Source of the DNA: Micromonospora sp. HM5-17
Lineage (GTDB): Bacteria; Actinomycetota; Actinomycetes; Mycobacteriales; Micromonosporaceae
Length of the DNA stretch: 64,000 nucleotides
NCBI RefSeq assembly: GCF_003762835.1
Contig: NZ_RJWA01000005.1
Location: 248,001-312,000, forward strand
Reading direction: 5' to 3'
Positions 1 to 64,000 of this stretch are shown here, in pieces (the first letter of the stretch is position 1; every line of letters starts with the position of its first letter). The position numbers were made by a program, and so were the translations under genes. Below the pieces are notes generated by a model. The model had not been told where the DNA came from. It saw nothing but the letters and a program-made list of their open reading frames with translations, and made no database searches.

Positions 1-616
1 ACGACCGGGCCGGTTGCTCCCCCACCGACGACCTCGGCTGTTCCTCCGTACCGGTGGTCTCCGCCGTGCCGGTGGTCGGCCAGGTGCCGCCCGGACGGTC
101 TCCGCCGACCGGGGAGGCCGGGCCGCCGCCGGGGAAGCCCGGCCCGGCCACCGGCGACCTCGGCCAGTCGATGTGGGTGAGGACCCGGTCGGTCCCCGGG
201 ATGTTGAGCCGGAACCCGAGCACACCGTGCGCGCCCGGGGTCGCCCCGGTGCCCAGCGTCACCAGACTCGTCGGGGTGGTCGAGGGGAAGCCCGAGGTCA
301 GGGGCCGACCGAACCGGTGCGCCAGGTCGGCCAGGGTCGGGGCGTACGGCGCCGCGACCGGAATCTGGTACCAACCGAGCCCGTCGAGCAGCAGGACGGC
401 GATCCGGCGTACCCCGGCCAGCGGGCCGGTCAGCCCCAGCGGGTCGGCGAAGCGGGGAACACCGAACGCCGACGCGCGTCCCCGGGGCGGGGAGCCCGGC
501 CCGGCCGGCGCCCCGAGCACCGCCAACACGCTCGGCAGCACGTCGGCCAGGCTGCCGCCGACGTAGTGTGGCCGGACCACCTCGAGCGGGTCGGCGGCCC
601 CGAGCGGGACGGTCAC
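1..616 (-). CDS. Alkaline phosphatase / type I phosphodiesterase family protein (C-terminus outside window)
   Basis: The reading frame is open from a GTG at 616 to the window edge, so only the N-terminal ~205 residues are seen. The start is preceded by GGGGAGG with 7-nt spacing; an in-frame GTG at 640 is less likely. It carries LLLDGLGWYQIP, where the Asp would be a metal ligand, then SGFPSTTPTSLVTLGTG with a Thr in the nucleophile position, then PGAHGVLGF. This is the N-terminal core of the nucleotide pyrophosphatase/phosphodiesterase superfamily. No signal peptide is visible. It lies 38 bases downstream of the methyltransferase gene on the same strand and is probably co-transcribed. The substrate cannot be read from this fragment. 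Confidence 0.8.
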   Translation of the reverse strand, partial: MTVPLGAADPLEVVRPHYVGGSLADVLPSVLAVLGAPAGPGSPPRGRASAFGVPRFADPLGLTGPLAGVRRIAVLLLDGLGWYQIPVAAPYAPTLADLAHRFGRPLTSGFPSTTPTSLVTLGTGATPGAHGVLGFRLNIPGTDRVLTHIDWPRSPVAGPGFPGGGPASPVGGDRPGGTWPTTGTAETTGTEEQPRSSVGEQPARS

Positions 617-654
617 CTCATCGCCTCCCCCGCCCGACACGCCGACCACCCCGG

Positions 655-1437
655 TCACTCCGGACGGCGGGCGAAGAGGTGCAGCTGGGCGGCGACGTCC
701 CGGTACGGCGGCCGGGCCGCGGCGGCCAGCTCCAGCTCCAGCAGCGCCTGCGGGTCCGTCTCGGCGGCCACCGCCGGGACGAGGTCGGCGAAGACCCGTA
801 CGCCGTGGATCTGCTCCACCTCGAGGCCGGCGGCGCGCAGCAGCGCGGCGGCGCTGTCGGCGTCGTACCGGCGCCGCAGGGTGTCCCGCGGCCCGGCGCG
901 GCCGTCCGGGTCGGCCAGAAGCGCCGCGGCGACGTCGAGGTGCCCGTTCGTCACCCGGCTGAGGACGGCGGCGGCCCGGCTCGCGACCAGCAGGCTCGCC
1001 GCGCCGCCGGGACGCAGCGCGGCGGCGACCGCGGCGACCACCCCTGCCGGGTCGTCGACGACCTCCAGGACGGCGTGGCACAGCACCAGGTCGACGCTGG
1101 CCGGCTCCACGAGGTCGGCAAGGGCGTCCCCGTCGCCCTGCACCGCGGAGACCCGCTCGGCCACCCCGGCCTCGGCGGCCCGCCGGGTCAGCGCGGCGAG
1201 CGCGTCGGGGCTGGCGTCGACCACCGTCACCCGGTGCCCCGCCTCGGCCAACGGCACCGCGAAGCCGCCGGTGCCGCCGCCAACGTCGAGAACGCTGAGC
1301 CGGCGGTCCGCCTGCCGGTCGAGTTCGCGGCGCAGGACGGCCCAGACCACGGCGGTACGGGGAGTGGCCTGCGGTCCGGCGGTCGACGAGGCCCGACCGG
1401 TCGGTACGCCCTCCGACCGGTTCTCTGTTCGCTCCAC
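655..1437 (-). CDS. Class I SAM-dependent methyltransferase
   Basis: About 260 residues. Motif I of the Rossmann-fold methyltransferases is clear (SVLDVGGGTGGFAVPLAEAG), followed by VTVVDASPDAL (acidic ribose contact), a QGDGDAL region and DLVLCHAVLEVVDDP. The C-terminal half has LRRRYDADSAAALLRAAGL as in small-molecule methyltransferases of the Methyltransf_11/25 group. The start is uncertain: the frame stays open to 1566 and GTG 1437 is chosen because homology-like sequence begins soon after it. There is no strong Shine-Dalgarno. The acceptor substrate is unknown. Expressed away from the ECF sigma gene at 1570. Confidence 0.8.
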   Translation of the reverse strand: MERTENRSEGVPTGRASSTAGPQATPRTAVVWAVLRRELDRQADRRLSVLDVGGGTGGFAVPLAEAGHRVTVVDASPDALAALTRRAAEAGVAERVSAVQGDGDALADLVEPASVDLVLCHAVLEVVDDPAGVVAAVAAALRPGGAASLLVASRAAAVLSRVTNGHLDVAAALLADPDGRAGPRDTLRRRYDADSAAALLRAAGLEVEQIHGVRVFADLVPAVAAETDPQALLELELAAAARPPYRDVAAQLHLFARRPE

Positions 1438-1531
1438 GCGACGAGCGTAAGCCACCCACGGAATTCGGCTCGCCGGCCGCCGGCGACCCCGGTCCGGCCG
1501 CCGGCTCACCCGAACGCGCCGGGTGGGCGGA

Positions 1532-1557
1532 GAACCGTTCCGACGCCGGCTGCGTCC
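1532..1557 (+). promoter_or_regulatory. Probable ECF-sigma-type promoter
   Basis: GAACC (1532-1536) and CGTCC (1553-1557) are separated by 16 bases, the classical -35/-10 arrangement of group ECF promoters (AAC / CGTC). The start codon of the sigma gene follows within 15 bases, so the transcript would be nearly leaderless. This suggests autoregulation of the operon; it is inference from motif only. Confidence 0.5.
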
Positions 1558-1569
1558 TACCGTCACGTG

Positions 1570-2127
1570 ATGGAACTCGGCGACGAGGAGCTGTTACGCC
1601 GCGTCGGCTCCGGCGACCGACGGGCGTTCGAGATCTTCTACGCCCGGCACGCGCCCTGGCTGACCCTGCGGCTGCGCCGCCGGTGCCGGGACCCGGAACT
1701 CGTCGCCGACCTGCTCCAGGAGACGTTCCTCACGATCTGGCGGGCGGCGGACGGCTACCGGGGAAGTGGTGAGGTGGTCGGCTGGGTCTGGACCATCGCC
1801 GTGCGGCGTCTGATCGACGCCAGCCGGCGGGCGTTGGCCCGGCCGAGGACCGCCGTCGGCACCGACGACCTCAACGAGGACCGGGCGCCGTGGGCGGAAC
1901 TCGTCCGGTCACCGTCCGCGGAGGAGGAGGCCATGCGCAGGACGTACGACGGGAGGCTGGCGCAGGCGCTGCGTCGGCTCTCCCCGGAACTGCGGGCGGT
2001 GCTGCAGGCGACGGTCCTCGATGGGTTGACCGTCCGGGAGACCGCCGTTCTGCTCGGGGTGCCGGAGGGGACGGTCAAGACCCGGGCGATGCGGGCTCGG
2101 CGCGAACTTCGGGCGGCCCTGTCGTGA
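1570..2127 (+). CDS. ECF RNA polymerase sigma factor
   Basis: 185 residues, the usual length of an ECF sigma factor. Region 2 is visible near the N-terminus (DEELLRRVGSGDRRAFEIFY, then LVADLLQETFLTIWRAA for 2.2-2.3), and region 4 at the end (LRRLSPELRAVLQATVLDGL, then VPEGTVKTRAMRARREL, the helix-turn-helix that reads the -35 element). An in-frame GTG at 1567 sits just before the chosen ATG. Its stop overlaps the next gene by 4 nt (GTGA), which encodes a protein with an anti-sigma type zinc motif. It should direct transcription of its own operon, judging from the ECF-like promoter upstream. Confidence 0.9.
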   Translation: MELGDEELLRRVGSGDRRAFEIFYARHAPWLTLRLRRRCRDPELVADLLQETFLTIWRAADGYRGSGEVVGWVWTIAVRRLIDASRRALARPRTAVGTDDLNEDRAPWAELVRSPSAEEEAMRRTYDGRLAQALRRLSPELRAVLQATVLDGLTVRETAVLLGVPEGTVKTRAMRARRELRAALS

Positions 2128-3017
2128 CGGGCACGCACCTGGACGACGGGGTGCTCCGCGCGTACGCCGAGGACCGGCTCGCCGACGTCGACGCCTGGTC
2201 GGTCGAGACCCACCTGGACCGCTGCCCGCTCTGCCGGGGGCGGCTGCCACTGGACGAGACGACCGGACGGATCGTCGCCGAGGTCGGCGCAGCGCTGCGC
2301 GACCGGCTGACCGTCGCCGACCCACTCCCCCGGCCCTCGGCGTCGAAACCCGCCGGGGTGCCGACGCCGGCGCCCGCCGGCTGGGCGAGACCGGGATCCG
2401 CCGGACGGTCACGGCGGGGGCGGGTCCGTCCCGGGACCCGGTGGCGGCGCAGCGCCGTGCTGCTCGGCGCCGGGCCGGCGGCCCGGGCCGGCTGGCTCGG
2501 CTCGGTCGCGGTCACCCTCGCCCTGGTCGCGGCGGTCGCCGCCAACATCGCGCCGGTGAAGGCCTGGGTACTGCTGCTGGTCGCACCGGTGCTGCCGGTG
2601 CTCGGCGTCGCCTCGTCGTACGGCCGACACACCGATCCGCTGCACGACCTCGTCGCCAGCACGCCGTACGCCGGGCTGCGGATCGTCCTGTGGCGGACCC
2701 TGTCGGTGCTGGCGGTCGCCATACCGATGAGCCTGGTCGCCGGGGCGGTCTCCGGGATCGGCGTACCCGGGTTGTGGCTGCTACCCAGCCTGGCGTTGAC
2801 CGTGCTGACCCTCGGCCTCGGCGCGGTGGTCGAGCCGTACCGGGCCGGGATCGGGGTGGCCGTCGGCTGGGCGGTGCTGGTGCTGGCGCCGGTCGGCGGT
2901 GACCGGCTGGTCGCCCCGGTGGCCGTACCGGGATGGTTGGCCGTCGTGGCGGTGGCCGTGCTGGTGGCGGGAGCCCGGACGGCCCGGGACCGGATGAGGG
3001 GAGAGGTGACCGGATGA
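2124..3017 (+). CDS. Membrane protein with N-terminal zf-HC2 (anti-sigma type) zinc finger
   Basis: 297 residues. Residues 25-37 hold the HxxxCxxC zinc motif (ETHLDRCPLC) of ZAS-type anti-sigma factors. A proline/arginine-rich linker follows, then about six hydrophobic segments from residue ~115 to the end, including AWVLLLVAPVLPVLGVASSY. Ordinary ZAS anti-sigmas have one membrane helix, so this looks like an anti-sigma domain joined to a permease-like membrane part. GTG start overlaps the sigma stop by 4 nt, and its own stop overlaps the ATPase start by 4 nt. Likely role: hold the sigma factor at the membrane and release it on a signal sensed with the ABC transporter. This role is inferred. 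Confidence 0.8.
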   Translation: MTGTHLDDGVLRAYAEDRLADVDAWSVETHLDRCPLCRGRLPLDETTGRIVAEVGAALRDRLTVADPLPRPSASKPAGVPTPAPAGWARPGSAGRSRRGRVRPGTRWRRSAVLLGAGPAARAGWLGSVAVTLALVAAVAANIAPVKAWVLLLVAPVLPVLGVASSYGRHTDPLHDLVASTPYAGLRIVLWRTLSVLAVAIPMSLVAGAVSGIGVPGLWLLPSLALTVLTLGLGAVVEPYRAGIGVAVGWAVLVLAPVGGDRLVAPVAVPGWLAVVAVAVLVAGARTARDRMRGEVTG

Positions 3018-3790
3018 CGGTCGGGATCAGCGCTACCGCCACGGTCAGCGTCACCGGGCTACGGGTCGGGTACGGCCGTCGGGTTGTCCTCGACGGGCTG
3101 GACCTGGAGCTGACCCCCGGCGTACACGGACTGCTCGGGCCCAACGGCGCCGGCAAGACCACCCTGATCCGGGTGCTGGCCACCGTCGCCCGCCCCGAGC
3201 GGGGCCGGGTACGGCTGCTCGACGAGGACATCACCGACCGGGCGGCGCTGCGCCGGATCCGTCGACGGTTGGGCTACCTGCCGCAGGACTTCGGCTTCTA
3301 CCCCCGGTTCACGGTGCGGGAGTTCGTCGAGTACTTCGCCTGGCTGCGGGAGGTGCCTCGGGCCGAGGTGCCGCTCGCGGTCGACCGGGCGCTGGACCGG
3401 GTCGGGTTGCTGGACCGGGCCGACGACCGGATGAGGCACCTCTCCGGCGGCATGCTGCGCCGGGCCGGGATCGCCCAGGCGATCGTCAACGACCCGCGTC
3501 TGCTGCTGCTCGACGAGCCGACCGCCGGCCTCGACCCGGAGCAGCGGGTCGAGTTCCGGGCCCTGCTGCGAGAGCTGGGGATCGACGCGTGTGTTCTGGT
3601 CAGCACCCATCTGGTCGAGGATGTCGGCACCGCCTGCGCCCGGGTGAGCCTGCTCGACGGCGGCCGGCTCGTCTTCACCGGTACGACCGAGGAGCTGGTC
3701 GCGGCCGGTGTCGACGGCGGCAGCGGCGACTCCCCGATCGAACGCGGCTACACGGCGGTGCTGCGCGGCGCCCGGGCGGAGCAGCGATGA
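3014..3790 (+). CDS. ABC transporter ATP-binding protein
   Basis: 258 residues with all motifs of a nucleotide-binding subunit: Walker A GPNGAGKT (42-49), Q-loop Gln91, signature LSGGM (143-147), Walker B LLLLDEP (163-169) and switch His199 in STHL. The best general match is the ABC-2/CcmA-type ATPase found with multi-spanning permeases. It energises the two downstream permeases. ATG start overlaps the zinc-finger gene by ATGA, and the stop overlaps the next start in the same way, so the chain is translationally coupled. The substrate is unknown. Confidence 0.93.
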   Translation: MTVGISATATVSVTGLRVGYGRRVVLDGLDLELTPGVHGLLGPNGAGKTTLIRVLATVARPERGRVRLLDEDITDRAALRRIRRRLGYLPQDFGFYPRFTVREFVEYFAWLREVPRAEVPLAVDRALDRVGLLDRADDRMRHLSGGMLRRAGIAQAIVNDPRLLLLDEPTAGLDPEQRVEFRALLRELGIDACVLVSTHLVEDVGTACARVSLLDGGRLVFTGTTEELVAAGVDGGSGDSPIERGYTAVLRGARAEQR

Positions 3791-5241
3791 ACGGTCCGGA
3801 CGACCCGACGGTGAACGGTCCAAACGACCCGATGACGGCCGGACGGCCGGGCCGCCGGACCTGGCTGGTGGAGCGCCGGTCCCGCCGACCGGAGCAGCGG
3901 ACGCGGCCGGCGAGGCGCCGACCGCGGCTGGTGGGTCCGCTCCGGGTCGAGCTACGCCGCGGTACGGCAGCGACGACGTTCCCGGTGATGGTCGGTGCCG
4001 GCGTCTGGGTGCTGGCCGTACACCCGGAGGACTGGGGTGGCCGGTGGAGCGCCCTCGCCAGCTATCTCCGGATGTCGATGCTGGTCCTCTGCGCCCTGAT
4101 GGTCGCCGCCGGCGCCTGGCAGGCCGGTCGGGAACGGCGCCGCCGGATGGATGAGCTGCTCGGCTCGACGCCCCGGCCGGCGTGGCAGCCCCTGGTGGTG
4201 GCCTGGTTGGCGGTCTCGCTCGCCGGCACCGCCGGGCTGCTGCTCGCGTTCGGCGGGGCAGCGGTGCTGGTCGCCCGGGTTGCGACGTTCGCCGACAGCG
4301 GCTGGTGGTGGACGGTCGCCGTGGGTGTCCTCGGGCTCTGGGCCGCGACCGCGCTCGGCGTGCTGGTCGGGCGGACCGTGCCGCTGCGGGTGGCCGCCCC
4401 GGTCGCCGGGCTGGTCACCTATGTCGGGCTCGCCATCCCCGGCTATCTCCGGGGATCAGGGTGGAACTGGCTCTCTCCGATGCACGACAACCTCCTCGCC
4501 GGGCGGCGTCTGCCGGAGCACCTCCACCTGCTGCAGGCGGGCTGGTTCGTGGCGCTGACCGGAGTGCTGCTCGCCCTCGCCGCCCGACGGCGGCTGGCGG
4601 CGCTGCTCTGCGCCGCGCTGGCGGTCGCGGTGGCGCTGCCGATCGGCACCGGCCCGGGTCCCGACCGGCTGCGGGCCGATCCGGGTGCGGTCGAGCCGGT
4701 CTGCACCAGGACCGGGCCGGAGGTCTGCGTCGCCCGGATCAACGGTTTCCTCCTCGACGACGTCGCCGCGCTGGTCCAGCCGGTGCTGCACCGACTGGCC
4801 GGGGTTCCCGGCGCACCGACCCGGGCCGCCGACGACCTCACCCAACCCGACGGGGCGACCGATCCGGTGGCGGACGGCACGATCTGGCTGAACCTGCAGA
4901 ACCAGGCGACCGCGACCGGCGAGGGCGTGGCGAACAGCGACTGGCTCCGCGCCGCTTTTCACTCGCTGGTCTTTCCCCTCTGTCTCTACCGGCGCGGCGA
5001 ACCGGACCAGCGGGTCGACCAGGTGACGTGGGTGGCCGGGGAGTGGCTGCTCACCGAGTGGCCACCGACTGCTTCCGAGGGCCGACCCCTCTTGGCGCAG
5101 CAGCGCACCCAGGAGACGTTGCTGGAGCGGCTGCGGGCGCTCCCGGAGGCGGAGCAGCGGGATTGGTTCGGGAGATTCCTGGCCGCCGCCCACCGCTGCG
5201 ACGAGCAGCGGCTGATCGGGCTCGGGGAGGAGTTGTGGTGA
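3787..5241 (+). CDS. ABC transporter permease with C-terminal non-membrane domain
   Basis: 484 residues. After an Arg-rich N-terminus there are about six hydrophobic helices between residues ~65 and ~290 (for example SMLVLCALMVAAGAWQ and WWTVAVGVLGLWAATALGV). A polar domain of ~190 residues follows, with a CxxxxGPEVCV pair of cysteines, then NLQNQATATGEGVANSDW and an Arg/Glu-rich C-terminus. Actinobacterial ABC operons often have such a permease with a Cys-containing outer domain. It overlaps its neighbours by 4 nt on both sides and must act with the ATPase at 3014 and the small permease at 5238. Confidence 0.75.
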   Translation: MNGPDDPTVNGPNDPMTAGRPGRRTWLVERRSRRPEQRTRPARRRPRLVGPLRVELRRGTAATTFPVMVGAGVWVLAVHPEDWGGRWSALASYLRMSMLVLCALMVAAGAWQAGRERRRRMDELLGSTPRPAWQPLVVAWLAVSLAGTAGLLLAFGGAAVLVARVATFADSGWWWTVAVGVLGLWAATALGVLVGRTVPLRVAAPVAGLVTYVGLAIPGYLRGSGWNWLSPMHDNLLAGRRLPEHLHLLQAGWFVALTGVLLALAARRRLAALLCAALAVAVALPIGTGPGPDRLRADPGAVEPVCTRTGPEVCVARINGFLLDDVAALVQPVLHRLAGVPGAPTRAADDLTQPDGATDPVADGTIWLNLQNQATATGEGVANSDWLRAAFHSLVFPLCLYRRGEPDQRVDQVTWVAGEWLLTEWPPTASEGRPLLAQQRTQETLLERLRALPEAEQRDWFGRFLAAAHRCDEQRLIGLGEELW

Positions 5242-5876
5242 GCGGCCGACTGCTCCGGCTACACCTGCGGGCCCGGCGCGCCCCGACGTTCCTGGCCGGG
5301 GTCGGTGTGGTCGCGGTACTGGCCTGGATTGGCGGGAACTGGTTGGCCAGTCGCCCGTACTTCGACGGCCCGGCCGCCCGGATCCCGGTCGTCACGCTCG
5401 CTCCCCTGCTCGGCGCGACGCTGCTCGCCCCGACCCTGGGTGGAGCCGACGAGGAACTGGAACGCGGGACACCACTGCCCTGGCCCCGGTGGCGGCTCGG
5501 GCACGTCCTGCTCGGCGCCACGCTGATCGGCGGCACGCTGATGTTGGCCGGGCTGCGGACGCCCGAGGTCTTCGGCGCGTACGCCCTGCTGCGCAACACC
5601 CTGGGCTGTGTCGGTCTGGTCGCCGGGGCCGCGGTGTTGCTGGGCGCCCGGCTGGCCTGGGTCGCCGCGTTCGGGTACGTCTGCGCCGTCTACGCCGCGG
5701 CACCCCGGCAGATCGGTGGCGCCGCCGGGGTGTGGGCCTGGCCGGTCCAGCCCTCCGCCGTGGGGTCCTCGTGGGTGGTCGCGCTCGTGCTCCTGGTCGT
5801 CGGCACCGCCGGCTACCGCCGATGGGGCGCCCGGGCCGGAGTAAGGAAGGGCCCCTTTATCTACAAAAAGCGATAA
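5238..5876 (+). CDS. Small ABC transporter permease, C-terminal tail encoded by a repeat
   Basis: 212 residues from GTG 5238 (GTG 5235 is also in frame), with about five or six hydrophobic segments (TFLAGVGVVAVLAWIGG, HVLLGATLIGGTLMLAGL, WVVALVLLVVGTAGY). It looks like the second membrane subunit of the transporter and starts inside the preceding stop region. The last ten codons (VRKGPFIYKKR) lie in the left arm and loop of the inverted repeat at 5841-5894, so the native C-terminus probably ended a little earlier and was extended when the repeat arrived. Confidence 0.75.
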   Translation: MSGRLLRLHLRARRAPTFLAGVGVVAVLAWIGGNWLASRPYFDGPAARIPVVTLAPLLGATLLAPTLGGADEELERGTPLPWPRWRLGHVLLGATLIGGTLMLAGLRTPEVFGAYALLRNTLGCVGLVAGAAVLLGARLAWVAAFGYVCAVYAAAPRQIGGAAGVWAWPVQPSAVGSSWVVALVLLVVGTAGYRRWGARAGVRKGPFIYKKR

Positions 5877-5894
5877 CAAGGGGCCCTTCCTTAC
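5841..5894. repeat. Long perfect inverted repeat, bidirectional terminator
   Basis: Arms GTAAGGAAGGGCCCCTT (5841-5857) and its exact reverse complement (5878-5894) enclose a 20-base AT-richer loop. It lies between two convergent genes, so it can stop transcription from both sides. From general knowledge, near-identical elements recur in Micromonospora and relatives as a dispersed palindromic repeat. The copy number in this genome cannot be told from the window, where I see it once. Confidence 0.85.
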
Positions 5895-5899
5895 ACCCC

Positions 5900-8800
5900 T
5901 CAGCGGAAGTCGCGGGACGCAGGGCTGACCGGCGGGGTGATCGGGTCGAGCCGGTCCGCGGCCAGGTTGGTCACCCCGTCGTACCTCTCCAGGCGTCCGC
6001 GTACGACCAGCGCGGCGCTGGTCCGGGCCACCGTCCGGTACCGCTGCCACAGTCCCGGCGAGCAGCTCACGTTGAGCATGCCGGTCTCGTCCTCCAGGTT
6101 CAGGAAGGTCACCCCACCCGCCGTGGCGGGTCGCTGCCGGTGGGTGACGATGCCGCCGACCCGGACCCGCCGCCCGGCCTCGACCTGGGCCAGCCTCGCG
6201 ATCGGCACCGCGCCGAGGGCGTCGAGCTGGTCCCGGACGAACCGGGCGGGGTGGCTCTCCGGGGAGAGCCCGGTGGCCCAGACGTCGGCGACCAGCCGGT
6301 CGACGGCCTCCATCCCGGGCAGGGCCGGCGCCGCCGCCCCGGTGACGGTGCCGGGCAGCCGGTCCGGCCGCTCCTGGGCCGCCGCGCCGGCCGCCCAGAG
6401 CGCCGCCCGCCGGGACAGCCCGAAGCAGGCGAAGGCGTCCGCGGTCGCCAACGCCTCCACCTGCGCGGCGGTCAGCCCGACCCGGCGGACCAGGTCGGGC
6501 ATGTCCCGGTACGGCCCGTGCGCCCTCCGCTCCTCCTCGATCTTCTTCGCCAGCTCGTCGCCGAGGGTACGCACGCTGGACAGCCCGAGCCGGACCGCCG
6601 GACCGCCCAGCCCCCACCGGGGCGGCGGCTCCCCCGGCGCGCTGCCCCACCGGGTCTGCGGGGTGGACTCCAGCTTCGCCTTGGCGTCGCTGGCGTTGAT
6701 GTCCGGACGGCGTACCTCGACGCCGTGTCGGCGGGCGTCGTCGACCAGGGTCTGCGGCGAGTAGAACCCCATCGGCTGGGCGTTGAGCAGCGCGGCGAGG
6801 AACGCCGCCGGGTGGTACCGCTTCAGCCAGGAACTGGCGTAGACCAGGTACGCGAAGCTCATCGCGTGGCTCTCCGGGAAGCCGTAGCTGGCGAAGGCGG
6901 CGAGCTTGCGATACACGTCGTCGGCGACCTCGCCGGTGATCCCCCGTTCGGCCATCCCGGCGTAGAGCCGGTCCCGGATCGCCGCCATCCGCTCGGCGGA
7001 GCGTTTCGCGCCCATCGCCCGGCGCAGTTCGTCGGCGCCACCGGCGTCGAAGCCGGCCAGGTCGATCGCGAGCTGCATCAGCTGTTCCTGGAACAGTGGC
7101 ACCCCGAGGGTCTTCTCCAACGCGTTGCGCATCAGCGGATGCGGGTACGTCACCGGCTCCTGCCCGTTGCGCCGCCGGATGTACGGGTGCACCGAGCCGC
7201 CCTGGATCGGACCGGGCCGGATCAGCGCCACCTCGACCACCAGGTCGTAGAAGCACCTCGGCTTCAGCCGGGGCAGGGTGGCCATCTGGGCCCGGCTCTC
7301 CACCTGGAACACCCCGACCGAGTCGGCCCGGCGGAGCATCTCGTAGACCTCCGGGTCGTCCAGCGACATCTCGCTCAGGTCGAGGGAGGACTCGATCATG
7401 TCGTACGCGTAGTGCAGCGCCGACAGCATGCCGAGGCCGAGCAGGTCGAACTTGACCAGGCCGACGCTGGCGCAGTCGTCCTTGTCCCACTGCAACACGG
7501 TGCGGCCCGGCATCCGGCCCCACTCCACCGGGCAGACCTCGATCACCGGCCGGTCGCAGATCACCATCCCGCCGGAGTGGATCCCGAGATGCCGGGGGAA
7601 GGTCTGTAGTTCGTTGGCGTACGCGACGACGTGCTCCGGGATGCCGTCGACGTCCACCGCCGCGATCTCGCCCCAGCGGTCGATCTGCTTGCTCCAGGCG
7701 TCCTGCTGCCCCGGGGAGAAGCCGAACGCCTTGGCGATGTCCCGCACCGCCGAGCGCGGCCGGTACGAGATGACGTTGGCGACCTGGGCGGTGTGCTCCC
7801 GGCCGTACTTCCGGTAGACGTACTGGATCACCTCCTCCCGGCGATCGGACTCGATGTCGACGTCGATGTCCGGTGGACCATCGCGTTCCGGGGCGAGGAA
7901 ACGCTCGAAGAGGAGTCGGTGCCGGACCGCGTCCACGTTGGTGATCCCCAGCGCGTAGCAGACCGCCGAGTTCGCCGCCGAGCCACGCCCCTGGCAGTAG
8001 ATGTCGTTGGCCCGGCAGAACGCCACGATGTCGTAGACCACCAGGAAGTAGCCGGGGAAACCCAGCTCCTCGATCATCCTCAGCTCGTGTTCGAGCTGTC
8101 GGTACGCCTCCGGATGCGCCTCGGGCGGGCCGTACCGCCGCAGCGCGCCGTCCATGGTCAGCTTCCGTAGCCAGCTCATCTCGGTGTGCCCGGGCGGCAC
8201 CGGGTAGTCCGGCAGTCGCGGCGCGACCAGGTTGAGGTCGAAGGCGAGTGCGGCGCCGAACTCGGCGGCCCGGGCGACCGCGCCGGGGTACGCGGCGAAC
8301 CGGGCCGCCATCTCGGCCCCGCTGCGCAGGTGGGCGGTGCCGGCGGCGGGCAGCCAGCCGTCGAGTTCGTCGAGGCTGCGCCGGGCCCGGATCGCCGCCA
8401 GCGCGGTGGCCAGGCGTCGCCGGGCCGGGGTGGCGTAGTGCACGTTGTTGGTGGCGACGGTGGGCAGGCCGGCGGCGGCGGCCAGTTCGGCGAGCGCGTC
8501 GTTGCGATCCCCGTCGGTCGGGTCACCGTGGTCGGTCAGCTCGACAGCCACGGCATCCCGGCCGAACAGCGCGGTCAGCCGGCCCAGTTCCCGGGCGGCC
8601 GCCTCGACCCCCTCGGTGAGCAGCGCCGCCGGCACGTGGCCCTTGCGGCACCCGGTGAGCACCAGGACGTGGTCCTTCAGCTCGGCGGCCACCTGCTCCA
8701 GGCTTCCGTAGTCGGGGCGGCCCTTCTCGCCGCCGCGCAACTGGGCCCGGGCGATGGTGGCGCTCAGCCGGGCGTACCCCTCCGGGCCGTGGGCGAGGAC

Positions 8801-9259
8801 CAGCAGGTGCCGGCCGAGGGGGTCCGGCTCCCCGTTCTGCGGTCCGGGGAGCCCCAGCGACAGTTCGGCGCCGATGATGGTGGGGAGCCGCAGCGCGCGG
8901 GCCGCCTCGGCGAACCGCACCACCCCGTAGAAGCCGTCGTGGTCGGTCACCGCCAACGCGGTCAGGCCGAGCCGGGCCGCCTCCTCGGCCAGCTCCTCGG
9001 GATGGCTGGCCCCGTCCAGGAAGCTGAAGTTGGTGTGCGCGTGCAGTTCGGCGTACGGCACCGTGCCCTCGGCCGGGGTGGTCGGCGGCTCCGGCGGGAC
9101 GTACCCGGGCCGACGGCGGTCGCCGCCCGGGCCGGACCGGTCGGACCCGTCGGCGGCGAGCGGGTCCACCACCCGGAGGTGCCCGCCACGGCCGGCGGGA
9201 CGGCCGGAGAGCACGCGTTCCAGCTCGGACCAGGGCAGGTCGGGGTTATGGAAGCTCAT
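5900..9259 (-). CDS. dnaE2: Error-prone DNA polymerase III alpha subunit DnaE2 (ImuC)
   Basis: 1119 residues. The N-terminus has the PHP domain (AELHAHTNFSFLDGASHPEE, VTDHDGFYGVVRF). The C-family polymerase palm contains the catalytic Asp pair in PDIDVDIES near residue 463. Then come LFQEQLMQLAIDLAGFD, SYGFPESHAMSFAYLVYAS, a helix-hairpin region and a C-terminal OB fold (VGGIVTHRQRPATAGGVTFL). Length and lack of a beta-clamp tail fit the DnaE2 branch rather than replicative DnaE. It performs mutagenic lesion bypass with ImuA' and ImuB. The start is 21 bases after imuB, so both should share the LexA-controlled promoter at 10939. Confidence 0.95.
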   Translation of the reverse strand: MSFHNPDLPWSELERVLSGRPAGRGGHLRVVDPLAADGSDRSGPGGDRRRPGYVPPEPPTTPAEGTVPYAELHAHTNFSFLDGASHPEELAEEAARLGLTALAVTDHDGFYGVVRFAEAARALRLPTIIGAELSLGLPGPQNGEPDPLGRHLLVLAHGPEGYARLSATIARAQLRGGEKGRPDYGSLEQVAAELKDHVLVLTGCRKGHVPAALLTEGVEAAARELGRLTALFGRDAVAVELTDHGDPTDGDRNDALAELAAAAGLPTVATNNVHYATPARRRLATALAAIRARRSLDELDGWLPAAGTAHLRSGAEMAARFAAYPGAVARAAEFGAALAFDLNLVAPRLPDYPVPPGHTEMSWLRKLTMDGALRRYGPPEAHPEAYRQLEHELRMIEELGFPGYFLVVYDIVAFCRANDIYCQGRGSAANSAVCYALGITNVDAVRHRLLFERFLAPERDGPPDIDVDIESDRREEVIQYVYRKYGREHTAQVANVISYRPRSAVRDIAKAFGFSPGQQDAWSKQIDRWGEIAAVDVDGIPEHVVAYANELQTFPRHLGIHSGGMVICDRPVIEVCPVEWGRMPGRTVLQWDKDDCASVGLVKFDLLGLGMLSALHYAYDMIESSLDLSEMSLDDPEVYEMLRRADSVGVFQVESRAQMATLPRLKPRCFYDLVVEVALIRPGPIQGGSVHPYIRRRNGQEPVTYPHPLMRNALEKTLGVPLFQEQLMQLAIDLAGFDAGGADELRRAMGAKRSAERMAAIRDRLYAGMAERGITGEVADDVYRKLAAFASYGFPESHAMSFAYLVYASSWLKRYHPAAFLAALLNAQPMGFYSPQTLVDDARRHGVEVRRPDINASDAKAKLESTPQTRWGSAPGEPPPRWGLGGPAVRLGLSSVRTLGDELAKKIEEERRAHGPYRDMPDLVRRVGLTAAQVEALATADAFACFGLSRRAALWAAGAAAQERPDRLPGTVTGAAAPALPGMEAVDRLVADVWATGLSPESHPARFVRDQLDALGAVPIARLAQVEAGRRVRVGGIVTHRQRPATAGGVTFLNLEDETGMLNVSCSPGLWQRYRTVARTSAALVVRGRLERYDGVTNLAADRLDPITPPVSPASRDFR

Positions 9260-9280
9260 CGGTACCTCGTCCCGGGCCGG

Positions 9281-10897
9281 TCAGTCATAGATGGCCTCCA
9301 CCCACCAGCGACCGCCGGCGAGGGCGAGCAGCAGCGCCGTACCGTCGGCGAGGCACACCTGGAACCGGGCCCGCCGGTTGGCCTCGGCCGGCGCCCACCA
9401 GCGCTCGTCGACCGGCCAGGGGCCGGCCCAGCTGACGATCTCCACCGGACTCCGGATGTCGAGTACCGACGGACCGGGGCCGGCGCCCGCCGTACCGGCT
9501 GCCGGGGGGTCGACCGCGAACCGGGCCGGCGGGGCGCTGACCTCCAGCCGGGCGGTCACCCGGACCGGCTCGCCGGCCGCGTCGACCACGGTGACCGGCA
9601 TCGGCACCGGCAGTACGACGGCCGGGGCGGGCGGCGGCAGTCGGCCCGGCCACGGCGGGGCCGCCGGTCGGCCGGGAACCCGCTCGTCACCCCACGGCAC
9701 CAGCCGGACCTGGTCGGCCGGGGACCGCCCGCCGCCGAGCACCGCGGTGACCACCGCCTCGGGCCCGAGGATGCCCTGTACCCGGTTCAGCGCCCGGTGT
9801 GCCCGCTCGCGTTCCGCCCCCGTCTCGCCCCAGAGCCCGGGTTGCAGGCCGAGGTGGGCCAGCACGCCGTCGGGAACCAACCGCAGCCGGATGATCCCGG
9901 CGGTCGGGCGGGCGGGGCCGGGTCGACCGGCGCCGGGGCGCCGGCTCGTCCCGGACAGCCAGCCGTCGAGCTGCCAGCGCACCCGGTCGGCGATCGCCGC
10001 CGCGGTCAGCAGCCCGTCGTGTCGCCAGACCCGGTGCAGTTCCTGGCCGTGTGCGGTGACCGCCTCGATGACGAGCCGGGTGCAGGCGAGCCCGTGGCCG
10101 GCGAGTGTGTCGTGCAGTCGTTCGGCGAGGGACCGGGCGGCGAACGCGGCGGCGTCGACCCGGTCGAGCGGCTCGTCGTACGTCTCGGTCACCGCGAGGT
10201 CCGGGGGTGGGCGGCGGACGGCGAGCGGCCGGTGGTCCCGGCCTCCGGCGAGACGGTGGGCCAACGCCCCCTCGAAGCCGAATCGCGCCAGGACGTCCCC
10301 GGCGGGCAGCGCCGCGAAGTCGCCGAGGGTCCGCAGGCCGAGCCGGCGCAGCAGGTCGACCAGGTGCGGCCGGCCCAGCGCCTCGATCGGCAGCCCGGCG
10401 AGGAACTCGGGGGTGCCGCCGGGGGGCACGATCCGCCCGGTCCGGGCCGCCAGCCCGGCGGCGAAGACGCCGTCGGCGATGCCGAGTTGGCTCTCCACCT
10501 CGCAGGTCTGGGCGATGTGCTCGACGATCCGTTCGGCGGCCTGCTCCTCGCTCCCGAAGTAGCGGGTCGGGCCGCGGGCGGCGACCGCGCAGACCCCCGG
10601 TCGGATCACCTCGACCCCGGCGACGACCTCCTCGACGGCGGCGACCACCGGCTCGAAGGCGCGGGCGTCCCGGCCGGGGTCGTGCTCCACGACGGTCAGC
10701 CGGGGGCAGCGGCTCTGCGCCTCCCGCTTGCGCAGTCCGCGACGTACCCCGTCGGCGCGGGCCGCCTCGGAGCAGGCGACCACCCGGTTGGCGTGCAGCA
10801 CCGCGACCGGGGTCGTGGCGGGGATCCCGTCGACGATGTCGGCCGCGACCACGGGCCAGTCAGGGCACCAGACCAGCATGGTCCGTACCGGTGCCAT
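9281..10897 (-). CDS. imuB: ImuB, catalytically inactive Y-family DNA polymerase
   Basis: 538 residues from ATG 10897; AAGGGAGG lies upstream. The fold follows Y-family polymerases (RSLAERLHDTLAGHGLACTRL in the little finger, LRRLGLRTLGDFAALPAGDV in the thumb). The first acidic motif of active enzymes is replaced by LVWCPDWPVVAAD, and the SxDE motif is absent (VCAVAARGPTRYFG). This is the signature of ImuB, the hub that links DnaE2, ImuA' and the sliding clamp. The gene is preceded by a LexA-type box (10939-10954) and followed by dnaE2. imuA', usually adjacent, is 3.7 kb away at 14630. Confidence 0.9.
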   Translation of the reverse strand: MAPVRTMLVWCPDWPVVAADIVDGIPATTPVAVLHANRVVACSEAARADGVRRGLRKREAQSRCPRLTVVEHDPGRDARAFEPVVAAVEEVVAGVEVIRPGVCAVAARGPTRYFGSEEQAAERIVEHIAQTCEVESQLGIADGVFAAGLAARTGRIVPPGGTPEFLAGLPIEALGRPHLVDLLRRLGLRTLGDFAALPAGDVLARFGFEGALAHRLAGGRDHRPLAVRRPPPDLAVTETYDEPLDRVDAAAFAARSLAERLHDTLAGHGLACTRLVIEAVTAHGQELHRVWRHDGLLTAAAIADRVRWQLDGWLSGTSRRPGAGRPGPARPTAGIIRLRLVPDGVLAHLGLQPGLWGETGAERERAHRALNRVQGILGPEAVVTAVLGGGRSPADQVRLVPWGDERVPGRPAAPPWPGRLPPPAPAVVLPVPMPVTVVDAAGEPVRVTARLEVSAPPARFAVDPPAAGTAGAGPGPSVLDIRSPVEIVSWAGPWPVDERWWAPAEANRRARFQVCLADGTALLLALAGGRWWVEAIYD

Positions 10898-10938
10898 GCC
10901 CGCACACACCTCCCTTGACCAGCGGATACGCGGAATCT

Positions 10939-10954
10939 TAGAACGTGTGTTCGA
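10939..10954. promoter_or_regulatory. LexA (SOS) box for imuB-dnaE2
   Basis: TAGAACGTGTGTTCGA agrees with the actinobacterial consensus TCGAAC-N4-GTTCGA except for one base in the left half-site. It lies 42 bases upstream of the imuB start, as expected for a damage-inducible operon. It could also reach the divergent padR promoter about 75 bases away. Confidence 0.8.
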
Positions 10955-11020
10955 TTCCGGTCGGCCCGACCCCGAACCGATCGGATAACTCCCCACCCGT
11001 GCCGTTCGTCCCGTCTGGCA

Positions 11021-11055
11021 CATACCTTGTTACGCAAGGTATGCGGTCGTACGAT
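11021..11055 (+). promoter_or_regulatory. padR promoter with overlapping palindromic operator
   Basis: A perfect inverted repeat, CATACCTTG (11021-11029) and CAAGGTATG (11035-11043) around a 5-base centre, resembles PadR-family operators. It overlaps a -35 element TTGTTA (11027-11032), which is 17 bases from a -10 element TACGAT (11050-11055). The ATG at 11063 follows after 7 bases, as in leaderless transcripts. A bound repressor would block the polymerase, so autorepression is likely. Confidence 0.7.
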
Positions 11056-11062
11056 GCTTTCC

Positions 11063-11488
11063 ATGCCGAGACGAGTGGCACTCCCCACCAACCAGCCGGA
11101 CGACGCGGAGGACCCGGCCAATCAGCACGGGCCGGACGCCCTCGCGCGTCTGCGCCGCGAGCTGGCCCGCGGCACGGCCGAGCTCGCCGTGTTGTCCGTG
11201 CTGACCTCTGGTCGCCGCTACGGCTACGAGCTGCTCAAGCTGCTCGAACGGACCGGCGCCGGGGTGCTGGAGGTCAAGGAGGGCACGCTCTATCCGCTGC
11301 TGCACCGTCTGGAGGACGCCGGTCAGATCGCGGCCACCTGGGAGGTCGAGGGCCGTGCCCGTCCCCGGAAGTACTACGACATCACGCCGGCCGGCCGGGC
11401 TCACCTCGCCGTGCTGCGTGCGGAGTGGACCGAGCTGGTCAACGCCATGCACCGCCTGCTGGACGCGCTGGACAAGGTGGAGAAATGA
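11063..11488 (+). CDS. PadR family transcriptional regulator
   Basis: 141 residues. The winged helix is typical: ELAVLSVLTSGRRYGYELLK, VKEGTLYPLLHRLEDAGQI and a wing with RPRKYYDITPAGRAHL. A C-terminal helix for dimerisation follows. ATG 11063 is preferred because a -10 element ends 7 bases before it (leaderless start); ATG 11054 is in frame. The next gene overlaps by ATGA and carries a HAAS-like domain, a common partner of PadR regulators that controls membrane or secreted products. It probably represses its own operon through the palindrome at 11021. Confidence 0.92.
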   Translation: MPRRVALPTNQPDDAEDPANQHGPDALARLRRELARGTAELAVLSVLTSGRRYGYELLKLLERTGAGVLEVKEGTLYPLLHRLEDAGQIAATWEVEGRARPRKYYDITPAGRAHLAVLRAEWTELVNAMHRLLDALDKVEK

Positions 11489-12189
11489 CCGATCAACAGC
11501 GGATCGACGACTACGCCGATGAGGTCGTCCGGCGGCTGGTCGCCTCGCCCGACGAACGCCGTCGACGCCGAGCCGAGCTCGTCGGGCACCTGACCGACGC
11601 CGCCGAGGCCGGAGAACTCGCCGCGGCGCTGGACCGGCTGGGCAGCCCGGAGTCCGCGGCGAGGTCGTTCGCCGCGGAGCGGACCCGACCCCTCGCCCCC
11701 ACCGCGCGACGGTTCGCGGCCGTGGCCCTCGACAACCTGCCGCTCATCGGGGTGACGGTCGCGCTGCTCGTCGTCGACGCCGTCCGGGTGCTCAACGAGG
11801 GGGGCGGGTTCGCCGCGACCTTCCCACCCATCCCGTACGTCGAGATCGGTGACGTCTGCGTGACCGCCGCACCGCTGCGCTGCGGCGACGAGGCGTACCC
11901 GGGTGCCGGCCCGTTCCGCGCGATCGGCGTACCGATCGCGCTCTGCTGGTCGATCCTCGGCCTGGGGATCCTGGAGAGCCGGACCGGCACCACCCCGGGC
12001 AAGCGGCTGCTGCGGCTGCGGGTTGTCACCGAGGACGGCCTGCGGGTCACCGTGGGCAGCGCGCTGCTGCGCCGGCTCAGCTTCCTCCTCGGGCCGCTCG
12101 CCTGGCTGGACTGGGTACCGCTGCTGTGGGGTGATCGGCGACGCCTGCTCGACCGGGTGAGCGGCACCAAGGTGGTCAGCGATGGGTGA
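11485..12189 (+). CDS. HAAS-like / RDD family membrane protein
   Basis: 234 residues. The N-terminal ~70 residues (DEVVRRLVASPDERRRRRAE, then LDRLGSPESAARSF) look like the helical HAAS/permease-prefix domain that accompanies PadR regulators. The rest is an RDD domain: RRFAAVALDNLPLIGVTVAL with a modified R-D-D signature, ILESRTGTTPGKRLLRLRVV and LLDRVSGTKVV. Three to four membrane helices are expected. The start overlaps padR by 4 nt; the end overlaps the hydrolase gene by 8 nt. The function is unknown; RDD proteins have been linked to ion transport or membrane stress. Confidence 0.85.
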   Translation: MTDQQRIDDYADEVVRRLVASPDERRRRRAELVGHLTDAAEAGELAAALDRLGSPESAARSFAAERTRPLAPTARRFAAVALDNLPLIGVTVALLVVDAVRVLNEGGGFAATFPPIPYVEIGDVCVTAAPLRCGDEAYPGAGPFRAIGVPIALCWSILGLGILESRTGTTPGKRLLRLRVVTEDGLRVTVGSALLRRLSFLLGPLAWLDWVPLLWGDRRRLLDRVSGTKVVSDG

Positions 12190-13471
12190 GCCGGAGCGCG
12201 CCTCCCGGCCGCGCCGGGTGGTGGCCTGGATCGGCGTGGTACTCGCGGCCCTGGCCGGTGTGCCGGTTGCGTTCGCCGGGCTGCTCGCGACCGCGGCGGC
12301 CACCAACAGCCGGGGCGCGGCCATGGTTGGGGCCGCGCTGGCCACGCTGGTCTGCACCGGCGGGCTGGTCTGGCTCGCCGGCCGCTGGATCACCACCCGG
12401 CGCCGCACCCGCGGCTGGCTGACCGGAGCGGCCACCACCGTCCCGCTGGTCGGCGTGACGGTCCTGTTCGGCGCGCTGTTCTGCGCGTCGGCGCCGCCCG
12501 CCACCCCCTTCCCGCCCACCGACGATGTCCGCTACTGGGAGCTGTCCACCGGGTCACGCATCGCCTACACGCACGTCCCGGCCCGGGGCACGCCCCGCCC
12601 CACGCCGGTCATCCTCGTGCACGGTGGACCGGGCGCCCCGGGCGGGCCGCAGGACGCGCTCGCGGCCGTTCTCACCGCCGCCGGCTTCCCGGTGTACGAC
12701 TACCACCAGGTCGGCGCCGGGCTGTCCGGACGGCTGGCGGACGCCGGAGAATACACGGTGGCCCGGCACGTCGCCGACCTGGAGGCGATCCGGCGGGAGA
12801 TCGGGGCGGACCGGATCGTCCTGGTCGGTGGCTCCTGGGGCGGTACGCTCATCGCCCACTACCTCGCCGCCCATCCGGACCGGGTGGACCGGGCGGTCGT
12901 CGCCTCGCCCGGCCCGATGTGGGGGCCCGCGTTCGCCGGTGCCGACCGGCTCACCGAGGCCGGCTGGCACGACCAGCAGGCCGTCCTGTCCCGCCATCCG
13001 CGGTTCCTGCTCGCCCACGCGCTGATGGCGCTGGTCGGCCCGCGCACCGCCCGGACCCTGCTGCCCGACAGACAACTGGACGGCGTGTTCGAGGCGCTGG
13101 TCAGTGACCTCGACATGCGCCCCGGATGCGCGACCGCGACCGCGCGCACCGCGCGCGCACCGCGGGGGTTCGGCTTCTGGGCCAACGCGGCGACCTCGTT
13201 CGACGCCGAACGGGTGCCCGATCCAAGACCGAAGCTGCGCCAGGCCACCGCGCCGGTGCTGGTGCTGCGCGGCGAGTGCGACTACATCGCCTGGCCGGTC
13301 ACCCGGGAATACCGGGATGTCCTGCCGAACGCCACCCTGGTCGCCGTCGCCCACGCGGGGCACACCATCACCACCGACCAACCCCAGCGGTACGGCGAAC
13401 TCGTCCGCGCGTTCCTGCTCGACCAGCCGCTGGCGCAGCCGGCCTATCTCGGCGCGGAACCGCCCTGGTGA
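12182..13471 (+). CDS. Membrane-anchored alpha/beta hydrolase (S33 aminopeptidase-like)
   Basis: 429 residues. Three or four hydrophobic helices occupy residues ~12-105, then an alpha/beta hydrolase domain begins. It shows the oxyanion loop HGGPGAPGG, YDYHQVGAGLSG, the nucleophile elbow GGSWGG and a C-terminal HAGH with the catalytic His. HGGPG plus GGSWG is the pattern of proline iminopeptidase-type S33 enzymes. The domain should sit on one side of the membrane after the helices. Third gene of the padR operon, overlapping the RDD gene by 8 nt. The substrate is not predictable. Confidence 0.85.
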   Translation: MGEPERASRPRRVVAWIGVVLAALAGVPVAFAGLLATAAATNSRGAAMVGAALATLVCTGGLVWLAGRWITTRRRTRGWLTGAATTVPLVGVTVLFGALFCASAPPATPFPPTDDVRYWELSTGSRIAYTHVPARGTPRPTPVILVHGGPGAPGGPQDALAAVLTAAGFPVYDYHQVGAGLSGRLADAGEYTVARHVADLEAIRREIGADRIVLVGGSWGGTLIAHYLAAHPDRVDRAVVASPGPMWGPAFAGADRLTEAGWHDQQAVLSRHPRFLLAHALMALVGPRTARTLLPDRQLDGVFEALVSDLDMRPGCATATARTARAPRGFGFWANAATSFDAERVPDPRPKLRQATAPVLVLRGECDYIAWPVTREYRDVLPNATLVAVAHAGHTITTDQPQRYGELVRAFLLDQPLAQPAYLGAEPPW

Positions 13472-13643
13472 GCGTGCGACCCGAGCGACGTGACCCGGCC
13501 ACGATCGGTGACCTGGGCAAATCCGTTCGGTAGCCGGGACGGGCCCGGTCCACCCCCGGGTGAGTGCAAATCAGCTTGACCGACTGGGCTAACGTGTCGT
13601 CGTTACGGGGAATCTCCAAACCTTTCGGGGGAGGCTTTTCATC

Positions 13644-14477
13644 GTGTCACGTTGGAAGAACGCCGCGGTCCTGTCGGTCTCCGCGCTCACGGTGTTTGCG
13701 GTGGCCGCCTGCGGCTCGGACACGGGTTCGTCGTCGAACGAGCCGAAGAAGCCGAGCGTGCTGGAGCTGCTCGCCAGCGACCTCAAGGGCTCGCTGCAGA
13801 AGGTCGTCGACACCACCGACAAGGTCGACTCCGTCTCCATCAAGGTGGAGGGCACGGCCGCCAACGAGAAGTTCACGATGCAGGGCGCCCTCGACCTGCG
13901 CGACCCGCTCAAGGCCGAGATAACGATGGACGCTCCCGGCGATGGTCCGACGACCGTCCGGATGATCGGCTCCGTCTTCTACGTCGAGGTGCCCGAGGCG
14001 GACCGGGCAGACATGGGCGGGAAGCGCTGGATCAAGATGGACCTGGCCGCCGCCGGCGCCCAGGCGGGCATGGAGTTCACCAAGCAGCTCGAGGACATCG
14101 ACCCGACCAAGCAGGTCAAGACGCTGCTCGCGACCGAGGGGGTCACCGCCCTCGGTGAGGAGACGGTGAACGGGGTCCGTACGGTCCACTACACCGTCAC
14201 CACCCCGGTGGCGACCTACCTCGGGCAGCTCGACGCCGACGCGCGGAAGGCGGTCGAGCAGGAGCTGACCAAGAGCGGTGTCAAGGACGTCAAGCTCGAC
14301 CTCTGGGTCGACGAGCAGTACCTGCCGCGCCGGGCGCACGTGGTCATGGGCACGACGAACGACATCACCGTCGACTACACCGACTACGGCAAGCCGGTGA
14401 CCGTCGAGGCCCCGCCCGCCTCGGAGACCGCCGACCTGGCCGAGATGCTGAAGGGGCTCGGGGACCTCATGAACTGA
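13644..14477 (+). CDS. LppX/LprAFG-type lipoprotein
   Basis: 277 residues. GTG start with GGGGGAGG upstream. The N-terminus is a lipoprotein signal peptide with a VAAC lipobox (Cys23), followed by a Ser-rich linker. The mature part alternates strands and helices as in the LppX_LprAFG family (SVSIKVEGTAANEKFTMQGA, VRMIGSVFYVEV, NGVRTVHYTVTTPVATYL, WVDEQYLPRRAHV). In mycobacteria these proteins carry lipids across the cell envelope. No operon partner; the gene runs towards imuA' with a terminator between. Its promoter lies in 13472-13643, where I could not pick convincing boxes. Confidence 0.88.
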   Translation: MSRWKNAAVLSVSALTVFAVAACGSDTGSSSNEPKKPSVLELLASDLKGSLQKVVDTTDKVDSVSIKVEGTAANEKFTMQGALDLRDPLKAEITMDAPGDGPTTVRMIGSVFYVEVPEADRADMGGKRWIKMDLAAAGAQAGMEFTKQLEDIDPTKQVKTLLATEGVTALGEETVNGVRTVHYTVTTPVATYLGQLDADARKAVEQELTKSGVKDVKLDLWVDEQYLPRRAHVVMGTTNDITVDYTDYGKPVTVEAPPASETADLAEMLKGLGDLMN

Positions 14478-14496
14478 GTCCGGCCTCGTTGACGTT

Positions 14497-14545
14497 CCGG
14501 CCGTGTTCCGCCCACTCGGGCCACCGAGGGGCGGGGCACGGCCGG
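14497..14545. terminator. Terminator between convergent lipoprotein and imuA' genes
   Basis: CCGGCCGTGTTCCGCCC (14497-14513) pairs with GGGCGGGGCACGGCCGG (14529-14545) with two G-U type positions. An outer pair GAGTCCGGCC / GGCCGGACTC extends it, and a short T-rich run (CGTTTCG) follows on the plus strand. Confidence 0.7.
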
Positions 14546-14629
14546 ACTCGTTTCGACGCCCCGACTCCCGCCGTGGGCACCGGACGATCCGCCCGGTGCC
14601 GCGCCACGACCCGAGGGGCCCGGGTAACG

Positions 14630-15346
14630 TCACCCCGACCGGACGACGGTGAGCGAGCCGCGCCGCGCGGCGGACCCCGCCGGGGCCGGGCCGGCCGTCC
14701 CCGTCGACCGGTCGCCCGGCAACCACACCCGAATCTCCTTGGGCCGTACGGCCGCACCCCGACCGCGCGCGGAGATGGTCACCTCCCGGCGGCGTAACCG
14801 GCCCCGACCCTGGCCCAGCCCCTCCCACCGGCCACGCCGCACCTGGAGGGTGAGGTCCGCGCCCGTCCAGCGGCCGTACGGCACGAGCACGCTGCCGCGT
14901 TGCCGGGCCCGGGCCGCCAACCGGTCGGCGACCGATGCGGAGACCGTGTCGGGCACCGCCGCGACCACGACGTCCACCCCGTCGATCAGGGCGGCGACCA
15001 CGGTTGCCCACTCCGGACCGGGATGAGGGACGAGGGCGAGTCGGTCCAGCGCGATGCCGAGTTCGGCCGCGGCGACCGCGCCGAGCGCCGGCACACCCAC
15101 CACGGCGCACCACGACCCGGCCCGGGACGCCTCGACGAGCAGCGCCAGCATCAGCGAGGTACTGCCGCTGTGCCCGGAGTACCCGACCGCGACGGTGCTG
15201 CCGCGCCGCAGTCCGCGCCGGGGCAGCAGCCCGGCCAGCTCCGGCAGCACCGGGAGTGTCTGGTGCGGGTCGGTCGACTCCGGGGCACTCGCCGGCCGGA
15301 CCAGCCCGGCCAGGGCGGCGGAACCGCGCACCATCCGTCCCGCCAT
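14630..15346 (-). CDS. imuA': ImuA'-like protein of the SOS mutasome
   Basis: 238 residues from ATG 15346, which has GGGGGAG upstream. The protein begins like actinobacterial ImuA' (PVLPELAGLLPRRGLRRGS) and has a RecA-like core with a degenerate P-loop, GYSGHSGSTSLM, where the Walker Lys is missing. It continues with strands typical of the RecA fold (DVVVAAVPDTVSA, RQRGSVLVPYGRW). ImuA' joins ImuB and DnaE2 in translesion synthesis. The gene follows the HEPN gene by 150 bases on the same strand; a LexA-type box precedes both at 16291. The identity rests on overall pattern and neighbourhood, so it is less certain than imuB. Confidence 0.7.
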   Translation of the reverse strand: MAGRMVRGSAALAGLVRPASAPESTDPHQTLPVLPELAGLLPRRGLRRGSTVAVGYSGHSGSTSLMLALLVEASRAGSWCAVVGVPALGAVAAAELGIALDRLALVPHPGPEWATVVAALIDGVDVVVAAVPDTVSASVADRLAARARQRGSVLVPYGRWTGADLTLQVRRGRWEGLGQGRGRLRRREVTISARGRGAAVRPKEIRVWLPGDRSTGTAGPAPAGSAARRGSLTVVRSG

Positions 15347-15496
15347 CCGTCTGCTCCCCCGTTTTCGTTGCCCGGTCGGTGGTGTCGTGGTCGCGTCCCG
15401 TGGCCCGCCGGGATGCCCGGTCGGTGCCGGACACGCCGGACCAGCTCGCGGCACCGTGCCGCGAGCTGCGGCCCCGAGGCTCTGCCTGGTGCGGTG

Positions 15497-15946
15497 CTAG
15501 GCGGCGACGCCGTCGAGCGTCGGCTGATGGGCCACGCCGAGCGTCGCCTCGATCACCGCGACGAACTGTTCGGCCGCGCGAAGCAGGTCGTCGGCCTCCC
15601 GGGCGCTCACCACCCGGGGGATGCCGGCCTCGGCGGCGGCCCGCTTGCTCGCGCCGATGGCGAAGTAGTTGGCCCACTCCCCCAGCTCCGGGGCGACGAC
15701 CACCAGCAGCGCCCAGACGCTGGTGACGCGGTTGCGGCGGTGCGGCGCGGGCCGGGCCCGGGCGGCGAGCAGCGCGGCGGCGGCACGCAGGGCGGCCAGG
15801 TGCGCCGCGGCGTACCGCAGCCCGTCGGCTCGGGTCTCGGCGGCTTCCGCCAGCCCCATTCGGGCGATCTTCAGAAGTTGAGCCGGGGTGCGGTGCGGCA
15901 GCACGTGCGACGGCACCGTAGGCGCCTGAGCCTGGCTGGTCGGCAT
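15497..15946 (-). CDS. SAV_6107 family HEPN domain-containing protein
   Basis: 149 residues, almost entirely helical: LLKIARMGLAEAAETRADGL, AAHLAALRAAAALLAARARP and LGEWANYFAIGASKRAAAEA. This matches the SAV_6107 HEPN family of actinomycetes. HEPN proteins are often RNases or nucleotidyl-transfer partners; a clear RxxxxH active site is not evident apart from a loose RARPAPH. ATG start with GGAGGAG upstream. It lies immediately upstream of imuA' on the same strand and downstream of a LexA-type box, so DNA-damage induction is likely. Confidence 0.8.
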   Translation of the reverse strand: MPTSQAQAPTVPSHVLPHRTPAQLLKIARMGLAEAAETRADGLRYAAAHLAALRAAAALLAARARPAPHRRNRVTSVWALLVVVAPELGEWANYFAIGASKRAAAEAGIPRVVSAREADDLLRAAEQFVAVIEATLGVAHQPTLDGVAA

Positions 15947-16424
15947 GGGACTGTCTCCTCCGCGTCACCCATTCACCACGTCGCCGCCGTAGGACCGACG
16001 GTGACGCATCGCTGAGACCACCCGCTACGGAGGGAAGACGCAGCGGTGGCGCCGGCCGGATGTGGACGCTTCCCCACACCACACCCGGCCGGCCGACCGG
16101 CGGGGTCGCCGCCCGCCGCCCGGGGGTCGTGGACGGCGGACGACGATCCGCCTCGACGGGCCCGGACTCGCGGCTCCGGAGCCCGTGCGGTCCGCGAAAC
16201 CGCACTTCGGAGGTGGCGCCGCGAACACCGCCCCCGGTGTCAGCCCGAGTGCCCGGTGCGGGCGTCGACTCGACATCGACCCCCACCTAATCGAACACTC
16301 GTTCTAACTACTGGAGAGAGTACACCCCGGCGCCGACAAAAACGCAAGTCACGGCCCGATCCCGAGATGCGGTAGCGGGTGATATCGGTTTCGGTGCTGA
16401 CCCGCCGGTGGGTAGCCTCGCCCG
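15947..16424. other. Intergenic region with long leader and divergent promoters
   Basis: 478 bases without a convincing gene. It holds the LexA-type box at 16291-16306 and a leaderless-type -10 (TAGCCT, 16413-16418) for the EamA gene. About 340 bases separate the LexA box from the HEPN start. An 83-codon Arg/Pro-rich frame on the minus strand (16025-16276) begins just inside the box, but its composition does not look like a protein. Confidence 0.5.
16291..16306. promoter_or_regulatory. LexA (SOS) box upstream of HEPN-imuA'
   Basis: TCGAACACTCGTTCTA matches TCGAAC-N4-GTTCGA except for one base. It is the second such box in the window and lies on the imuA' side of the divided mutasome genes. 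It could also affect the divergent EamA transporter, whose start is 118 bases away. Confidence 0.75.
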
Positions 16425-17405
16425 GTGACGACAACTCGTCGACCGACACTCGGCGTCCTCATGGTGCTCTCGTCGGGTGTCCTCTTCGCGGTCAACGGCA
16501 CCGTCTCGAAACTGGTCCTGCGGGCCGGCATCGAGGTGCCGCAGCTCGCCCTGATCCGGGCCGCCGGCGCGTTCGTCGGCCTGCTCGTGCTGAGCCTGGT
16601 GCTCCGGCCGGGCGCCCGCCGGCTCCGGGTCACCGTCGGTCAGCTCCCCATGCTGATCGCGTACGGGCTGGCGGGCTTCTTCCTCGTCCCGATGCTCTAC
16701 TTCGTCGCGATCAGCCGGGTGCCGGTCGGCATCGCGCTGCTGTTCGAGTACACCGCCCCGCTGCTCGTCGCGCTCTGGGCCCGATTCGGCGAGCGCCAGC
16801 GGGTCCGGCCCCGGCTCTGGGCCGGACTGGCGCTCAGCCTCACCGGACTGGCCTGCGTGGCCGAGGTCTGGGGGGAGTTCACGCTGGACGGGATCGGGGT
16901 GCTCGCCGGGCTCGGTGCCGCCGTCCTCCTCGCCGGTTACTACATCCTCGGTGCCCGGGGCGTACGGGAGCGGGACACCCTGTCGCTGACCACCTGGGCC
17001 TTCGGTACCGCCGCGGTGGCCGGGCTGCTCACCCGGGCGGTGACCGACGGGGTCGGCGGCTGGGAGCCGCTCGGCGCGACGAGCGGCGGGATACCGGTCG
17101 CGCTGCTCTGCGGGTACGTCATCCTGCTCGGCTCGATCGCGCCGTACCTGCTGGTCGCCGCCGCGTTGCGGCACCTCCCGGCGACCAGCGTCGGCATCCT
17201 CGGCATGGTCGAGCCGGTGATCGCGGCCGCGGTCGCCTGGATGGTGCTCGGCGCCGGTGAGGCGCTCAACGCCGCCCAGCTCGCCGGCGGAATGCTGGTG
17301 CTGACCGGGGTCGCCCTCGCCGAGACGGCCCGGATCGCCGAACCGCCGGCGACGACACCCGACACCCCCGCCCCGGCCTCCGACGTGCTGGCCGCGCCCC
17401 GCTGA
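16425..17405 (+). CDS. EamA family (DMT) transporter
   Basis: 326 residues with ten predicted membrane helices in two EamA repeats: LMVLSSGVLFAVNGTVSKLV and ALIRAAGAFVGLLVLSLVL begin the first, GVLAGLGAAVLLAGYYI the second, ending with GILGMVEPVIAAAVAWMVLG. This is the drug/metabolite transporter fold of amino acid or metabolite exporters. The GTG start is 6 bases after a -10 element TAGCCT, so the mRNA is probably leaderless. It is convergent with the PAP2 gene. Confidence 0.9.
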   Translation: MTTTRRPTLGVLMVLSSGVLFAVNGTVSKLVLRAGIEVPQLALIRAAGAFVGLLVLSLVLRPGARRLRVTVGQLPMLIAYGLAGFFLVPMLYFVAISRVPVGIALLFEYTAPLLVALWARFGERQRVRPRLWAGLALSLTGLACVAEVWGEFTLDGIGVLAGLGAAVLLAGYYILGARGVRERDTLSLTTWAFGTAAVAGLLTRAVTDGVGGWEPLGATSGGIPVALLCGYVILLGSIAPYLLVAAALRHLPATSVGILGMVEPVIAAAVAWMVLGAGEALNAAQLAGGMLVLTGVALAETARIAEPPATTPDTPAPASDVLAAPR

Positions 17406-17415
17406 CCGGCCCGGG

Positions 17416-18114
17416 TCAACGGGCTCCCGGCACGCGCGCGCCCCGACCGGGCAGCCACGCCGCGATCCGGGCCCCGACCGGACCCAGCGCCAGCAGCAGC
17501 GCGACGGTGGTCGCGGCACCCAACAGCAGTCCGGCCAGGACGTCGTGCGGGTAGTGGACTCCCGCCACCACGCGCATCGCCGCCACCGTTCCGGCCACCG
17601 GTACGGCGACGAAGCCGAGCCGCGGGGCCAGCACGACGAGGCCGGCGGCCAGCGCCCCGGCGACCGTCGAGTGGTTGCTCGGGAACGACCAGTCGCCGGC
17701 CGGCGGACACGGCACCCAGGTGGTGACGTCGTCGAAGGCGCGGCAGGGCCGTTCCTGGTCGACGACCAGCTTCAGCCCCTCGCTGGTCAGGTACGCCAGC
17801 AGCGCACCGACTCCGACCAGCCCGGCACCGACCACGGCCGGGGTGCGGCGTCGCCACCCGGTCCAGCCCGTCCAGCCCAGCAGACCGACGAGGAGCAGCA
17901 CCCCGGCAAGCGCGACATGCTCACCCGGGCCGTGCAGCCAGTCCGGCAGCTTCCCGGCAGCCCCGACCACCGACCGGTACGTCGAGGCGGAGGCCCCGTC
18001 CGTCACGATCTGCAGTTGCGGGTCGCCCAGCCCGCCCGGGGCAAGCAGCACCACCACGGCCCCGCCCACCGTCAGCGCCAGTACCGTCATCAGGATCCGC
18101 CACGTCGTCGACAT
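17416..18114 (-). CDS. PAP2 family membrane phosphatase
   Basis: 232 residues with about six helices. The three PAP2 signatures are present: KLVVDQERP (KxxxxxxRP), PSNHS (PSGH-like, with Asn for Gly) and RVVAGVHYPHDVLAG (RxxxxxHxxxD). They form the vanadium-haloperoxidase-like site that removes phosphate from lipid phosphates such as undecaprenyl diphosphate. ATG 18114 (MSTTWRIL) is chosen; the frame extends to 18165. A Cys pair (RPCRAF, WVPCPP) lies in the loop between motifs 1 and 2. The stop is 10 bases from the stop of the convergent EamA gene. Confidence 0.88.
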   Translation of the reverse strand: MSTTWRILMTVLALTVGGAVVVLLAPGGLGDPQLQIVTDGASASTYRSVVGAAGKLPDWLHGPGEHVALAGVLLLVGLLGWTGWTGWRRRTPAVVGAGLVGVGALLAYLTSEGLKLVVDQERPCRAFDDVTTWVPCPPAGDWSFPSNHSTVAGALAAGLVVLAPRLGFVAVPVAGTVAAMRVVAGVHYPHDVLAGLLLGAATTVALLLALGPVGARIAAWLPGRGARVPGAR

Positions 18115-18427
18115 GGCGCCCGACGCTAACCACGGCGGCGCTCCGTGACTCCGCCCGAACGTCATCCCGATCGCACGACCTTCGTCAGGAGTACGGGCAT
18201 CGGCGGCCGGGGCGGTGGGGCGACCTCGCGCGGCGACTCGGAACCGACCATCTCCTCACAGTGGCCCACATGCCGTGGTCGGGGCCAGGAGCCACGCCGT
18301 ACCGCAATCGTCGCAAAAGAGGCGAATGGGAGCACGGGAATCCCCCTCGCCCACGGCGCGGCACCATCTCTATACGACGTACGACGTACAATGTACGGAG
18401 TAAATTTCCCACCCCGAAGGAGCACGC
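18115..18427. other. Divergent intergenic region
   Basis: 313 bases between the PAP2 and VOC genes. The left two thirds show no gene or clear motif. The right end holds repeated TACGACG units and a GTACA/TGTAC palindrome (18373-18396), described separately, then AAGGAG before the VOC start. Confidence 0.4.
18373..18396. promoter_or_regulatory. Possible operator upstream of VOC gene
   Basis: TACGACG occurs twice in tandem (18373-18379, 18380-18386) and runs into the 11-bp palindrome GTACA-A-TGTAC (18386-18396). The cluster is 32 bases upstream of the GTG start, in the position of a -10/operator region. Such short palindromes fit TetR- or MarR-type regulators, but no regulator gene is adjacent. 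Confidence 0.45.
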
Positions 18428-18811
18428 GTGGCAATCACCTCGTCCGCCGTGTCGCTGAACGTCGACGACGTCGCCGCCTCCAGCGCCTTCCTCCAGACCC
18501 ACTTCGGTTTCCGGGAGGAGATGGCCGCCGACGGCTTCGCCTCGCTGACCCGCGACGACGCCGGCATGAACGTCGTCTTCCTGCGCCGGGGTCTGCCGAC
18601 CCTCCCCGCCGACCAGCGCGACGACCACGCCCAGGGGGTGATCCTGGCCTTCGTGGTGGACGACCTGGAGGGCGAACTGGCCCGGTTGCAGGCCGAAGGG
18701 GTGACCATCACCATGCCGCTCACCACCGAGGAGTGGGGCGAGCGCGCCTTCCAGGTCCGTGACCCCAACGGCGTGATCATCCAGCTCGTCGACTGGAACG
18801 GGGCCCGCTGA
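18428..18811 (+). CDS. VOC family (glyoxalase-like) protein
   Basis: 127 residues from GTG 18428 with GAAGGAG 6 bases upstream. Two beta-alpha-beta-beta-beta modules of the vicinal oxygen chelate fold are seen: SSAVSLNVDDVAASSAFLQT, FGFREEMAADGF and, at the end, FQVRDPNGVIIQLVDW with the conserved DPNG turn. Such proteins act as glyoxalases, dioxygenases or resistance proteins that bind a drug; metal ligands cannot be assigned with certainty. It is monocistronic with a strong terminator after it. Confidence 0.88.
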   Translation: MAITSSAVSLNVDDVAASSAFLQTHFGFREEMAADGFASLTRDDAGMNVVFLRRGLPTLPADQRDDHAQGVILAFVVDDLEGELARLQAEGVTITMPLTTEEWGERAFQVRDPNGVIIQLVDWNGAR

Positions 18812-18820
18812 GACTCCAGC

Positions 18821-18852
18821 ACCCGGCCCCGTCGGCGCCGGCGGGGCCGGGT
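18821..18852 (+). terminator. Terminator after VOC gene
   Basis: ACCCGGCCCCG (18821-18831) and its perfect reverse complement CGGGGCCGGGT (18842-18852) form an 11-bp GC-rich hairpin with a 10-base loop, starting 10 bases after the VOC stop codon. Confidence 0.75.
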
Positions 18853-18959
18853 ACCCCAACCGGCGGTGATGACCCCGGTCCGGCCGGGAGCGGGGCCGTC
18901 ATCCCTGGTCGGGGCGGCCCCAGACCCACCACCGCCCGAACCGGTCCCGCCCCGGCAAG

Positions 18960-19457
18960 ATGAAGCCCATGCAGTCACATCCCAACGTGCAGGCGGTCCA
19001 GGACGCGCTCGACAACGCAGGCGCCCGGGACGGCTCGGGAGCGCCCAGCCGGGTCCGGATCCTGCCCGAGGCGGTGCACACCGCGGTAGCGGCGGCGGCC
19101 GCCCTCAACGTCGAGGTCGGTCAGATCGCCAACTCACTGATCTTCAACGCGGACGGCGAACCCCTGCTGGTCCTCACCTCGGGAGCACACCGGGTGGACA
19201 CCGCCCGGGTCGCCGCCACGCTCGGCGTCGGCTCGGTCACGCGGGCGACCCCGGAGTTCGTCCGTGAACACACCGGACAGCCGATCGGCGGCGTCGCCCC
19301 GCTCGGGCATCCGAAGCCGATCCGTACCCTCGTCGACACCGCGCTCGCCGACTACCCCGAGATCTGGGCGGCGGGGGGCGTACCACAGGCCGTCTTTCCG
19401 ACGACCTACGCCGAACTGCTGCGGATCACCGCCGGCAGCAGCGCCGAGGTGGCGTGA
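18960..19457 (+). CDS. YbaK/EbsC family aminoacyl-tRNA deacylase
   Basis: 165 residues. It has the YbaK fold: VQAVQDALDNAG, RILPEAVHTAVAAAAALNVE, IANSLIFNADGEPLLVLTSG, then THRVD-like AHRVDTARVAATLGV and PIGGVAPLGHPKPIRTLVD with the conserved GGVxPxG loop. Proteins of this family remove wrong amino acids from Pro-tRNA or related tRNAs. ATG 18960 is used; ATG 18969 is in frame and possible. The stop overlaps the GTG of the CrtA-like gene by 4 nt, which is probably only a transcriptional link. Confidence 0.9.
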   Translation: MKPMQSHPNVQAVQDALDNAGARDGSGAPSRVRILPEAVHTAVAAAAALNVEVGQIANSLIFNADGEPLLVLTSGAHRVDTARVAATLGVGSVTRATPEFVREHTGQPIGGVAPLGHPKPIRTLVDTALADYPEIWAAGGVPQAVFPTTYAELLRITAGSSAEVA

Positions 19458-20407
19458 GCCGGGCCAGCCCGACCTCCGGCGCCACACCCGGCACGGCCGG
19501 TGCCGCCGCCGACCCGGTACCCACCGGGGCCGCCCCGCTGGTCACCCTGCACGTCTGGCGGGTTCCCCACCGGTCGCTGCCCCGGGTCCTGGCCCGGATG
19601 GCCGTCGACCGACGCCGGCTACGCGCCCTTCCCGGCGTACGCTTCGGCAAGCTGCTCGGCACCGGCGACGGCGACGGCTTCGGGCCGACCGACGCCGACC
19701 CGACCCGCTGGGCCGCCCTGGTGGTCTGGACCGATCCGGCCCGGGCCGCCGGGTTCGCCGACACGGCGGTCGGCCGGGCCTGGCACGGGATCGCCCGGGC
19801 GGCGGTCCGGCTCGACCTGCGACCGCTCGCCAGCCGGGGACGGTGGGCCGGGGTCGAGCCGTTCGGTGTCCTGCCCCCACCGGCCCACGCCACGAGACGG
19901 GCGACCCGCGACACCGCCGGACCGCGGAGCGGCCACGCCGCCGCGCCGAAGACCGTCGCCGCGTCGGAGACCGTCGCCGCGTCGGAGAGCGGCCACGCCG
20001 CCGCGCCGGTGGCCTCCGGCGCCGGGGACGCCGTGTCCGGACGGCCGTTGCTCGCCCTCACCCGAGCCCGGCTGCGCCCCCACCGGGCCGTCGCCTTCTG
20101 GCGGGCGGTCCCCCCGGTCGTCGCCGCGCTCCGGCAGGCACCCGGCCTGCTGGCCCGGTTCGGCATCGGGGAGGCCCCGATAGGGTGGCAGGGCACGGTC
20201 AGCGTCTGGCGTGACACCACGTGCCTGACCGAGTTCGCGTACCGTCACCCGGAGCACCGCGCGGCGATCACCCGTACGCCCCGCGAGGGGTGGTACGCCG
20301 AGGAGCTGTTCGCCCGGTTCGAGGTGTGCGGTCTCGTCGGTGATCCGGCGGTGCTCGACTGGGTGATGCCGACGGCGACCGGGGGTGGAGATGCTGGCCA
20401 GCAGTGA
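19454..20407 (+). CDS. Spheroidene monooxygenase (CrtA)-like protein
   Basis: 317 residues. Two halves, LVTLHVWRVPHRSLPRVLAR with LPGVRFGKLLGTGDG, and FWRAVPPVVAALRQAPGLLA with GTVSVWRDTTCLTEFAYRHP ending in REGWYAEELFARFEV, look like a duplicated dimeric alpha-beta barrel. This pattern matches actinobacterial proteins called spheroidene monooxygenase-like, which could put a keto group on an acyclic carotenoid end. A low-complexity Ala/Thr/Ser linker (residues ~155-190) coded by tandem DNA repeats joins the halves. It lies directly before carotenoid genes. GTG start overlaps the deacylase stop. Confidence 0.7.
   Translation: MSRASPTSGATPGTAGAAADPVPTGAAPLVTLHVWRVPHRSLPRVLARMAVDRRRLRALPGVRFGKLLGTGDGDGFGPTDADPTRWAALVVWTDPARAAGFADTAVGRAWHGIARAAVRLDLRPLASRGRWAGVEPFGVLPPPAHATRRATRDTAGPRSGHAAAPKTVAASETVAASESGHAAAPVASGAGDAVSGRPLLALTRARLRPHRAVAFWRAVPPVVAALRQAPGLLARFGIGEAPIGWQGTVSVWRDTTCLTEFAYRHPEHRAAITRTPREGWYAEELFARFEVCGLVGDPAVLDWVMPTATGGGDAGQQ
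19927..20008 (+). repeat. Nested direct repeats in the CrtA-like gene
   Basis: An 18-bp unit (starting GACCGTCGCCG) is repeated exactly in tandem at 19951-19968 and 19969-19986. A 22-bp sequence (starting GAGCGGCCACG) flanks it at 19927-19948 and 19987-20008. All units are multiples of three or stay in frame, and they encode the inter-domain linker, so copy number may vary without breaking the gene. Confidence 0.8.
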
Positions 20408-20420
20408 GGAGCCGACAGCG

Positions 20421-20975
20421 ATGAGGTTGGTGCCGTGGAGGCCGGACGATCTCGCCCGACGGCTCGACGACGTGGTGGCCGTCTACGGCGAGGCGATGGG
20501 TTACCGGCCCGAGCTGTTGGAGTCCCGGCGCGGCTACATCGCCACCCACGTCCGTCGCCCCGGCTTCCGGGCCGTCGCCACCCTCAGCAACGACGGCCAC
20601 CTGGTCGGCTTCGGGTACGGCTACCTCTCCGCCCCGGGCCAGTGGTGGCACGACCAGGTGCGCCAGGCGCTCAGCGACGAGGCCCGTCGGACCTGGTTCA
20701 CCAACTGCTTCGAGGTGGTCGAGCTGCACGTACGCCCGGCGGCCCAGGGCCACGGGCTCGGCGCCGGACAGCTCCGCGCGCTGCTCACCATGGCCACCGG
20801 CAGCACCACCCTGCTCTCCACACCCGAGGCGGACGAGGAGACCTCCCGGGCCTGGCGGCTGTACCGGCGGTTCGGCTTCGTGGACGTCCTGCGGGACTTC
20901 CACTTCCCCGGCGACGAACGCGCCTTCGCCGTACTCGGCCGGACCCTGCCGCTGCCACCCCCGGCGCGGACATGA
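20421..20975 (+). CDS. GNAT family N-acetyltransferase
   Basis: 184 residues from ATG 20421, which has GAGGAG 9 bases upstream; ATG 20391 and GTG 20385 are in frame but overlap the previous gene. GNAT features: VELHVRPAAQGHGLGAGQLR (acetyl-CoA binding Q/RxxGxG/A motif), then LLSTPEADEETSRAWRLYRR and FGFVDVLRDFHFPGDERAFA with the terminal strand. The substrate is unknown. It sits between the CrtA-like and CruF genes and overlaps CruF by 4 nt, so it is expressed with the carotenoid set, but no role in the pathway is evident. Confidence 0.9.
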   Translation: MRLVPWRPDDLARRLDDVVAVYGEAMGYRPELLESRRGYIATHVRRPGFRAVATLSNDGHLVGFGYGYLSAPGQWWHDQVRQALSDEARRTWFTNCFEVVELHVRPAAQGHGLGAGQLRALLTMATGSTTLLSTPEADEETSRAWRLYRRFGFVDVLRDFHFPGDERAFAVLGRTLPLPPPART

Positions 20976-21868
20976 GCCGCCGGCCCGCACCGGCGTCGCC
21001 GCCGGCCGGCCGGGCACCGGGCGCCACCGGCCCGGTCCCGGAAGCGACGCCCGGGTCGCGCCCCGCGGGCCCGAGCGCCGGGCCGCTGCTCCGTCGTCTT
21101 CCCTGGGCGCTGCTCGGCGTACTCGTGCTGGCCCAGATCGGCTATCCGCTGACCGCCGGCGCCACCCGCGCCCGACTGACCGTGGCCACAGTGGTCCTCG
21201 GCTGTCTGCTGTCGGTGAGCCACGCCCTGCTCAGCCGCGGCCCGGGTACGGCCGCCGCACTGGTGCTGGTCACCACCGGGGGCGGCCTGGCGGTCGAGCT
21301 GCTCGGCGTGACCACCGGGGTGCCGTTCGGCGGCTACCGGTACTCCGGCGAGTTGGGCCCGATGCTGGCCGGGGTACCCCTGGTGATCCCGCTGGCCTGG
21401 ACCTGGATGGCCTGGCCCGCCTGGCTCGCCGCGGTCCGGCTGCGGCGTCCGGGGCCGGCCCGGGTCGTCCTGGCCGCCGTGGGACTGGCCGGCTGGGACG
21501 TCTTCCTCGACCCGCAGATGGTGGCCGAGGGTTACTGGAGCTGGCGGAACCCGACGCCGGCGCTGCCCGGGGTGCCGGACGTGCCGGTCAGCAACTACCT
21601 CGGATGGCTTCTCGTCGCGACGCTGCTGATGGCACTGCTCGCCCTAGCCGCCGGTCGGACGGACCGGTCACCGGGGGATGCGGACGCGCCGATGTACGCG
21701 CTCTACCTGTGGACCTACCTCGCCAGTCTCCTCGCTCACGCGGTCTTCCTGGGTCTTCCCGCGTCGGCGGCCTGGGGCGCCCTGGCGATGGCGGTGGTCG
21801 CCGGGCCGCTCACGGTGACCCTGGTCCGCGACCGTCGCACCCGCGGTGCCGCGCCGGTGCCGTGCTGA
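20972..21868 (+). CDS. cruF: CruF-type carotenoid 1',2'-hydratase (carotenoid biosynthesis protein)
   Basis: 298 residues, about seven membrane helices after a Pro-rich N-terminus. The CruF/DUF422 pattern is present: GGGLAVELLGVTTGVPFGGY-RYSGELGP, IPLAWTWMAWPAWLAA, GWDVFLDPQMVAEGYWSW and PVSNYLGWLLV. CruF adds water to the 1',2' double bond of an acyclic psi end, giving the hydroxyl group that the next enzyme can glycosylate. The ATG overlaps the GNAT gene by 4 nt; the glycosyltransferase follows after 25 bases. Confidence 0.88.
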   Translation: MSRRPAPASPPAGRAPGATGPVPEATPGSRPAGPSAGPLLRRLPWALLGVLVLAQIGYPLTAGATRARLTVATVVLGCLLSVSHALLSRGPGTAAALVLVTTGGGLAVELLGVTTGVPFGGYRYSGELGPMLAGVPLVIPLAWTWMAWPAWLAAVRLRRPGPARVVLAAVGLAGWDVFLDPQMVAEGYWSWRNPTPALPGVPDVPVSNYLGWLLVATLLMALLALAAGRTDRSPGDADAPMYALYLWTYLASLLAHAVFLGLPASAAWGALAMAVVAGPLTVTLVRDRRTRGAAPVPC

Positions 21869-21893
21869 ACGGCCTGATCGCCGGGCTGGGGCG

Positions 21894-23156
21894 ATGATGA
21901 GCAGCCTGACCGCCGCGCTGGTCCTGGCCGGCCTGGTCGGTACGCTGACCGGACACACCGCGCTGAACGCCGCGTGCTGGCTGCGTCGGCTCCCCGACCC
22001 GGCGGCGCTGCGCCGGGCCCCGGCGCCCCGCGCACCGGTGCCGGCCCACCCGACCGCCGCGCCCGGTGAGCCGGCCGCGCCGGGCGGACCGGCCGTACCC
22101 GCAACGGCGCCACCCCGGCCCGGGACGGCACCGGACCGGGAGTCCGTGGCGGTCCTGCTGCCGCTGCGCGACGAGGCGGACCGGGTCACCCCGTGCCTAC
22201 GCGCGCTCCTGGCCCAGCGGGGCGTGCCCGACCTGGAGATCGTCGTCCTCGACGACGGGTCGACCGACGGCACCGCCGAGGTGGTCCGCGCGGTGGCCGG
22301 CGACGACCCCCGGGTACGGCTGGTCACCGGCGCACCGCCGCCGCCCGGCTGGCTCGGCAAGCCGTACGCCTGCCACCAGCTCGCCGAACTGGCCAACCCG
22401 GACGCGACGGTGCTGGTCTTCGTCGACGCCGACACCGTGCTCGCGCCGCACGCGGTGGCAGCCGCGGTCGCGACGCTGCGGGCGGCCTCGGCGACGCTGC
22501 TCTCGCCGTACCCCCGGATCGTCGCCGGCTCGGCCGGCGAGCGGCTGGTCCAGCCGCTGCTCCAGTGGCTCTGGCTGACCTTCCTGCCGCTACGCGCGAT
22601 GGAACGCTCGCCACGGCCGAGCCTGGCCGCGGCGGGCGGACAGTTCCTCGTACTGGACCGGGCCGGCTACCGGCGGGCCGGCGGACACGCGGCGGTCCGG
22701 GACCGGATCCTGGAGGACATCGCGCTGGCCCGGGCCGTCAAGCGCGCCGGCAGCCGGATCGCCCTCGCGGACGGGTCGACGCTGGCCGAGTGCCGGATGT
22801 ACCGCTCGTGGCGCGACCTACGGGACGGCTACGCCAAGTCGCTCTGGGCCGCGTTCGGCCCGCCTCCCGCCGCCACCGCCGTCGTGCTGCTGCTCCTGCT
22901 GCTGTACGCCGGACCGCCGGTGCTCGCCGTCGGCGCGGCGTTCGCCGGGGCGCCCGGGACGGCACTCGTGGCGGCCGCCGCCTACCTGCTCGGCGTCGCC
23001 GGTCGGCTGATCAGTGCCCGGGCGACCGGTGGGCGCGGATGGCCGGACGCGTGGGCACACCCGCTCTCGGTCACGCTCCTCGGCTGGCTCACGCTCCGGT
23101 CGTACCATCTGCGGAGGCGGGGACGGCTGTCGTGGCGGGGGCGACCGGTGCGTTGA
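21894..23156 (+). CDS. Family 2 glycosyltransferase (CruG-like)
   Basis: 420 residues. N-terminal helix, Pro/Ala-rich stretch, then a GT-A domain: VAVLLPLRDEADRVTPCLRA, LEIVVLDDGSTDGT, VFVDADTVL (DxD metal motif), GGQFLVLDRAGYRRAGGHAA and ILEDIALARAVKRAG (ED of the catalytic base region). Two or three helices end the protein. The place directly after cruF supports a carotenoid 2'/1'-O-glycosyltransferase of the CruG type. ATG 21894 and 21897 are adjacent starts. Confidence 0.85.
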   Translation: MMSSLTAALVLAGLVGTLTGHTALNAACWLRRLPDPAALRRAPAPRAPVPAHPTAAPGEPAAPGGPAVPATAPPRPGTAPDRESVAVLLPLRDEADRVTPCLRALLAQRGVPDLEIVVLDDGSTDGTAEVVRAVAGDDPRVRLVTGAPPPPGWLGKPYACHQLAELANPDATVLVFVDADTVLAPHAVAAAVATLRAASATLLSPYPRIVAGSAGERLVQPLLQWLWLTFLPLRAMERSPRPSLAAAGGQFLVLDRAGYRRAGGHAAVRDRILEDIALARAVKRAGSRIALADGSTLAECRMYRSWRDLRDGYAKSLWAAFGPPPAATAVVLLLLLLYAGPPVLAVGAAFAGAPGTALVAAAAYLLGVAGRLISARATGGRGWPDAWAHPLSVTLLGWLTLRSYHLRRRGRLSWRGRPVR

Positions 23157-23211
23157 GCCGTCCTCGCGGCGCGCCCGGGTCGCCGCGAAGGCGGGACGAG
23201 GGGGACGGGCG

Positions 23212-24711
23212 ATGGCTCGGGTGGTCGTCATCGGCGCGGGAGTGGGCGGCCTGGCGGCGGCGGCTCGGCTGGCGAGCCTCGGCCACGAGGTCAGCGTCTA
23301 CGAGCGCTCCGGTGAGGTCGGCGGCAAACTCGGCCGGTACCGGCGGGAGACGCCGGTCGGGACGTTCCAGTTCGACACCGGGCCGAGCCTGCTCACCCTG
23401 CCGCAGGTCTTCGCGGACCTGTTCGAGGCGACCGGCGCCACGCTGGACGAGTACCTCGACCTGCGACCGCTCGATCCGATCGTCCGGCACCACTTCCCGC
23501 CCCTGTGCGGGGACGGGCCGGGGATCGTCCTCGACTCCTGTGCCGACCCGGCGACCTTCGCCGACCGGATCGCCGAGGCGTTCGGCCCCGGGGCGGCGCG
23601 GGACTGGCAGCGGTTGTGGCGTCGGGCCGGGCGGGTCTGGACGGCCTCCTGGCGGGACGTGCTGCGCCGCCCCGTCGACTCGCCGCTGACCCTGGCCCGG
23701 ATGGCCTGGCGACTGCCGGACCTGGCGGCCGTCGCCCCGGGTCTGACGCTGCGCGGACTGGGGCGCCGGCACCTGCGCGACCCCCGGCTGCGGATGCTGC
23801 TCGACCGGTACGCCACGTACACCGGCGCCGACCCGCGCCGGGCGCCGGCCGCGCTGGTCGCCATCCCGTACGCCGAACTCTCCTCCGGCGGCTGGTACGT
23901 ACGCGGCGGGCTCGGCACGCTCGCCGACGCGCTCCTCTCCCGATGTCTGGACCTCGGCGTGCTGGTGGCGACCGGTACCACCGTCACCGGCATCGACGCG
24001 GCCGGTGGCCGGGTACGCGCGGTCCGGCTCGCCGGCGGTACCACCCCGGTCGCGGCGGACGTGGTGGTCGCCAACGTGGACGCACTGACCCTCTACCGGG
24101 AGCTGCTGCCGACCCCGGACCGGCTGGCCCGGCTGGCCGACCGGAGCCTGGCCGGTTTCGTGCTGCTGCTCGGGGTACGCGGCGGCTCGGGACTGGCCCA
24201 CCACAACGTCTTCTTCCCACCGGACCACGACGCCGAGTTCGACGCGGTCTTCGGCGACCCGGGGCGGGGCGTACCGGCCCGGCCGGTCGCCGACCCGACG
24301 GTCTTCGTCAGCGTTCCCGACGACCCGCTGATCCGGCCGGCCGGGCACGAGGCGTGGTTCGTGCTGGTCAACGCGCCCCGGCACGGTCGTGACCTCGGCG
24401 GGATCGACTGGCGTCGGCCGGGCCTCGCGGACGCGTACGCCGACCGAATCCTCGACGTGCTGGCCGCGCGCGGGGTCGACGTCCGGGACCGGCTGGTGTT
24501 CCGGGAGGTGCGGACCCCGGCCGACCTCGCCGCCACGGCCGGCGCGCCGGGCGGGGCGATCCACGGCAGCGTGGGCGGGCTGCTCCGGCCGCCCAACCGG
24601 GGGCCGGTGGCCGGGCTGTTCCTGGTCGGTGGCTCGACCCACCCCGGAGGTGGCCTGCCGATGGTGGCGCTCTCCGCGCAGATCGTGGCGGACCGGATCG
24701 GCCCGGCCTGA
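23212..24711 (+). CDS. Phytoene desaturase family FAD oxidoreductase (CrtD/CrtI-like)
   Basis: 499 residues. The N-terminal FAD-binding motif is intact (VVVIGAGVGGLAAAARLASL, GHEVSVYERSGEVGGKLGRY). FQFDTGPSLLTLP and the C-terminal LFLVGGSTHPGGGLPMVALS are signatures of the CrtI family. Next to cruF and a glycosyltransferase it is more likely a 3',4'-desaturase (CrtD) of the end group than the main phytoene desaturase, but this is inference from context. No phytoene synthase is in the window. ATG start, 55 bases after the glycosyltransferase. Confidence 0.88.
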   Translation: MARVVVIGAGVGGLAAAARLASLGHEVSVYERSGEVGGKLGRYRRETPVGTFQFDTGPSLLTLPQVFADLFEATGATLDEYLDLRPLDPIVRHHFPPLCGDGPGIVLDSCADPATFADRIAEAFGPGAARDWQRLWRRAGRVWTASWRDVLRRPVDSPLTLARMAWRLPDLAAVAPGLTLRGLGRRHLRDPRLRMLLDRYATYTGADPRRAPAALVAIPYAELSSGGWYVRGGLGTLADALLSRCLDLGVLVATGTTVTGIDAAGGRVRAVRLAGGTTPVAADVVVANVDALTLYRELLPTPDRLARLADRSLAGFVLLLGVRGGSGLAHHNVFFPPDHDAEFDAVFGDPGRGVPARPVADPTVFVSVPDDPLIRPAGHEAWFVLVNAPRHGRDLGGIDWRRPGLADAYADRILDVLAARGVDVRDRLVFREVRTPADLAATAGAPGGAIHGSVGGLLRPPNRGPVAGLFLVGGSTHPGGGLPMVALSAQIVADRIGPA

Positions 24712-24758
24712 CCGGCGGCCCGGTCCCTCGGCCGATCAGCCCCGCCGGTACCGCCGAG

Positions 24759-25619
24759 TCATCCCCACAGGTACAGGCCGTGTCCGGTGCGGACGTACGG
24801 GCCGACCCAGTCGAAGAACGCCTCCACCCACTCGTCCCGCACCGGGCGGTCACCCAGGTCGAACGGCTCCGGGCGACGCACCCGGGCGTTGCCCGGCACC
24901 ACCCGGTTGAACTCCCGGGTGACCTCCGTGACCCGTTCGAGGTGCGCGGCGAGGGCGCGGATCGCCTCGTCCCGATCCCGGTCCGGTCCGTCGTCGTCCG
25001 GTGAGGTCGGGGGCGGGCCCGGCGGGGCCAACGGCGGCGGCTCCGGCAGCGCGAACACCCGCTCGCGGGCCCGGAGCAGGCGATCCCGCCGGGCCCCGGC
25101 GGTCGACCGGGTCAGGGTCGCGGTGGCGCGGGCCCGCAGCTCGGCCTGTGCCCCGAGCAGCGCCTGGTACGCGTCCCAGGCGAACAGGTGCCGGAGGTGG
25201 TACGCCATCCGACCCGCGACGATCTGGCCGTACCACCACCGCCACCGGGCGACCGCCTCGGCGGCCTCCTCCGGCAGCATCGTGCGGAACGCCGCCTGCC
25301 GCCAGGAGACCGGGAAGCGGCGGTTGTAGCCGATGACGGTGACCCGAAAGCAGGCGGGACAGCCGTCGTGGTCGACGACGATCTCCAACCGGGACACCAG
25401 CCGACGGACCGCCTCCGCCGGGTATTCGCCCCGCCCGTCCGGCCCGGTGCCCGACCCGTCGACGGGCCGCTCGGGCACGGCGTACCGGGTGATCGGCGCC
25501 CACCCGCCGGGGACGGCGACCCCGGCCTGGACGTACCGGGCGTGGATCTCGGCGAGGTCCCGGATCGTGTCGAGGTCGGCGCCCGGCCGAGGCCGTGCCG
25601 GCACCCAGTCCACCCCCAC
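24759..25619 (-). CDS. Hypothetical protein
   Basis: About 286 residues; not recognised. The start is uncertain (GTG 25619 or 25613); the frame stays open much further upstream but that part lies over the next gene. The N-terminus is acidic and polar, then EIVVDHDGCPACFRVTVIGY and WRQAAFRTMLPEEAAEAVAR, ARWRWWYGQIVAGRMAYHLR with many Trp, Tyr and Arg. A Pro-rich linker and a polar C-terminal part (VTEVTREFNRVVPGNARVRR, ending YVRTGHGLYLWG) follow. A single CPxC could bind a metal. No membrane helix or signal peptide. Convergent with the CrtD-like gene. Confidence 0.65.
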   Translation of the reverse strand: MGVDWVPARPRPGADLDTIRDLAEIHARYVQAGVAVPGGWAPITRYAVPERPVDGSGTGPDGRGEYPAEAVRRLVSRLEIVVDHDGCPACFRVTVIGYNRRFPVSWRQAAFRTMLPEEAAEAVARWRWWYGQIVAGRMAYHLRHLFAWDAYQALLGAQAELRARATATLTRSTAGARRDRLLRARERVFALPEPPPLAPPGPPPTSPDDDGPDRDRDEAIRALAAHLERVTEVTREFNRVVPGNARVRRPEPFDLGDRPVRDEWVEAFFDWVGPYVRTGHGLYLWG

Positions 25620-25792
25620 CGCGCCACGATAGCCGGCCGTCGCCACGCCTCCGGCCGGTCCGGGCCGTGCCGACAGCGGCCGGCCGATCCGTGGCCGGTC
25701 CGCGGGGCCGTGTGCCCACCCCTTGGCCGTCGCCGGCAGTCGGGCGGGCGGCCCGGGCGACCGGGCAGACCCTCCGGTGGTCGGTCGTCGGG

Positions 25793-26677
25793 TCAGCGCC
25801 CCGGGTGCGGCGGCTCGGTGCCCGGTGGCTCCCGCACGGTCAGCTCCACCTCGGTCGGCTCCCGGCGGACCAGTTCCTTCCCGGACGGGCCCCGCCCGCC
25901 CGGTTCCGCCCCGACCGGCGCCCGGCCCTCCGCCGCGCCCGCCGCCCCGGCCGGTTGCCGGGCGGGCCCGGGTCGGCCAGGCGAGTCCGTCTTGTCGAGC
26001 GACCGCCGGACCACGGAGAGCAGCTGGACCATTCCGAAGAATCCGAGCAGGACCCAGATCGCGGTCGCCACCGTCATCGTGCCCGCCGCCAGCTCCGGCA
26101 TGATCAACTGGGCCAGCGCGGCGACGAGCAGCCCCACCACGACGATGCTGACCCGGCTCGGTCGCTCCCCCACGGTGACCGTACCGATCTCCTTCATCCC
26201 CGCCGAGACCGAGCGGGCCCGGGTGTACTCGTGCAGCCAGGAGAGCGCCCCGGCGGCGACCACCAGCACGCCCGGAGCGCCGACCAGCCAGAGGGCGACC
26301 AGCCAGCACACCTCGCCGACCCGGTCGGCCAACGAGTCGTAGACGTACCCGAGCCGGGTGGTCCGGCCGGTGACCACGGCGACCGCGCCGTCGATGCTGT
26401 CGGCGACCGCCGCGAGCACGACGAGGGCGGCGGCGAGCAGCGGGCCGAGCGGCCCGGGTGGGGCCTGGACGATCGCGACCGGAACGCCGACGCAGAGCAG
26501 GACTCCGACCACCGTCACCGCCGTCGGCGGGACGTGCAGCCGGGCCAGCGCACACCCCAGGACGTACGACATCCGCAGCCAGCGGCGCACCGAGGTGGTC
26601 GCCATCCGCGGGTCGAAGCCGCCGTGCAGCCGCGCCCACTTGATGGCGTACTCGTCCCAGGTCAACCGGTTGCTCAC
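25793..26677 (-). CDS. CDP-alcohol phosphatidyltransferase family protein
   Basis: 294 residues, about six helices and a Pro/Gly-rich polar tail. The family motif DxxDGxxARx8GxxxDxxxD is seen as DSIDGAVAVVTG then RTTRLGYVYDSLAD: all four Asp and the Gly are in place but the Arg of 'AR' is Val. I have seen the AV form in related actinobacterial proteins, so it may mark a subfamily rather than loss of function. It would transfer a phospho-alcohol group to or from CDP-diacylglycerol. GTG start; lies between the hypothetical gene and metF on the minus strand. Confidence 0.85.
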   Translation of the reverse strand: MSNRLTWDEYAIKWARLHGGFDPRMATTSVRRWLRMSYVLGCALARLHVPPTAVTVVGVLLCVGVPVAIVQAPPGPLGPLLAAALVVLAAVADSIDGAVAVVTGRTTRLGYVYDSLADRVGEVCWLVALWLVGAPGVLVVAAGALSWLHEYTRARSVSAGMKEIGTVTVGERPSRVSIVVVGLLVAALAQLIMPELAAGTMTVATAIWVLLGFFGMVQLLSVVRRSLDKTDSPGRPGPARQPAGAAGAAEGRAPVGAEPGGRGPSGKELVRREPTEVELTVREPPGTEPPHPGR

Positions 26678-26800
26678 CTTTGGCTCAACCGCCGGACGGC
26701 GCCGAAGGTCGCGCCCAGGCCGCCGGGCCGTCGGGCCGAGCAGCCCGGCCCGCGGACCGGTCCCGGCGTGCCGCCCCCGGGCCGCGGCCCGGGGGTCGGG

Positions 26801-27718
26801 TCACGCCCGGACCCCGACCTGGAGGTTCTGCCAGACCTCCCGGGTGGCGGTGGACCGGTTGAGGGTGATGAAGTGGATCCCCGGCACCCCCTCGTCGAGC
26901 AGCCGCCGGCACATCTCGCTGGCCTGCTGGATGCCGAGCTGCCGGACCGCCTCCGGATCGTCGGCGATCCGCTCGAACTGGGCGGCCAGCGCGGGCGGGA
27001 ACGGCGCCCCGGAGAGCTGCTGTGAGCGTTCGATGGTGCCGATCTGGGTCACCGGCATCACGCCGGGGATGATCGGGGTGTCGCAGCCGGCCGCCGCCAC
27101 CCGGTCCCGCAGCCGGAGGTAGTCGTCGGCGTCGAAGAACATCTGTGTGATCGCGAAGTCGGCGCCGGCCCGGCACTTGCGGACGAAGTACTTGGTGTCG
27201 GTGGCGATGTCCGGCGAGCGAGGGTGCTTGTACGGGAAGGCGGCGACGCCGACGCTGAAGTCGCCGGACTCGCGGACCAGCCGGACCAGCTCCTCGGCGT
27301 AGCGGACGCCCTGCGGATGCGGGATCCACTCCCCGGTCGGGTCGCCGGGTGGGTCCCCGCGCACCGCCAGCACGTTGCGGACCCCGGCCTCGGCCAGCCG
27401 GCCGATCACGTGCCGCAGCTCGGCCACGGAGTGGTTGACGGCGGTCAGGTGCGCCATCGGCAGCAGGGTGGTCTCGGTGGCGACCCGCTCGGTCACCGCG
27501 ACCGTGGTGTCCCGGGTGGAGCCGCCGGCGCCGTAGGTGATCGAGACGAACGACGGCCGCAGCGACTCCAGCTCCCGGATGGTCTGCCACAGCAGCCGCT
27601 CACCCCGCTCCGTCTTGGGCGGAAAGAACTCGAACGAGAAGGTCGGTCTGGGCCCGCGGACCAGGTCCCCGATCGACGGCCGCGAGCCGGGGAAGACAGA
27701 GGGGAGACCGAGCGCCAC
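26801..27718 (-). CDS. metF: Methylenetetrahydrofolate reductase
   Basis: 305 residues, normal for the (beta-alpha)8 enzyme. [14 protein letters not shown] holds the catalytic Glu; then [34 protein letters not shown] (NADH/FAD region), [10 protein letters not shown] and [16 protein letters not shown] with the conserved Q. It reduces 5,10-methylene-THF to 5-methyl-THF for methionine synthesis. GTG start 27718. It diverges from the prenyl synthase at 27848; in M. tuberculosis a related reductase (Rv2172c) likewise lies next to idsA2. No riboswitch was seen upstream. Confidence 0.95.
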
Positions 27719-27847
27719 GGTGGCGACTCTACCGGGTCACCTGACGTTCTCGCCCCTTCACACCCCGTACGCGCCCGGTGTCCGTTCCCGGGACCGCACC
27801 GACCCACCGGGCCGGCACCCGATCAGGCGATCTACTAGCGTCGTGGC

Positions 27848-28930
27848 GTGACCGAACCCGTCCCCGTCCCACCCGTGGATCGCGCCGACCTGCGTCGGCG
27901 GATCGACGCCGCCCTGGCCGCCTTCCTCGCCCAGCAGCGTGGCTGGATGGCCGGGGTCGACGAGGCGCTCGCCGCCGTCGCCGACGCCCTGGAGGCGTTC
28001 GTCCTACGCGGCGGCAAGCGGCTGCGCCCGGCGTTCGCCTACTGGGGTTACCGCGGTGCCGGCGGGCCGGACTGCGACCGGGTCGTCAGCGCGCTGGCCG
28101 CGCTGGAGTTCGTTCAGGCGAGCGCGTTGATCCACGACGACCTGATGGACCGCTCCGACACCCGGCGCGGCGAACCGTCGATCCACCGCCGGTTCGCCGC
28201 CCGGCACCGGGCGGCGGGCTGGGCCGGCGAACCGGCGAGCTTCGGCGAGTGCAGCGCCATCCTCCTCGGCGACCTCTGCCTCGTCTGGTCCGACGAGCTG
28301 CTGCACGGCAGCGGTCTCGACCCGGCCGCGGTCGCCCGGGCCCGGCCGGTCTTCGACGAGATGCGGACCGAGGTGACCATCGGGCAGTACCTGGACGTGC
28401 TCGCCCAGGCCAGCCGGGACACCTCGGTCGAGCGGGCCAGCAAGGTCGCCCGGTACAAGGCGGCGAAGTACACGGTCGAACGTCCACTGCTGCTCGGGGC
28501 CGCGCTGGCCGGCGCGCCGGCAGCCGTCCGGGACGCCTACTCCGGGTACGGACTGCCGCTCGGCGAGGCGTTCCAGCTCCGGGACGACATCCTGGGTGTC
28601 TTCGGCGACCCCGGCCAGACCGGGAAGCCGGCCGGGGACGACCTGCGCGAGGGGAAACGCACCTACCTGATCGCGGCCGCGTACGAGGCGACCGACGACG
28701 CCGGGCGGAAGCTGCTCACCCGCCGCCTCGGCGATCCGGGGCTCGACGCGGCCGGGGTGGACGAACTCCGGGATGTGATCACCAGTAGCGGGGCGCTGGA
28801 CCGGACCGAGCGGCGGATCACGCTGCTGACCGACGCGGCGCTGGCCGCGCTGGCCGCGGTCGACCTGGAGGACGAGGCCCGGGAGGTGCTGGTCGACCTG
28901 GCCGTGGCCGCCACCCGCCGCAAGGAGTGA
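27848..28930 (+). CDS. Polyprenyl (geranylgeranyl-type) diphosphate synthase
   Basis: 360 residues. The first Asp-rich motif is DDLMD (97-101) with RRGEPSIHR after it; the second is DDILGVFGD (from 246), the form usual in actinobacterial IdsA-type synthases. GGKRLRP near the N-terminus binds IPP. It makes a C15-C20 prenyl diphosphate for carotenoids, polyprenyl carriers or quinones. The GTG start is 6 bases after a TAGCGT -10 element (27836-27841), indicating a leaderless mRNA. Position matches idsA2 in the mycobacterial Rv2172c-Rv2178c order. A strong hairpin follows the stop. Confidence 0.92.
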   Translation: MTEPVPVPPVDRADLRRRIDAALAAFLAQQRGWMAGVDEALAAVADALEAFVLRGGKRLRPAFAYWGYRGAGGPDCDRVVSALAALEFVQASALIHDDLMDRSDTRRGEPSIHRRFAARHRAAGWAGEPASFGECSAILLGDLCLVWSDELLHGSGLDPAAVARARPVFDEMRTEVTIGQYLDVLAQASRDTSVERASKVARYKAAKYTVERPLLLGAALAGAPAAVRDAYSGYGLPLGEAFQLRDDILGVFGDPGQTGKPAGDDLREGKRTYLIAAAYEATDDAGRKLLTRRLGDPGLDAAGVDELRDVITSSGALDRTERRITLLTDAALAALAAVDLEDEAREVLVDLAVAATRRKE

Positions 28931-28932
28931 CC

Positions 28933-28966
28933 CCGGTCGGCACCGGCGGTCGCCGGTACCGACCGG
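28933..28966 (+). terminator. Terminator after prenyl synthase gene
   Basis: CCGGTCGGCACCGGCG (28933-28948) and CGCCGGTACCGACCGG (28951-28966) pair at 15 of 16 positions with only two loop bases. It begins 3 bases after the stop codon. Confidence 0.6.
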
Positions 28967-29077
28967 CCTCCGCCGTGGGCCGTGGAGGGCCTTCCCCACC
29001 GTCGGTCCCGCTGGCGGGTACGCCCCTTCTCGACCACGTCGCCACGCCGCGGGTCGGCGCCGTGGGACCATCGGGGC

Positions 29078-30655
29078 GTGCCTGCCCGGGAACGCCTCAC
29101 CCGGCTCCGGACGGCCGGGCTCGCCGCCACCACCCTGATGACGGCGGGGGCGTACGGGGCGGGCGCCCTGCCGTACGCCGATCCCGACGCGGCGGTCCCC
29201 ACCGCCGGCACGGACGGCGTCTGGGCGTACCGGCTCGGCCTCGCCGGCTGGCTGGCCGGGCTGGTACTCCTGGCGGCCACCTGGTGGCGGCTCGGCACCC
29301 GGCTGGCCGCGCTACCGCCGGGGGCGGTAGCCCCGCGTCAGGTGCTGGGCACGGGCCTGCTCTGGGCGGCGCCGCTGCTGTTCGCCCCGCCGACCGCCAG
29401 CCGCGACGTGTACGCCTACGCCTGCCAGGGCACGCTGTGGCTCGACGGGGTCGACCCGTACGCGACCGGGGTGGGGCCGGGCGGGTGCGGCTGGGCGGAG
29501 ACCGTGCCGGCGCTGTGGCGGGAGACGCCGACGCCGTACGGGCCGCTGGCGGTGGCGCTCTCCGGCGTCGCGGTCGCGGTCGCCCGGACGGTGGCGACCG
29601 ATCCCGACGTCCAGCTCGTGATCACGATCGCGCTGCTGCGTGCCGAGGCGCTGGCCGGCCTGCTCCTGGCCGCCGGCGCGGCGCCCCGGCTGGCCCGGTC
29701 CTGCGGGGTCGACCCGGTCCGGGCGGTCTGGCTCGGACTGCTCTCCCCGCTGATCATGATCCACGCGGTGGGCGGCGCGCACCACGACGCCCTGCTGCTG
29801 GGGCTGGTGCTGGCCGCGTTGACCCTGGCAGCCGGGCCGGCGGGCGCGGTGCGGGGCCTGGTCGCCGGTGCGGCGGCGGGCCTGGCCGTGGCGGTGAAGG
29901 TCAGCGCGCTCGTGGCGCTCCCGTTCGTCGTCCTGCTCGGCGCGCTCCGCCTCTCCCCAGAAACCGAGCCGGACGGGACCGGGGCGGGCCGGACCGGCGC
30001 GGCACGGGTCGGGACGATCGGGGCCGTGGCCGGACACGCCGGGGCGGTGCTGGCGGGCGGGAGCCTCGGGTTCGCGGGGGTCAGCGTGGCCACCCGGCTC
30101 GACCTCGGCTGGCTCGGCGCGCTCGCCGGCCCCGGCCGGCTGGTGCAGTGGACGTCGCTGCCGACCGGGCTCGGGATGGCCGCCGGATACCTGCTACGGC
30201 TCCTCGGCCGGCCCGGGGCGGTGGACCCGGCGGTGACCCTGGCCCGGCTGCTCGGGCTGGTCGCCCTGGTCGTGATCCTCGCCGGGCTCGTGGTTCGCGC
30301 CGTACTCGTGGTCCGCGTCGGGCTGGCGGCGGCCCGGCGCGAGCGGGTGGTCACGGCCGGCCTCGCCTTCGCCGCCCTCGCGCTGCTCTCCCCGATCTTC
30401 TACCCGTGGTACGCCCTGGTCGCCGTCGCCGTGCTCGCGGCCGGACTCACCGATCCGCGCTGGACCCGGCGGGTCGCCGGCCTGGTGGTCCTGACCAGTT
30501 TCCTGGTCCTGCCCGACGGTCTCGGCGTGGCCGTGCTCACCAAGCTCCCCGGCGCGTTGCTCGACGTGGCGCTGCTCGTCGCCCTGGCCGTGCTGGCGGT
30601 ACGGCGCGTCGGCGGCGGCAGGGGCGGACGGAGCGACCGGCCGGACGTCCGCTGA
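29078..30655 (+). CDS. mptB: Polyprenol-phosphomannose-dependent alpha-1,6-mannosyltransferase (MptA/MptB family)
   Basis: 525 residues with about 13 membrane helices. GT-C features: PPTASRDVYAYACQGTLWLD (the acidic loop motif with the catalytic Asp), GVDPYATG, PTPYGPLA, IMIHAVGGAHHDALL and SPIFYPWYALVAVAVL. In mycobacteria MptA and MptB elongate the alpha-1,6-mannan core of lipomannan, using polyprenyl-phosphate-mannose outside the membrane. Neighbourhood (idsA-type gene before, Rv2175c and PknL genes after) suggests the MptA position; by sequence I cannot separate A from B. GTG 29078 is the likely start. Confidence 0.82.
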   Translation: MPARERLTRLRTAGLAATTLMTAGAYGAGALPYADPDAAVPTAGTDGVWAYRLGLAGWLAGLVLLAATWWRLGTRLAALPPGAVAPRQVLGTGLLWAAPLLFAPPTASRDVYAYACQGTLWLDGVDPYATGVGPGGCGWAETVPALWRETPTPYGPLAVALSGVAVAVARTVATDPDVQLVITIALLRAEALAGLLLAAGAAPRLARSCGVDPVRAVWLGLLSPLIMIHAVGGAHHDALLLGLVLAALTLAAGPAGAVRGLVAGAAAGLAVAVKVSALVALPFVVLLGALRLSPETEPDGTGAGRTGAARVGTIGAVAGHAGAVLAGGSLGFAGVSVATRLDLGWLGALAGPGRLVQWTSLPTGLGMAAGYLLRLLGRPGAVDPAVTLARLLGLVALVVILAGLVVRAVLVVRVGLAAARRERVVTAGLAFAALALLSPIFYPWYALVAVAVLAAGLTDPRWTRRVAGLVVLTSFLVLPDGLGVAVLTKLPGALLDVALLVALAVLAVRRVGGGRGGRSDRPDVR

Positions 30656-30799
30656 CCGTGGGCGGGCCGACCGGCCCCGCCCCGCGGCCGGGCACGGACG
30701 AAACCCGGGCACGACGCCGCAGGCCGCCGGGGTCCGCATCCCCGGCCCGGGCAGGACGGGGATGAGTGACGGCCGTCACACGGGCACCGGTCGGGTCGG

Positions 30800-31174
30800 T
30801 CACCCGGACCGGTCGGGCGCCCCGCACCGTCTCCGGGCGCCGACCAGGCGGCTCCCCTCGCCCGCCAGCGGGGTACGCTGCACGCCGGCCCGCCCCAGCC
30901 GGACCCAGACGGCCAGGGTGAGCAGCACCAGGGCGAAGCCGAAGAGCAGGTCCTCCACCGGCGCGTACGCCACCCGCCAGCCGATGATCGCGTCCGGGTC
31001 GTACCGGACGATGCCCCGGCCGGTCAGGATGCCGTTCGAGAGGAGCTGGAAGAAGACGATGATCGGGTACGTCGCCCAGAAGACCGGCCGGCGCAGCAGC
31101 CGGGTACGCAGTACCACGAGGTCGACCAGCACGGCGCCGGCCACCCCGAGCAGTGCCGCCGCGGTGTAGCTCAC
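30800..31174 (-). CDS. crtYd: Lycopene cyclase domain protein, second subunit
   Basis: 124 residues with three helices. FFQLLSNGILTGRGIVRYDP, then GWRVAYAPVEDLLFGFALVL shows the PxEDxxF motif of CarR/CrtYcd-type cyclases. Together with the upstream gene it forms the two-subunit cyclase known from actinobacteria, which closes beta or epsilon rings of lycopene or of C50 carotenoids; which ring cannot be told. The GTG overlaps the stop of the first subunit by 4 nt, consistent with equal synthesis of both subunits. A polar Arg-rich tail follows the last helix. Confidence 0.85.
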   Translation of the reverse strand: MSYTAAALLGVAGAVLVDLVVLRTRLLRRPVFWATYPIIVFFQLLSNGILTGRGIVRYDPDAIIGWRVAYAPVEDLLFGFALVLLTLAVWVRLGRAGVQRTPLAGEGSRLVGARRRCGAPDRSG

Positions 31175-31503
31175 GACGACTCGTCCCCGGCCGACCAGCC
31201 CCGTACGGCGCGGACCGCCTCGAACCCGAGGACGGTGCAGACGGGGACGACGACGAAGAAGAGCAGTTCCTCCACCGGCAGTCCGCCGGGGAACCGCAGA
31301 CCGAGGGTCTGCTCCGGATCGAAGGTCCAGTGTCCGGCGGCGATCGCGGCCAGGTCCCAGAGCACGAAGACGGTGACGACCGGCAGCAGGGTGAGCAGCA
31401 GCCGACGCCACCGGCGCAGCACGTTGACCCGCAGCACCGGCTCCAGCCACAGCGCGCAGCCGAGGCACCCACCGAGCACCGCCAGGTAGGCGAGGTGTCG
31501 CAT
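31171..31503 (-). CDS. crtYc: Lycopene cyclase domain protein, first subunit
   Basis: 110 residues with three helices. Signature residues include FVLWDLAAIAAGHWTFDPEQ, then GLRFPGGLPVEELLFFVVVP, where PxEE/FF is the cyclase domain motif. It begins 11 bases after the Rv2175c-like gene on the same strand and overlaps the second subunit by GTGA. The nearby CruF/CrtD genes at 20-25 kb and the prenyl synthase at 27.8 kb suggest one dispersed pathway ending in a monocyclic, glycosylated carotenoid. Confidence 0.87.
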   Translation of the reverse strand: MRHLAYLAVLGGCLGCALWLEPVLRVNVLRRWRRLLLTLLPVVTVFVLWDLAAIAAGHWTFDPEQTLGLRFPGGLPVEELLFFVVVPVCTVLGFEAVRAVRGWSAGDESS

Positions 31504-31514
31504 GCGGATATCCG

Positions 31515-31877
31515 TCAGAACCCCGTCGCCTGGGCCCGTCGCTTGACCTCGCGGGCCCGGTGGTCGCCGAGCGCCTCGGCGGGGGTACCCGGCAGCGTGT
31601 CGTCGGGCCGGTAGAGCCAGCGGAGCGCGGCCTCGTCGTCGTACCCGGCGTCGTGCAGCAGGGTGAGGATGCCCGGCAGGTGCTTGCGGACGGTCTGGTT
31701 GGCCACCAGCTCGACCGGGACCTGCCGGACCCCGTCCCGGCGAACCGCGAGCAGTTCCCGGTCACGGATCATCTGGTGCACCTTGCTGACCGAGACGTTG
31801 AGCCGCGCGGCGACGTCCGGGAGGGTCAGCCAGCCGCCCGGCTCGACCGGCTGTGCGTCGGGTAGGGATTCGCTCAC
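31515..31877 (-). CDS. Rv2175c-family DNA-binding protein
   Basis: 120 residues from GTG 31877 with AAGGTGAG just upstream. A winged HTH of the excisionase/MerR-like sort is visible (GGWLTLPDVAARLNVSVSKV-HQMIRDRELLA) and the C-terminal part (HLPGILTLLHDAGYDDEAAL-RWLYRPDDTLPG) is typical of the Rv2175c family. In M. tuberculosis Rv2175c binds DNA and is phosphorylated on a Thr near the N-terminus by PknL, whose gene is divergent and adjacent. The same arrangement occurs here. The N-terminus here (SESLPDAQPVE) has no Thr before the HTH, so control by phosphorylation at that site is doubtful. Confidence 0.88.
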   Translation of the reverse strand: MSESLPDAQPVEPGGWLTLPDVAARLNVSVSKVHQMIRDRELLAVRRDGVRQVPVELVANQTVRKHLPGILTLLHDAGYDDEAALRWLYRPDDTLPGTPAEALGDHRAREVKRRAQATGF

Positions 31878-32050
31878 CCGCTCACCTTGCCACGCCCCAG
31901 CCGGCCGCACCCAGATGCCATCCGGTACGCCGCCCGAAAAGTCCCAGTACGCCCGCCCGGCGTCTCCGGAAGGCCGGCGCGGATTTTCGTTCTGTGTCGG
32001 CTGTGGCATCCTGTCTGCCGTCATCCCCGGACGACATAGACTGCCTGCCA

Positions 32051-34060
32051 ATGGATAACCAGGTCGCCGACACCCTGCTGAACGCGCTGATCGACGGACG
32101 CTACCGCATCCGCGGTCGCGTGGCCCGTGGTGGCATGGCGACCGTGTACACGGCCACGGACGAACGCCTCGACCGTACCGTCGCCATCAAGATCATTCAC
32201 CCCCATCAGGCCAACTCCGCCCGGGTGCAGGTCGCCGAGTTCCTGGCCCGCTTCACCGACGAGGCCAAGACCATCGCCCGGCTGACCCACCCGAACGTGG
32301 TCGCCGTCTACGACCAGGGCACCTACAACGGCGTTCCGTACCTGGTCATGGAGTACGTCCGCGGCCGTACCCTGCGCGACATCCTCACCGAGCGCGGCCG
32401 GCTCAACCCGAGCGAGGCGCTGGCGATCATGGAGCAGATGCTCGCCGCGATCGCCGCCGCCCACCGGGCCGGGCTGGTGCACCGTGACGTCAAGCCGGAG
32501 AACGTCCTGGTCGCGGAGGCGCCCAGCGGCGGCCGGACGAACCTGGTCGACAGCGTGGTGAAGGTCGCCGACTTCGGGCTGGCCCGGGCCGTCGAGGCGA
32601 GTTCGGAAACCGACGGCGCCAACCAGCTGATGGCGACCGTCGCGTACGTGGCGCCCGAGCTGGTCACCGAGGGCCGCGCCGATCCCCGGACCGACGTCTA
32701 CTCCGCCGGCATCGTGCTCTTCGAGATGCTCACCGGCCGGGTCCCGTACGACGCCGAGCGGGCGCTCGACGTCGCCTGGCAGCACGTCGACCGCGACGTA
32801 CCGCGCCCGTCCACCCTGGTTCCCGGTCTTCCGCCGGTCCTCGACGACCTGGTCGTCCGGGCGACCCGGCGCGACCCCGGCGCCCGGCCGACCGACGCGG
32901 GCGCGCTGCAGGCGGAGGTGCAGGTGGTCCGCGACGACCTCGGCACCATGGCGAACGCCAGCACCACCGTCCTGCGCCCGGTCCCGACGCCGCTGGAGCA
33001 GCCGACCATGGTGGTGCAGCAGCCCACGATGGTCGTCTCCACCGTCCCGCCCGCCGAACGGCCGTCCTGGGCCCGGCTGCCCGAGCAGCCCCGGGAGCGG
33101 AGCACCCCGCACCGCCGCCGCGCCGCACCGCCACGCGACGGGGCCGCCGGGCGCCTCGCCGACCTCCGCGAACGGCTGCTGGCCGACCGGACCAGCCGGG
33201 TCGCCGTCGGTGCCGCCGTACTGGCGCTCATCCTGGTCATCGCCGGGGTCGGCTGGTGGTTCGGCGCGGGCCGCTACACCTCCACCCCGAACCTGATCAA
33301 CCTGGCGGGCACGGAGGCGCAGGCCCGGGCCGAGCGGGCCGGTTTCGAGGTCGCCTTCACCGCCCCCCGCTACAGCAACGAGGTCGCCAAGGACGCGGTG
33401 CTGGCGCAGGATCCGACCTCGGACGAGCGGATCGTCCGGGGCGGCACGATCACCCTCACCCTCTCCCTCGGTCCGGAGCGCTTCCCGGTGCCGGACGTGG
33501 TCGGCAAGACGCTGGACCTCGCCCAGCTGGACCTGGAGGAGGCGGGCCTGAAGGTGAAGCGTGGCCCCGACCGGTACGACGACAACCTGGAGAAGGGCGT
33601 CGTCGTCGCGGTGGACCCGGAGGTCGGCACGGAGGTCAAGCCGGGCGACACGATCACCGTGATCGTGAGTAAGGGCAAGGCGCCGATCACCGTACCCGTC
33701 CTGATCGGTAAGAGCCTCGCCGAGGCACGGACGGCCCTCCAGCAACTCAACCTCGAGATCGTCGTGGAGTACAAGGAGTCCGACCGGCCGAAGGACGAGG
33801 TCCTGGCGCAGAACCCGCCCGACGGCGCCGGCGTGGAGCCCGGAGCGAAGGTGACGGTCGAGGTCAGCGAGGGCCCGCCGCTGGTCACGGTGCCCTCGGT
33901 GATGAACCTGCCGTGTCCGCAGGCCCGGCAGATCCTGGAGGGGGCGGGGCTCACCGTCGGTGGGCTGCACATCAACCCGAACGGGCCGGTACGCTCGCAG
34001 AACCCCGCTCCGAACACCCAGGTCCCGCCAAGGACCCAAGTTGCCATCACCTGCTTCTGA
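32051..34060 (+). CDS. pknL: Serine/threonine protein kinase with PASTA domains (PknL-type)
   Basis: 669 residues. Kinase domain ~16-280: glycine loop GRVARGGMATVY, VAIK with the ATP-binding Lys, catalytic HRDVKPENV, DFGLAR and APE. A Pro/Arg-rich juxtamembrane part with Thr-rich QPTMVVQQPTMVV follows, one helix near residue 400 (VAVGAAVLALILVIAGVGWW), then four extracellular PASTA repeats (FPVPDVVGKTLDLAQLDLEE, ITVPVLIGKSLAEARTALQQ, VTVPSVMNLPCPQARQILEG and a first degenerate one). PASTA domains sense muropeptides or lipid II. A TAGACT -10 lies 8 bases before the ATG. Divergent from the Rv2175c-like gene as in mycobacteria. Confidence 0.95.
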   Translation: MDNQVADTLLNALIDGRYRIRGRVARGGMATVYTATDERLDRTVAIKIIHPHQANSARVQVAEFLARFTDEAKTIARLTHPNVVAVYDQGTYNGVPYLVMEYVRGRTLRDILTERGRLNPSEALAIMEQMLAAIAAAHRAGLVHRDVKPENVLVAEAPSGGRTNLVDSVVKVADFGLARAVEASSETDGANQLMATVAYVAPELVTEGRADPRTDVYSAGIVLFEMLTGRVPYDAERALDVAWQHVDRDVPRPSTLVPGLPPVLDDLVVRATRRDPGARPTDAGALQAEVQVVRDDLGTMANASTTVLRPVPTPLEQPTMVVQQPTMVVSTVPPAERPSWARLPEQPRERSTPHRRRAAPPRDGAAGRLADLRERLLADRTSRVAVGAAVLALILVIAGVGWWFGAGRYTSTPNLINLAGTEAQARAERAGFEVAFTAPRYSNEVAKDAVLAQDPTSDERIVRGGTITLTLSLGPERFPVPDVVGKTLDLAQLDLEEAGLKVKRGPDRYDDNLEKGVVVAVDPEVGTEVKPGDTITVIVSKGKAPITVPVLIGKSLAEARTALQQLNLEIVVEYKESDRPKDEVLAQNPPDGAGVEPGAKVTVEVSEGPPLVTVPSVMNLPCPQARQILEGAGLTVGGLHINPNGPVRSQNPAPNTQVPPRTQVAITCF

Positions 34061-34982
34061 GCCAGCGCCACGCTCGTCCGGCCCGACGTCGAGCCGGTCG
34101 TCTGACCACGCGTCGGGCCGGGCCACGCCGGACCGGCCCATCGGGTCACACACCCCCACCTCGGGCGGGCTGGCCCGGGCCGCCCTGCCCTACGCCGATG
34201 CCGCCGGCGCCGAGGTGGTCCAGGTCTACGTCGGCAACTCGCGGGGCTGGGCCCTGCCGGCCGGCGACCCCGACCAGGACGCCGCGTTCCGGGCCGGGTG
34301 CGTCGAGCGCGGCATTCCGGCGTACATCCACGCGTCGCTGCTGACGAACCTCGGCTCCCCCACCCCACAGACCGTGGAGCGGTCGGTGGCGACCCTGGCC
34401 CACGCGCTGGAGCGGGGTGCCGCGATCGGCGCGACCGGGGTGGTCTTCCACGCCGGGAGCGCGGTCGACCCGGGGCACGCCGCGGTGGCGATGCGCCAGG
34501 TCCGGGAGGCGCTGCTGCCGCTGCTCGACGCCGCCGCCGAACGTGAGGGCCCGAAGCTGCTGGTGGAACCGAGCGCCGGCGGAGGGCGCTCGCTCGCCTC
34601 CCGGGTCGAGCACCTGGAGCCGTACCTGGACGCGGTGGACTGGCACCCGTGGCTCGGCGTCTGCTTCGACACCTGCCACGCCTGGGCGGCCGGGCACGAC
34701 CTGGCCCGGGAGGGCGGCATGACCGAGACGCTGGACGCCCTGGTCACCGCCGTCGGCGCGGACCGGCTGTGGCTGATCCACGCGAACGACTCGCGCGACC
34801 CGTGCGGCTCGACCCGCGACCGGCACGAGACGATCGGCAAGGGCGCCATCGGGGAGGCACCCTTCGCCGAGCTGCTGGCCCACCCGGCGACCACCGGGGT
34901 TCCGGTGATCGTCGAGACGCCGACGGAGAAGCACCTCGGGCACGCCGACGACATCGCCACGCTGAAACGACTCCGGCCCTGA
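34041..34982 (+). CDS. nfo: Deoxyribonuclease IV (AP endonuclease, xylose-isomerase-like TIM barrel)
   Basis: 313 residues from TTG 34041, which has AAGGA 5 bases upstream and overlaps the kinase gene by 20 bases; the start is uncertain. Metal-binding residues of endonuclease IV are visible: YIHASLLTNL, VVFHAGSAVD, KLLVEPSAGGG, GVCFDTCHAWAAGHD, LWLIHANDSRDPCGS-TRDRHETIGKG and VIVETPTEK. It cleaves at abasic sites in base-excision repair using three zinc ions. Translation may be coupled to the kinase gene. Confidence 0.9.
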   Translation: MPSPASEPAPRSSGPTSSRSSDHASGRATPDRPIGSHTPTSGGLARAALPYADAAGAEVVQVYVGNSRGWALPAGDPDQDAAFRAGCVERGIPAYIHASLLTNLGSPTPQTVERSVATLAHALERGAAIGATGVVFHAGSAVDPGHAAVAMRQVREALLPLLDAAAEREGPKLLVEPSAGGGRSLASRVEHLEPYLDAVDWHPWLGVCFDTCHAWAAGHDLAREGGMTETLDALVTAVGADRLWLIHANDSRDPCGSTRDRHETIGKGAIGEAPFAELLAHPATTGVPVIVETPTEKHLGHADDIATLKRLRP

Positions 34983-35079
34983 GCCGCCGGTCGCCCGGCC
35001 GCCGGCGGGGATGACCGAGGTCACCTTCTCGCCACGGTCGGTCGCCGGATACCGGGCCCGGCGGCGTACCGTGGCCCCG

Positions 35080-35805
35080 ATGGGACCCCTCGGTGAGCCG
35101 CGCTCCACCCGGCGGACGCCGGTACGCCACGTCCTGCTGGTGGCGCTGGTCTCCGCGCTCACGCTCGTCGGGTGTGCCTCCGGCGCCCCGCCGAAGGGCG
35201 CGTCCCCACCCGCCGGGGCCACCGACACGCCGGATCCGCCGGCCTTCACCGTCGAGGTCTCCCCGGTGACCGCCGCCGACCTCGGCCAGAGCTGGCGACC
35301 GGGCTGCCCGGTCGGCCCCACCGAACTCCGGCGGCTACGGCTGAGCCACTGGGGCTTCGACGACCGGCCGCACCTCGGCGAGCTCGTGGTCCACGAGTCG
35401 GTCGTCCCCGACGTGGCGACGGTCTTCCGGGTGCTCTACGACGCGCGGTTCCCGATCCGACGGATCCAGCCGGTCGACCGGTACGGCGGCAGCGACGACC
35501 GGTCGATGGCCGACGACAACACCTCCGGCTTCAACTGCCGGCGGGCGGTCTCGGACGGCCCGGCGACCTGGTCGGCGCACGCGTACGGTCGGGCGATCGA
35601 CGTCAACCCGGTGGAGAATCCGTACCTGATCGGCGGCCGGGTGCTGCCGCCGGCCGGTACGACGTACGCGGACCGCACCCCGGAGCGATCCGGGATGGCC
35701 GTGCCGGACGGCGTCCTGGTCGAGGCGTTCGTCGAGGTCGGCTGGACGTGGGGCGGCACCTGGCGCTCCCCCGACTACCAGCACTTCAGCCGGACCGGCG
35801 AGTGA
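35080..35805 (+). CDS. M15 family D-Ala-D-Ala carboxypeptidase-like lipoprotein
   Basis: 241 residues. Signal peptide with lipobox LVGC. The catalytic zinc motif is SAHAYGRAIDVNP (His and Asp of HxxxxxxD), with the third ligand in DYQHF near the end. Preceding parts ELVVHESVVPDVATVFRVLY and FPIRRIQPVDRYGGSDDRSM match the VanY/M15 family. It probably trims peptidoglycan stem peptides outside the cell. ATG 35080 lies 7 bases after a TACCGT -10 element (35067-35072), so the mRNA is leaderless. Convergent with the threonine aldolase gene. Confidence 0.88.
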   Translation: MGPLGEPRSTRRTPVRHVLLVALVSALTLVGCASGAPPKGASPPAGATDTPDPPAFTVEVSPVTAADLGQSWRPGCPVGPTELRRLRLSHWGFDDRPHLGELVVHESVVPDVATVFRVLYDARFPIRRIQPVDRYGGSDDRSMADDNTSGFNCRRAVSDGPATWSAHAYGRAIDVNPVENPYLIGGRVLPPAGTTYADRTPERSGMAVPDGVLVEAFVEVGWTWGGTWRSPDYQHFSRTGE

Positions 35806-35827
35806 CCGCCGCCGGCGCGGCCGGGAC

Positions 35828-38279
<2,452 letters not shown>

Positions 38280-38418
38280 CTACGGTGGGACCCCGGCCGG
38301 TCACCGCCCGAGGTCGGCGCGTCCGCCAGGTGGGAGGACGACGATCGCCGGCGGACCTGACCAGGAACGATCACCCGTGGGGCGGCCCGCCGGTGCGCTG
38401 ACGGTCGCGCCGTGATCG

Positions 38419-38913
38419 TCAGCCGGCGGGCGTCTCGCTGGCCGACGGGGCCGGGGTGTGCCCGCCGGGTACCTCCTGGGCGATGCACCACTGCCCGTCG
38501 GCCCGGGCCACGGTGAAGAGCAGGTTGATGGAGCTGGTCCGGCCGCCCGACTTCACCGTGATCGACGTACTGACCTCCTGGTCGGGGCCCTTCGCCCGGA
38601 TGTCGATGATCTCCGCCTCCGAGACGGTGAAGTGCTTGGCGAAATCGCCGTTCGCGCTGGTGGCGACGGCGTCAAAGGCCTCCCGCACCGGCTCGCAGAA
38701 CTGCTCGCGACCGGCGTCGACGCTCTTCTCCTTCATCGCGTCGAGGTACGCCTGCACCCGCGCCCGGGCCCGCTCCGGCCCTTCGTCGGGCGTGGCGGCC
38801 TCCTCCGGCTCCTGTCCGAACGAGTCGGCCAGGCCGCACCCGGTCACCCCGAGTGGCAGGGCCGTCGCCAGGATGGCGGCCAGTACGGCGCCTCGCCGTC
38901 GCGTCATGCCCAT
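38419..38913 (-). CDS. Hypothetical lipoprotein
   Basis: 164 residues from ATG 38913, with GGGGAGGGGAG upstream. The N-terminus MGMTRRRGAVLAAILATALP with VTGC is a lipoprotein signal. The mature part has an acidic stretch (EPEEAATPDEGPERAR), then EQFCEPVREAFDAVATSANG and KHFTVSEAEIIDIRAKGPDQ, and ends with Cys in DGQWCIAQEVPGG; two cysteines could form a disulfide. Overall shape resembles small NTF2-like extracellular domains, but I cannot assign a family. Single gene. Confidence 0.75.
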   Translation of the reverse strand: MGMTRRRGAVLAAILATALPLGVTGCGLADSFGQEPEEAATPDEGPERARARVQAYLDAMKEKSVDAGREQFCEPVREAFDAVATSANGDFAKHFTVSEAEIIDIRAKGPDQEVSTSITVKSGGRTSSINLLFTVARADGQWCIAQEVPGGHTPAPSASETPAG

Positions 38914-39077
38914 CGCGCTCCCCTCCCCGGACCGGCTCCACAGACTAGCCGAGCGGCCGGGCCGACGCGGCAACCGGCTCGGGGCACGGCACCGCGCCGA
39001 ACCGGGCCGGATCGGCGCGTGGCTCGGCACCGGACCGGCCGGTCGGCGCTGTCCGGGATCCGGGGCTGGCCTCGGAA

Positions 39078-39117
39078 AACGGGTCCTTCCCGCCGAAGGT
39101 GACGGGAAGGACCCGTT
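39078..39117. terminator. Long inverted repeat, probable terminator downstream of the second tuf
   Basis: AACGGGTCCTTCCCG (39078-39092) and CGGGAAGGACCCGTT (39103-39117) are perfect reverse complements around a 10-base loop. It is 160 bases past the tuf stop, so the tuf transcript would include the repeat tract before ending. The arm sequence recalls, but is not the same as, the element at 5841. Confidence 0.6.
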
Positions 39118-39138
39118 CCGCGCCGCGCCCGGGCCGGC

Positions 39139-39246
39139 CGGTCACGATCCACCCGGCCGAGGTCCCGGACGATCATGATCCACCCGGTCGAGGTCCCGGC
39201 CGATCGAGGTCCGGTCCGATCGAGGTCCGGCCGGTCACGATCCACC
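39139..39246. repeat. Cluster of nested direct repeats
   Basis: A 23-bp unit beginning GATCCACCCGG occurs at 39146-39168 and 39177-39199 with one mismatch. A 15-bp unit CCGATCGAGGTCCGG occurs at 39200-39214 and 39216-39230, and shares GAGGTCC with the first. GGTCACGATCCACC flanks the tract at 39140-39153 and 39233-39246. GATC and CGAGGTCC recur through the tract, which suggests growth by slippage or recombination. Confidence 0.75.
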
Positions 39247-39279
39247 GGCGGTACCCCGACCGGGGACCCCTCGGCCGGA

Positions 39280-40467
39280 TCAGTCGAGCAGGGCGGTGAC
39301 GGTGCCGGCGGCGACCGTACGGCCGCCCTCACGGACGGCGAAGCCGAGGCCGACGTCCATGGCGACCGGCTTGCCGAGGTTGACCGTCAGGGTCACCGTG
39401 TCGCCGGGGTTGACCTGCGGCAGGTCGCCGAGGTCGACCGCGCCGACCACGTCGGTGGTCCGGAAGAAGAACTGCGGCCGGTAGTTGGCGTGGAACGGCG
39501 TCCGCCGCCCACCCTCGGCGGTGGTCAGGGCGTAGAGCTGGGCGGTGAACCGCCGGTGCGGCGTCACCGTGCCCGGCGCCGCCACCACCTGCCCCCGCTG
39601 CACCTGGTCGCGCTTGACCCCGCGCAGCAGGATGGCGGCGTTGTCACCGGCCTGCGCCGACTCCAGCGAGCGGCCGAAGGTCTCCAGCCCGATGGCGACG
39701 GTACCGAGCGTCGGGGCGAGTCCGACCACCTCGACCGGTTCGCCGGCGCGCAGCACGCCCCGCTCCACCGCGCCGGTCACCACCGTTCCGCGCCCGGATA
39801 TGGTCAGCACGTTCTCGACGGGCATCAGGAACGGCTGGTCGAGCAGGCGCGGCGGCACCGGGATGTACCGGTCCACGGCGTCGAGCAGGTCGGCGACCGA
39901 CTGCACCCAGCGTGGGTCGCCCTCCAGGGCCCGCAGCGCGGAGACCCGCACCACCGGCACCTCGTCGCCGGGGAAGCCGTACTCGCTGACCAGCTCCCGC
40001 ACCTCCAGCTCGACCAGGTCGAGCAGTTCGGGGTCCTCCACCGCGTCGGCCTTGTTCAGCGCCACCACGAGGTACGGCACCCCGACCCGCTGGGCGAGCA
40101 GTACGTGCTCGCGGGTCTGCGGCATTGCCCCGTCGAGGGCGGAGACGACCAGGATCGCCCCGTCGACCTGCGCCGCTCCCGTGATCATGTTCTTCACGTA
40201 GTCGGCGTGGCCCGGCATGTCGACGTGCGCGTAGTGCCGGGTCGCGGTCTCGTACTCGACGTGGGCGATGGTGATGGTGATGCCGCGGGCGATCTCCTCC
40301 GGCGCGCGGTCGATGCCGTCGAACGCGACGAACCGGTTGACCGCCGGGTCCCGGTCGGCGAGCACCTTGGTGATCGCGGCCGTGAGGGTGGTCTTGCCGT
40401 GGTCGACGTGCCCCATCGTGCCGATGTTCAGGTGGGGCTTGTTCCTGACGAACTGGCTCTTGGCCAT
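39280..40467 (-). CDS. tuf: Divergent second elongation factor Tu (EF-Tu paralogue)
   Basis: 395 residues. G motifs are intact: GHVDHGKT (19-26), RGITI (61-65), DMPGH (83-87, ordinary EF-Tu has DCPGH), NKAD (138-141) and SAL. Domains II and III are complete. The sequence is clearly less conserved than housekeeping EF-Tu, and the gene stands alone, not after rpsL-rpsG-fusA. By eye alignment residues Arg127, Ala233 and Ala278 correspond to E. coli Gln124, Arg230 and Gly275, sites known from kirromycin, pulvomycin and GE2270A resistance. This fits the Streptomyces EF-Tu3 type, which is inhibitor resistant. ATG 40467 with GAGGA upstream. Divergent from a beta-lactamase gene. Confidence 0.93.
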
Positions 40468-40826
40468 GGCTCTGTCTGTCCTCAATGGATAGTCGTGGCT
40501 GGCGAACGACGAGCGCGGGCGGGTGCCACACCGCAATCGAGAGAAACCGCGCCAGAACCGCGCACCGGTGCGCGCGCACCGAACAGGGGGCGGCACCGGG
40601 ATGGGCCACCCTCCTCCGTGGGTTCTGCTGGGGCGGGAGGAGGGTCAGCCTCGCGCGCCGGTATCCAGCCGAGCCATCGCCAGGGACACGGCGGTGGGGC
40701 CCAGCAGGAGGACCCCTGCGGGCCACGCCGAACCGGCCGTGCCAAACATGGCGCTCACGCTAGCGCCACACCCGGGGCACCGCGACCGATATTTCGCGCC
40801 CCCCGCGCGTACGAGAGGATCGCCGC
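40468..40826. other. Divergent region between the second tuf and beta-lactamase
   Basis: 359 bases. It should hold the tuf leader, but I found no clear promoter for it. The only likely coding item is the small frame at 40645-40749 on the minus strand. A region with CCACCCTCCTCC and GGGAGGAGGGT could fold upstream of tuf. Confidence 0.4.
40645..40749 (-). CDS. Candidate 34-residue membrane microprotein
   Basis: Translation from ATG 40749 gives a short hydrophobic peptide: N-terminus MFGTAGSAWP, one helix AGVLLLGPTAVSLAMA and a charged end RLDTGARG. A -10 element TAGCGT (40757-40762, minus strand) lies exactly 7 bases before the ATG, the spacing of leaderless actinobacterial genes. This supports real expression, though a frame this short can arise by chance. 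It lies upstream of the EF-Tu paralogue on the same strand. Confidence 0.42.
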   Translation of the reverse strand: MFGTAGSAWPAGVLLLGPTAVSLAMARLDTGARG

Positions 40827-41780
40827 ATGCCACTCCACCGTCGGGCCGGCGCCGTCGGACGCGCCATCCTGGTGGCCACCGCCGCGCTGGCCCTCGCACC
40901 ACTCGGCTCCTGCTCCATGGGCGACCCGCCGGACCGGGGCGGGCCGGCCTCGGCCGTTCCACCGGCACCGACCACGGCGCCGGCACCGACCACGCCGGCG
41001 ACCAGCCCCGAGTTCGGCCGGCTCGAGTCGAGGTTCGACGCGCGGCTCGGCGTCTACGCGGTCGACACCGGCACCGGCCGGACCGTCGAGTACCGCGCCG
41101 ACGAGCGGTTCGGCTACGCGTCGACGTTCAAGGCCCTGGCCGCCGCCGCGCTGCTGGACGCCACCACGTCGGCCGAGCTCGACCGGGTGGTCCGCTACAC
41201 CGAGGCGGACCTCCTGGCGCACGCGCCGATCACGAGGCAACGGGTGCGCACCGGCATGACGCTGCGCGAACTCGCCGAGGCGGCGGTGCGGTACAGCGAC
41301 AACACCGCGGCCAACCTGATCCTGGACCGGCTCGGCGGTCCGGACGGCTTTGAACGGGCCCTACGGGACCTCGGCGACCGGGTCACCAACCCGGAGCGCC
41401 GCGAACCCGGGCTCAACGACGTGCGGCCGGGCGACACCCGGGACACCAGCTCGCCCCGGGCGCTCGCGACCGACCTGCGGGCGTACGTCCTCGGCGACGC
41501 CCTCGCCGCCGAGGACCGTGACCTGCTGGTCGACTGGCTCCGGCGGAACACCACCGGCGACCGGCTGATCCGGGCCGGCGTCCCGGCGGGCTGGACCGTC
41601 GGGGACAAGACCGGCTCCGGTTCCTACGGCACCCGCAACGACATCGCCGTGGTGTGGCCGCCCGACGGCGCGCCCATCGTGCTCGCCGTCATGTCCCGGC
41701 GGGACGAGCGGCACGCCACGTACGACGACGCGCTGATCGCGGCCGCGACGAGGGCGGTGATCGCCGTGCTGCGTCCGTAG
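40827..41780 (+). CDS. bla: Class A beta-lactamase
   Basis: 317 residues. Signal peptide with a possible lipobox (LGSC, Cys29) and a Pro/Thr-rich linker. All active-site elements of class A enzymes are present: STFK (Ser99, Lys102), SDN (157-159), omega-loop Glu in EPGLN (Glu193) and KTG (261-263). It opens beta-lactam rings outside the membrane. ATG start with GAGAGG 8 bases upstream. Divergent from the EF-Tu paralogue; no regulator of the BlaI or AmpR type is nearby. The spectrum cannot be read from sequence alone. Confidence 0.95.
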
Positions 41781-41874
41781 CCGGGACGCGCCGCACGGTT
41801 CGCGCCGGTCGCGCCCGGTCCGCGGCCGGCATCGTAGGGTCGATCCCACCCCCCCCCGATCCGGAGGACGGACG

Positions 41875-42531
41875 ATGATCATTCCTGCCCGCTTCAACGG
41901 CCCTCCGACCTCGGGCAACGGCGGCTATTCGGCCGGGCTCTTCGCCGGCCCGGCCGGCGAGGTCCACCGGGAGGTCACGCTGCGGATGCCGCCGCCCCTG
42001 GACACCCCGCTCACGCTCCTCGACGGGATCGTCCGTGGGCCGGACGGCGCCGTCGTGGCCGAGGTCCGCCCGGCCGGCGACCTGGACACCGTGGTTCCGC
42101 CGATCGGGTACGCCGAGGCGGTGGAGGCCAGCACCCACTACGCCGGTTTCACCGACCATCCCTTCCCCACCTGCTACGTCTGCGGGCCTGAGCGGACCGA
42201 CGGGTTACGGATCTTCCCCGGCCGGCTGGCCGACGGCACCACCGCCGCCCCCTGGACGGTCCCGGACGACGTCTCGGCCGCCACCGTCTGGGCCGCACTG
42301 GACTGCCCCGGCGGCTGGGCCATCATCGAGGCGGGTCGGCCGTACGTGCTGGGACGGATCGCGGCCCGCCTGGACCGGGTGCCCAGCCCCGGGGAGCGCT
42401 GCGTGGTCCGTGGCGCCCTGGTCGGGGTCGAGGGCCGCAAGGCTCTCGTTAACACCACGGTGTACGGCCCGTACGGCGACCCGCTGGCCCGCGCCCGCGC
42501 CACCTGGATCGCCATCGTCGCCGCGCACTGA
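41875..42531 (+). CDS. HotDog-fold thioesterase-like hypothetical protein
   Basis: 218 residues. The opening RFNGPPTSGNGGYSAGLFAG is like thioesterases of the acyl-CoA hotdog group, where a Gly-rich loop precedes the long central helix. Other parts: FPTCYVCGPERTDGLRIFPG with a CxxC, TVWAALDCPGGWAIIEAGRP and RCVVRGALVGVEGRKALVNT. Two hotdog-like halves may be present. A strong GGAGGA lies before the ATG. A run of nine C bases just upstream may vary in length. The true substrate is unknown. Confidence 0.72.
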   Translation: MIIPARFNGPPTSGNGGYSAGLFAGPAGEVHREVTLRMPPPLDTPLTLLDGIVRGPDGAVVAEVRPAGDLDTVVPPIGYAEAVEASTHYAGFTDHPFPTCYVCGPERTDGLRIFPGRLADGTTAAPWTVPDDVSAATVWAALDCPGGWAIIEAGRPYVLGRIAARLDRVPSPGERCVVRGALVGVEGRKALVNTTVYGPYGDPLARARATWIAIVAAH

Positions 42532-42579
42532 CGCGGGTGGCCGCGGGGTCGGGTTGACCGTCCGGGATACCCTGACGGC

Positions 42580-43050
42580 ATGGTGCAGGCTCGCAGGCAC
42601 AGTGTCTGGCGCAACCGGTACGACATCATGGTCGACGGCCGGACCGTCGCGACGTGGGACCCGGCCACCTGGCGCAGCGGCGGCAGCTTCACCCTCGAGG
42701 GGCGGAGCTACCAGCTCCGCAGCAACGCCTGGGGCAGCCGCTACACGCTGCTCGACGCGGCCGGTGCCCCGGTCGCCTCGGCGGACCGGGTCGGGCGGAA
42801 GCGCTGGACGGTCGAGTCGGACGGGCGGAGGTACGACTTCCAGCGGGCCTCGATCTGGGGCACCGAACACGAGCTGGTCGTCGACGGCCGGCGGGTGGGA
42901 TCGGTGCGGCGGACCAGCTCCTGGCGAGGCGACCTGGCCGCCGACCTGCCGGGTATGCCCCTCCCGCTGCAGATCTTCGTCCTCGGAATCCTCATCATCA
43001 CCTGGAACGAGGTGTCCGTCGCCGCCACCGCCGCGGCCGCCAGCGCCTGA
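42580..43050 (+). CDS. Hypothetical membrane-tail protein with beta-repeats
   Basis: 156 residues. About three short repeats of the kind YDIMVDGRTVATW / YQLRSNAWGSRYTLLDAAGA / YDFQRASIWGTEHELVVDGR suggest a beta-rich barrel, loosely like LURP-one/tubby-type proteins, but this is not secure. The last ~25 residues (LPLQIFVLGILIITW) form one membrane helix. A TACCCT -10 (42568-42573) ends 6 bases before the ATG, so it is probably leaderless. The family is not recognised with confidence. Confidence 0.7.
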   Translation: MVQARRHSVWRNRYDIMVDGRTVATWDPATWRSGGSFTLEGRSYQLRSNAWGSRYTLLDAAGAPVASADRVGRKRWTVESDGRRYDFQRASIWGTEHELVVDGRRVGSVRRTSSWRGDLAADLPGMPLPLQIFVLGILIITWNEVSVAATAAAASA

Positions 43051-43138
43051 GCACGCGCAGCCCGCGGCATCGAGCGGAGTACAGGTCTCCGGCCTGTTTC
43101 TCTTCGACCTGTTTCGCGGCGCCACGCCGGAACGGCGG

Positions 43139-43528
43139 TCACCGCAGGCCATGATCGTCATCGGTCTGCTCTGGCTCACCCCGCTCGCCACCCGCCTGCT
43201 GCCCCGCCTCACCGAGACCACCGCTCCTCGCGCGCGAGGCTGAGGTCGCGTCGGTGCCCCCGGCTCCGGTGTCGTCCCGACTCGCGGGCAGCGCGGCCCG
43301 GCGGACGTGCACGGCACGGGCGCGACCGTCGGTCCCGTTCGGCCGCACCTCCACCCCGAGCACCGGAATCCACTCCCCCGCCAGGATTTCCGGGCTACGC
43401 GGCGCGTACTGCACGCGGAGTCGGAGCGCGCTGGTGCCGTACTCGACGCGGTCCACGCCGTACCGGTAGTCGCCGGGGGCGAGCTGGAGCACGTCGCCGA
43501 CCCGGACCGGCGGCCGCACCCCGGTCAC
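43139..43528 (-). CDS. Small conserved hypothetical protein
   Basis: 129 residues from GTG 43528, which overlaps the stop of the upstream small gene by 4 nt. The first 80 residues look well ordered: VRVGDVLQLAPGDYRYGVDR and GEWIPVLGVEVRPNGTDGRA-RAVHVRRAAL. The C-terminal third is polar and low complexity (TDATSASRARSGGLGEAGQQ). I recall similar proteins near XRE/DUF397 genes in this family of bacteria; no function is known. The frame is open upstream to 43723, but the overlap start is more natural. Confidence 0.6.
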   Translation of the reverse strand: MTGVRPPVRVGDVLQLAPGDYRYGVDRVEYGTSALRLRVQYAPRSPEILAGEWIPVLGVEVRPNGTDGRARAVHVRRAALPASRDDTGAGGTDATSASRARSGGLGEAGQQAGGERGEPEQTDDDHGLR

Positions 43529-43779
43529 CGCCCGATCCCCCGCCGGCCCACCCGTCGCCGGCCGACCGGCGGGGCCGGCACGACCGGGTCGCGATGGGCG
43601 TCCGGTCGGCGCGGCGGGACCGCGACCGCCGGCACCGACTGTGGCATCAGCACCGACAGCTCCCGGTACGGGCAGGAGCCCCACCGGCGGCCGCGTCGAC
43701 AATAGATCCACAGTCGACGCCAATTCCGTCGGTGATGGAACACGAGTGGCACGGGCGAACCTTGATCAGCATTTCTCAT
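43525..43779 (-). CDS. Small Arg-rich protein with two cysteines
   Basis: 84 residues from ATG 43779, with GAGGAG 5 bases upstream; GTG 43782 is also in frame. The middle shows WRRLWIYCRRGRRWGSCPYR with two Cys nine residues apart in a strongly basic, aromatic context, then a Pro-rich tail. It might bind nucleic acid or zinc but has only two Cys. It overlaps the next gene by 4 nt (GTGA), so both form an operon, divergent from the XRE regulator at 43936. Confidence 0.6.
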   Translation of the reverse strand: MRNADQGSPVPLVFHHRRNWRRLWIYCRRGRRWGSCPYRELSVLMPQSVPAVAVPPRRPDAHRDPVVPAPPVGRRRVGRRGIGR

Positions 43780-43935
43780 CACGTCTCCTCGCTGGCGTTG
43801 GATGGGGGCCGACTCCCCGGAGAGGGAAGGCGGAAGTCGGCCCCCGCAGGTTCCGCCCGGCGGGTCACTGTGCCGCGTGGAATCCGGGCGGTTCCGCTAC
43901 TGGAAGTCTGATGAGGAACACACTACGGTCGATAC

Positions 43936-44820
43936 GTGCTCGCGCCGTCCGCGCAGGTCAGCGCAGCTCTTGGGCGGGTGTTGGAGGAACACCGTCGGCC
44001 ACGAGCAGGAATGGGTGAATCAATGGGTCTCGCCACCCAGTACGTCATCGACGAACTGCGGATCTTCCGTACCGGGCAGAAGTTGAGCCAGGAGGAGTTT
44101 GGTCGCAAGATCGGTTATTCGGGGTCGCACGTCAGCTCGGTCGAGACCGGTCAACGACCGCCGACCGAGGAATACATGGCGCAGATTGACGCGGCATTCG
44201 ACACCGGGGGCCGATTCACCCGGATGCTGGAGAAGCTCGGCCGGCTGGACCTCACCCCGGCGTGGCTGCGGGAGTGGATCGAGTTCGAGCGCAGCGCCAA
44301 GCTCCTACGCTGGTACGAACCCGCCTTCGTCCCGGGTCTACTCCAGACCGAGGCGTACGCCACCGCGATGTTGAGCGGAACGCGCCGGACGCCGGAGCAG
44401 GTCCAGCAGCGGGTCCGGGCTCGGCTCGACCGGCAGGCGGTGCTCGCCGTTGAGAATCCACCGCAGTGCGTCTTCGTGATCGACGAGATGGTGCTGCGCC
44501 GTAAGGTACGTGGAGATCGAAAAATCATGGCCGAGCAGCTCGACCACCTGCTGGCCTGCACCGAACTCCCGCACGTGCAGATCCTCGTGGTGCCTGAGGA
44601 AGTAGGGATCTACGCTGGACTCCAGGGCGGCTTCATCCTGGCGACGCTCGACGACAAGACGGGGATATCCCACCTCGACCACCAGGTGCGGGCCCAGATC
44701 GTCGACCGGGCGGAGGACCTACTCATCCTGGAGGGGACCTGGGAGGATATCCGCAGCGAGGCCCTGCCCCGGGCCCAGTCACTCAACCTGATCAAGGAAG
44801 CGGCGAAGAGATGGACCTGA
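43936..44820 (+). CDS. XRE-family helix-turn-helix regulator (DUF5753-type)
   Basis: 294 residues. HTH: LRIFRTGQKLSQEEFGRKIG and SGSHVSSVETGQRPPTEEYM. The C-terminal part (LRWYEPAFVPGLLQTEAYAT, VRARLDRQAVLAVENPPQCV, LPHVQILVVPEEVGIYAGLQ and a final LILEGTWEDIRSEALP) is the DUF5753 domain usual in actinomycete regulators paired with DUF397. A TACGGT -10 lies 6 bases before GTG 43936; ATG 44023 is a possible later start close to the HTH. It overlaps the DUF397 gene by 10 nt. Such pairs resemble toxin-antitoxin or developmental switch systems (BldB/WhiJ-like). Confidence 0.9.
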   Translation: MLAPSAQVSAALGRVLEEHRRPRAGMGESMGLATQYVIDELRIFRTGQKLSQEEFGRKIGYSGSHVSSVETGQRPPTEEYMAQIDAAFDTGGRFTRMLEKLGRLDLTPAWLREWIEFERSAKLLRWYEPAFVPGLLQTEAYATAMLSGTRRTPEQVQQRVRARLDRQAVLAVENPPQCVFVIDEMVLRRKVRGDRKIMAEQLDHLLACTELPHVQILVVPEEVGIYAGLQGGFILATLDDKTGISHLDHQVRAQIVDRAEDLLILEGTWEDIRSEALPRAQSLNLIKEAAKRWT

Positions 44821-45011
44821 GCAGCGCGATCTGGCGGAAGTCGACCCGGTCCGGCACCAACGGCGGCTCCTGCGTGGAGGTCGCCGACAACCTGCCCGGC
44901 GTGGTGCTCGTCCGCGACAGCAAGGACCCCAACGGCGCCGTCCTCGCCTTCACCCCGACCCAGTGGCAAGCCTTCGTCCGCCTCGCCCGCACCATCGACC
45001 CGGCCCGCTGA
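44811..45011 (+). CDS. DUF397 domain-containing protein
   Basis: 66 residues, the normal size. IWRKSTRSGTNGGSCVEVAD, VLVRDSKDPNGAVLAFTP and WQAFVRLARTIDP are the DUF397 hallmarks. It begins inside the last codons of the XRE gene and so is translated with it. DUF397 proteins are thought to bind their HTH partner. Confidence 0.93.
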   Translation: MDLSSAIWRKSTRSGTNGGSCVEVADNLPGVVLVRDSKDPNGAVLAFTPTQWQAFVRLARTIDPAR

Positions 45012-45114
45012 GACCGACCCCACCCGATCCGCCTGTACCCGCTCCTCGCCCGGGTCCAGTGTCCTCACGTCGCCGGGGTGGATGATTCACGCCTCATGCT
45101 GCGGCGACGCGGGA

Positions 45115-45144
45115 GGCCCCGGCCCCGCTGCCCGAGCCGGGGCC
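45115..45144 (+). terminator. Terminator-like hairpin upstream of DUF4331 gene
   Basis: GGCCCCGGC (45115-45123) and GCCGGGGCC (45136-45144) are perfect complements with a 12-base loop. It ends the XRE/DUF397 transcript about 100 bases after the DUF397 stop. Confidence 0.55.
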
Positions 45145-45245
45145 GGTGCGGTCGGGCGAGGCAGATTTCGACAATTCAGACTAGGGGATAAATCCGCGCG
45201 GGTATGGTCAAAACGACCTGAACTCACGGGCCGGGAGTGACCCCG

Positions 45246-46268
45246 ATGTCGCACCACCTTGATACTCCGCTCGCGGCGCAGAGCGGCCAGCTCTTCATCA
45301 CCGACCTGTACGTCTTCGACGGCGAGCACGGCACCGTCTTCGTCATGAACGTCAACAGCTCGATCACCGGCGCCGACATCAAACCCGGATTTCACCACGA
45401 GGCCCGCTACGAATTCAAAGTCCACGTTGACGGCGGCGAGGATGAGGAGCTGACCTACCGCGTGACCTTCGACGAGCCGGACCCGGAGGGCCGGCAGGCC
45501 CTGCAGGTGTACGCGCTCACCGGGTCCGAGGCCCGAGACGACCTGGCGACCGGCACGCTCGTACTCGAAGGCCGGACCGGCGAGACCGTCGGCGACCAGC
45601 GGCTGCGGGTCTGGGCCGGCCGGATCCGCGACCCCTTCTACATCGACCTCGACCAGCTCGCCGCCATCAACAAGGCCTTCAAGCACGGCACCCGGCTCGA
45701 CCGGTCGGCCTGGCACCCCGAGAACCCCCGAAACAGCTTCGCCGACGCCACGGTCGAGTCGATCGTCCTGGAGGTGGGTGGGCAGGACTCGATGCTGCGG
45801 GACGGCATGCAGGTCGGCGTCTGGTGCGCCACCAAGCTGGCCACGGACGCGGGTGGCTGGTGGCAGATCAACCGCGCCGGCCACCCGATGATGTGGCCGA
45901 TCTTCTGGCCCACCGACACCGACTTTTCCAACCCGGCCAACGTCCGGCACCCCCGTGACGATGCGAAGGGCGCGGGCGACGAGATAGCCAGCATCGTCGC
46001 CCGGGTCATCGACGCGAATGGAACCAGCGCCGACCCGGCGGCGTGTGGTCGTAGCGTGGCGCGGCAACTCCTTCCCGACGTGCTCTCGTACCGCATCGGT
46101 TCCCGCGCCATCTTCGGGTTCGCGGAACGCAACGGCCGGCAGATCCGGGACAACGCACCGGAGGTGATGTTCTCCCTGGTGATGAACACCGGGATCACCA
46201 CCGGGTTCGACGCGGACGTGGCCCTGGAGGCCCGCAGCGAGAGCTTCCCCTACGTGGTGGCCGCCTGA
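45246..46268 (+). CDS. DUF4331 family protein
   Basis: 340 residues from ATG 45246 with CGGGAG 8 bases before; GTG 45237 is in frame. SHHLDTPLAAQSGQLFITDL-YVFDG is the start signature of DUF4331 proteins (SSHREAP..D.TDLYAF in others). It continues with FVMNVNSSITGADIKPGFHH, RVWAGRIRDPFYIDLDQLAA and LEVGGQDSMLRDGMQVGVWC. There is no signal peptide, unlike many secreted members. The function of the family is unknown. The 5' region (45012-45245) contains only the hairpin and probably the promoter. Confidence 0.88.
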   Translation: MSHHLDTPLAAQSGQLFITDLYVFDGEHGTVFVMNVNSSITGADIKPGFHHEARYEFKVHVDGGEDEELTYRVTFDEPDPEGRQALQVYALTGSEARDDLATGTLVLEGRTGETVGDQRLRVWAGRIRDPFYIDLDQLAAINKAFKHGTRLDRSAWHPENPRNSFADATVESIVLEVGGQDSMLRDGMQVGVWCATKLATDAGGWWQINRAGHPMMWPIFWPTDTDFSNPANVRHPRDDAKGAGDEIASIVARVIDANGTSADPAACGRSVARQLLPDVLSYRIGSRAIFGFAERNGRQIRDNAPEVMFSLVMNTGITTGFDADVALEARSESFPYVVAA

Positions 46269-46322
46269 CCGGGTTCGCGGTCACCACCGGACCGACGCGT
46301 CCACGACCGTCCCCGGCCGCGC

Positions 46323-46715
46323 TCACCTGGCGTCGCCGCGCCGGGCCGGGCCGATCGGACCGAGGTGGGTGTGCGCGAAGCCCCTGGTCGTCTTGAGCCC
46401 GTAGCCGAGGGCGCGGTCGACGGCGATGTGGAACACCCAGGCGACGGCGACGACCCCGAGCCAGGTGACCGGTTCGTCGCGCGCGGCCATGACCACCGCC
46501 ACCGCGCCGAGCAGCGCCGGCAGCGCGTAGGAGTGGCCGAGGTTGTAGCAGAGGGCACCGACACGGGGGCCCCGGAGGTAGCCGAGCATCGAGAGGTCGA
46601 AGAGGAGGAAGAGGGCCAGCAGCCACCACCACGCGTAGCCGGCGGCGACGGTCACCACGACCGCCAGGGCGGCGATCACCCCCGCCTCGACCCGCTGCGC
46701 GAGGACGGGATTCAT
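46323..46715 (-). CDS. DUF4260 family membrane protein
   Basis: 130 residues with four helices. WWWLLALFLLFDLSMLGYLR-GPRVGALCYNLGHSYALP and FHIAVDRALGYGLKTTRGFA-HTHLG are characteristic of DUF4260. ATG 46715 with GGAGG 8 bases upstream. Function unknown. Convergent with DUF4331. Confidence 0.9.
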   Translation of the reverse strand: MNPVLAQRVEAGVIAALAVVVTVAAGYAWWWLLALFLLFDLSMLGYLRGPRVGALCYNLGHSYALPALLGAVAVVMAARDEPVTWLGVVAVAWVFHIAVDRALGYGLKTTRGFAHTHLGPIGPARRGDAR

Positions 46716-46773
46716 CAGTCGGACCTCCTGGCCCCGTCGCCGGGTGCCCGCCCGGGCGCCTGCGGGTCAGAGC

Positions 46774-47190
46774 CTACCGGCCCGGTCCGCCTGACCGGAG
46801 CGGTGACCCGCCTGGAGGCGACCGAGGGGTAACGGGCGGCCGCCGGGGAGAACCGCCGTCCCCGGTACGCCGGGTTCGGCACCGTGGCGTCGCGCCGTAC
46901 CCGGGCGCCGTCGCGGCGTACCCGGGTCGCGGCCCGCGGGCGGCGCCGGCGGCCGGCGTAATGCGGTACCTGGGAGGGGCCGGCCGGCCTGCCCTCGGTC
47001 TCGCCGGCCGGCGACGCAGGACGAGCCAGACCGCGAGCCCGCCCAGCGCGGCGCCCATCAGGGCCGCCAGCACGATCCGCACCGTCCCGGTGACGAGGAC
47101 CTGCCCGACCGCCGTGGCCAGCACCCACCGGGTCACCCACCCCGTGGGTCCCGTTCTGCCGCGAGAACCGCCGCTCGCCTCCGCCGACAT
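46774..47190 (-). CDS. Hypothetical membrane protein with basic tail
   Basis: 138 residues from ATG 47190 with GGGAGG close upstream. One or two helices at ~25-60 (VGQVLVTGTVRIVLAALMGA, LGGLAVWLVL), then a Pro/Arg/Gly-rich tail with several Tyr that looks disordered. Family not recognised. It precedes the DUF4260 gene by 58 bases on the same strand. Confidence 0.55.
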   Translation of the reverse strand: MSAEASGGSRGRTGPTGWVTRWVLATAVGQVLVTGTVRIVLAALMGAALGGLAVWLVLRRRPARPRAGRPAPPRYRITPAAGAARGPRPGYAATAPGYGATPRCRTRRTGDGGSPRRPPVTPRSPPGGSPLRSGGPGR

Positions 47191-47384
47191 CACCCCTCCC
47201 CGGGATGCTCACCGATGCCGTCAAGGCCACAATGCCCCGTCGCGTACCTCGGAAACACCGTCACGACCGCCCGATGGCACGACGTGAAAAGTGGCATCGC
47301 GGGCCGGTGAGCCGCCGCACACTCGGGAACCGTGGCCCGGCTGGTCCTGCGGCTACCGAATCACCACGGCACCGCGCCGCCGGG

Positions 47385-48191
47385 TCACCACGGCACGGCG
47401 GAGCACAGGGGTGGCGTGACCGGCACCGGGGTCCCGGTACGGCGGTCCGTGGGTTCGCCGCGCAGGATCGCCCGGTGGAGGGCGCGCACCTCGGTCCCCG
47501 GTTCCACGCCAACCTCCTCGACCAGCCGGTGCCGGAGCCGGACGTAGCGGTCGAGGGCGTCGGCGGTACGGCCGGCCGCGTGCAACGCCCGCATCAGGGC
47601 GGCGGCCAGGTGCTCCGCCAACGGATGCTCGCCAACCAGGGCGGTCAGCGGCCCGATCACCCCGGCGGGATTGCCGATCTCCACCTCCGCCTGCGCCCAG
47701 GCTGCCACGGCACCGAGATAGTGCTGCCGCCAGGCCTCCCGGACGCGTCCTGCCCACTCCCCGGGTACGTCGGCGAGCGGCTCGCCCCGCCACAGCGCCA
47801 TCGCCTGCCGCAGCGCCGTCACCCGCTCGGCCGCGTTCGAGGCCACATCGGCCTGCGCGACGAGACGGTAGAAGCGGTGCAGGTCGACCCGTTCGGCGTC
47901 GACATTCAGCACGTACCCGCCCGGCCGCCGGAGCAACCGGACCGGCGCGGACCCCGGGACACCCCGCTGCCCAAGCATCCGGCGAATCCGGCTGATGTGG
48001 GTGTGCAGCGTACGCCGGGCTCGCTCCGGCGGCCGATCGCCCCAGATCCGGTCGATGAGCGCCTCGGTACGGACCATCCGGTTGGCGTCGACGGCCAGCA
48101 TCGCGAGTACCGCCGTCTGCTGCGGGCGCGCGGCGACCAGCGCCCGCCCGTCGACCCACACCTCGACCGGCCCCAGAACTCGAAAATCCAT
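47385..48191 (-). CDS. SARP/BTAD family transcriptional activator
   Basis: 268 residues. N-terminal OmpR-type winged HTH: MDFRVLGPVEVWVDGR, RPQQTAVLAMLAVDANRMVR and RRTLHTHISRIRRMLG, then the bacterial transcriptional activation domain with TPR-like helices (ERVDLHRFYRLVAQADVASN, EEVGVEPGTEVRALHRAILR). It is a short SARP, with no ATPase or sensor part, like ActII-4-sized activators. ATG 48191 has GGAAAGGCG upstream. It is divergent from an HTH-membrane-Ig protein; three TGACA repeats in the shared region are likely SARP binding sites. No biosynthetic gene cluster is obvious nearby. Confidence 0.9.
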   Translation of the reverse strand: MDFRVLGPVEVWVDGRALVAARPQQTAVLAMLAVDANRMVRTEALIDRIWGDRPPERARRTLHTHISRIRRMLGQRGVPGSAPVRLLRRPGGYVLNVDAERVDLHRFYRLVAQADVASNAAERVTALRQAMALWRGEPLADVPGEWAGRVREAWRQHYLGAVAAWAQAEVEIGNPAGVIGPLTALVGEHPLAEHLAAALMRALHAAGRTADALDRYVRLRHRLVEEVGVEPGTEVRALHRAILRGEPTDRRTGTPVPVTPPLCSAVPW

Positions 48192-48310
48192 CGCCTTTCC
48201 GCCCCCACCGAATAATCGAACAACATCATTTCTGTCGTCGAGTCCGATTGCTGCCACCAGACCGGCGCAACGGCTTCAGGATCTCGATAGATCGATGGTG
48301 TTCGGTAGAC

Positions 48311-48340
48311 TCTGACATCGGCTGACAACAGTTCTGACAT
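48311..48340. promoter_or_regulatory. Direct repeats, probable SARP operator
   Basis: TCTGACAT occurs at 48311-48318 and 48333-48340, exactly 22 bp (two helical turns) apart. A related copy GCTGACAA lies between them at 48321-48328. SARP proteins bind heptamer direct repeats spaced by 11 or 22 bp just upstream of promoters. The site lies 19 bases before the HTH-NBR1 start and ~120 bases before the SARP start. Confidence 0.65.
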
Positions 48341-48358
48341 CTTTACAGGGGGGCCTTG

Positions 48359-49330
48359 ATGCCAGAGCGCGTCCCGCCCGATCGTGATCAACGAAAGCAA
48401 GCGATCACACAGTTTGCCGATGAGTTGCAGGCATTACGGGCAGCCAACGGAAATCCCTCGTTCCGAAAACTGGCCGGCCGGTCGGGACGCATCTCCCACA
48501 CCGCGCTGCACGAGGCCGTCGCCGGCAACCGCCTCGCCTCCTGGGCGACGACCCGCGAGTTCGTCCGGGCGTGCGGTGGTGACGAGGCGGCGTGGCGGGC
48601 CCGCTGGGAACGGGCGGCGGCGCTCGCGCTCGGCCAGGCCGACGAGTCCTCACCGGACGGTCCGGCGACGTTCGAGAATGGGGAGCGACCGGCGGAATCC
48701 GAGCCGGCGCGGCCGGAGCCGGCCATCCCGCCGGCGCCGCTGGCGACATCCGGCGCGCCGGCGGAATCCGAACCGGTACGACCCGAGGCGTCCCGCCCCG
48801 CCCGTCGGTTCAGCCGAACAATCGCCGTGGTCGCCGGGATCATCACCATACTCGTCGCGGTCGGCGGCGCGGGCCTCATGCTGCGCTCCGGCTCCGACGA
48901 GACGCCGGACCCGGCGGCCGCCACGCCGGCAGGGCCGCGCGTCAGCGGCGACCGGAGTCGGTTCATCGCCGACGTCACCATCCCGGACGGTACGTCGGTG
49001 ACGACGAACGAAACCTTCGTCAAGGTGTGGGAGATCCAGAACAGCGGCACCGTGCCGTGGTACGGCCGCTATCTTCAGCGCGAGGACCTGCCGCCGGCAC
49101 CGGGTAGTTGCCGTACACCGGACCGGGTTCCGATCGGCAACACGTTGCCCAACGAACGGGTCAAGATCAGTGTGACCGTCACCGCCCCGGACCGTCCGGG
49201 AAGCTGCATGGTCAAGTGGAAGATGGTCGACGAGCAGGGCCGGCTCTTCTTTCCCAGCGCCCGGCCGGTCTACTTCCTCGTCAACGTCGTCGCCCCGGAG
49301 GAGCCGTCGCCGGAGGCCGAGGCGAACTGA
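48359..49330 (+). CDS. HTH-membrane protein with NBR1-type Ig-like domain
   Basis: 323 residues. Residues ~10-75 form an HTH region of XRE sort (FRKLAGRSGRISHTALHEAV, WATTREFVRACGGDEAAWRA-RW). A Pro/Glu linker and one helix near 160 (TIAVVAGIITILVAVGGAGL) follow. The C-terminal ~110 residues form an NBR1-type Ig domain: DVTIPDGTSVTTNETFVKVW-EIQNSGTVPWYG and CMVKWKMVDEQGRLFF. The protein places a DNA-binding part inside and an Ig domain outside the cell. ATG 48359 has AGGGGGG upstream. The signal sensed is unknown. Confidence 0.88.
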   Translation: MPERVPPDRDQRKQAITQFADELQALRAANGNPSFRKLAGRSGRISHTALHEAVAGNRLASWATTREFVRACGGDEAAWRARWERAAALALGQADESSPDGPATFENGERPAESEPARPEPAIPPAPLATSGAPAESEPVRPEASRPARRFSRTIAVVAGIITILVAVGGAGLMLRSGSDETPDPAAATPAGPRVSGDRSRFIADVTIPDGTSVTTNETFVKVWEIQNSGTVPWYGRYLQREDLPPAPGSCRTPDRVPIGNTLPNERVKISVTVTAPDRPGSCMVKWKMVDEQGRLFFPSARPVYFLVNVVAPEEPSPEAEAN

Positions 49331-49366
49331 GCCCCCGAGGGCCGAGGCGTCCGGAGATTCCCACGC

Positions 49367-49416
49367 GGCCTGGCCCGGACCGAGCCCCCCCGCGGCCACT
49401 CGGTCCGGGCCAGGCC
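49367..49416. terminator. Strong bidirectional terminator
   Basis: Two perfectly complementary 18-base arms (49367-49384, beginning GGCCTGGCCC, and 49399-49416) with a 14-base loop lie between convergent genes. Confidence 0.85.
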
Positions 49417-49485
49417 GTCGCCTACCCGCTGATCCGCGCGGTCCGGCGGGCCGCCCCGTGGCCCGCCGAACCGCGCCGGCCGAGC

Positions 49486-49887
49486 TCAGCCGCAGTTACC
49501 CCACGGGCTGGTGTAGTTCTCGCCGCCGTGGTAGCCGAAGAAGCGGACGCACTTGCCCGCCGCCCGCGCCTTCACCGGCCCGGCGTAGTAGCGGTAAAGG
49601 CCGGTGTCCAACGCCCAGCCCTGGCCCTCCACCTGGAGCCCGGCGGTGATCCGCGTCGGCGTACCGACCGACGAGGTCTTGATGGCCACCACGCAGTTGT
49701 ACGACCCGTTGTAGAGCAGGTAGACCCGGGCGCCGGACAGCCCGTGCGACCGCTGGACGTAGTAGTCGCTGCCGCACACCCCCTGCGGCGTGTACGCGGC
49801 CTGCGCCTGGCCCGGCGTCAGGGTGAGCGCAGCACCGACAGCGACCGCGGTCGCCCCGATCCTGGTCAATGCCTTGCGGGACAACAT
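49486..49887 (-). CDS. Spore-associated protein A-like secreted protein
   Basis: 133 residues with a Sec signal peptide ending near AQAA. The mature ~100 residues contain Cys in GVCGSDYYVQ, YNCVVAIK, GKCVRFFGYH and the final GNCG, suggesting two disulfides. YLLYNGSYNCVVAIKTSSVG and YRYYAGPVKARAAGKCVRFF match SapA of Streptomyces, found on spores and in cultures; its function is not known. ATG with GAGGAGAGGG upstream. Single gene with its own terminator. Confidence 0.8.
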   Translation of the reverse strand: MLSRKALTRIGATAVAVGAALTLTPGQAQAAYTPQGVCGSDYYVQRSHGLSGARVYLLYNGSYNCVVAIKTSSVGTPTRITAGLQVEGQGWALDTGLYRYYAGPVKARAAGKCVRFFGYHGGENYTSPWGNCG

Positions 49888-50003
49888 GATCCCTCTCCTC
49901 CTCGGGACGTCGGTATCCCTTGCCGGCTTCCAGGTTCCGGTGACCGTGTCGGCCGAAAGCTTGCCGCGTTGTCAACACGATCCGGGGTGTGGCGGGTGCG
50001 GGG

Positions 50004-50963
50004 TCACGCCGGATGGGTGGGACCGCCGAGCCGGTCGAGGGCGGCCCGAGCCTCGGCGCGGATCCCGGGCGCGGTGGTGGTGGCCAGGACGTGTTCCAGC
50101 GCCCGGCGGTAGGCGACGTCGTACGCCTGGTCCGCCGGCACCGGCACGTCGGGCTCGACGCCGGTCCCCTCCCAGTTGGTGCCGGTCACCGGATTGACGG
50201 ACCGGGCGTACGGCACGGTGATCTCCAGGGTGGGGGTGATCGGGACGACGCGGGTCGGGTGGGCCCCGCCCCGGGTGGTCTCGCCGACCAGCGTGGCCCG
50301 GCCCTGGGCCTGGAGGTTGTAGCAGAACTCCTCGCCACCGGAGAACGTCGTTCCGCTGGTCAGCACGAAGACCGGCCGGTCGAGGTAGCGCTCCCCCGGC
50401 AGGTACGCCAGGCTCCAGTACTGCCGGGTCGTGCCGCTCTCCCTGTCGTGGATGCTGTTCAGGTGGGTCTGGTCGTCGGGGAAGAAGTAGCTGGTCCAGA
50501 AGATGACCCCGTTCGGTGAGCCGCCCCGGTTCCGCCGCAGGTCCACGATGAGCGCGTGGGTGTGCGCGACCAGTTCCATCGCGGCGGCGATGGCCCGGCC
50601 GCCGGCGCCGGCCTCGGCGATCATCCGCAGGTCGAGATAGCCGACGTTGCCGTCGAGCCGCTCGACCCGGGCGATCCCGTAGTTGTCGAGCCGCATCTGG
50701 GTGTGCCGGGCGGCCGCCCGGTCCGCCTCGGTCGTCGCCGCGGCGAGCGTCTCGTCCCGGAGCCGGACCCGCAGGTGCCGGTCCGCGCAGATCGCGAAGA
50801 GGTCCGCGGTCAGCCGCTCGGCCAACGCCTCGTCGGCGAGACCGTCGTACGCGCCGGCCGCCCGCCGGGCGCGGATCTCCTCGACGGCCCGCGCCGCCCG
50901 CTCCGGAAGGACGTACCCGGTGCGGAGCAGGGCCAATGCCTCCTCGATCGGGTCGACCGTCAT
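50004..50963 (-). CDS. S41 family peptidase
   Basis: 319 residues. N-terminal helical cap with ADLFAICADRHLRVRLRD, then the protease core: GNVGYLDLRMIAEAG, HTHALIVDLRRNRGGSPNGV, PVFVLTSGTTFSGGEEFCYN (nucleophile Ser in TFSGGEE) and VGETTRGGAHPTRVVPITPT. This is the tail-specific/tricorn-core fold without a PDZ domain. No signal peptide. A -10 TAGGGT (50971-50976) lies 7 bases before ATG 50963, so a leaderless mRNA is likely. Confidence 0.9.
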   Translation of the reverse strand: MTVDPIEEALALLRTGYVLPERAARAVEEIRARRAAGAYDGLADEALAERLTADLFAICADRHLRVRLRDETLAAATTEADRAAARHTQMRLDNYGIARVERLDGNVGYLDLRMIAEAGAGGRAIAAAMELVAHTHALIVDLRRNRGGSPNGVIFWTSYFFPDDQTHLNSIHDRESGTTRQYWSLAYLPGERYLDRPVFVLTSGTTFSGGEEFCYNLQAQGRATLVGETTRGGAHPTRVVPITPTLEITVPYARSVNPVTGTNWEGTGVEPDVPVPADQAYDVAYRRALEHVLATTTAPGIRAEARAALDRLGGPTHPA

Positions 50964-51105
50964 GGTCGGAACCCTACCGAGCCCCGGGCCGGCGATTCCC
51001 CCCTCGGTCACCTCGCCGCCGGCACGGCGTGGTAGCCCTCGGCCGACTCCTGGCCACAGAGTCCCCGGAGCGCGGCCACTGGCGCGTCGGTGACCGCCCG
51101 GCCCC

Positions 51106-51613
51106 TCAGGGCAGCGGCCGGACGATGTCCCGCGCGTGGTCGACGACCGCGGCACCGACCACGGTCGCCTCGATCGGCAGCACCTCCAGGCACCGACGGA
51201 CCGCCGCGGTCATCAGCGGATTCGGTACCCGCATCGAGAGGGTGCAGTGCGGCACCCAGTACCCCGGCCGGTGCTGGTCGCTCACCGCCACCCCGGCCCG
51301 GGTCAGCCGGTCGTACACCGTCGCCTGGTGGGCGAGGAGGTCGGCGGTGGGCGACGGGCCGAGCCACAGGACCCGGCCGACGAACTGGCCGGCGTACTGG
51401 AAGGTCAGCCGCAGCGGTGCCGCCACGACCATCCCGGCCAGCGCCGCGGCCACCCGCTCCGGGTCGAGCCGCGGGGCGACCGCCAGCGAGACGTGCGGCC
51501 GGTGCCGCCGGCCGAGCAGCGCTCTGCACCCCCTCGGACTCCAGCGCCTCCCAGAGCACCCGGATCCGCCGGGTGGCGTCGGTGTCGAGGTACAACTCCA
51601 GCGCCGCGACCAC
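51106..51613 (-). pseudogene. 2'-5' RNA ligase family (2H phosphoesterase) gene with frameshift
   Basis: The protein starts from GTG 51613 (VVAALELYLDTDATRRIRVLWEAL in one frame), and continues in another frame from about 51530 with LLGRRHRPHVSLAVAPRLDP to the end, PVDHARDIVRPLP-like. Both 2H motifs, HVSLAVA and HCTLSM, lie in the second frame. The shift (one base too many, or two too few) is between ~51520 and ~51545, near GGGGTGCAGAGCGC. It may be a real lesion or a sequencing error. A -10 TAGGGT lies 6 bases before the GTG. Intact members handle 2'-5' or cyclic phosphodiester bonds in RNA. Confidence 0.75.
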
Positions 51614-51658
51614 CGGCCCACCCTAGAGAGTGGCCGGTGGCCGACCCACGGCGGGTCG

Positions 51659-52402
51659 TCAGCGGGGTCGGCGATCCACCTGGAACGGGGCGAAACTCTG
51701 TGCGACCGGCATCAGCTCGATGGTGTTGACGTTGACGTGCGGCGGCTGCGCCACGCTCCAGTACACCGCCTCCGCCACGTCGTCGGCGGTGAGCGGCTCC
51801 ATGCCCGCGTAGACCTGGGCCGCCCGCTCGGCGTCGCCGCCGAACCGGACGACCGAGAACTCGGTACCCCCGACCATGCCGGGCTCGATGCAGGTCACCC
51901 GTACCCCGGTGCCGTGCAGGTCGCTGCGGAGGTTGAGGCTGAACTGCCGGACGAACGCCTTGGTGGCGCCGTACACGTTGCCACCCGGATACGGGTACGT
52001 CGCCGCCGTGGAACCGATGTTGACGACGTGACCGCGCCCCCGGGCGACCATTCCGGGCAGGACCGCGTGCGTGCAGTAGATCAACCCTCGGCAGTTGGTG
52101 TCGAGCATCCGCTCCCAGTCGTCGAGGTCGGCCCGGTGCGCCGGTTCCAGTCCCCGGGCGAGGCCGGCGTTGTTGACCAGGATGTCGATGTCGGCGTGGG
52201 ACGGGGGCAGGGCCTCGATGGCGGCGGCGACCGCGGCGCGGTCCCGTACGTCGAGCACCAGCGGGAGCACGTCCGAGCCGAGTGCGGCGAGCCGGTCGGC
52301 GCGCCGGGCGCAGGCGACGACCCGGGCACCGGCGGCGGCGAAGCGTCGGGCGATGGCGGCACCGAAACCGCTGCTGGCACCGGTCACGAAAACCGTCGTC
52401 AC
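51659..52402 (-). CDS. SDR family NAD(P)-dependent oxidoreductase
   Basis: 247 residues. Classical SDR: TGASSGFGAAIARRFAAAGA (cofactor binding), LVNNAGLARG, GHVVNIGSTAATYPYPGGNV-YGATKAF with the Ser, Tyr and Lys of the active site, and CIEPGMVGGTEF. It resembles YdfG-type 3-hydroxy acid dehydrogenases. An Arg in CARRAD after strand 2 favours NADP. GTG 52402 overlaps the stop of the hydrolase gene (GTGA). Confidence 0.92.
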   Translation of the reverse strand: MTTVFVTGASSGFGAAIARRFAAAGARVVACARRADRLAALGSDVLPLVLDVRDRAAVAAAIEALPPSHADIDILVNNAGLARGLEPAHRADLDDWERMLDTNCRGLIYCTHAVLPGMVARGRGHVVNIGSTAATYPYPGGNVYGATKAFVRQFSLNLRSDLHGTGVRVTCIEPGMVGGTEFSVVRFGGDAERAAQVYAGMEPLTADDVAEAVYWSVAQPPHVNVNTIELMPVAQSFAPFQVDRRPR

Positions 52403-53217
52403 CGCCGCACCCCCGCTGCCGCGACCCGCTGGAGCAGCCGCCCGAGCGCGTCGTTGAAGGCCGCTTCCCGCTCCAGGTTGGGCAGGTGGCCGGCGCCGTC
52501 GACCACCACCAGCTCCGCGCCCGGCACGCACTCGGCGATGAGTTCGGCGTCGGGAAGCGGGGTGAACGCGTCCTCGCTGCCCACCACGACCAGGGTCGGC
52601 ACCGCGACCTGGCGCAGCGTCGCCACGTAGTCCGGGCGGTCGGCGCGGCCCCGCAGCGCGGCGGCGGCACCGACCGGCGAGGTCGTGTGCATCATGACGC
52701 TCACCCGTCGGGCGACCTCCGGCATGGCCGCGAGGTTGTCGGGGGCGAGCATCTTCGGCAGCGTTTCCTCGGCGTACCCGGCCATCCCCTCGCGGAGCAG
52801 GCGGTCGGCGAGATCGTTGCGCCACCTCCGGCCCGACTCGGTTTCGGCGGTCGCCGAGGTGGCGGCGAGCAGGACCCCGGTGACGCGGTCGGGGAACAGC
52901 CGCAGGCACTCCAGGACGATCTGTCCCCCCATCGACAGCCCACCGAGGACGAACCTCGCTACGTCGAGCCGGTCGAGCAGGCCGGCGATGTCCCGGGCGA
53001 AGACGTCCAGGGTGGTGCGGCCCGGCACCACCGTGCTCTCGCCGTAGCCGCGCAGGTCCGCCACGATCACCCGCCAGCCCGTCCGGACGGCGTACGCGAC
53101 CTGGGGTTGCCACATCGAGCGGTCGAACGGGTGGCCGTGGACCAGGACCAGGGTCTGTTCCCCGGTGCCGTGGTCGTCGTAGGCGATCTCGATGCCGTTG
53201 ACCGGTGCAGTTGCCAT
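52399..53217 (-). CDS. Alpha/beta hydrolase
   Basis: 272 residues. VLVHGHPFDRSMW (oxyanion loop), ADLRGYGES, nucleophile elbow GGLSMGGQ, DAFTPLPDAE (acid) and GAGHLPNLE (His) complete the triad. It resembles 3-oxoadipate enol-lactonase or general carboxyl-ester hydrolases. ATG 53217 with AAGGAG 5 bases upstream. It is co-translated with the SDR gene and diverges from a MocR regulator that may control both. Confidence 0.92.
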   Translation of the reverse strand: MATAPVNGIEIAYDDHGTGEQTLVLVHGHPFDRSMWQPQVAYAVRTGWRVIVADLRGYGESTVVPGRTTLDVFARDIAGLLDRLDVARFVLGGLSMGGQIVLECLRLFPDRVTGVLLAATSATAETESGRRWRNDLADRLLREGMAGYAEETLPKMLAPDNLAAMPEVARRVSVMMHTTSPVGAAAALRGRADRPDYVATLRQVAVPTLVVVGSEDAFTPLPDAELIAECVPGAELVVVDGAGHLPNLEREAAFNDALGRLLQRVAAAGVRR

Positions 53218-53277
53218 GCCGGCTCCTTCGCGTTCGTGTCGCGCTGACCCGCTGATCTCGACAGCCGAGGCTATTCC

Positions 53278-53296
53278 GTGCAATATGCGAGTGCAA
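53278..53296. promoter_or_regulatory. Possible MocR operator (direct repeat)
   Basis: GTGCAAT occurs at 53278-53284 and 53290-53296, 12 bases apart, in the divergent region between the hydrolase and MocR genes. CAATAT also recurs at 53281 and 53303. MocR/PdxR regulators often bind direct repeats in such places. Confidence 0.45.
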
Positions 53297-53331
53297 TGGG
53301 ATCAATATCCTCGGAGCAATCGGAGCGACGT

Positions 53332-54669
53332 GTGGACGACTACCGCCGGATCGCGGATCGGATCGCCGCGGACATCGCCGCCGGCCGGCTCACCGCCGGC
53401 CAGCGCCTGCCGACGCAGCGGGCCTTCGCCCGCCAACGTGGCATCGCCGCCTCCACCGCGGCCCGGGTCTACGCCGAACTCGCCCGGCGCGGCCTCGTCA
53501 CCGGCGAGGTCGGCCGAGGCACCTTCGTCCGGGCCAGCACCCCACCGCCGGAGCCCGCCCTCGCCGAACCGGCCGACGCCCGGGTCGACCTGGAACTGAG
53601 TTTCTCGGTGCTGCCGGACCAACCCGCGCTCCAGGCCCGCGCCCTGGCCAGCCTGGTGCGACCCGACGCCCTGGCGGCCAGCCTGTCCCCGATCGGCGCC
53701 GCCGGCACACCCGCCGCGCGGGAGGCCGCCGCCCACCTGCTCGACCGGCCCGGCTGGGCCCCGGACCCCGACCGGCTGCTCTTCACCGGCAACGGCCGGC
53801 AGGCGATCGCCGCCGCCATCGCCGCCCTCGTCCCGGTGGGCGAACGGCTCGGCGTCGAGGCGCTCACCTACCCGGTCGTCAAGGCCCTGGCCAGCCGGCT
53901 CGGCGTCACCCTGGTCCCGCTACCCGTCGACGGGGACGGCCTGCTGCCCGAGGCGGTCGCCGAGGCACACCGCGCCGCTCCGCTACGGGCGATCTATGTG
54001 CAGCCGACCCTGCACAACCCCCTCGGGACGACGATGCCGGCGCACCGGCGCACCGCACTCGCCGACCTGGTCGACCGACTCGGGATATTCGTCGTGGAGG
54101 ACGCCGTCTGGTCGTTCCTCACCGACGCCCCGGCGCCGCTGGCCGCCCTGGCCCCGTCCCGGACCGTGCTCGTCGACAGCCTCTCCAAGCGGCTCGCCCC
54201 CGGCCTCACCGTCGGCGTCGTCGCCGCACCGCCCCGGCTCACCGAGCGGCTCGCGACCGCGATCCGCTCCGGTGCCTGGACCACCACCCGCTTCGGGCTG
54301 GACGCGACGGTGCGGTGGATCGGCGACGGCACCGTCGCCGCCGTCGCCGCCGGCAAACGCCGGGACGCTCGCGGCCGGCAGGAGCTGGTACGAGACCGGC
54401 TGGCCGGCTACGCCGTCCGGTCCGACCCGGGCGCCTACCACTGCTGGTGGGAGCTACCGGCACCGTGGCGCGCCGACACCTTCGTCGCGGCCGCCGCGCG
54501 CCGGGGCATCGCGGTCACCCCCGCCGCCGCGTTCACCATCGGGACCAGCCACGCCCCCAACGCGGTACGGCTGGCGCTGGCCACCCCGCCACTGCCGGTC
54601 CTCGCCGGAGCGCTCGACACGCTCGCGGCACTGGCCCGCGCCACGCCGGAGGACATGGAGACCGAGTAA
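53332..54669 (+). CDS. MocR-type PLP-dependent aminotransferase/GntR regulator
   Basis: 445 residues. GntR winged HTH (YRRIADRIAADIAAGRLTAG-QRLPTQRAFARQRGIAASTA, GLVTGEVGRGTFV) joined to a fold type I aminotransferase domain: TGNGRQAIAAAIAAL, YVQPTLHNPLGTTMPAHRR, EDAVWSFL and SLSKRLAPGLTVGVV with the PLP Lys. Such proteins sense PLP or amines and regulate nearby operons. GTG 53332 is chosen for its GGAG 6 bases upstream; ATG 53296 and GTG 53278 are in frame but would place the putative operator inside the gene. Confidence 0.92.
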   Translation: MDDYRRIADRIAADIAAGRLTAGQRLPTQRAFARQRGIAASTAARVYAELARRGLVTGEVGRGTFVRASTPPPEPALAEPADARVDLELSFSVLPDQPALQARALASLVRPDALAASLSPIGAAGTPAAREAAAHLLDRPGWAPDPDRLLFTGNGRQAIAAAIAALVPVGERLGVEALTYPVVKALASRLGVTLVPLPVDGDGLLPEAVAEAHRAAPLRAIYVQPTLHNPLGTTMPAHRRTALADLVDRLGIFVVEDAVWSFLTDAPAPLAALAPSRTVLVDSLSKRLAPGLTVGVVAAPPRLTERLATAIRSGAWTTTRFGLDATVRWIGDGTVAAVAAGKRRDARGRQELVRDRLAGYAVRSDPGAYHCWWELPAPWRADTFVAAAARRGIAVTPAAAFTIGTSHAPNAVRLALATPPLPVLAGALDTLAALARATPEDMETE

Positions 54670-54683
54670 CCGGTCACCGGAGA

Positions 54684-54723
54684 CGCGGGTGCCCTGGCCG
54701 CCAATGGGCGACCAGGGCACGCG
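54684..54723. terminator. Terminator between convergent MocR and chitinase genes
   Basis: CGCGGGTGCCCTGG (54684-54697) pairs with CCAGGGCACGCG (54712-54723), with a 2-base bulge and a 14-base loop. Confidence 0.7.
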
Positions 54724-54745
54724 TGCCGGGCTGTCGGCGCCGGGG

Positions 54746-56344
<1,599 letters not shown>

Positions 56345-56365
56345 GGCGTCCCCCTTTAATTCTTA

Positions 56366-56376
56366 GGAAACTTTCC
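56366..56376. promoter_or_regulatory. Palindrome upstream of chitinase gene
   Basis: GGAAA-C-TTTCC is a perfect 11-bp palindrome within TTAGGAAACTTTCCATA, 22 bases upstream of the chitinase start and near a TATATGG stretch. I recall similar TTAGGAAA/TTTCCTAA sequences before secreted glycosidase genes in related genera. It differs from the DasR site. Confidence 0.5.
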
Positions 56377-56535
56377 ATATAGCGTGAGGTGACGCTACTC
56401 AGGGGTTCACCACTTCGTCAAGATGTCAATATTTCGATCTCCGTCCGCCCGGCGGTCGGAGGTCACACACGAGGTGACCGACGGTCAGCGGCGCGTACGC
56501 GCAGCGCCGGGACCGGCGACGTCCGGTCCGTACGG

Positions 56536-57135
56536 TCACGGCTGCCGGATCGCCTCACCGGCGATCTCGATCGCGACCGTCCTGCCGACCAGGACACCAC
56601 CGCTGTCCAGGGCGACGTTCCACACCAGGCCGTAGTCCTCGCGCTCGATCTCGGCCGTCGCGCTGAACCCGAAGATGTCATTCCCGAACGGGTCGCGGCG
56701 CGCGCCGCCGAACTCCACCCGGAGATCGACCGGACGGGTGACCCCCTTCACCGTCAGCTCCCCGGTGAGCACGAACCGCCCGCTGGCCCGGTCCACCTGC
56801 TCCGGGACGGTCACCGCGCCGGCCCGTCGGCCCAGCCGGTTGCCGCGCAGCCGGGCCCAGTAGAAGATCGCCTCGTTCCGGTCCGGCTCCCACCTGATCC
56901 CCGTGCTCCGGTACTCCAGGGTTGGATACCGCTCCACGTCGAGGAAGTCGGGGCTGCGCAGGTGCGCGTCCCGGTCGCCGTGACCGGTGGTGATGCTCGC
57001 CGCCGCGATGGTCGCGGTCACCGAGGAGGCCAACGGGTCCTCGGCGACGAGGATCGTCCGGTCGCCTCGCGGAACTCGCCGCGTACGGGACGACCGGTTC
57101 CGGATCAGAGCCAGCCGCGTTCGTGTGCCTGCCAT
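56536..57135 (-). CDS. YceI family protein, N-terminus incomplete
   Basis: 199 residues if started at ATG 57135, inside the end of the regulator gene. The core is YceI-like: ILVAEDPLASSVTATIAAAS-ITTGHGDRDAHLRSPDFLDV, YPTLEYRSTGI, GELTVKGVTRPVDLRVEFGG and a final VGRTVAIEIAGEAI. The first ~45 residues of normal YceI proteins (the DPAHSxIxFxVxH strands) are absent and replaced by an Arg-rich sequence. The lipocalin-like barrel that binds polyprenoids would lack its first strands. It may be a remnant or have another start. Confidence 0.65.
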   Translation of the reverse strand: MAGTRTRLALIRNRSSRTRRVPRGDRTILVAEDPLASSVTATIAAASITTGHGDRDAHLRSPDFLDVERYPTLEYRSTGIRWEPDRNEAIFYWARLRGNRLGRRAGAVTVPEQVDRASGRFVLTGELTVKGVTRPVDLRVEFGGARRDPFGNDIFGFSATAEIEREDYGLVWNVALDSGGVLVGRTVAIEIAGEAIRQP

Positions 57136-58073
57136 CCCAGCTGGAGTCGCGACCGCGAGTTGGTGCGCTCCATCAGCGCCCGCACCCGTCGGACGACCGT
57201 GCGGCGGCTGATCCCGAGCCGAGCGCCGGCCGCCTCGTCGGTGAAGCCCGCGACCAGCAACGCGAGCAGTTCCCGGTCCTCGGCGGAGATGTCGCCGGAC
57301 TCCGGGGCGCGGTCGAGGCCGCCCGCCGTGAGCGGCGTCGCCTGGGACCACACCGTCTCGAAGAGCGCGATCAGGGCGTCCAGCAGGCCGCACGGATGCA
57401 CCAACAGCGCCGCGTGGTGCGCGGCCGCGGTCCAGGAGAGCGGCAGCAGCGCGAGGGTCCGGTCCGCGACGGCGAGCTTGGTGGGGAGCGCCACCGCGAG
57501 CCGGGCCTGTTCCCCGGCCCGGATGTGGGCGGCGACCCCGGCGGCGACCTCCGGGTCCTCCAGCGCCGTGCTGTCGTACACCGCCCGGTAGACCACCCCG
57601 GCGGCCTCCCGGTCGAACTGGGTGGCGTTCACCGGGCTGCGGGCCGCGTACGGCGGCGCGACCAGGACCCGGACCTCGCGGCGGGCGCTGCGCTGCACCC
57701 GTTCGAACGCCCGTCCCACCGCCGCCCGGCCCGAGACGACCTCGATGAGGTCCTCGGTACGCCGGTTGCTCGTCCTACCCCGCAGCTCGGCGGCGAGCCG
57801 GTGTGCCGCCTCCCGGGTCAGCTCCAGCTCCGCGTACCGGCGCCGGATCAGCTGCTCCACCGCGAGTTCCGGCGGCACCGGCACGATCCGTTCTCCGGGT
57901 GGCGGGGTGCGGTGGACGAAGCCCTCCCGTTCGAGGAGGGCGACGACCCTGCGCACCCGGGCCTCCGAGAGCCCCATCCGGTCGGCCAGCTCCGCCACCC
58001 GAGCCCCGCCCCGGCGGATCAGCGTTAGGTAGGTGGACTCCGCCACCGGACTCAGTCCGGCGGACCTCAGCAC
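57105..58073 (-). CDS. LuxR-family regulator with TrmB-like N-terminus
   Basis: 322 residues. The N-terminus is a winged HTH like TrmB (YLTLIRRGGARVAELADRMG-LSEARVRRVVALLEREGFVH). A middle domain (REVRVLVAPPYAARSPVNAT-QFDREAAGVVYRAVYD) is of the kind found in these two-HTH regulators. The C-terminal LuxR HTH is LLVAGFTDEAAGARLGISRR-TVVRRVRALMERTNSRSRLQ. GTG 58073 with GGGAGG 5 bases before. It is divergent from the large subtilase gene and may control it; homologues often stand beside subtilase genes. Confidence 0.88.
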   Translation of the reverse strand: MLRSAGLSPVAESTYLTLIRRGGARVAELADRMGLSEARVRRVVALLEREGFVHRTPPPGERIVPVPPELAVEQLIRRRYAELELTREAAHRLAAELRGRTSNRRTEDLIEVVSGRAAVGRAFERVQRSARREVRVLVAPPYAARSPVNATQFDREAAGVVYRAVYDSTALEDPEVAAGVAAHIRAGEQARLAVALPTKLAVADRTLALLPLSWTAAAHHAALLVHPCGLLDALIALFETVWSQATPLTAGGLDRAPESGDISAEDRELLALLVAGFTDEAAGARLGISRRTVVRRVRALMERTNSRSRLQLGWQAHERGWL

Positions 58074-58191
58074 GGCGACCTCCCTGGCGCATCTGCGTCA
58101 TGGCGCAGCTGCGCTCAGCCTAGATCCTTTACCGCCGCGATGACGAGGTGTAACTCTCCCCATGATCGAGTAGCACGTCAAAGGAGGACCC

Positions 58192-61100
58192 GTGGCCAGA
58201 CCATTACGGACGGTCATGGCGCTGGCGACCGTCGCCGCCGTCCTAGCGTCCGGCCCCTCGCCGGCCGTCGCATCGGCGGATGGCACAGTCACGCCAACCG
58301 AAGCCGGTGGCGCGCTGGTGAGCGTCCACACCGTCACCCTGATCACCGGGGACGTCGTCCGACTCTCCACCTTCTCCGACGGCCGGCAACAGGCCGAGAT
58401 CGACGACGCCAGCCCATCCCGGGGGACGGGCTTCCAGTTCACCGAGCGCGACGGCGACCTCCACGTGACACCGCACGAGGCGTTGCCCCTGGTGGCCGCC
58501 GGCCGGCTCGACCCGGCCCTGTTCAACGTCACCGACCTGGTCGCCGAGGGCTACCACGACGCGGCTCGGTCGAGCCTCCCGCTGCTGATCACCGGCGCGT
58601 CGACCGGCCCCGAACCGCGGGCCGCCGCGCCGGCCACCCCGACCGGCGCGACCCCCGAGCGCCACCTCCCCAGCATCGGCGCGATCGCGGTACGGGAGGA
58701 GAAGTCCCGGGCCCGTGACTTCTGGGCCGAGGTCACCGGCGGCCGGCCCGCCGCCCCGGCCCGAGCCGACGGCCCGACAACCCTGGCCGCCGGGTTCGAC
58801 CGGATCTGGCTGGACCGCCGGGTCCGGGCCGACCTGACCGACAGCGTGCCGCAGATCGGCGCCCCCGCCGCCTGGCGAGCCGGTTACGACGGCACCGGGG
58901 TGAAGGTCGCCGTCCTGGACAGCGGCTACGACCCGCACCACCCCGATCTCGCCGGGCAGGTCGTCGCCGCGAAGAACTTCACCGACACGCCCGACGCGAC
59001 CGACCGGTACGGCCACGGCACCCACGTCGCCGCCACCATCGCCGGCAGCGGCGCCGGGCGCGGCGGCCGGGGCTCCGGCGGTCACGGCGCCGGAAACCCG
59101 GGCGGCAAGGGCGTCGCCCCGGGTGCCGACCTCCTGGTCGGCAAGGTCCTCGACGACAACGGCTCCGGCAGCCTCTCCTGGATCATCGCCGGAATGGAGT
59201 GGGCGGTCCAGGAGGGCGCCCGGATCATCAACCTGAGCCTCGGCGCCCCGGCCGCGGAGGGACCGGACCCGATCACCGAGGCACTTGACGCACTCAGCGC
59301 CAGCTCCGGTGCCCTCTTCGTGGTCAGCTCCGGCAACTCCGGCCCCGGCCGACACAGCGTCACCACCCCGGGCACCGCGGACCGGGCGCTCACGGTGGGC
59401 GCGGTCGACAGCCGCGACGCGATCGCCGACTTCTCCGGCCGGGGACCCCGGCTCGGCGACGCCGCGGTCAAGCCGGAGGTCACCGCCCCCGGCGTCGGGA
59501 TCGTGGCGGCCCGCGCCGCCGGCACGACCCTCGGCAAGACGGTCGACGCCCGCTACACGGCGATGTCGGGCACCTCGATGGCCGCCCCGCACGTCGCCGG
59601 GGCGGCGGCCCTGCTCGCCCAGCGCCACCCCGACTGGACGGCCGAGCAGCTCAAGGCCGCCCTGGTGAGCAGCGCCGACCCGAGCCGCGACACCCCGGCC
59701 TGGGTGCAGGGCGCCGGCCGCGTCGACATCGCCGAGGCGCTCGACCAGGACGTCCGGGTCGACACCGCCACCATCGGATTCGGCGCCGTACCGGCCGGCA
59801 CCGCATCCCGCACCGTCAGGGTCGGCTACCACAACACCAGCCGACGCCCGGTGACCCTCACCCTCGCCGCGGAGGTCCGCGATCTGGGCGCCGACGGTCG
59901 GCGGGCTGACATCGACGTCTCCCCGACCCGGCTCACCGTCCCGGCCGGCGGCCGGGCCAGCGCGACCGTCCGTCTCCACCCGAAATCGACCACCCCCAAC
60001 CAGTACGCCGGCGTCCTGACCGCCCGGGGCGGTGGCGTCGAGCTGCGTACCCCCGTCGGGCTCACCGTCGTGCCACCGACCCGCACGCTGACCGTCGAGG
60101 CGGTGGACCGGGACGGGCGCCCGGCAACGGACTTCGCCAGCCGCAGCCAGCTGTGGAACCTGGACACCGGCGAGTCGTACTGGGCGCAGTCCTTCGGCGG
60201 ACGCCCGGCCACGGTGGAGCTACCGGCCGGCCGCTACGCCCTGACGGCCTGGGTGCAGAGCCAGGACGACTCCGGCTGGCCGAAGGACGTCACGATGCTC
60301 AGCGAGCCCGAGCTGGTGATCGACCGAGACCGGACCGTACGACTGGACGCCCGGACCGCGCGCGAGATCCGGGTCGACACCCCGAAGCCGAGCACGGTGA
60401 ACCAGGTCGCGCTGGTGTGGCGGCGCGAGACGGCGGCCGGCTCCCTCCTCGCCGGCGAGCAGTTCAACACGAACCAGATCCGCCGGTTCTACGCCGCGCC
60501 GACCCGATCGGTCGGGACCGGGAGCTTCTGGTTCTACAGCCGGTGGAGTCTGGCCGCCCCGCCGCTGGTCGCCGCGATCCCCGGTCCCGGTGGCTTCACG
60601 CTGCCGGAACCCCGGCCGGTGGAGGGGGCACCGCTGCTCGATGGCCGTCGCACCCTGCGGCTGGTCGACGGGGGCGACGGCACCCCCGACGAGCTCGCCG
60701 CAGCCGGCGCCCGCGGCGCCGTGGTGCTGCTCCGCCTCGCTCCCGGCAGCGACACCGAGGACCCGGGTATCGCACAGTTGCGCGCGGCGGGCGCGGCCGG
60801 GGCGGCGGCGGTACTCTTCGCCGGCCCGACCCCGGGCTACCACTACGCCAACGGCCACGGCTCGACGGTGCCGGCGTACCTCGTCGACGCCACCGTCGCG
60901 CAGCGACTGCGGGACCGGCTGGCCGCCGGGCCGGCGACGATCACCCTGGAGGGGGTCGCCAACTCGCCGTACCACTACGACCTCCTGCTACCGGAACGTG
61001 GCCGGATCCCGACCGACCTCCACTACACCCCGAACGAGCTGGCGCTGGCGGCGATCGAGTCCGAGTTCCACCAGCACTCCCCGGACCTGCAGGCGATGGA

Positions 61101-62043
61101 GACCCGCGCCGGCTATCCGGACGGGGTGAGCACGGCGTTCAGCTTCAGCCGGCAGATCACCGCCGCCGTACGCCGCACCACCTACGTCAGCACCCGGGGC
61201 GTCGCCTGGCGCGGCAGCGCCGTCCTCGAGTCGTACAACCTGGGCCGGCCGCAGGGCCAGATGTACGGACCGCTGCGGGCGTTCCGGGCCGGCGACCGGG
61301 CCCGCGAGGTGTGGTTCCCGGCGGTGACCCGACCCGCGACCCCGGCCGCGGTCACCCCGGACTACGGGTACGGCCTGCCGGCCAACCGGGCGCACGACAC
61401 GATCCGGGTCACCGTTCCGCCGTTCGTCCACGGCGACGCCACGGTCTACGGTTGGGCCGACGGCCTGGCCGACCGGACCGAGCTGACGCTGCGGCGGGGC
61501 GGGACGCTGCTCGGCCGTACCAACGCCACCAGGGAGGTGCAGTTCACGGTGCCGGGCGACCGCGCCTGGTACGAGTTGCGCCTCGACGTGGCCCGGGAGG
61601 TCGCCCGAGAGCCCGACGACGACCGTGGTCCCCGCGCCCCGTGGTGGACCACCTCCACCGCCACCTCGACGACCTGGACGTTCCGGTCTGACCGGCCCAG
61701 GGGCGACAAGCCGGCGGTGCTCCCCCTGCTCCAGCTCGACTACGACGTCGAGACCGACCTGACCAACACCGTTCGGGCCGACCGGCCGTACCCGGTGGTG
61801 TTGCACCCCGGCTACCAGCCGGGAGCGACGGGCCCCGGCCGGTTCACCGTCGAGGTCGCGGTGTCGTACGACGACGGGGCGCACTGGCGGAGCGCGAGCA
61901 CCCGAGGCAGCCGGGACGTGGTGGCGACGCTGCCGGCCGCCCCCGCCGGGGCCGAGTTCGCCACCCTCCGGGTCACCGCCCGGGACCGGGACGGCAACCG
62001 GATCAGCCAGACCATCACCCGAGCGTGGCGGGTCGCCCCCTGA
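58192..62043 (+). CDS. Large secreted S8 family serine peptidase (subtilase)
   Basis: 1283 residues. Signal peptide (residues 1-28, ending VASA), an inhibitor-like propeptide, then the subtilisin domain with Asp243 (VAVLDSGYD), His275 (GHGTHVAA), oxyanion Asn in SSGNSGPG and Ser462 (GTSMAAPHVAGAAALL). Next come an Ig-like/fibronectin-type region (~520-620), a PA-like domain (~840-900, ARGAVVLLRLAPGSDTEDPG) and beta-rich C-terminal domains. GTG start with AAAGGAGG upstream. It degrades proteins outside the cell. A very strong hairpin follows the stop. Confidence 0.95.
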   Translation: MARPLRTVMALATVAAVLASGPSPAVASADGTVTPTEAGGALVSVHTVTLITGDVVRLSTFSDGRQQAEIDDASPSRGTGFQFTERDGDLHVTPHEALPLVAAGRLDPALFNVTDLVAEGYHDAARSSLPLLITGASTGPEPRAAAPATPTGATPERHLPSIGAIAVREEKSRARDFWAEVTGGRPAAPARADGPTTLAAGFDRIWLDRRVRADLTDSVPQIGAPAAWRAGYDGTGVKVAVLDSGYDPHHPDLAGQVVAAKNFTDTPDATDRYGHGTHVAATIAGSGAGRGGRGSGGHGAGNPGGKGVAPGADLLVGKVLDDNGSGSLSWIIAGMEWAVQEGARIINLSLGAPAAEGPDPITEALDALSASSGALFVVSSGNSGPGRHSVTTPGTADRALTVGAVDSRDAIADFSGRGPRLGDAAVKPEVTAPGVGIVAARAAGTTLGKTVDARYTAMSGTSMAAPHVAGAAALLAQRHPDWTAEQLKAALVSSADPSRDTPAWVQGAGRVDIAEALDQDVRVDTATIGFGAVPAGTASRTVRVGYHNTSRRPVTLTLAAEVRDLGADGRRADIDVSPTRLTVPAGGRASATVRLHPKSTTPNQYAGVLTARGGGVELRTPVGLTVVPPTRTLTVEAVDRDGRPATDFASRSQLWNLDTGESYWAQSFGGRPATVELPAGRYALTAWVQSQDDSGWPKDVTMLSEPELVIDRDRTVRLDARTAREIRVDTPKPSTVNQVALVWRRETAAGSLLAGEQFNTNQIRRFYAAPTRSVGTGSFWFYSRWSLAAPPLVAAIPGPGGFTLPEPRPVEGAPLLDGRRTLRLVDGGDGTPDELAAAGARGAVVLLRLAPGSDTEDPGIAQLRAAGAAGAAAVLFAGPTPGYHYANGHGSTVPAYLVDATVAQRLRDRLAAGPATITLEGVANSPYHYDLLLPERGRIPTDLHYTPNELALAAIESEFHQHSPDLQAMETRAGYPDGVSTAFSFSRQITAAVRRTTYVSTRGVAWRGSAVLESYNLGRPQGQMYGPLRAFRAGDRAREVWFPAVTRPATPAAVTPDYGYGLPANRAHDTIRVTVPPFVHGDATVYGWADGLADRTELTLRRGGTLLGRTNATREVQFTVPGDRAWYELRLDVAREVAREPDDDRGPRAPWWTTSTATSTTWTFRSDRPRGDKPAVLPLLQLDYDVETDLTNTVRADRPYPVVLHPGYQPGATGPGRFTVEVAVSYDDGAHWRSASTRGSRDVVATLPAAPAGAEFATLRVTARDRDGNRISQTITRAWRVAP

Positions 62044-62062
62044 GCACGCCGCCGACGGAGAT

Positions 62063-62100
62063 CCCCGGGGCCCGGGCCGACCACGGCCCGGGCCCCGGGG
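62063..62100 (+). terminator. Strong terminator after the subtilase gene
   Basis: Seventeen-base arms (62063-62079 and 62084-62100, beginning CCCCGGGGCCCGGG) are perfectly complementary with a 4-base loop; CCGTTTCG follows. Confidence 0.85.
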
Positions 62101-62252
62101 CCGTTTCGTCACGGCCGTGGCCCGGCGCCACCACGGGTGTTCCGACGCGACGGTGACCCGGCGCCACCCCTACCGCCCCGAGAGGGGAGCCGCCGGCCCC
62201 GATCCGCACGCCATGGAGATCCGCGGACCTCGGCCGAGCTCGCGCCGGCCGG

Positions 62253-62603
62253 TCAGACCGGGCGCCGCCCCGGGAACCCGCACTCGATTCGGTGGTACCA
62301 CGCCACGTCGTCGTCACCCTCCAACCAGCACCACAGCACCGGCCGGCCGTCCCGCTCGCCGGGGATGTCGAGCAGCACCGGGGCGACCCCCTTGACCTGG
62401 ATGTCGTGCCTGGCCAGCTCCTCCAGGATGTTGAAGATCCGCGCCTCCAGGCCCTTGACCTCGGGCAGGCCGCCGAGCGGACTCGTCCCGCGCGTGGCCA
62501 GGTCAGCGCGGAGTTCGGCCAGGTCGGCGCGGAGCCGGATGAGTTCGTCGATCCGGGGACGCATCGTGGCGATCATGTGCCGCGCCTGGGCGAGGGTGAA
62601 CAC
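62253..62603 (-). CDS. DUF2203 family protein
   Basis: 116 residues from GTG 62603. FTLAQARHMIATMRPRIDEL, a charged coiled helix (LIRLRADLAELRADLATRGT), then VKGVAPVLLDIPGERDGRPV-LWCWLEGDDDVAWYHRIECG-FPGRRPV with the WxxGE/D..HxxxxGFxGR end of DUF2203. Function unknown; family found in many bacteria. A TACTGT sequence 5 bases before the GTG could be a -10 element. Confidence 0.85.
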   Translation of the reverse strand: MFTLAQARHMIATMRPRIDELIRLRADLAELRADLATRGTSPLGGLPEVKGLEARIFNILEELARHDIQVKGVAPVLLDIPGERDGRPVLWCWLEGDDDVAWYHRIECGFPGRRPV

Positions 62604-62703
62604 GTCAGACAGTATCGACCACGGCCGGGGACGGCAGGCCGACGGACCGGGGCGGTGCGAAGCCGGGGGTCGCCGAGCGGCACACGCGCCGGGACGGCCC
62701 GGC

Positions 62704-63522
62704 TCACTCGTGCTGGGCGGCGATCTCCCGGGCCCGGTCGCGGGCGGCCTCGAGCGCGGCGAGCAGCGCGGCCCGGACACCGTGGTTCTCCAGCTCGCGA
62801 ATCGCCGAGATGGTGGTCCCGGCCGGCGAGGTCACCGCCTCGCGCAGCTTGACCGGATGCTCGCCCGAGTCCCGCAACATGATGGCGGAGCCGATGGCGG
62901 TCTGGACGATCAGCTCGTGGGCGACCTGGCGGGGCAGTCCGAGGAGGATCCCCGCGTCCACCATCGCCTCGACCAGCAGGTAGAAGTAGGCCGGACCGGA
63001 GCCGGAGAGCGCGGTGACCGCGTCCTGCTGCGACTCGGGCACCCGCATCGTCGCCCCCAGCGGCCGGAACATCTCCTCGGCCAGCGCCAGGTGCTCGTCG
63101 GTGGCGTGGGAACCGGCGGAGATCGCGGTCATCGCCTCGTCGACCAGGGCCGGGGTGTTGGTCATGACCCGGATCACCGGGGTCCCCTCCGGAAGCCGCC
63201 GGGCGAAGAAGCTCGTCGGCAACCCGGCGCAGAGCGAGATCACCAGCTTGTCGGCCGGCACCTTCGGCCCGATCTCCTCCAGCAGCGCCTCCGCGTCCTG
63301 CGGCTTCACCGCGACAGCGAGGACGTCCGCCTCGGTCACCGCCGTGAGGTTGTCCACCACGGCCACGCCGTACCGGGCGGTGATCTCCTCGGCCCGGGCC
63401 GGCCGCCGGGTGGTGGCGAGCAGCCGATCCACCGGCCACCCGGCCCGGAGCAGACCGGAGAGCATCAACTCGCCGATCTTCCCGGTGCCGATCACGGCCA
63501 CCGTGTGTACGCCCGGCGCCAT
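62704..63522 (-). CDS. proC: Pyrroline-5-carboxylate reductase
   Basis: 272 residues. N-terminal Rossmann motif AVIGTGKIGELMLSGLLRAG, AVKPQDAEALLEEIGP, VISLCAGLP, VIRVMTNTPALVDEAMTAIS and the C-terminal proline/P5C site DAVTALSGSGPAYFYLLVEA-MVDAG and REAVTSPAGTTISAIRELE. It performs the last step of proline synthesis. ATG 63522 with GAGGAGGAA upstream. Upstream 234 bases to pfkA contain only the hairpin at 63679 and no clear promoter. Confidence 0.96.
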   Translation of the reverse strand: MAPGVHTVAVIGTGKIGELMLSGLLRAGWPVDRLLATTRRPARAEEITARYGVAVVDNLTAVTEADVLAVAVKPQDAEALLEEIGPKVPADKLVISLCAGLPTSFFARRLPEGTPVIRVMTNTPALVDEAMTAISAGSHATDEHLALAEEMFRPLGATMRVPESQQDAVTALSGSGPAYFYLLVEAMVDAGILLGLPRQVAHELIVQTAIGSAIMLRDSGEHPVKLREAVTSPAGTTISAIRELENHGVRAALLAALEAARDRAREIAAQHE

Positions 63523-63678
63523 CGTTCCTCCTCAACTGGTGGTGGTGTCACGCCGTCGCGGGCAAACGCCCGCCCGGTCGGGGTCGCCCGCCGCCCGGCG
63601 CGAGCGTCGCCCGCCGACCAGGTGGGACGCGTCGTCCGCCGGCCGGCGGGAGGCCGAGTCCGACCGCGTGAAGCCGGA

Positions 63679-63718
63679 GGCGGCGGGCGGCCCACCCGAA
63701 CGTGGTCCGCCCGCCGCC
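63679..63718 (-). terminator. Terminator after pfkA
   Basis: GGCGGCGGGCGG (63679-63690) and CCGCCCGCCGCC (63707-63718) are perfect complements with a 16-base loop, 38 bases beyond the pfkA stop on the minus strand. Confidence 0.75.
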
Positions 63719-63756
63719 GTACAGCTCAGCGCGCGCCGGTGACCCGGCGCGGGGCG

Positions 63757-64000
63757 TCAGCTCCCGAAGAAGACCTCGGCCTCGGTGTAGCGCTCCAGCG
63801 GCACCGTCTTCAGCTCGCGGGTCGCCTCGGACAGCGGTACCCGGACGATGTTGGTGCCCTGCAACGCCACCATCTTGCCCCAGTCGCCGTCGTGGACGGC
63901 GTCGATCGCCTGAAGCCCGAGCCGGGTGGCGAGCACCCGGTCGAAGGCGGTCGGGGTGCCACCGCGCTGGATGTGCCCGAGGACGACCGTCCGGGCCTCC
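63757..64000 (-). CDS. pfkA: 6-phosphofructokinase, C-terminal part (gene continues beyond window)
   Basis: The last 80 residues are seen. VVLGHIQRGGTPTAFDRVLA-TRLGLQAIDAV is the conserved C-terminal substrate-binding region of PFK (GHxQRGG with the Arg contacting fructose-6-phosphate). It ends with PLERYTEAEVFFGS. The reaction is the phosphorylation of fructose-6-phosphate in glycolysis; whether ATP or PPi is used cannot be told from this part. Confidence 0.93.
   Translation of the reverse strand, partial: EARTVVLGHIQRGGTPTAFDRVLATRLGLQAIDAVHDGDWGKMVALQGTNIVRVPLSEATRELKTVPLERYTEAEVFFGS

Follow-up and report, generated by a model that had tools for sequence, protein, structure and literature searches.

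The window, by which we mean the whole 64,000-nt stretch of DNA analysed, holds an ORF at 39280-40467 on the minus strand that encodes an intact EF-Tu of 395 aa. The earlier note had called it a second EF-Tu, and this identification stands: the protein scores 599 bits against TIGR00485 (NCBIfam; cut-off 522), and PF00009, PF03144 and PF03143 all match, one for each of its three domains. We call it the spare EF-Tu and its gene tuf3. Upstream lies a leader with a promoter-like block, a short upstream ORF (uORF) and two sets of complementary strands; beyond it, a class A beta-lactamase gene faces the spare gene, as had been described. The features along the window are:

36864-38270, minus strand: class II DAHP synthase near tuf3 (neighbour test)
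39280-40467, minus strand: spare EF-Tu of tuf3/actEF-Tu type, 395 aa (alignment and profile match); within it, the clade-typical changes D216N, F218L, M260T and R262G in E. coli numbering (alignment)
40548-40564, minus strand: terminator-like stem-loop with a T-rich tail, its loop holding the stem 2 partner
40553-40559, minus strand: stem 2, downstream strand, GGTTCTG, also inside the loop of the terminator-like hairpin
40608-40617, minus strand: stem 1, 3' arm, GGAGGAGGGT
40621-40627, minus strand: stem 2, loop strand, CAGAACC
40636-40645, minus strand: stem 1, 5' arm, ACCCTCCTCC, starting from the A of the uORF stop codon
40645-40749, minus strand: uORF of 34 codons, MFGTAGSAWPAGVLLLGPTAVSLAMARLDTGARG, ending in CGA-GGC-UGA-C, its AUG 7 nt after the -10 box
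40757-40794, minus strand: WblC/WhiB7-like promoter, AAATAT, 3 nt (CGG), TCGCGG (-35), 17 nt, TAGCGT (-10) (consensus comparison)
40827-41780, plus strand: class A beta-lactamase (NF033103, 323 bits against 200), a divergent neighbour outside the system

Three substitutions at antibiotic-resistance positions had been claimed for the spare: Q124R, R230A and G275A, each at an offset of +3. Alignment by MAFFT with tufA of E. coli K-12 (NC_000913.3) bears them out: at E. coli Q124, R230 and G275 the window's protein has R (residue 127), A (233) and A (278). Only two EF-Tu matches occur in the window's own genome, and the housekeeping copy (L001) keeps Q, R and G at these sites; the two proteins are 65.3% identical over 395 columns (66% by the search tool).

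The protein belongs to actEF-Tu/EF-Tu3 (tuf3), a subfamily already known from actinomycetes, to which it adds a new member. The actEF-Tu group, whose studied member is the EF-Tu3 of Streptomyces, was described by Atkinson in 2015 (PMC4342817), and Streptomyces EF-Tu3 is reported to be resistant to EF-Tu inhibitors (PMC4342817, PMC12309360, PMC6804068). In a maximum-likelihood tree of 60 proteins, the 35 spare copies lie on one side of a branch with support of 100/100, present in 100% of 200 bootstrap trees, and this clade includes named Streptomyces, Micromonospora, Actinoplanes, Dactylosporangium and Asanoa copies. Comparison with Streptomyces second EF-Tu copies, one of the checks proposed for this gene, thus places them in the same clade (100/100); the named Streptomyces rows are S. 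noursei, S. rimosus, S. lavendofoliae and S. albidoflavus, the tuf3 of S. coelicolor and S. ramocissimus not being among them. With Streptomyces EF-Tu3 (tuf3, SCO1321) the window's protein shares, besides the clade, a changed R230 and the substitutions G275A, D216N and R262G. The window comes from a Plantactinospora relative, with P. endophytica and P. alkalitolerans as the nearest named relatives. From the residues and the family, we infer that the window's spare EF-Tu would be drug-insensitive.

The spare is scattered in its distribution. Our first EF-Tu search covered 41 genomes, the window's own and 40 others; a copy 77-94% identical to the window's was found in 11 of the 40, including five of the six other genomes of the genus. 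Two further genomes (G011 and G037) had partial spare copies at 71-72% identity, and the remaining EF-Tu matches were 63-66% identical. A class sample of 246 genomes extended the range of the spare to four more family groups (f31, f32, f33 and f41). The two f41 copies nest within the Actinoplanes group of the tree, which suggests horizontal transfer, and gene and leader may have moved together into these genomes. One of the f41 loci (L034) has a full leader, and the other (L035) a divergent one. Eight comparisons gave dN/dS values of 0.14-0.21, so the spare EF-Tu is maintained under purifying selection.

We surveyed the residues of 77 distinct spares (69-100% identical to the window's) and 56 other EF-Tu (up to 66%), a grouping made on overall identity. 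G275A is present in 77 of 77 spares and in none of the 56 others, and D216N in 75 of 77 and in none; R262G is likewise invariant among the spares, the other proteins having R (54), K (1) or H (1). At position 230 the spares have A (60), K (14) or V (3) and the others R (43) or K (13), so that A and V are found only in spares and K is not. Q124R is the trait of a subclade (38 of 77 spares, with Q in 35 and H in 4; among the other EF-Tu, Q in 55 and N in 1). Y160H occurs in 34 spares and in none of the 56; since the other EF-Tu also have Q (12), N (2) and A (1) here, only histidine is telling. The kirromycin site has thereby changed in two ways: of the 38 proteins with R124, 37 have Y160, and of the 35 with Q124, 30 have H160. 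The Plantactinospora lineage has Q124R and keeps Y160, while most Streptomyces spare copies keep Q124 and carry Y160H in its place. None of the 77 spares departs from wild type at the further known resistance positions G257, G316, Q329, T334, A375 and E378; L120 is kept in 74 with V in the other three, and R333, which is R in the window, is H in 10.

Nine sites differ between the groups when 90% is required in both. Four of the nine fall in three domain-2 segments that make up 30 of 393 residues (hypergeometric p = 0.003) and that we take to be the GE2270A/aa-tRNA surface; in a smaller first sample, counted by eye, six of 17 differing sites lay in drug/aa-tRNA segments. The substitutions are not due to chance.

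Upstream of the gene, the promoter-like block can be compared with the published WblC consensus (GAAAWY, 3 nt, TKGMNN at -35, 16-19 nt, TANNNT; PMC7157823). The -10 box is an exact match, and the upstream box and the -35 are looser. The same source lists tuf3 of S. coelicolor among the WblC targets and places both WblC and HrdB at its promoter. The strict published pattern occurs neither in the window nor in any of the 73 regions examined upstream of spares and of about a dozen other EF-Tu genes. A relaxed pattern, written after inspection, fits 65 of 69 leaders, each with an in-frame uORF ATG following 6-7 nt later, and 0 of 3,450 shuffles, failing in L077, L078, L082 and L085; without the frame requirement it is found before 73 of 77 spares, but also in five of 37 housekeeping upstream regions. 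Among seven WhiB matches in the window's genome, one (L220) is WblC-like in having the RGRPRK motif, which we take as the mark of WblC. We infer that the window's tuf3 promoter would be under WblC control.

The uORF ATG follows the -10 box by 6 nt in 10 leaders and by 7 nt in 55. In S. coelicolor, transcripts of the WblC regulon mostly start 7-8 nt past the -10 box (PMC7157823), so the uORF is probably leaderless. Its ATG is in frame with the stop in the conserved tail in 65 of 65 leaders, over 22-75 codons and 24 different lengths; the second codon is TTC in 54 of the 65 and the stop is TGAC in all. The other two frames across the same stretch are often open as well (48 and 51 of 65). Judged by its conservation, the uORF appears to be translated. 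CGA as the last-but-one codon formed part of our search pattern, and nine of 78 rows lack it. Inspected by eye, eight of the nine leaders without CGA-NNN-stop (one a duplicate) have a similar, partly imperfect hairpin, and L074 has a terminator. CGA is absent from both the spare and the housekeeping tuf of the window's genome. In P. alkalitolerans (L064) the uORF is longer through in-frame ASHQPNL repeat units, with the frame kept. We also considered readthrough from the uORF into tuf3 and dropped it, because in some leaders the number of nucleotides between the uORF stop and the ATG cannot be divided by three.

Stem 1 begins at the uORF stop codon and is 10-12 bp long in most leaders. CGA-NNN-stop joined to a stem of at least 10 bp occurs in 68 of 78 spare upstream regions, in 0 of 1,560 shuffled regions (20 shuffles of all 78) and in 0 of 37 housekeeping upstream regions (0 of 38 on recount). 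Leader counts leave out the duplicates L002, L003, L063 and L064, some of them also L071, and L094 throughout. Two-sided changes are seen at three of nine pairs of stem 1, and the stem is part of the predicted minimum-energy fold in nine of ten leaders, L034 being the exception. It has no U-tract, and the ten leaders folded showed no antiterminator conserved across families. At the same place as stem 1, L074 (Micromonospora sp. CPCC 205371) has a canonical terminator instead, CCCCG-TTTCTT-CGGGG-TTTT.

The loop of stem 1 can pair in turn with a partner that mostly lies 7-51 nt beyond the stem, forming stem 2 and, with it, a possible pseudoknot. We put 70 of 76 leaders in register (six were not), L074 standing outside this comparison as it has no stem-1 loop. 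The 70 yield 13 distinct helices, all of them fully paired when G-U is included; with the partners shuffled among leaders, 72% are paired on average and 89% at most. Since each partner is the best match within a search window, comparison across lineages is the fairer control, and here the leaders' own partners score 20.1 against 14.8 for those of other lineages (76 leaders); in 52 of these the own partner outscores 95% of the others. When the downstream sequence is shuffled as a control, the scores are 20.1 to 15.7, with 25 of 76 leaders singly at 0.05 or below. The leader is thus conserved, and both stems covary.

A covariance model of stem 1 and the tail (R1, 55 sequences) finds the tuf3 leader in the window's own genome at 1.7e-12, with the next match at 0.09. 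Across 197 class genomes, 45 have a match at E 0.05 or better. Twenty matches are below 1e-5; 19 of these lie just before tuf3 and one before a decayed tuf3, many of the leaders being among the model rows. A search of 250 genomes of the family gave matches in 104 at 0.001. Of the best 29 loci besides the window, all but one are directly followed by tuf3, and a script scored both promoter and uORF as present in 27 of these 28. Sixteen of these best 29 elements differ from every row of the model and 13 are identical to one. Among strong model matches, therefore, the leader is tied near-exclusively to tuf3. Streptomyces tuf3 loci have the same leader and a WblC-like promoter. The tuf3 carrier G164 (L035), whose stem is divergent, is absent among the R1 matches listed. 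Simple motifs are less specific: the window's genome has 49 CGARGCTGACC sites, and when 30 of them were checked together with L143 (the tuf3 leader) and L144, a stem of 10 was found only in the tuf3 leader; a looser tail pattern occurs in 97 places.

Two loci depart from the usual arrangement. In L202 (G128, Streptomyces-like) the leader precedes a shortened, divergent EF-Tu-like ORF, with no second full EF-Tu match, and this is apparently a decaying tuf3 copy that still has its leader. In L246 (G481, of the same family as the window) a tuf3-type promoter, uORF and pseudoknot leader stand before an unrelated ORF, which could be due to rearrangement, gene loss or misassembly.

It is the leader that makes up the newer part of these observations: a conserved stretch of control RNA that combines a tiny gene with a knot-like fold, and of which we found no earlier description. 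Rfam models gave a best E value of 0.45, far below the gathering score, for window positions 40400-41000, and none at the gathering score for the leaders L104, L111, L065 and L080. The literature searched contained no description of a tuf3 leader; the primary tuf3 papers (van Wezel 1995, Olsthoorn-Tieleman 2007) lie outside it and may mention one.

Taking protein and leader together, we favour, at a probability of roughly 0.7, the reading that tuf3 encodes a stress EF-Tu with a remodelled domain-2 pocket, induced when translation is impaired through a WblC-type promoter and a uORF/hairpin leader. D216N, F218L, R230A, M260T, R262G and G275A would remodel the pocket that binds the 3' end of aa-tRNA, GE2270A and pulvomycin, Q124R would be an addition at the kirromycin site in the window's lineage, and the spare would keep translation running while the housekeeping EF-Tu is blocked. 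WblC would turn the promoter on when translation is inhibited. Ribosomes would then start on the probably leaderless uORF and end at CGA-NNN-UGA-C, where the hairpin or pseudoknot begins, and their progress along the uORF would decide whether stem 1 and stem 2 form and whether RNA polymerase reads on. The leader would in this way act as a ribosome-mediated, translation-sensing transcription attenuator.

Two versions can be envisaged. In one, the terminator would need full translation of the uORF, as proposed for lmrC and reviewed for wblC; in the other, a ribosome paused at CGA-NNN-UGA would cover the 5' arm and so allow readthrough. The canonical terminator at the same place in L074 favours attenuation and hints at a terminator function, whereas the lack of a U-tract in stem 1 and of a conserved antiterminator in the ten folded leaders counts against a settled direction of the switch. 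Precedents are at hand. The whiB7/wblC attenuator, reviewed in PMC11550727, has a uORF and a terminator in the leader of a gene that responds to translation inhibitors, as we propose for tuf3. The likeness is one of description, and the tuf3 leader differs in a hairpin that starts right at the stop of the uORF and in a loop that pairs with sequence further downstream. For lmrC of Streptomyces lincolnensis, the authors infer that terminator formation needs translation of uORF2 (PMC8546547). There, as with the putative terminator of the tuf3 leader, the uORF overlaps the terminator, although lmrC is a different type of gene (ABCF) and the likeness is again one of description.

The conserved loop core and the possible H-type pseudoknot without a U-tract could instead be features of a binding site. 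In that case the leader would be a protein- or ribosome-binding mRNA element, serving autoregulation by EF-Tu or a ribosomal protein, or protection of the mRNA. We think this unlikely, if the most serious of the alternatives: stem 1 starts right at the stop codon of a uORF that is itself conserved, L074 has a canonical terminator where stem 1 would stand, and a reported Streptomyces attenuator, that of lmrC, has a uORF overlapping its terminator (PMC8546547).

A second alternative concerns the protein. The spare might be a specialised carrier of aminoacyl-tRNA, for example mischarged or starvation-time tRNAs, with D216N, F218L, M260T, R262G and G275A shifting its choice and drug insensitivity as a by-product. 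These positions presumably line the pocket for the amino acid and A76 (ternary complex structures, pocket engineering), and D216N is found in 75 and R262G in all of the 77 spares, while none of the 56 other EF-Tu has either change. However, H66, E215, T228, E259 and R288 are kept in all 77 spares and N273 in 74, and Streptomyces EF-Tu3 is less active yet resistant to GE2270A and is expressed under stress (PMC12309360), which suggests that it still serves general translation. We regard a specialised carrier as improbable.

The earlier note had read the spare as an inhibitor-insensitive EF-Tu for self-protection or defence. A second EF-Tu of the EF-Tu3 family, with Streptomyces members reported to be inhibitor-resistant, is upheld; self-protection of a producer against its own elfamycin or thiopeptide is not, and we consider it very unlikely. 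The substitutions do sit at known resistance sites, and the producer S. ramocissimus has an EF-Tu3 (cited in PMC4342817). Yet the spare is present in five of the six other genomes of the genus and over several families, and S. coelicolor, which makes no kirromycin, has a resistant EF-Tu3 (PMC6804068). The proposed search for a thiopeptide cluster was likewise negative: a search for YcaO cyclodehydratase gave 0 matches in the window's genome (96% complete, 51 contigs), so there is no thiopeptide pathway, and a LanB-type C-terminal domain gave one partial match. The tuf3 neighbours tested were DAHP synthase, the beta-lactamase and one protein that matches no Pfam family, none of them biosynthetic. 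DAHP synthase is also near tuf3 in several relatives (L063, L006, L079, L011 and L012). A link between beta-lactamase and spare EF-Tu was rejected, as the neighbour is not conserved (beside the EF-Tu gene in 0 of 69 other loci tested, 14 of these short).

Nor does EF-Tu3 behave as a simple shield. In PMC12309360, two of three tuf3 overexpression constructs in S. coelicolor conferred no appreciable GE2270A resistance and the third at least fourfold, with slow growth; this result counts against that role. Planobispora rosea EF-Tu is, like EF-Tu3, naturally resistant to GE2270A, but it is the producer's own, and P. rosea, unlike S. coelicolor, is described as having no tuf3 (same source). A general stress EF-Tu is the better reading. 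It is a point against it that tuf3 of S. ramocissimus was reportedly transcribed during exponential growth, without tracking the production of kirromycin. In work of Olsthoorn-Tieleman in 2007, EF-Tu1 mixed with EF-Tu3 is said to stay sensitive to kirromycin, so Q124R may protect little. That the spare is a decaying or neutral duplicate with chance substitutions has next to no probability, for all that it is absent from many relatives and decayed in one Streptomyces-like copy (L202), given dN/dS of 0.14-0.21 in eight comparisons and the invariance of G275A and R262G in 77 of 77 spares.

Within the preferred reading of a stress EF-Tu under attenuation control, it is tempting to speculate that the leader serves specifically to sense how well EF-Tu works. 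Having initiated on the leaderless uORF, a 70S ribosome would advance to the rare CGA codon and to UGA-C as the supply of ternary complex allows, and the pseudoknot would convert transit or stalling into tuf3 expression. UGA-C is a weak stop context. We hold this idea only tentatively, and would sooner bet against it than on it. If it is true, one RNA cassette couples a failing EF-Tu to its own resistant replacement in several actinomycete families. Such an RNA element, which may report EF-Tu activity, would help to explain both how elongation inhibitors are sensed and what EF-Tu3 is for. More broadly, the data suggest that a multidrug-insensitive EF-Tu, with two alternative changes at the kirromycin site among the spares, is a common stress tool of actinomycetes and not the private shield of a producer. 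A duplicated, divergent EF-Tu serves as a self-resistance signal under the ARTS criteria for genome mining (PMC9290621), and mining of this type should allow for the actEF-Tu/EF-Tu3 clade.

Some residues otherwise typical of spares recur outside the clade. M17, M81 and G363 are found in 12 each of the 56 non-spare EF-Tu, and C81M was for this reason dropped as a diagnostic residue (M81 in 12 of 56). The 13 non-spare EF-Tu with K230 (L118, L119, L122, L124, L126, L129, L132, L133, L136, L139, L140, L142 and L125) are mostly from Acidimicrobiia-type MAGs, L125 being Nakamurella lactea. Two of them, L118 and L122, branch beside the spare clade in the tree, a position that may hint at the origin of the spare.
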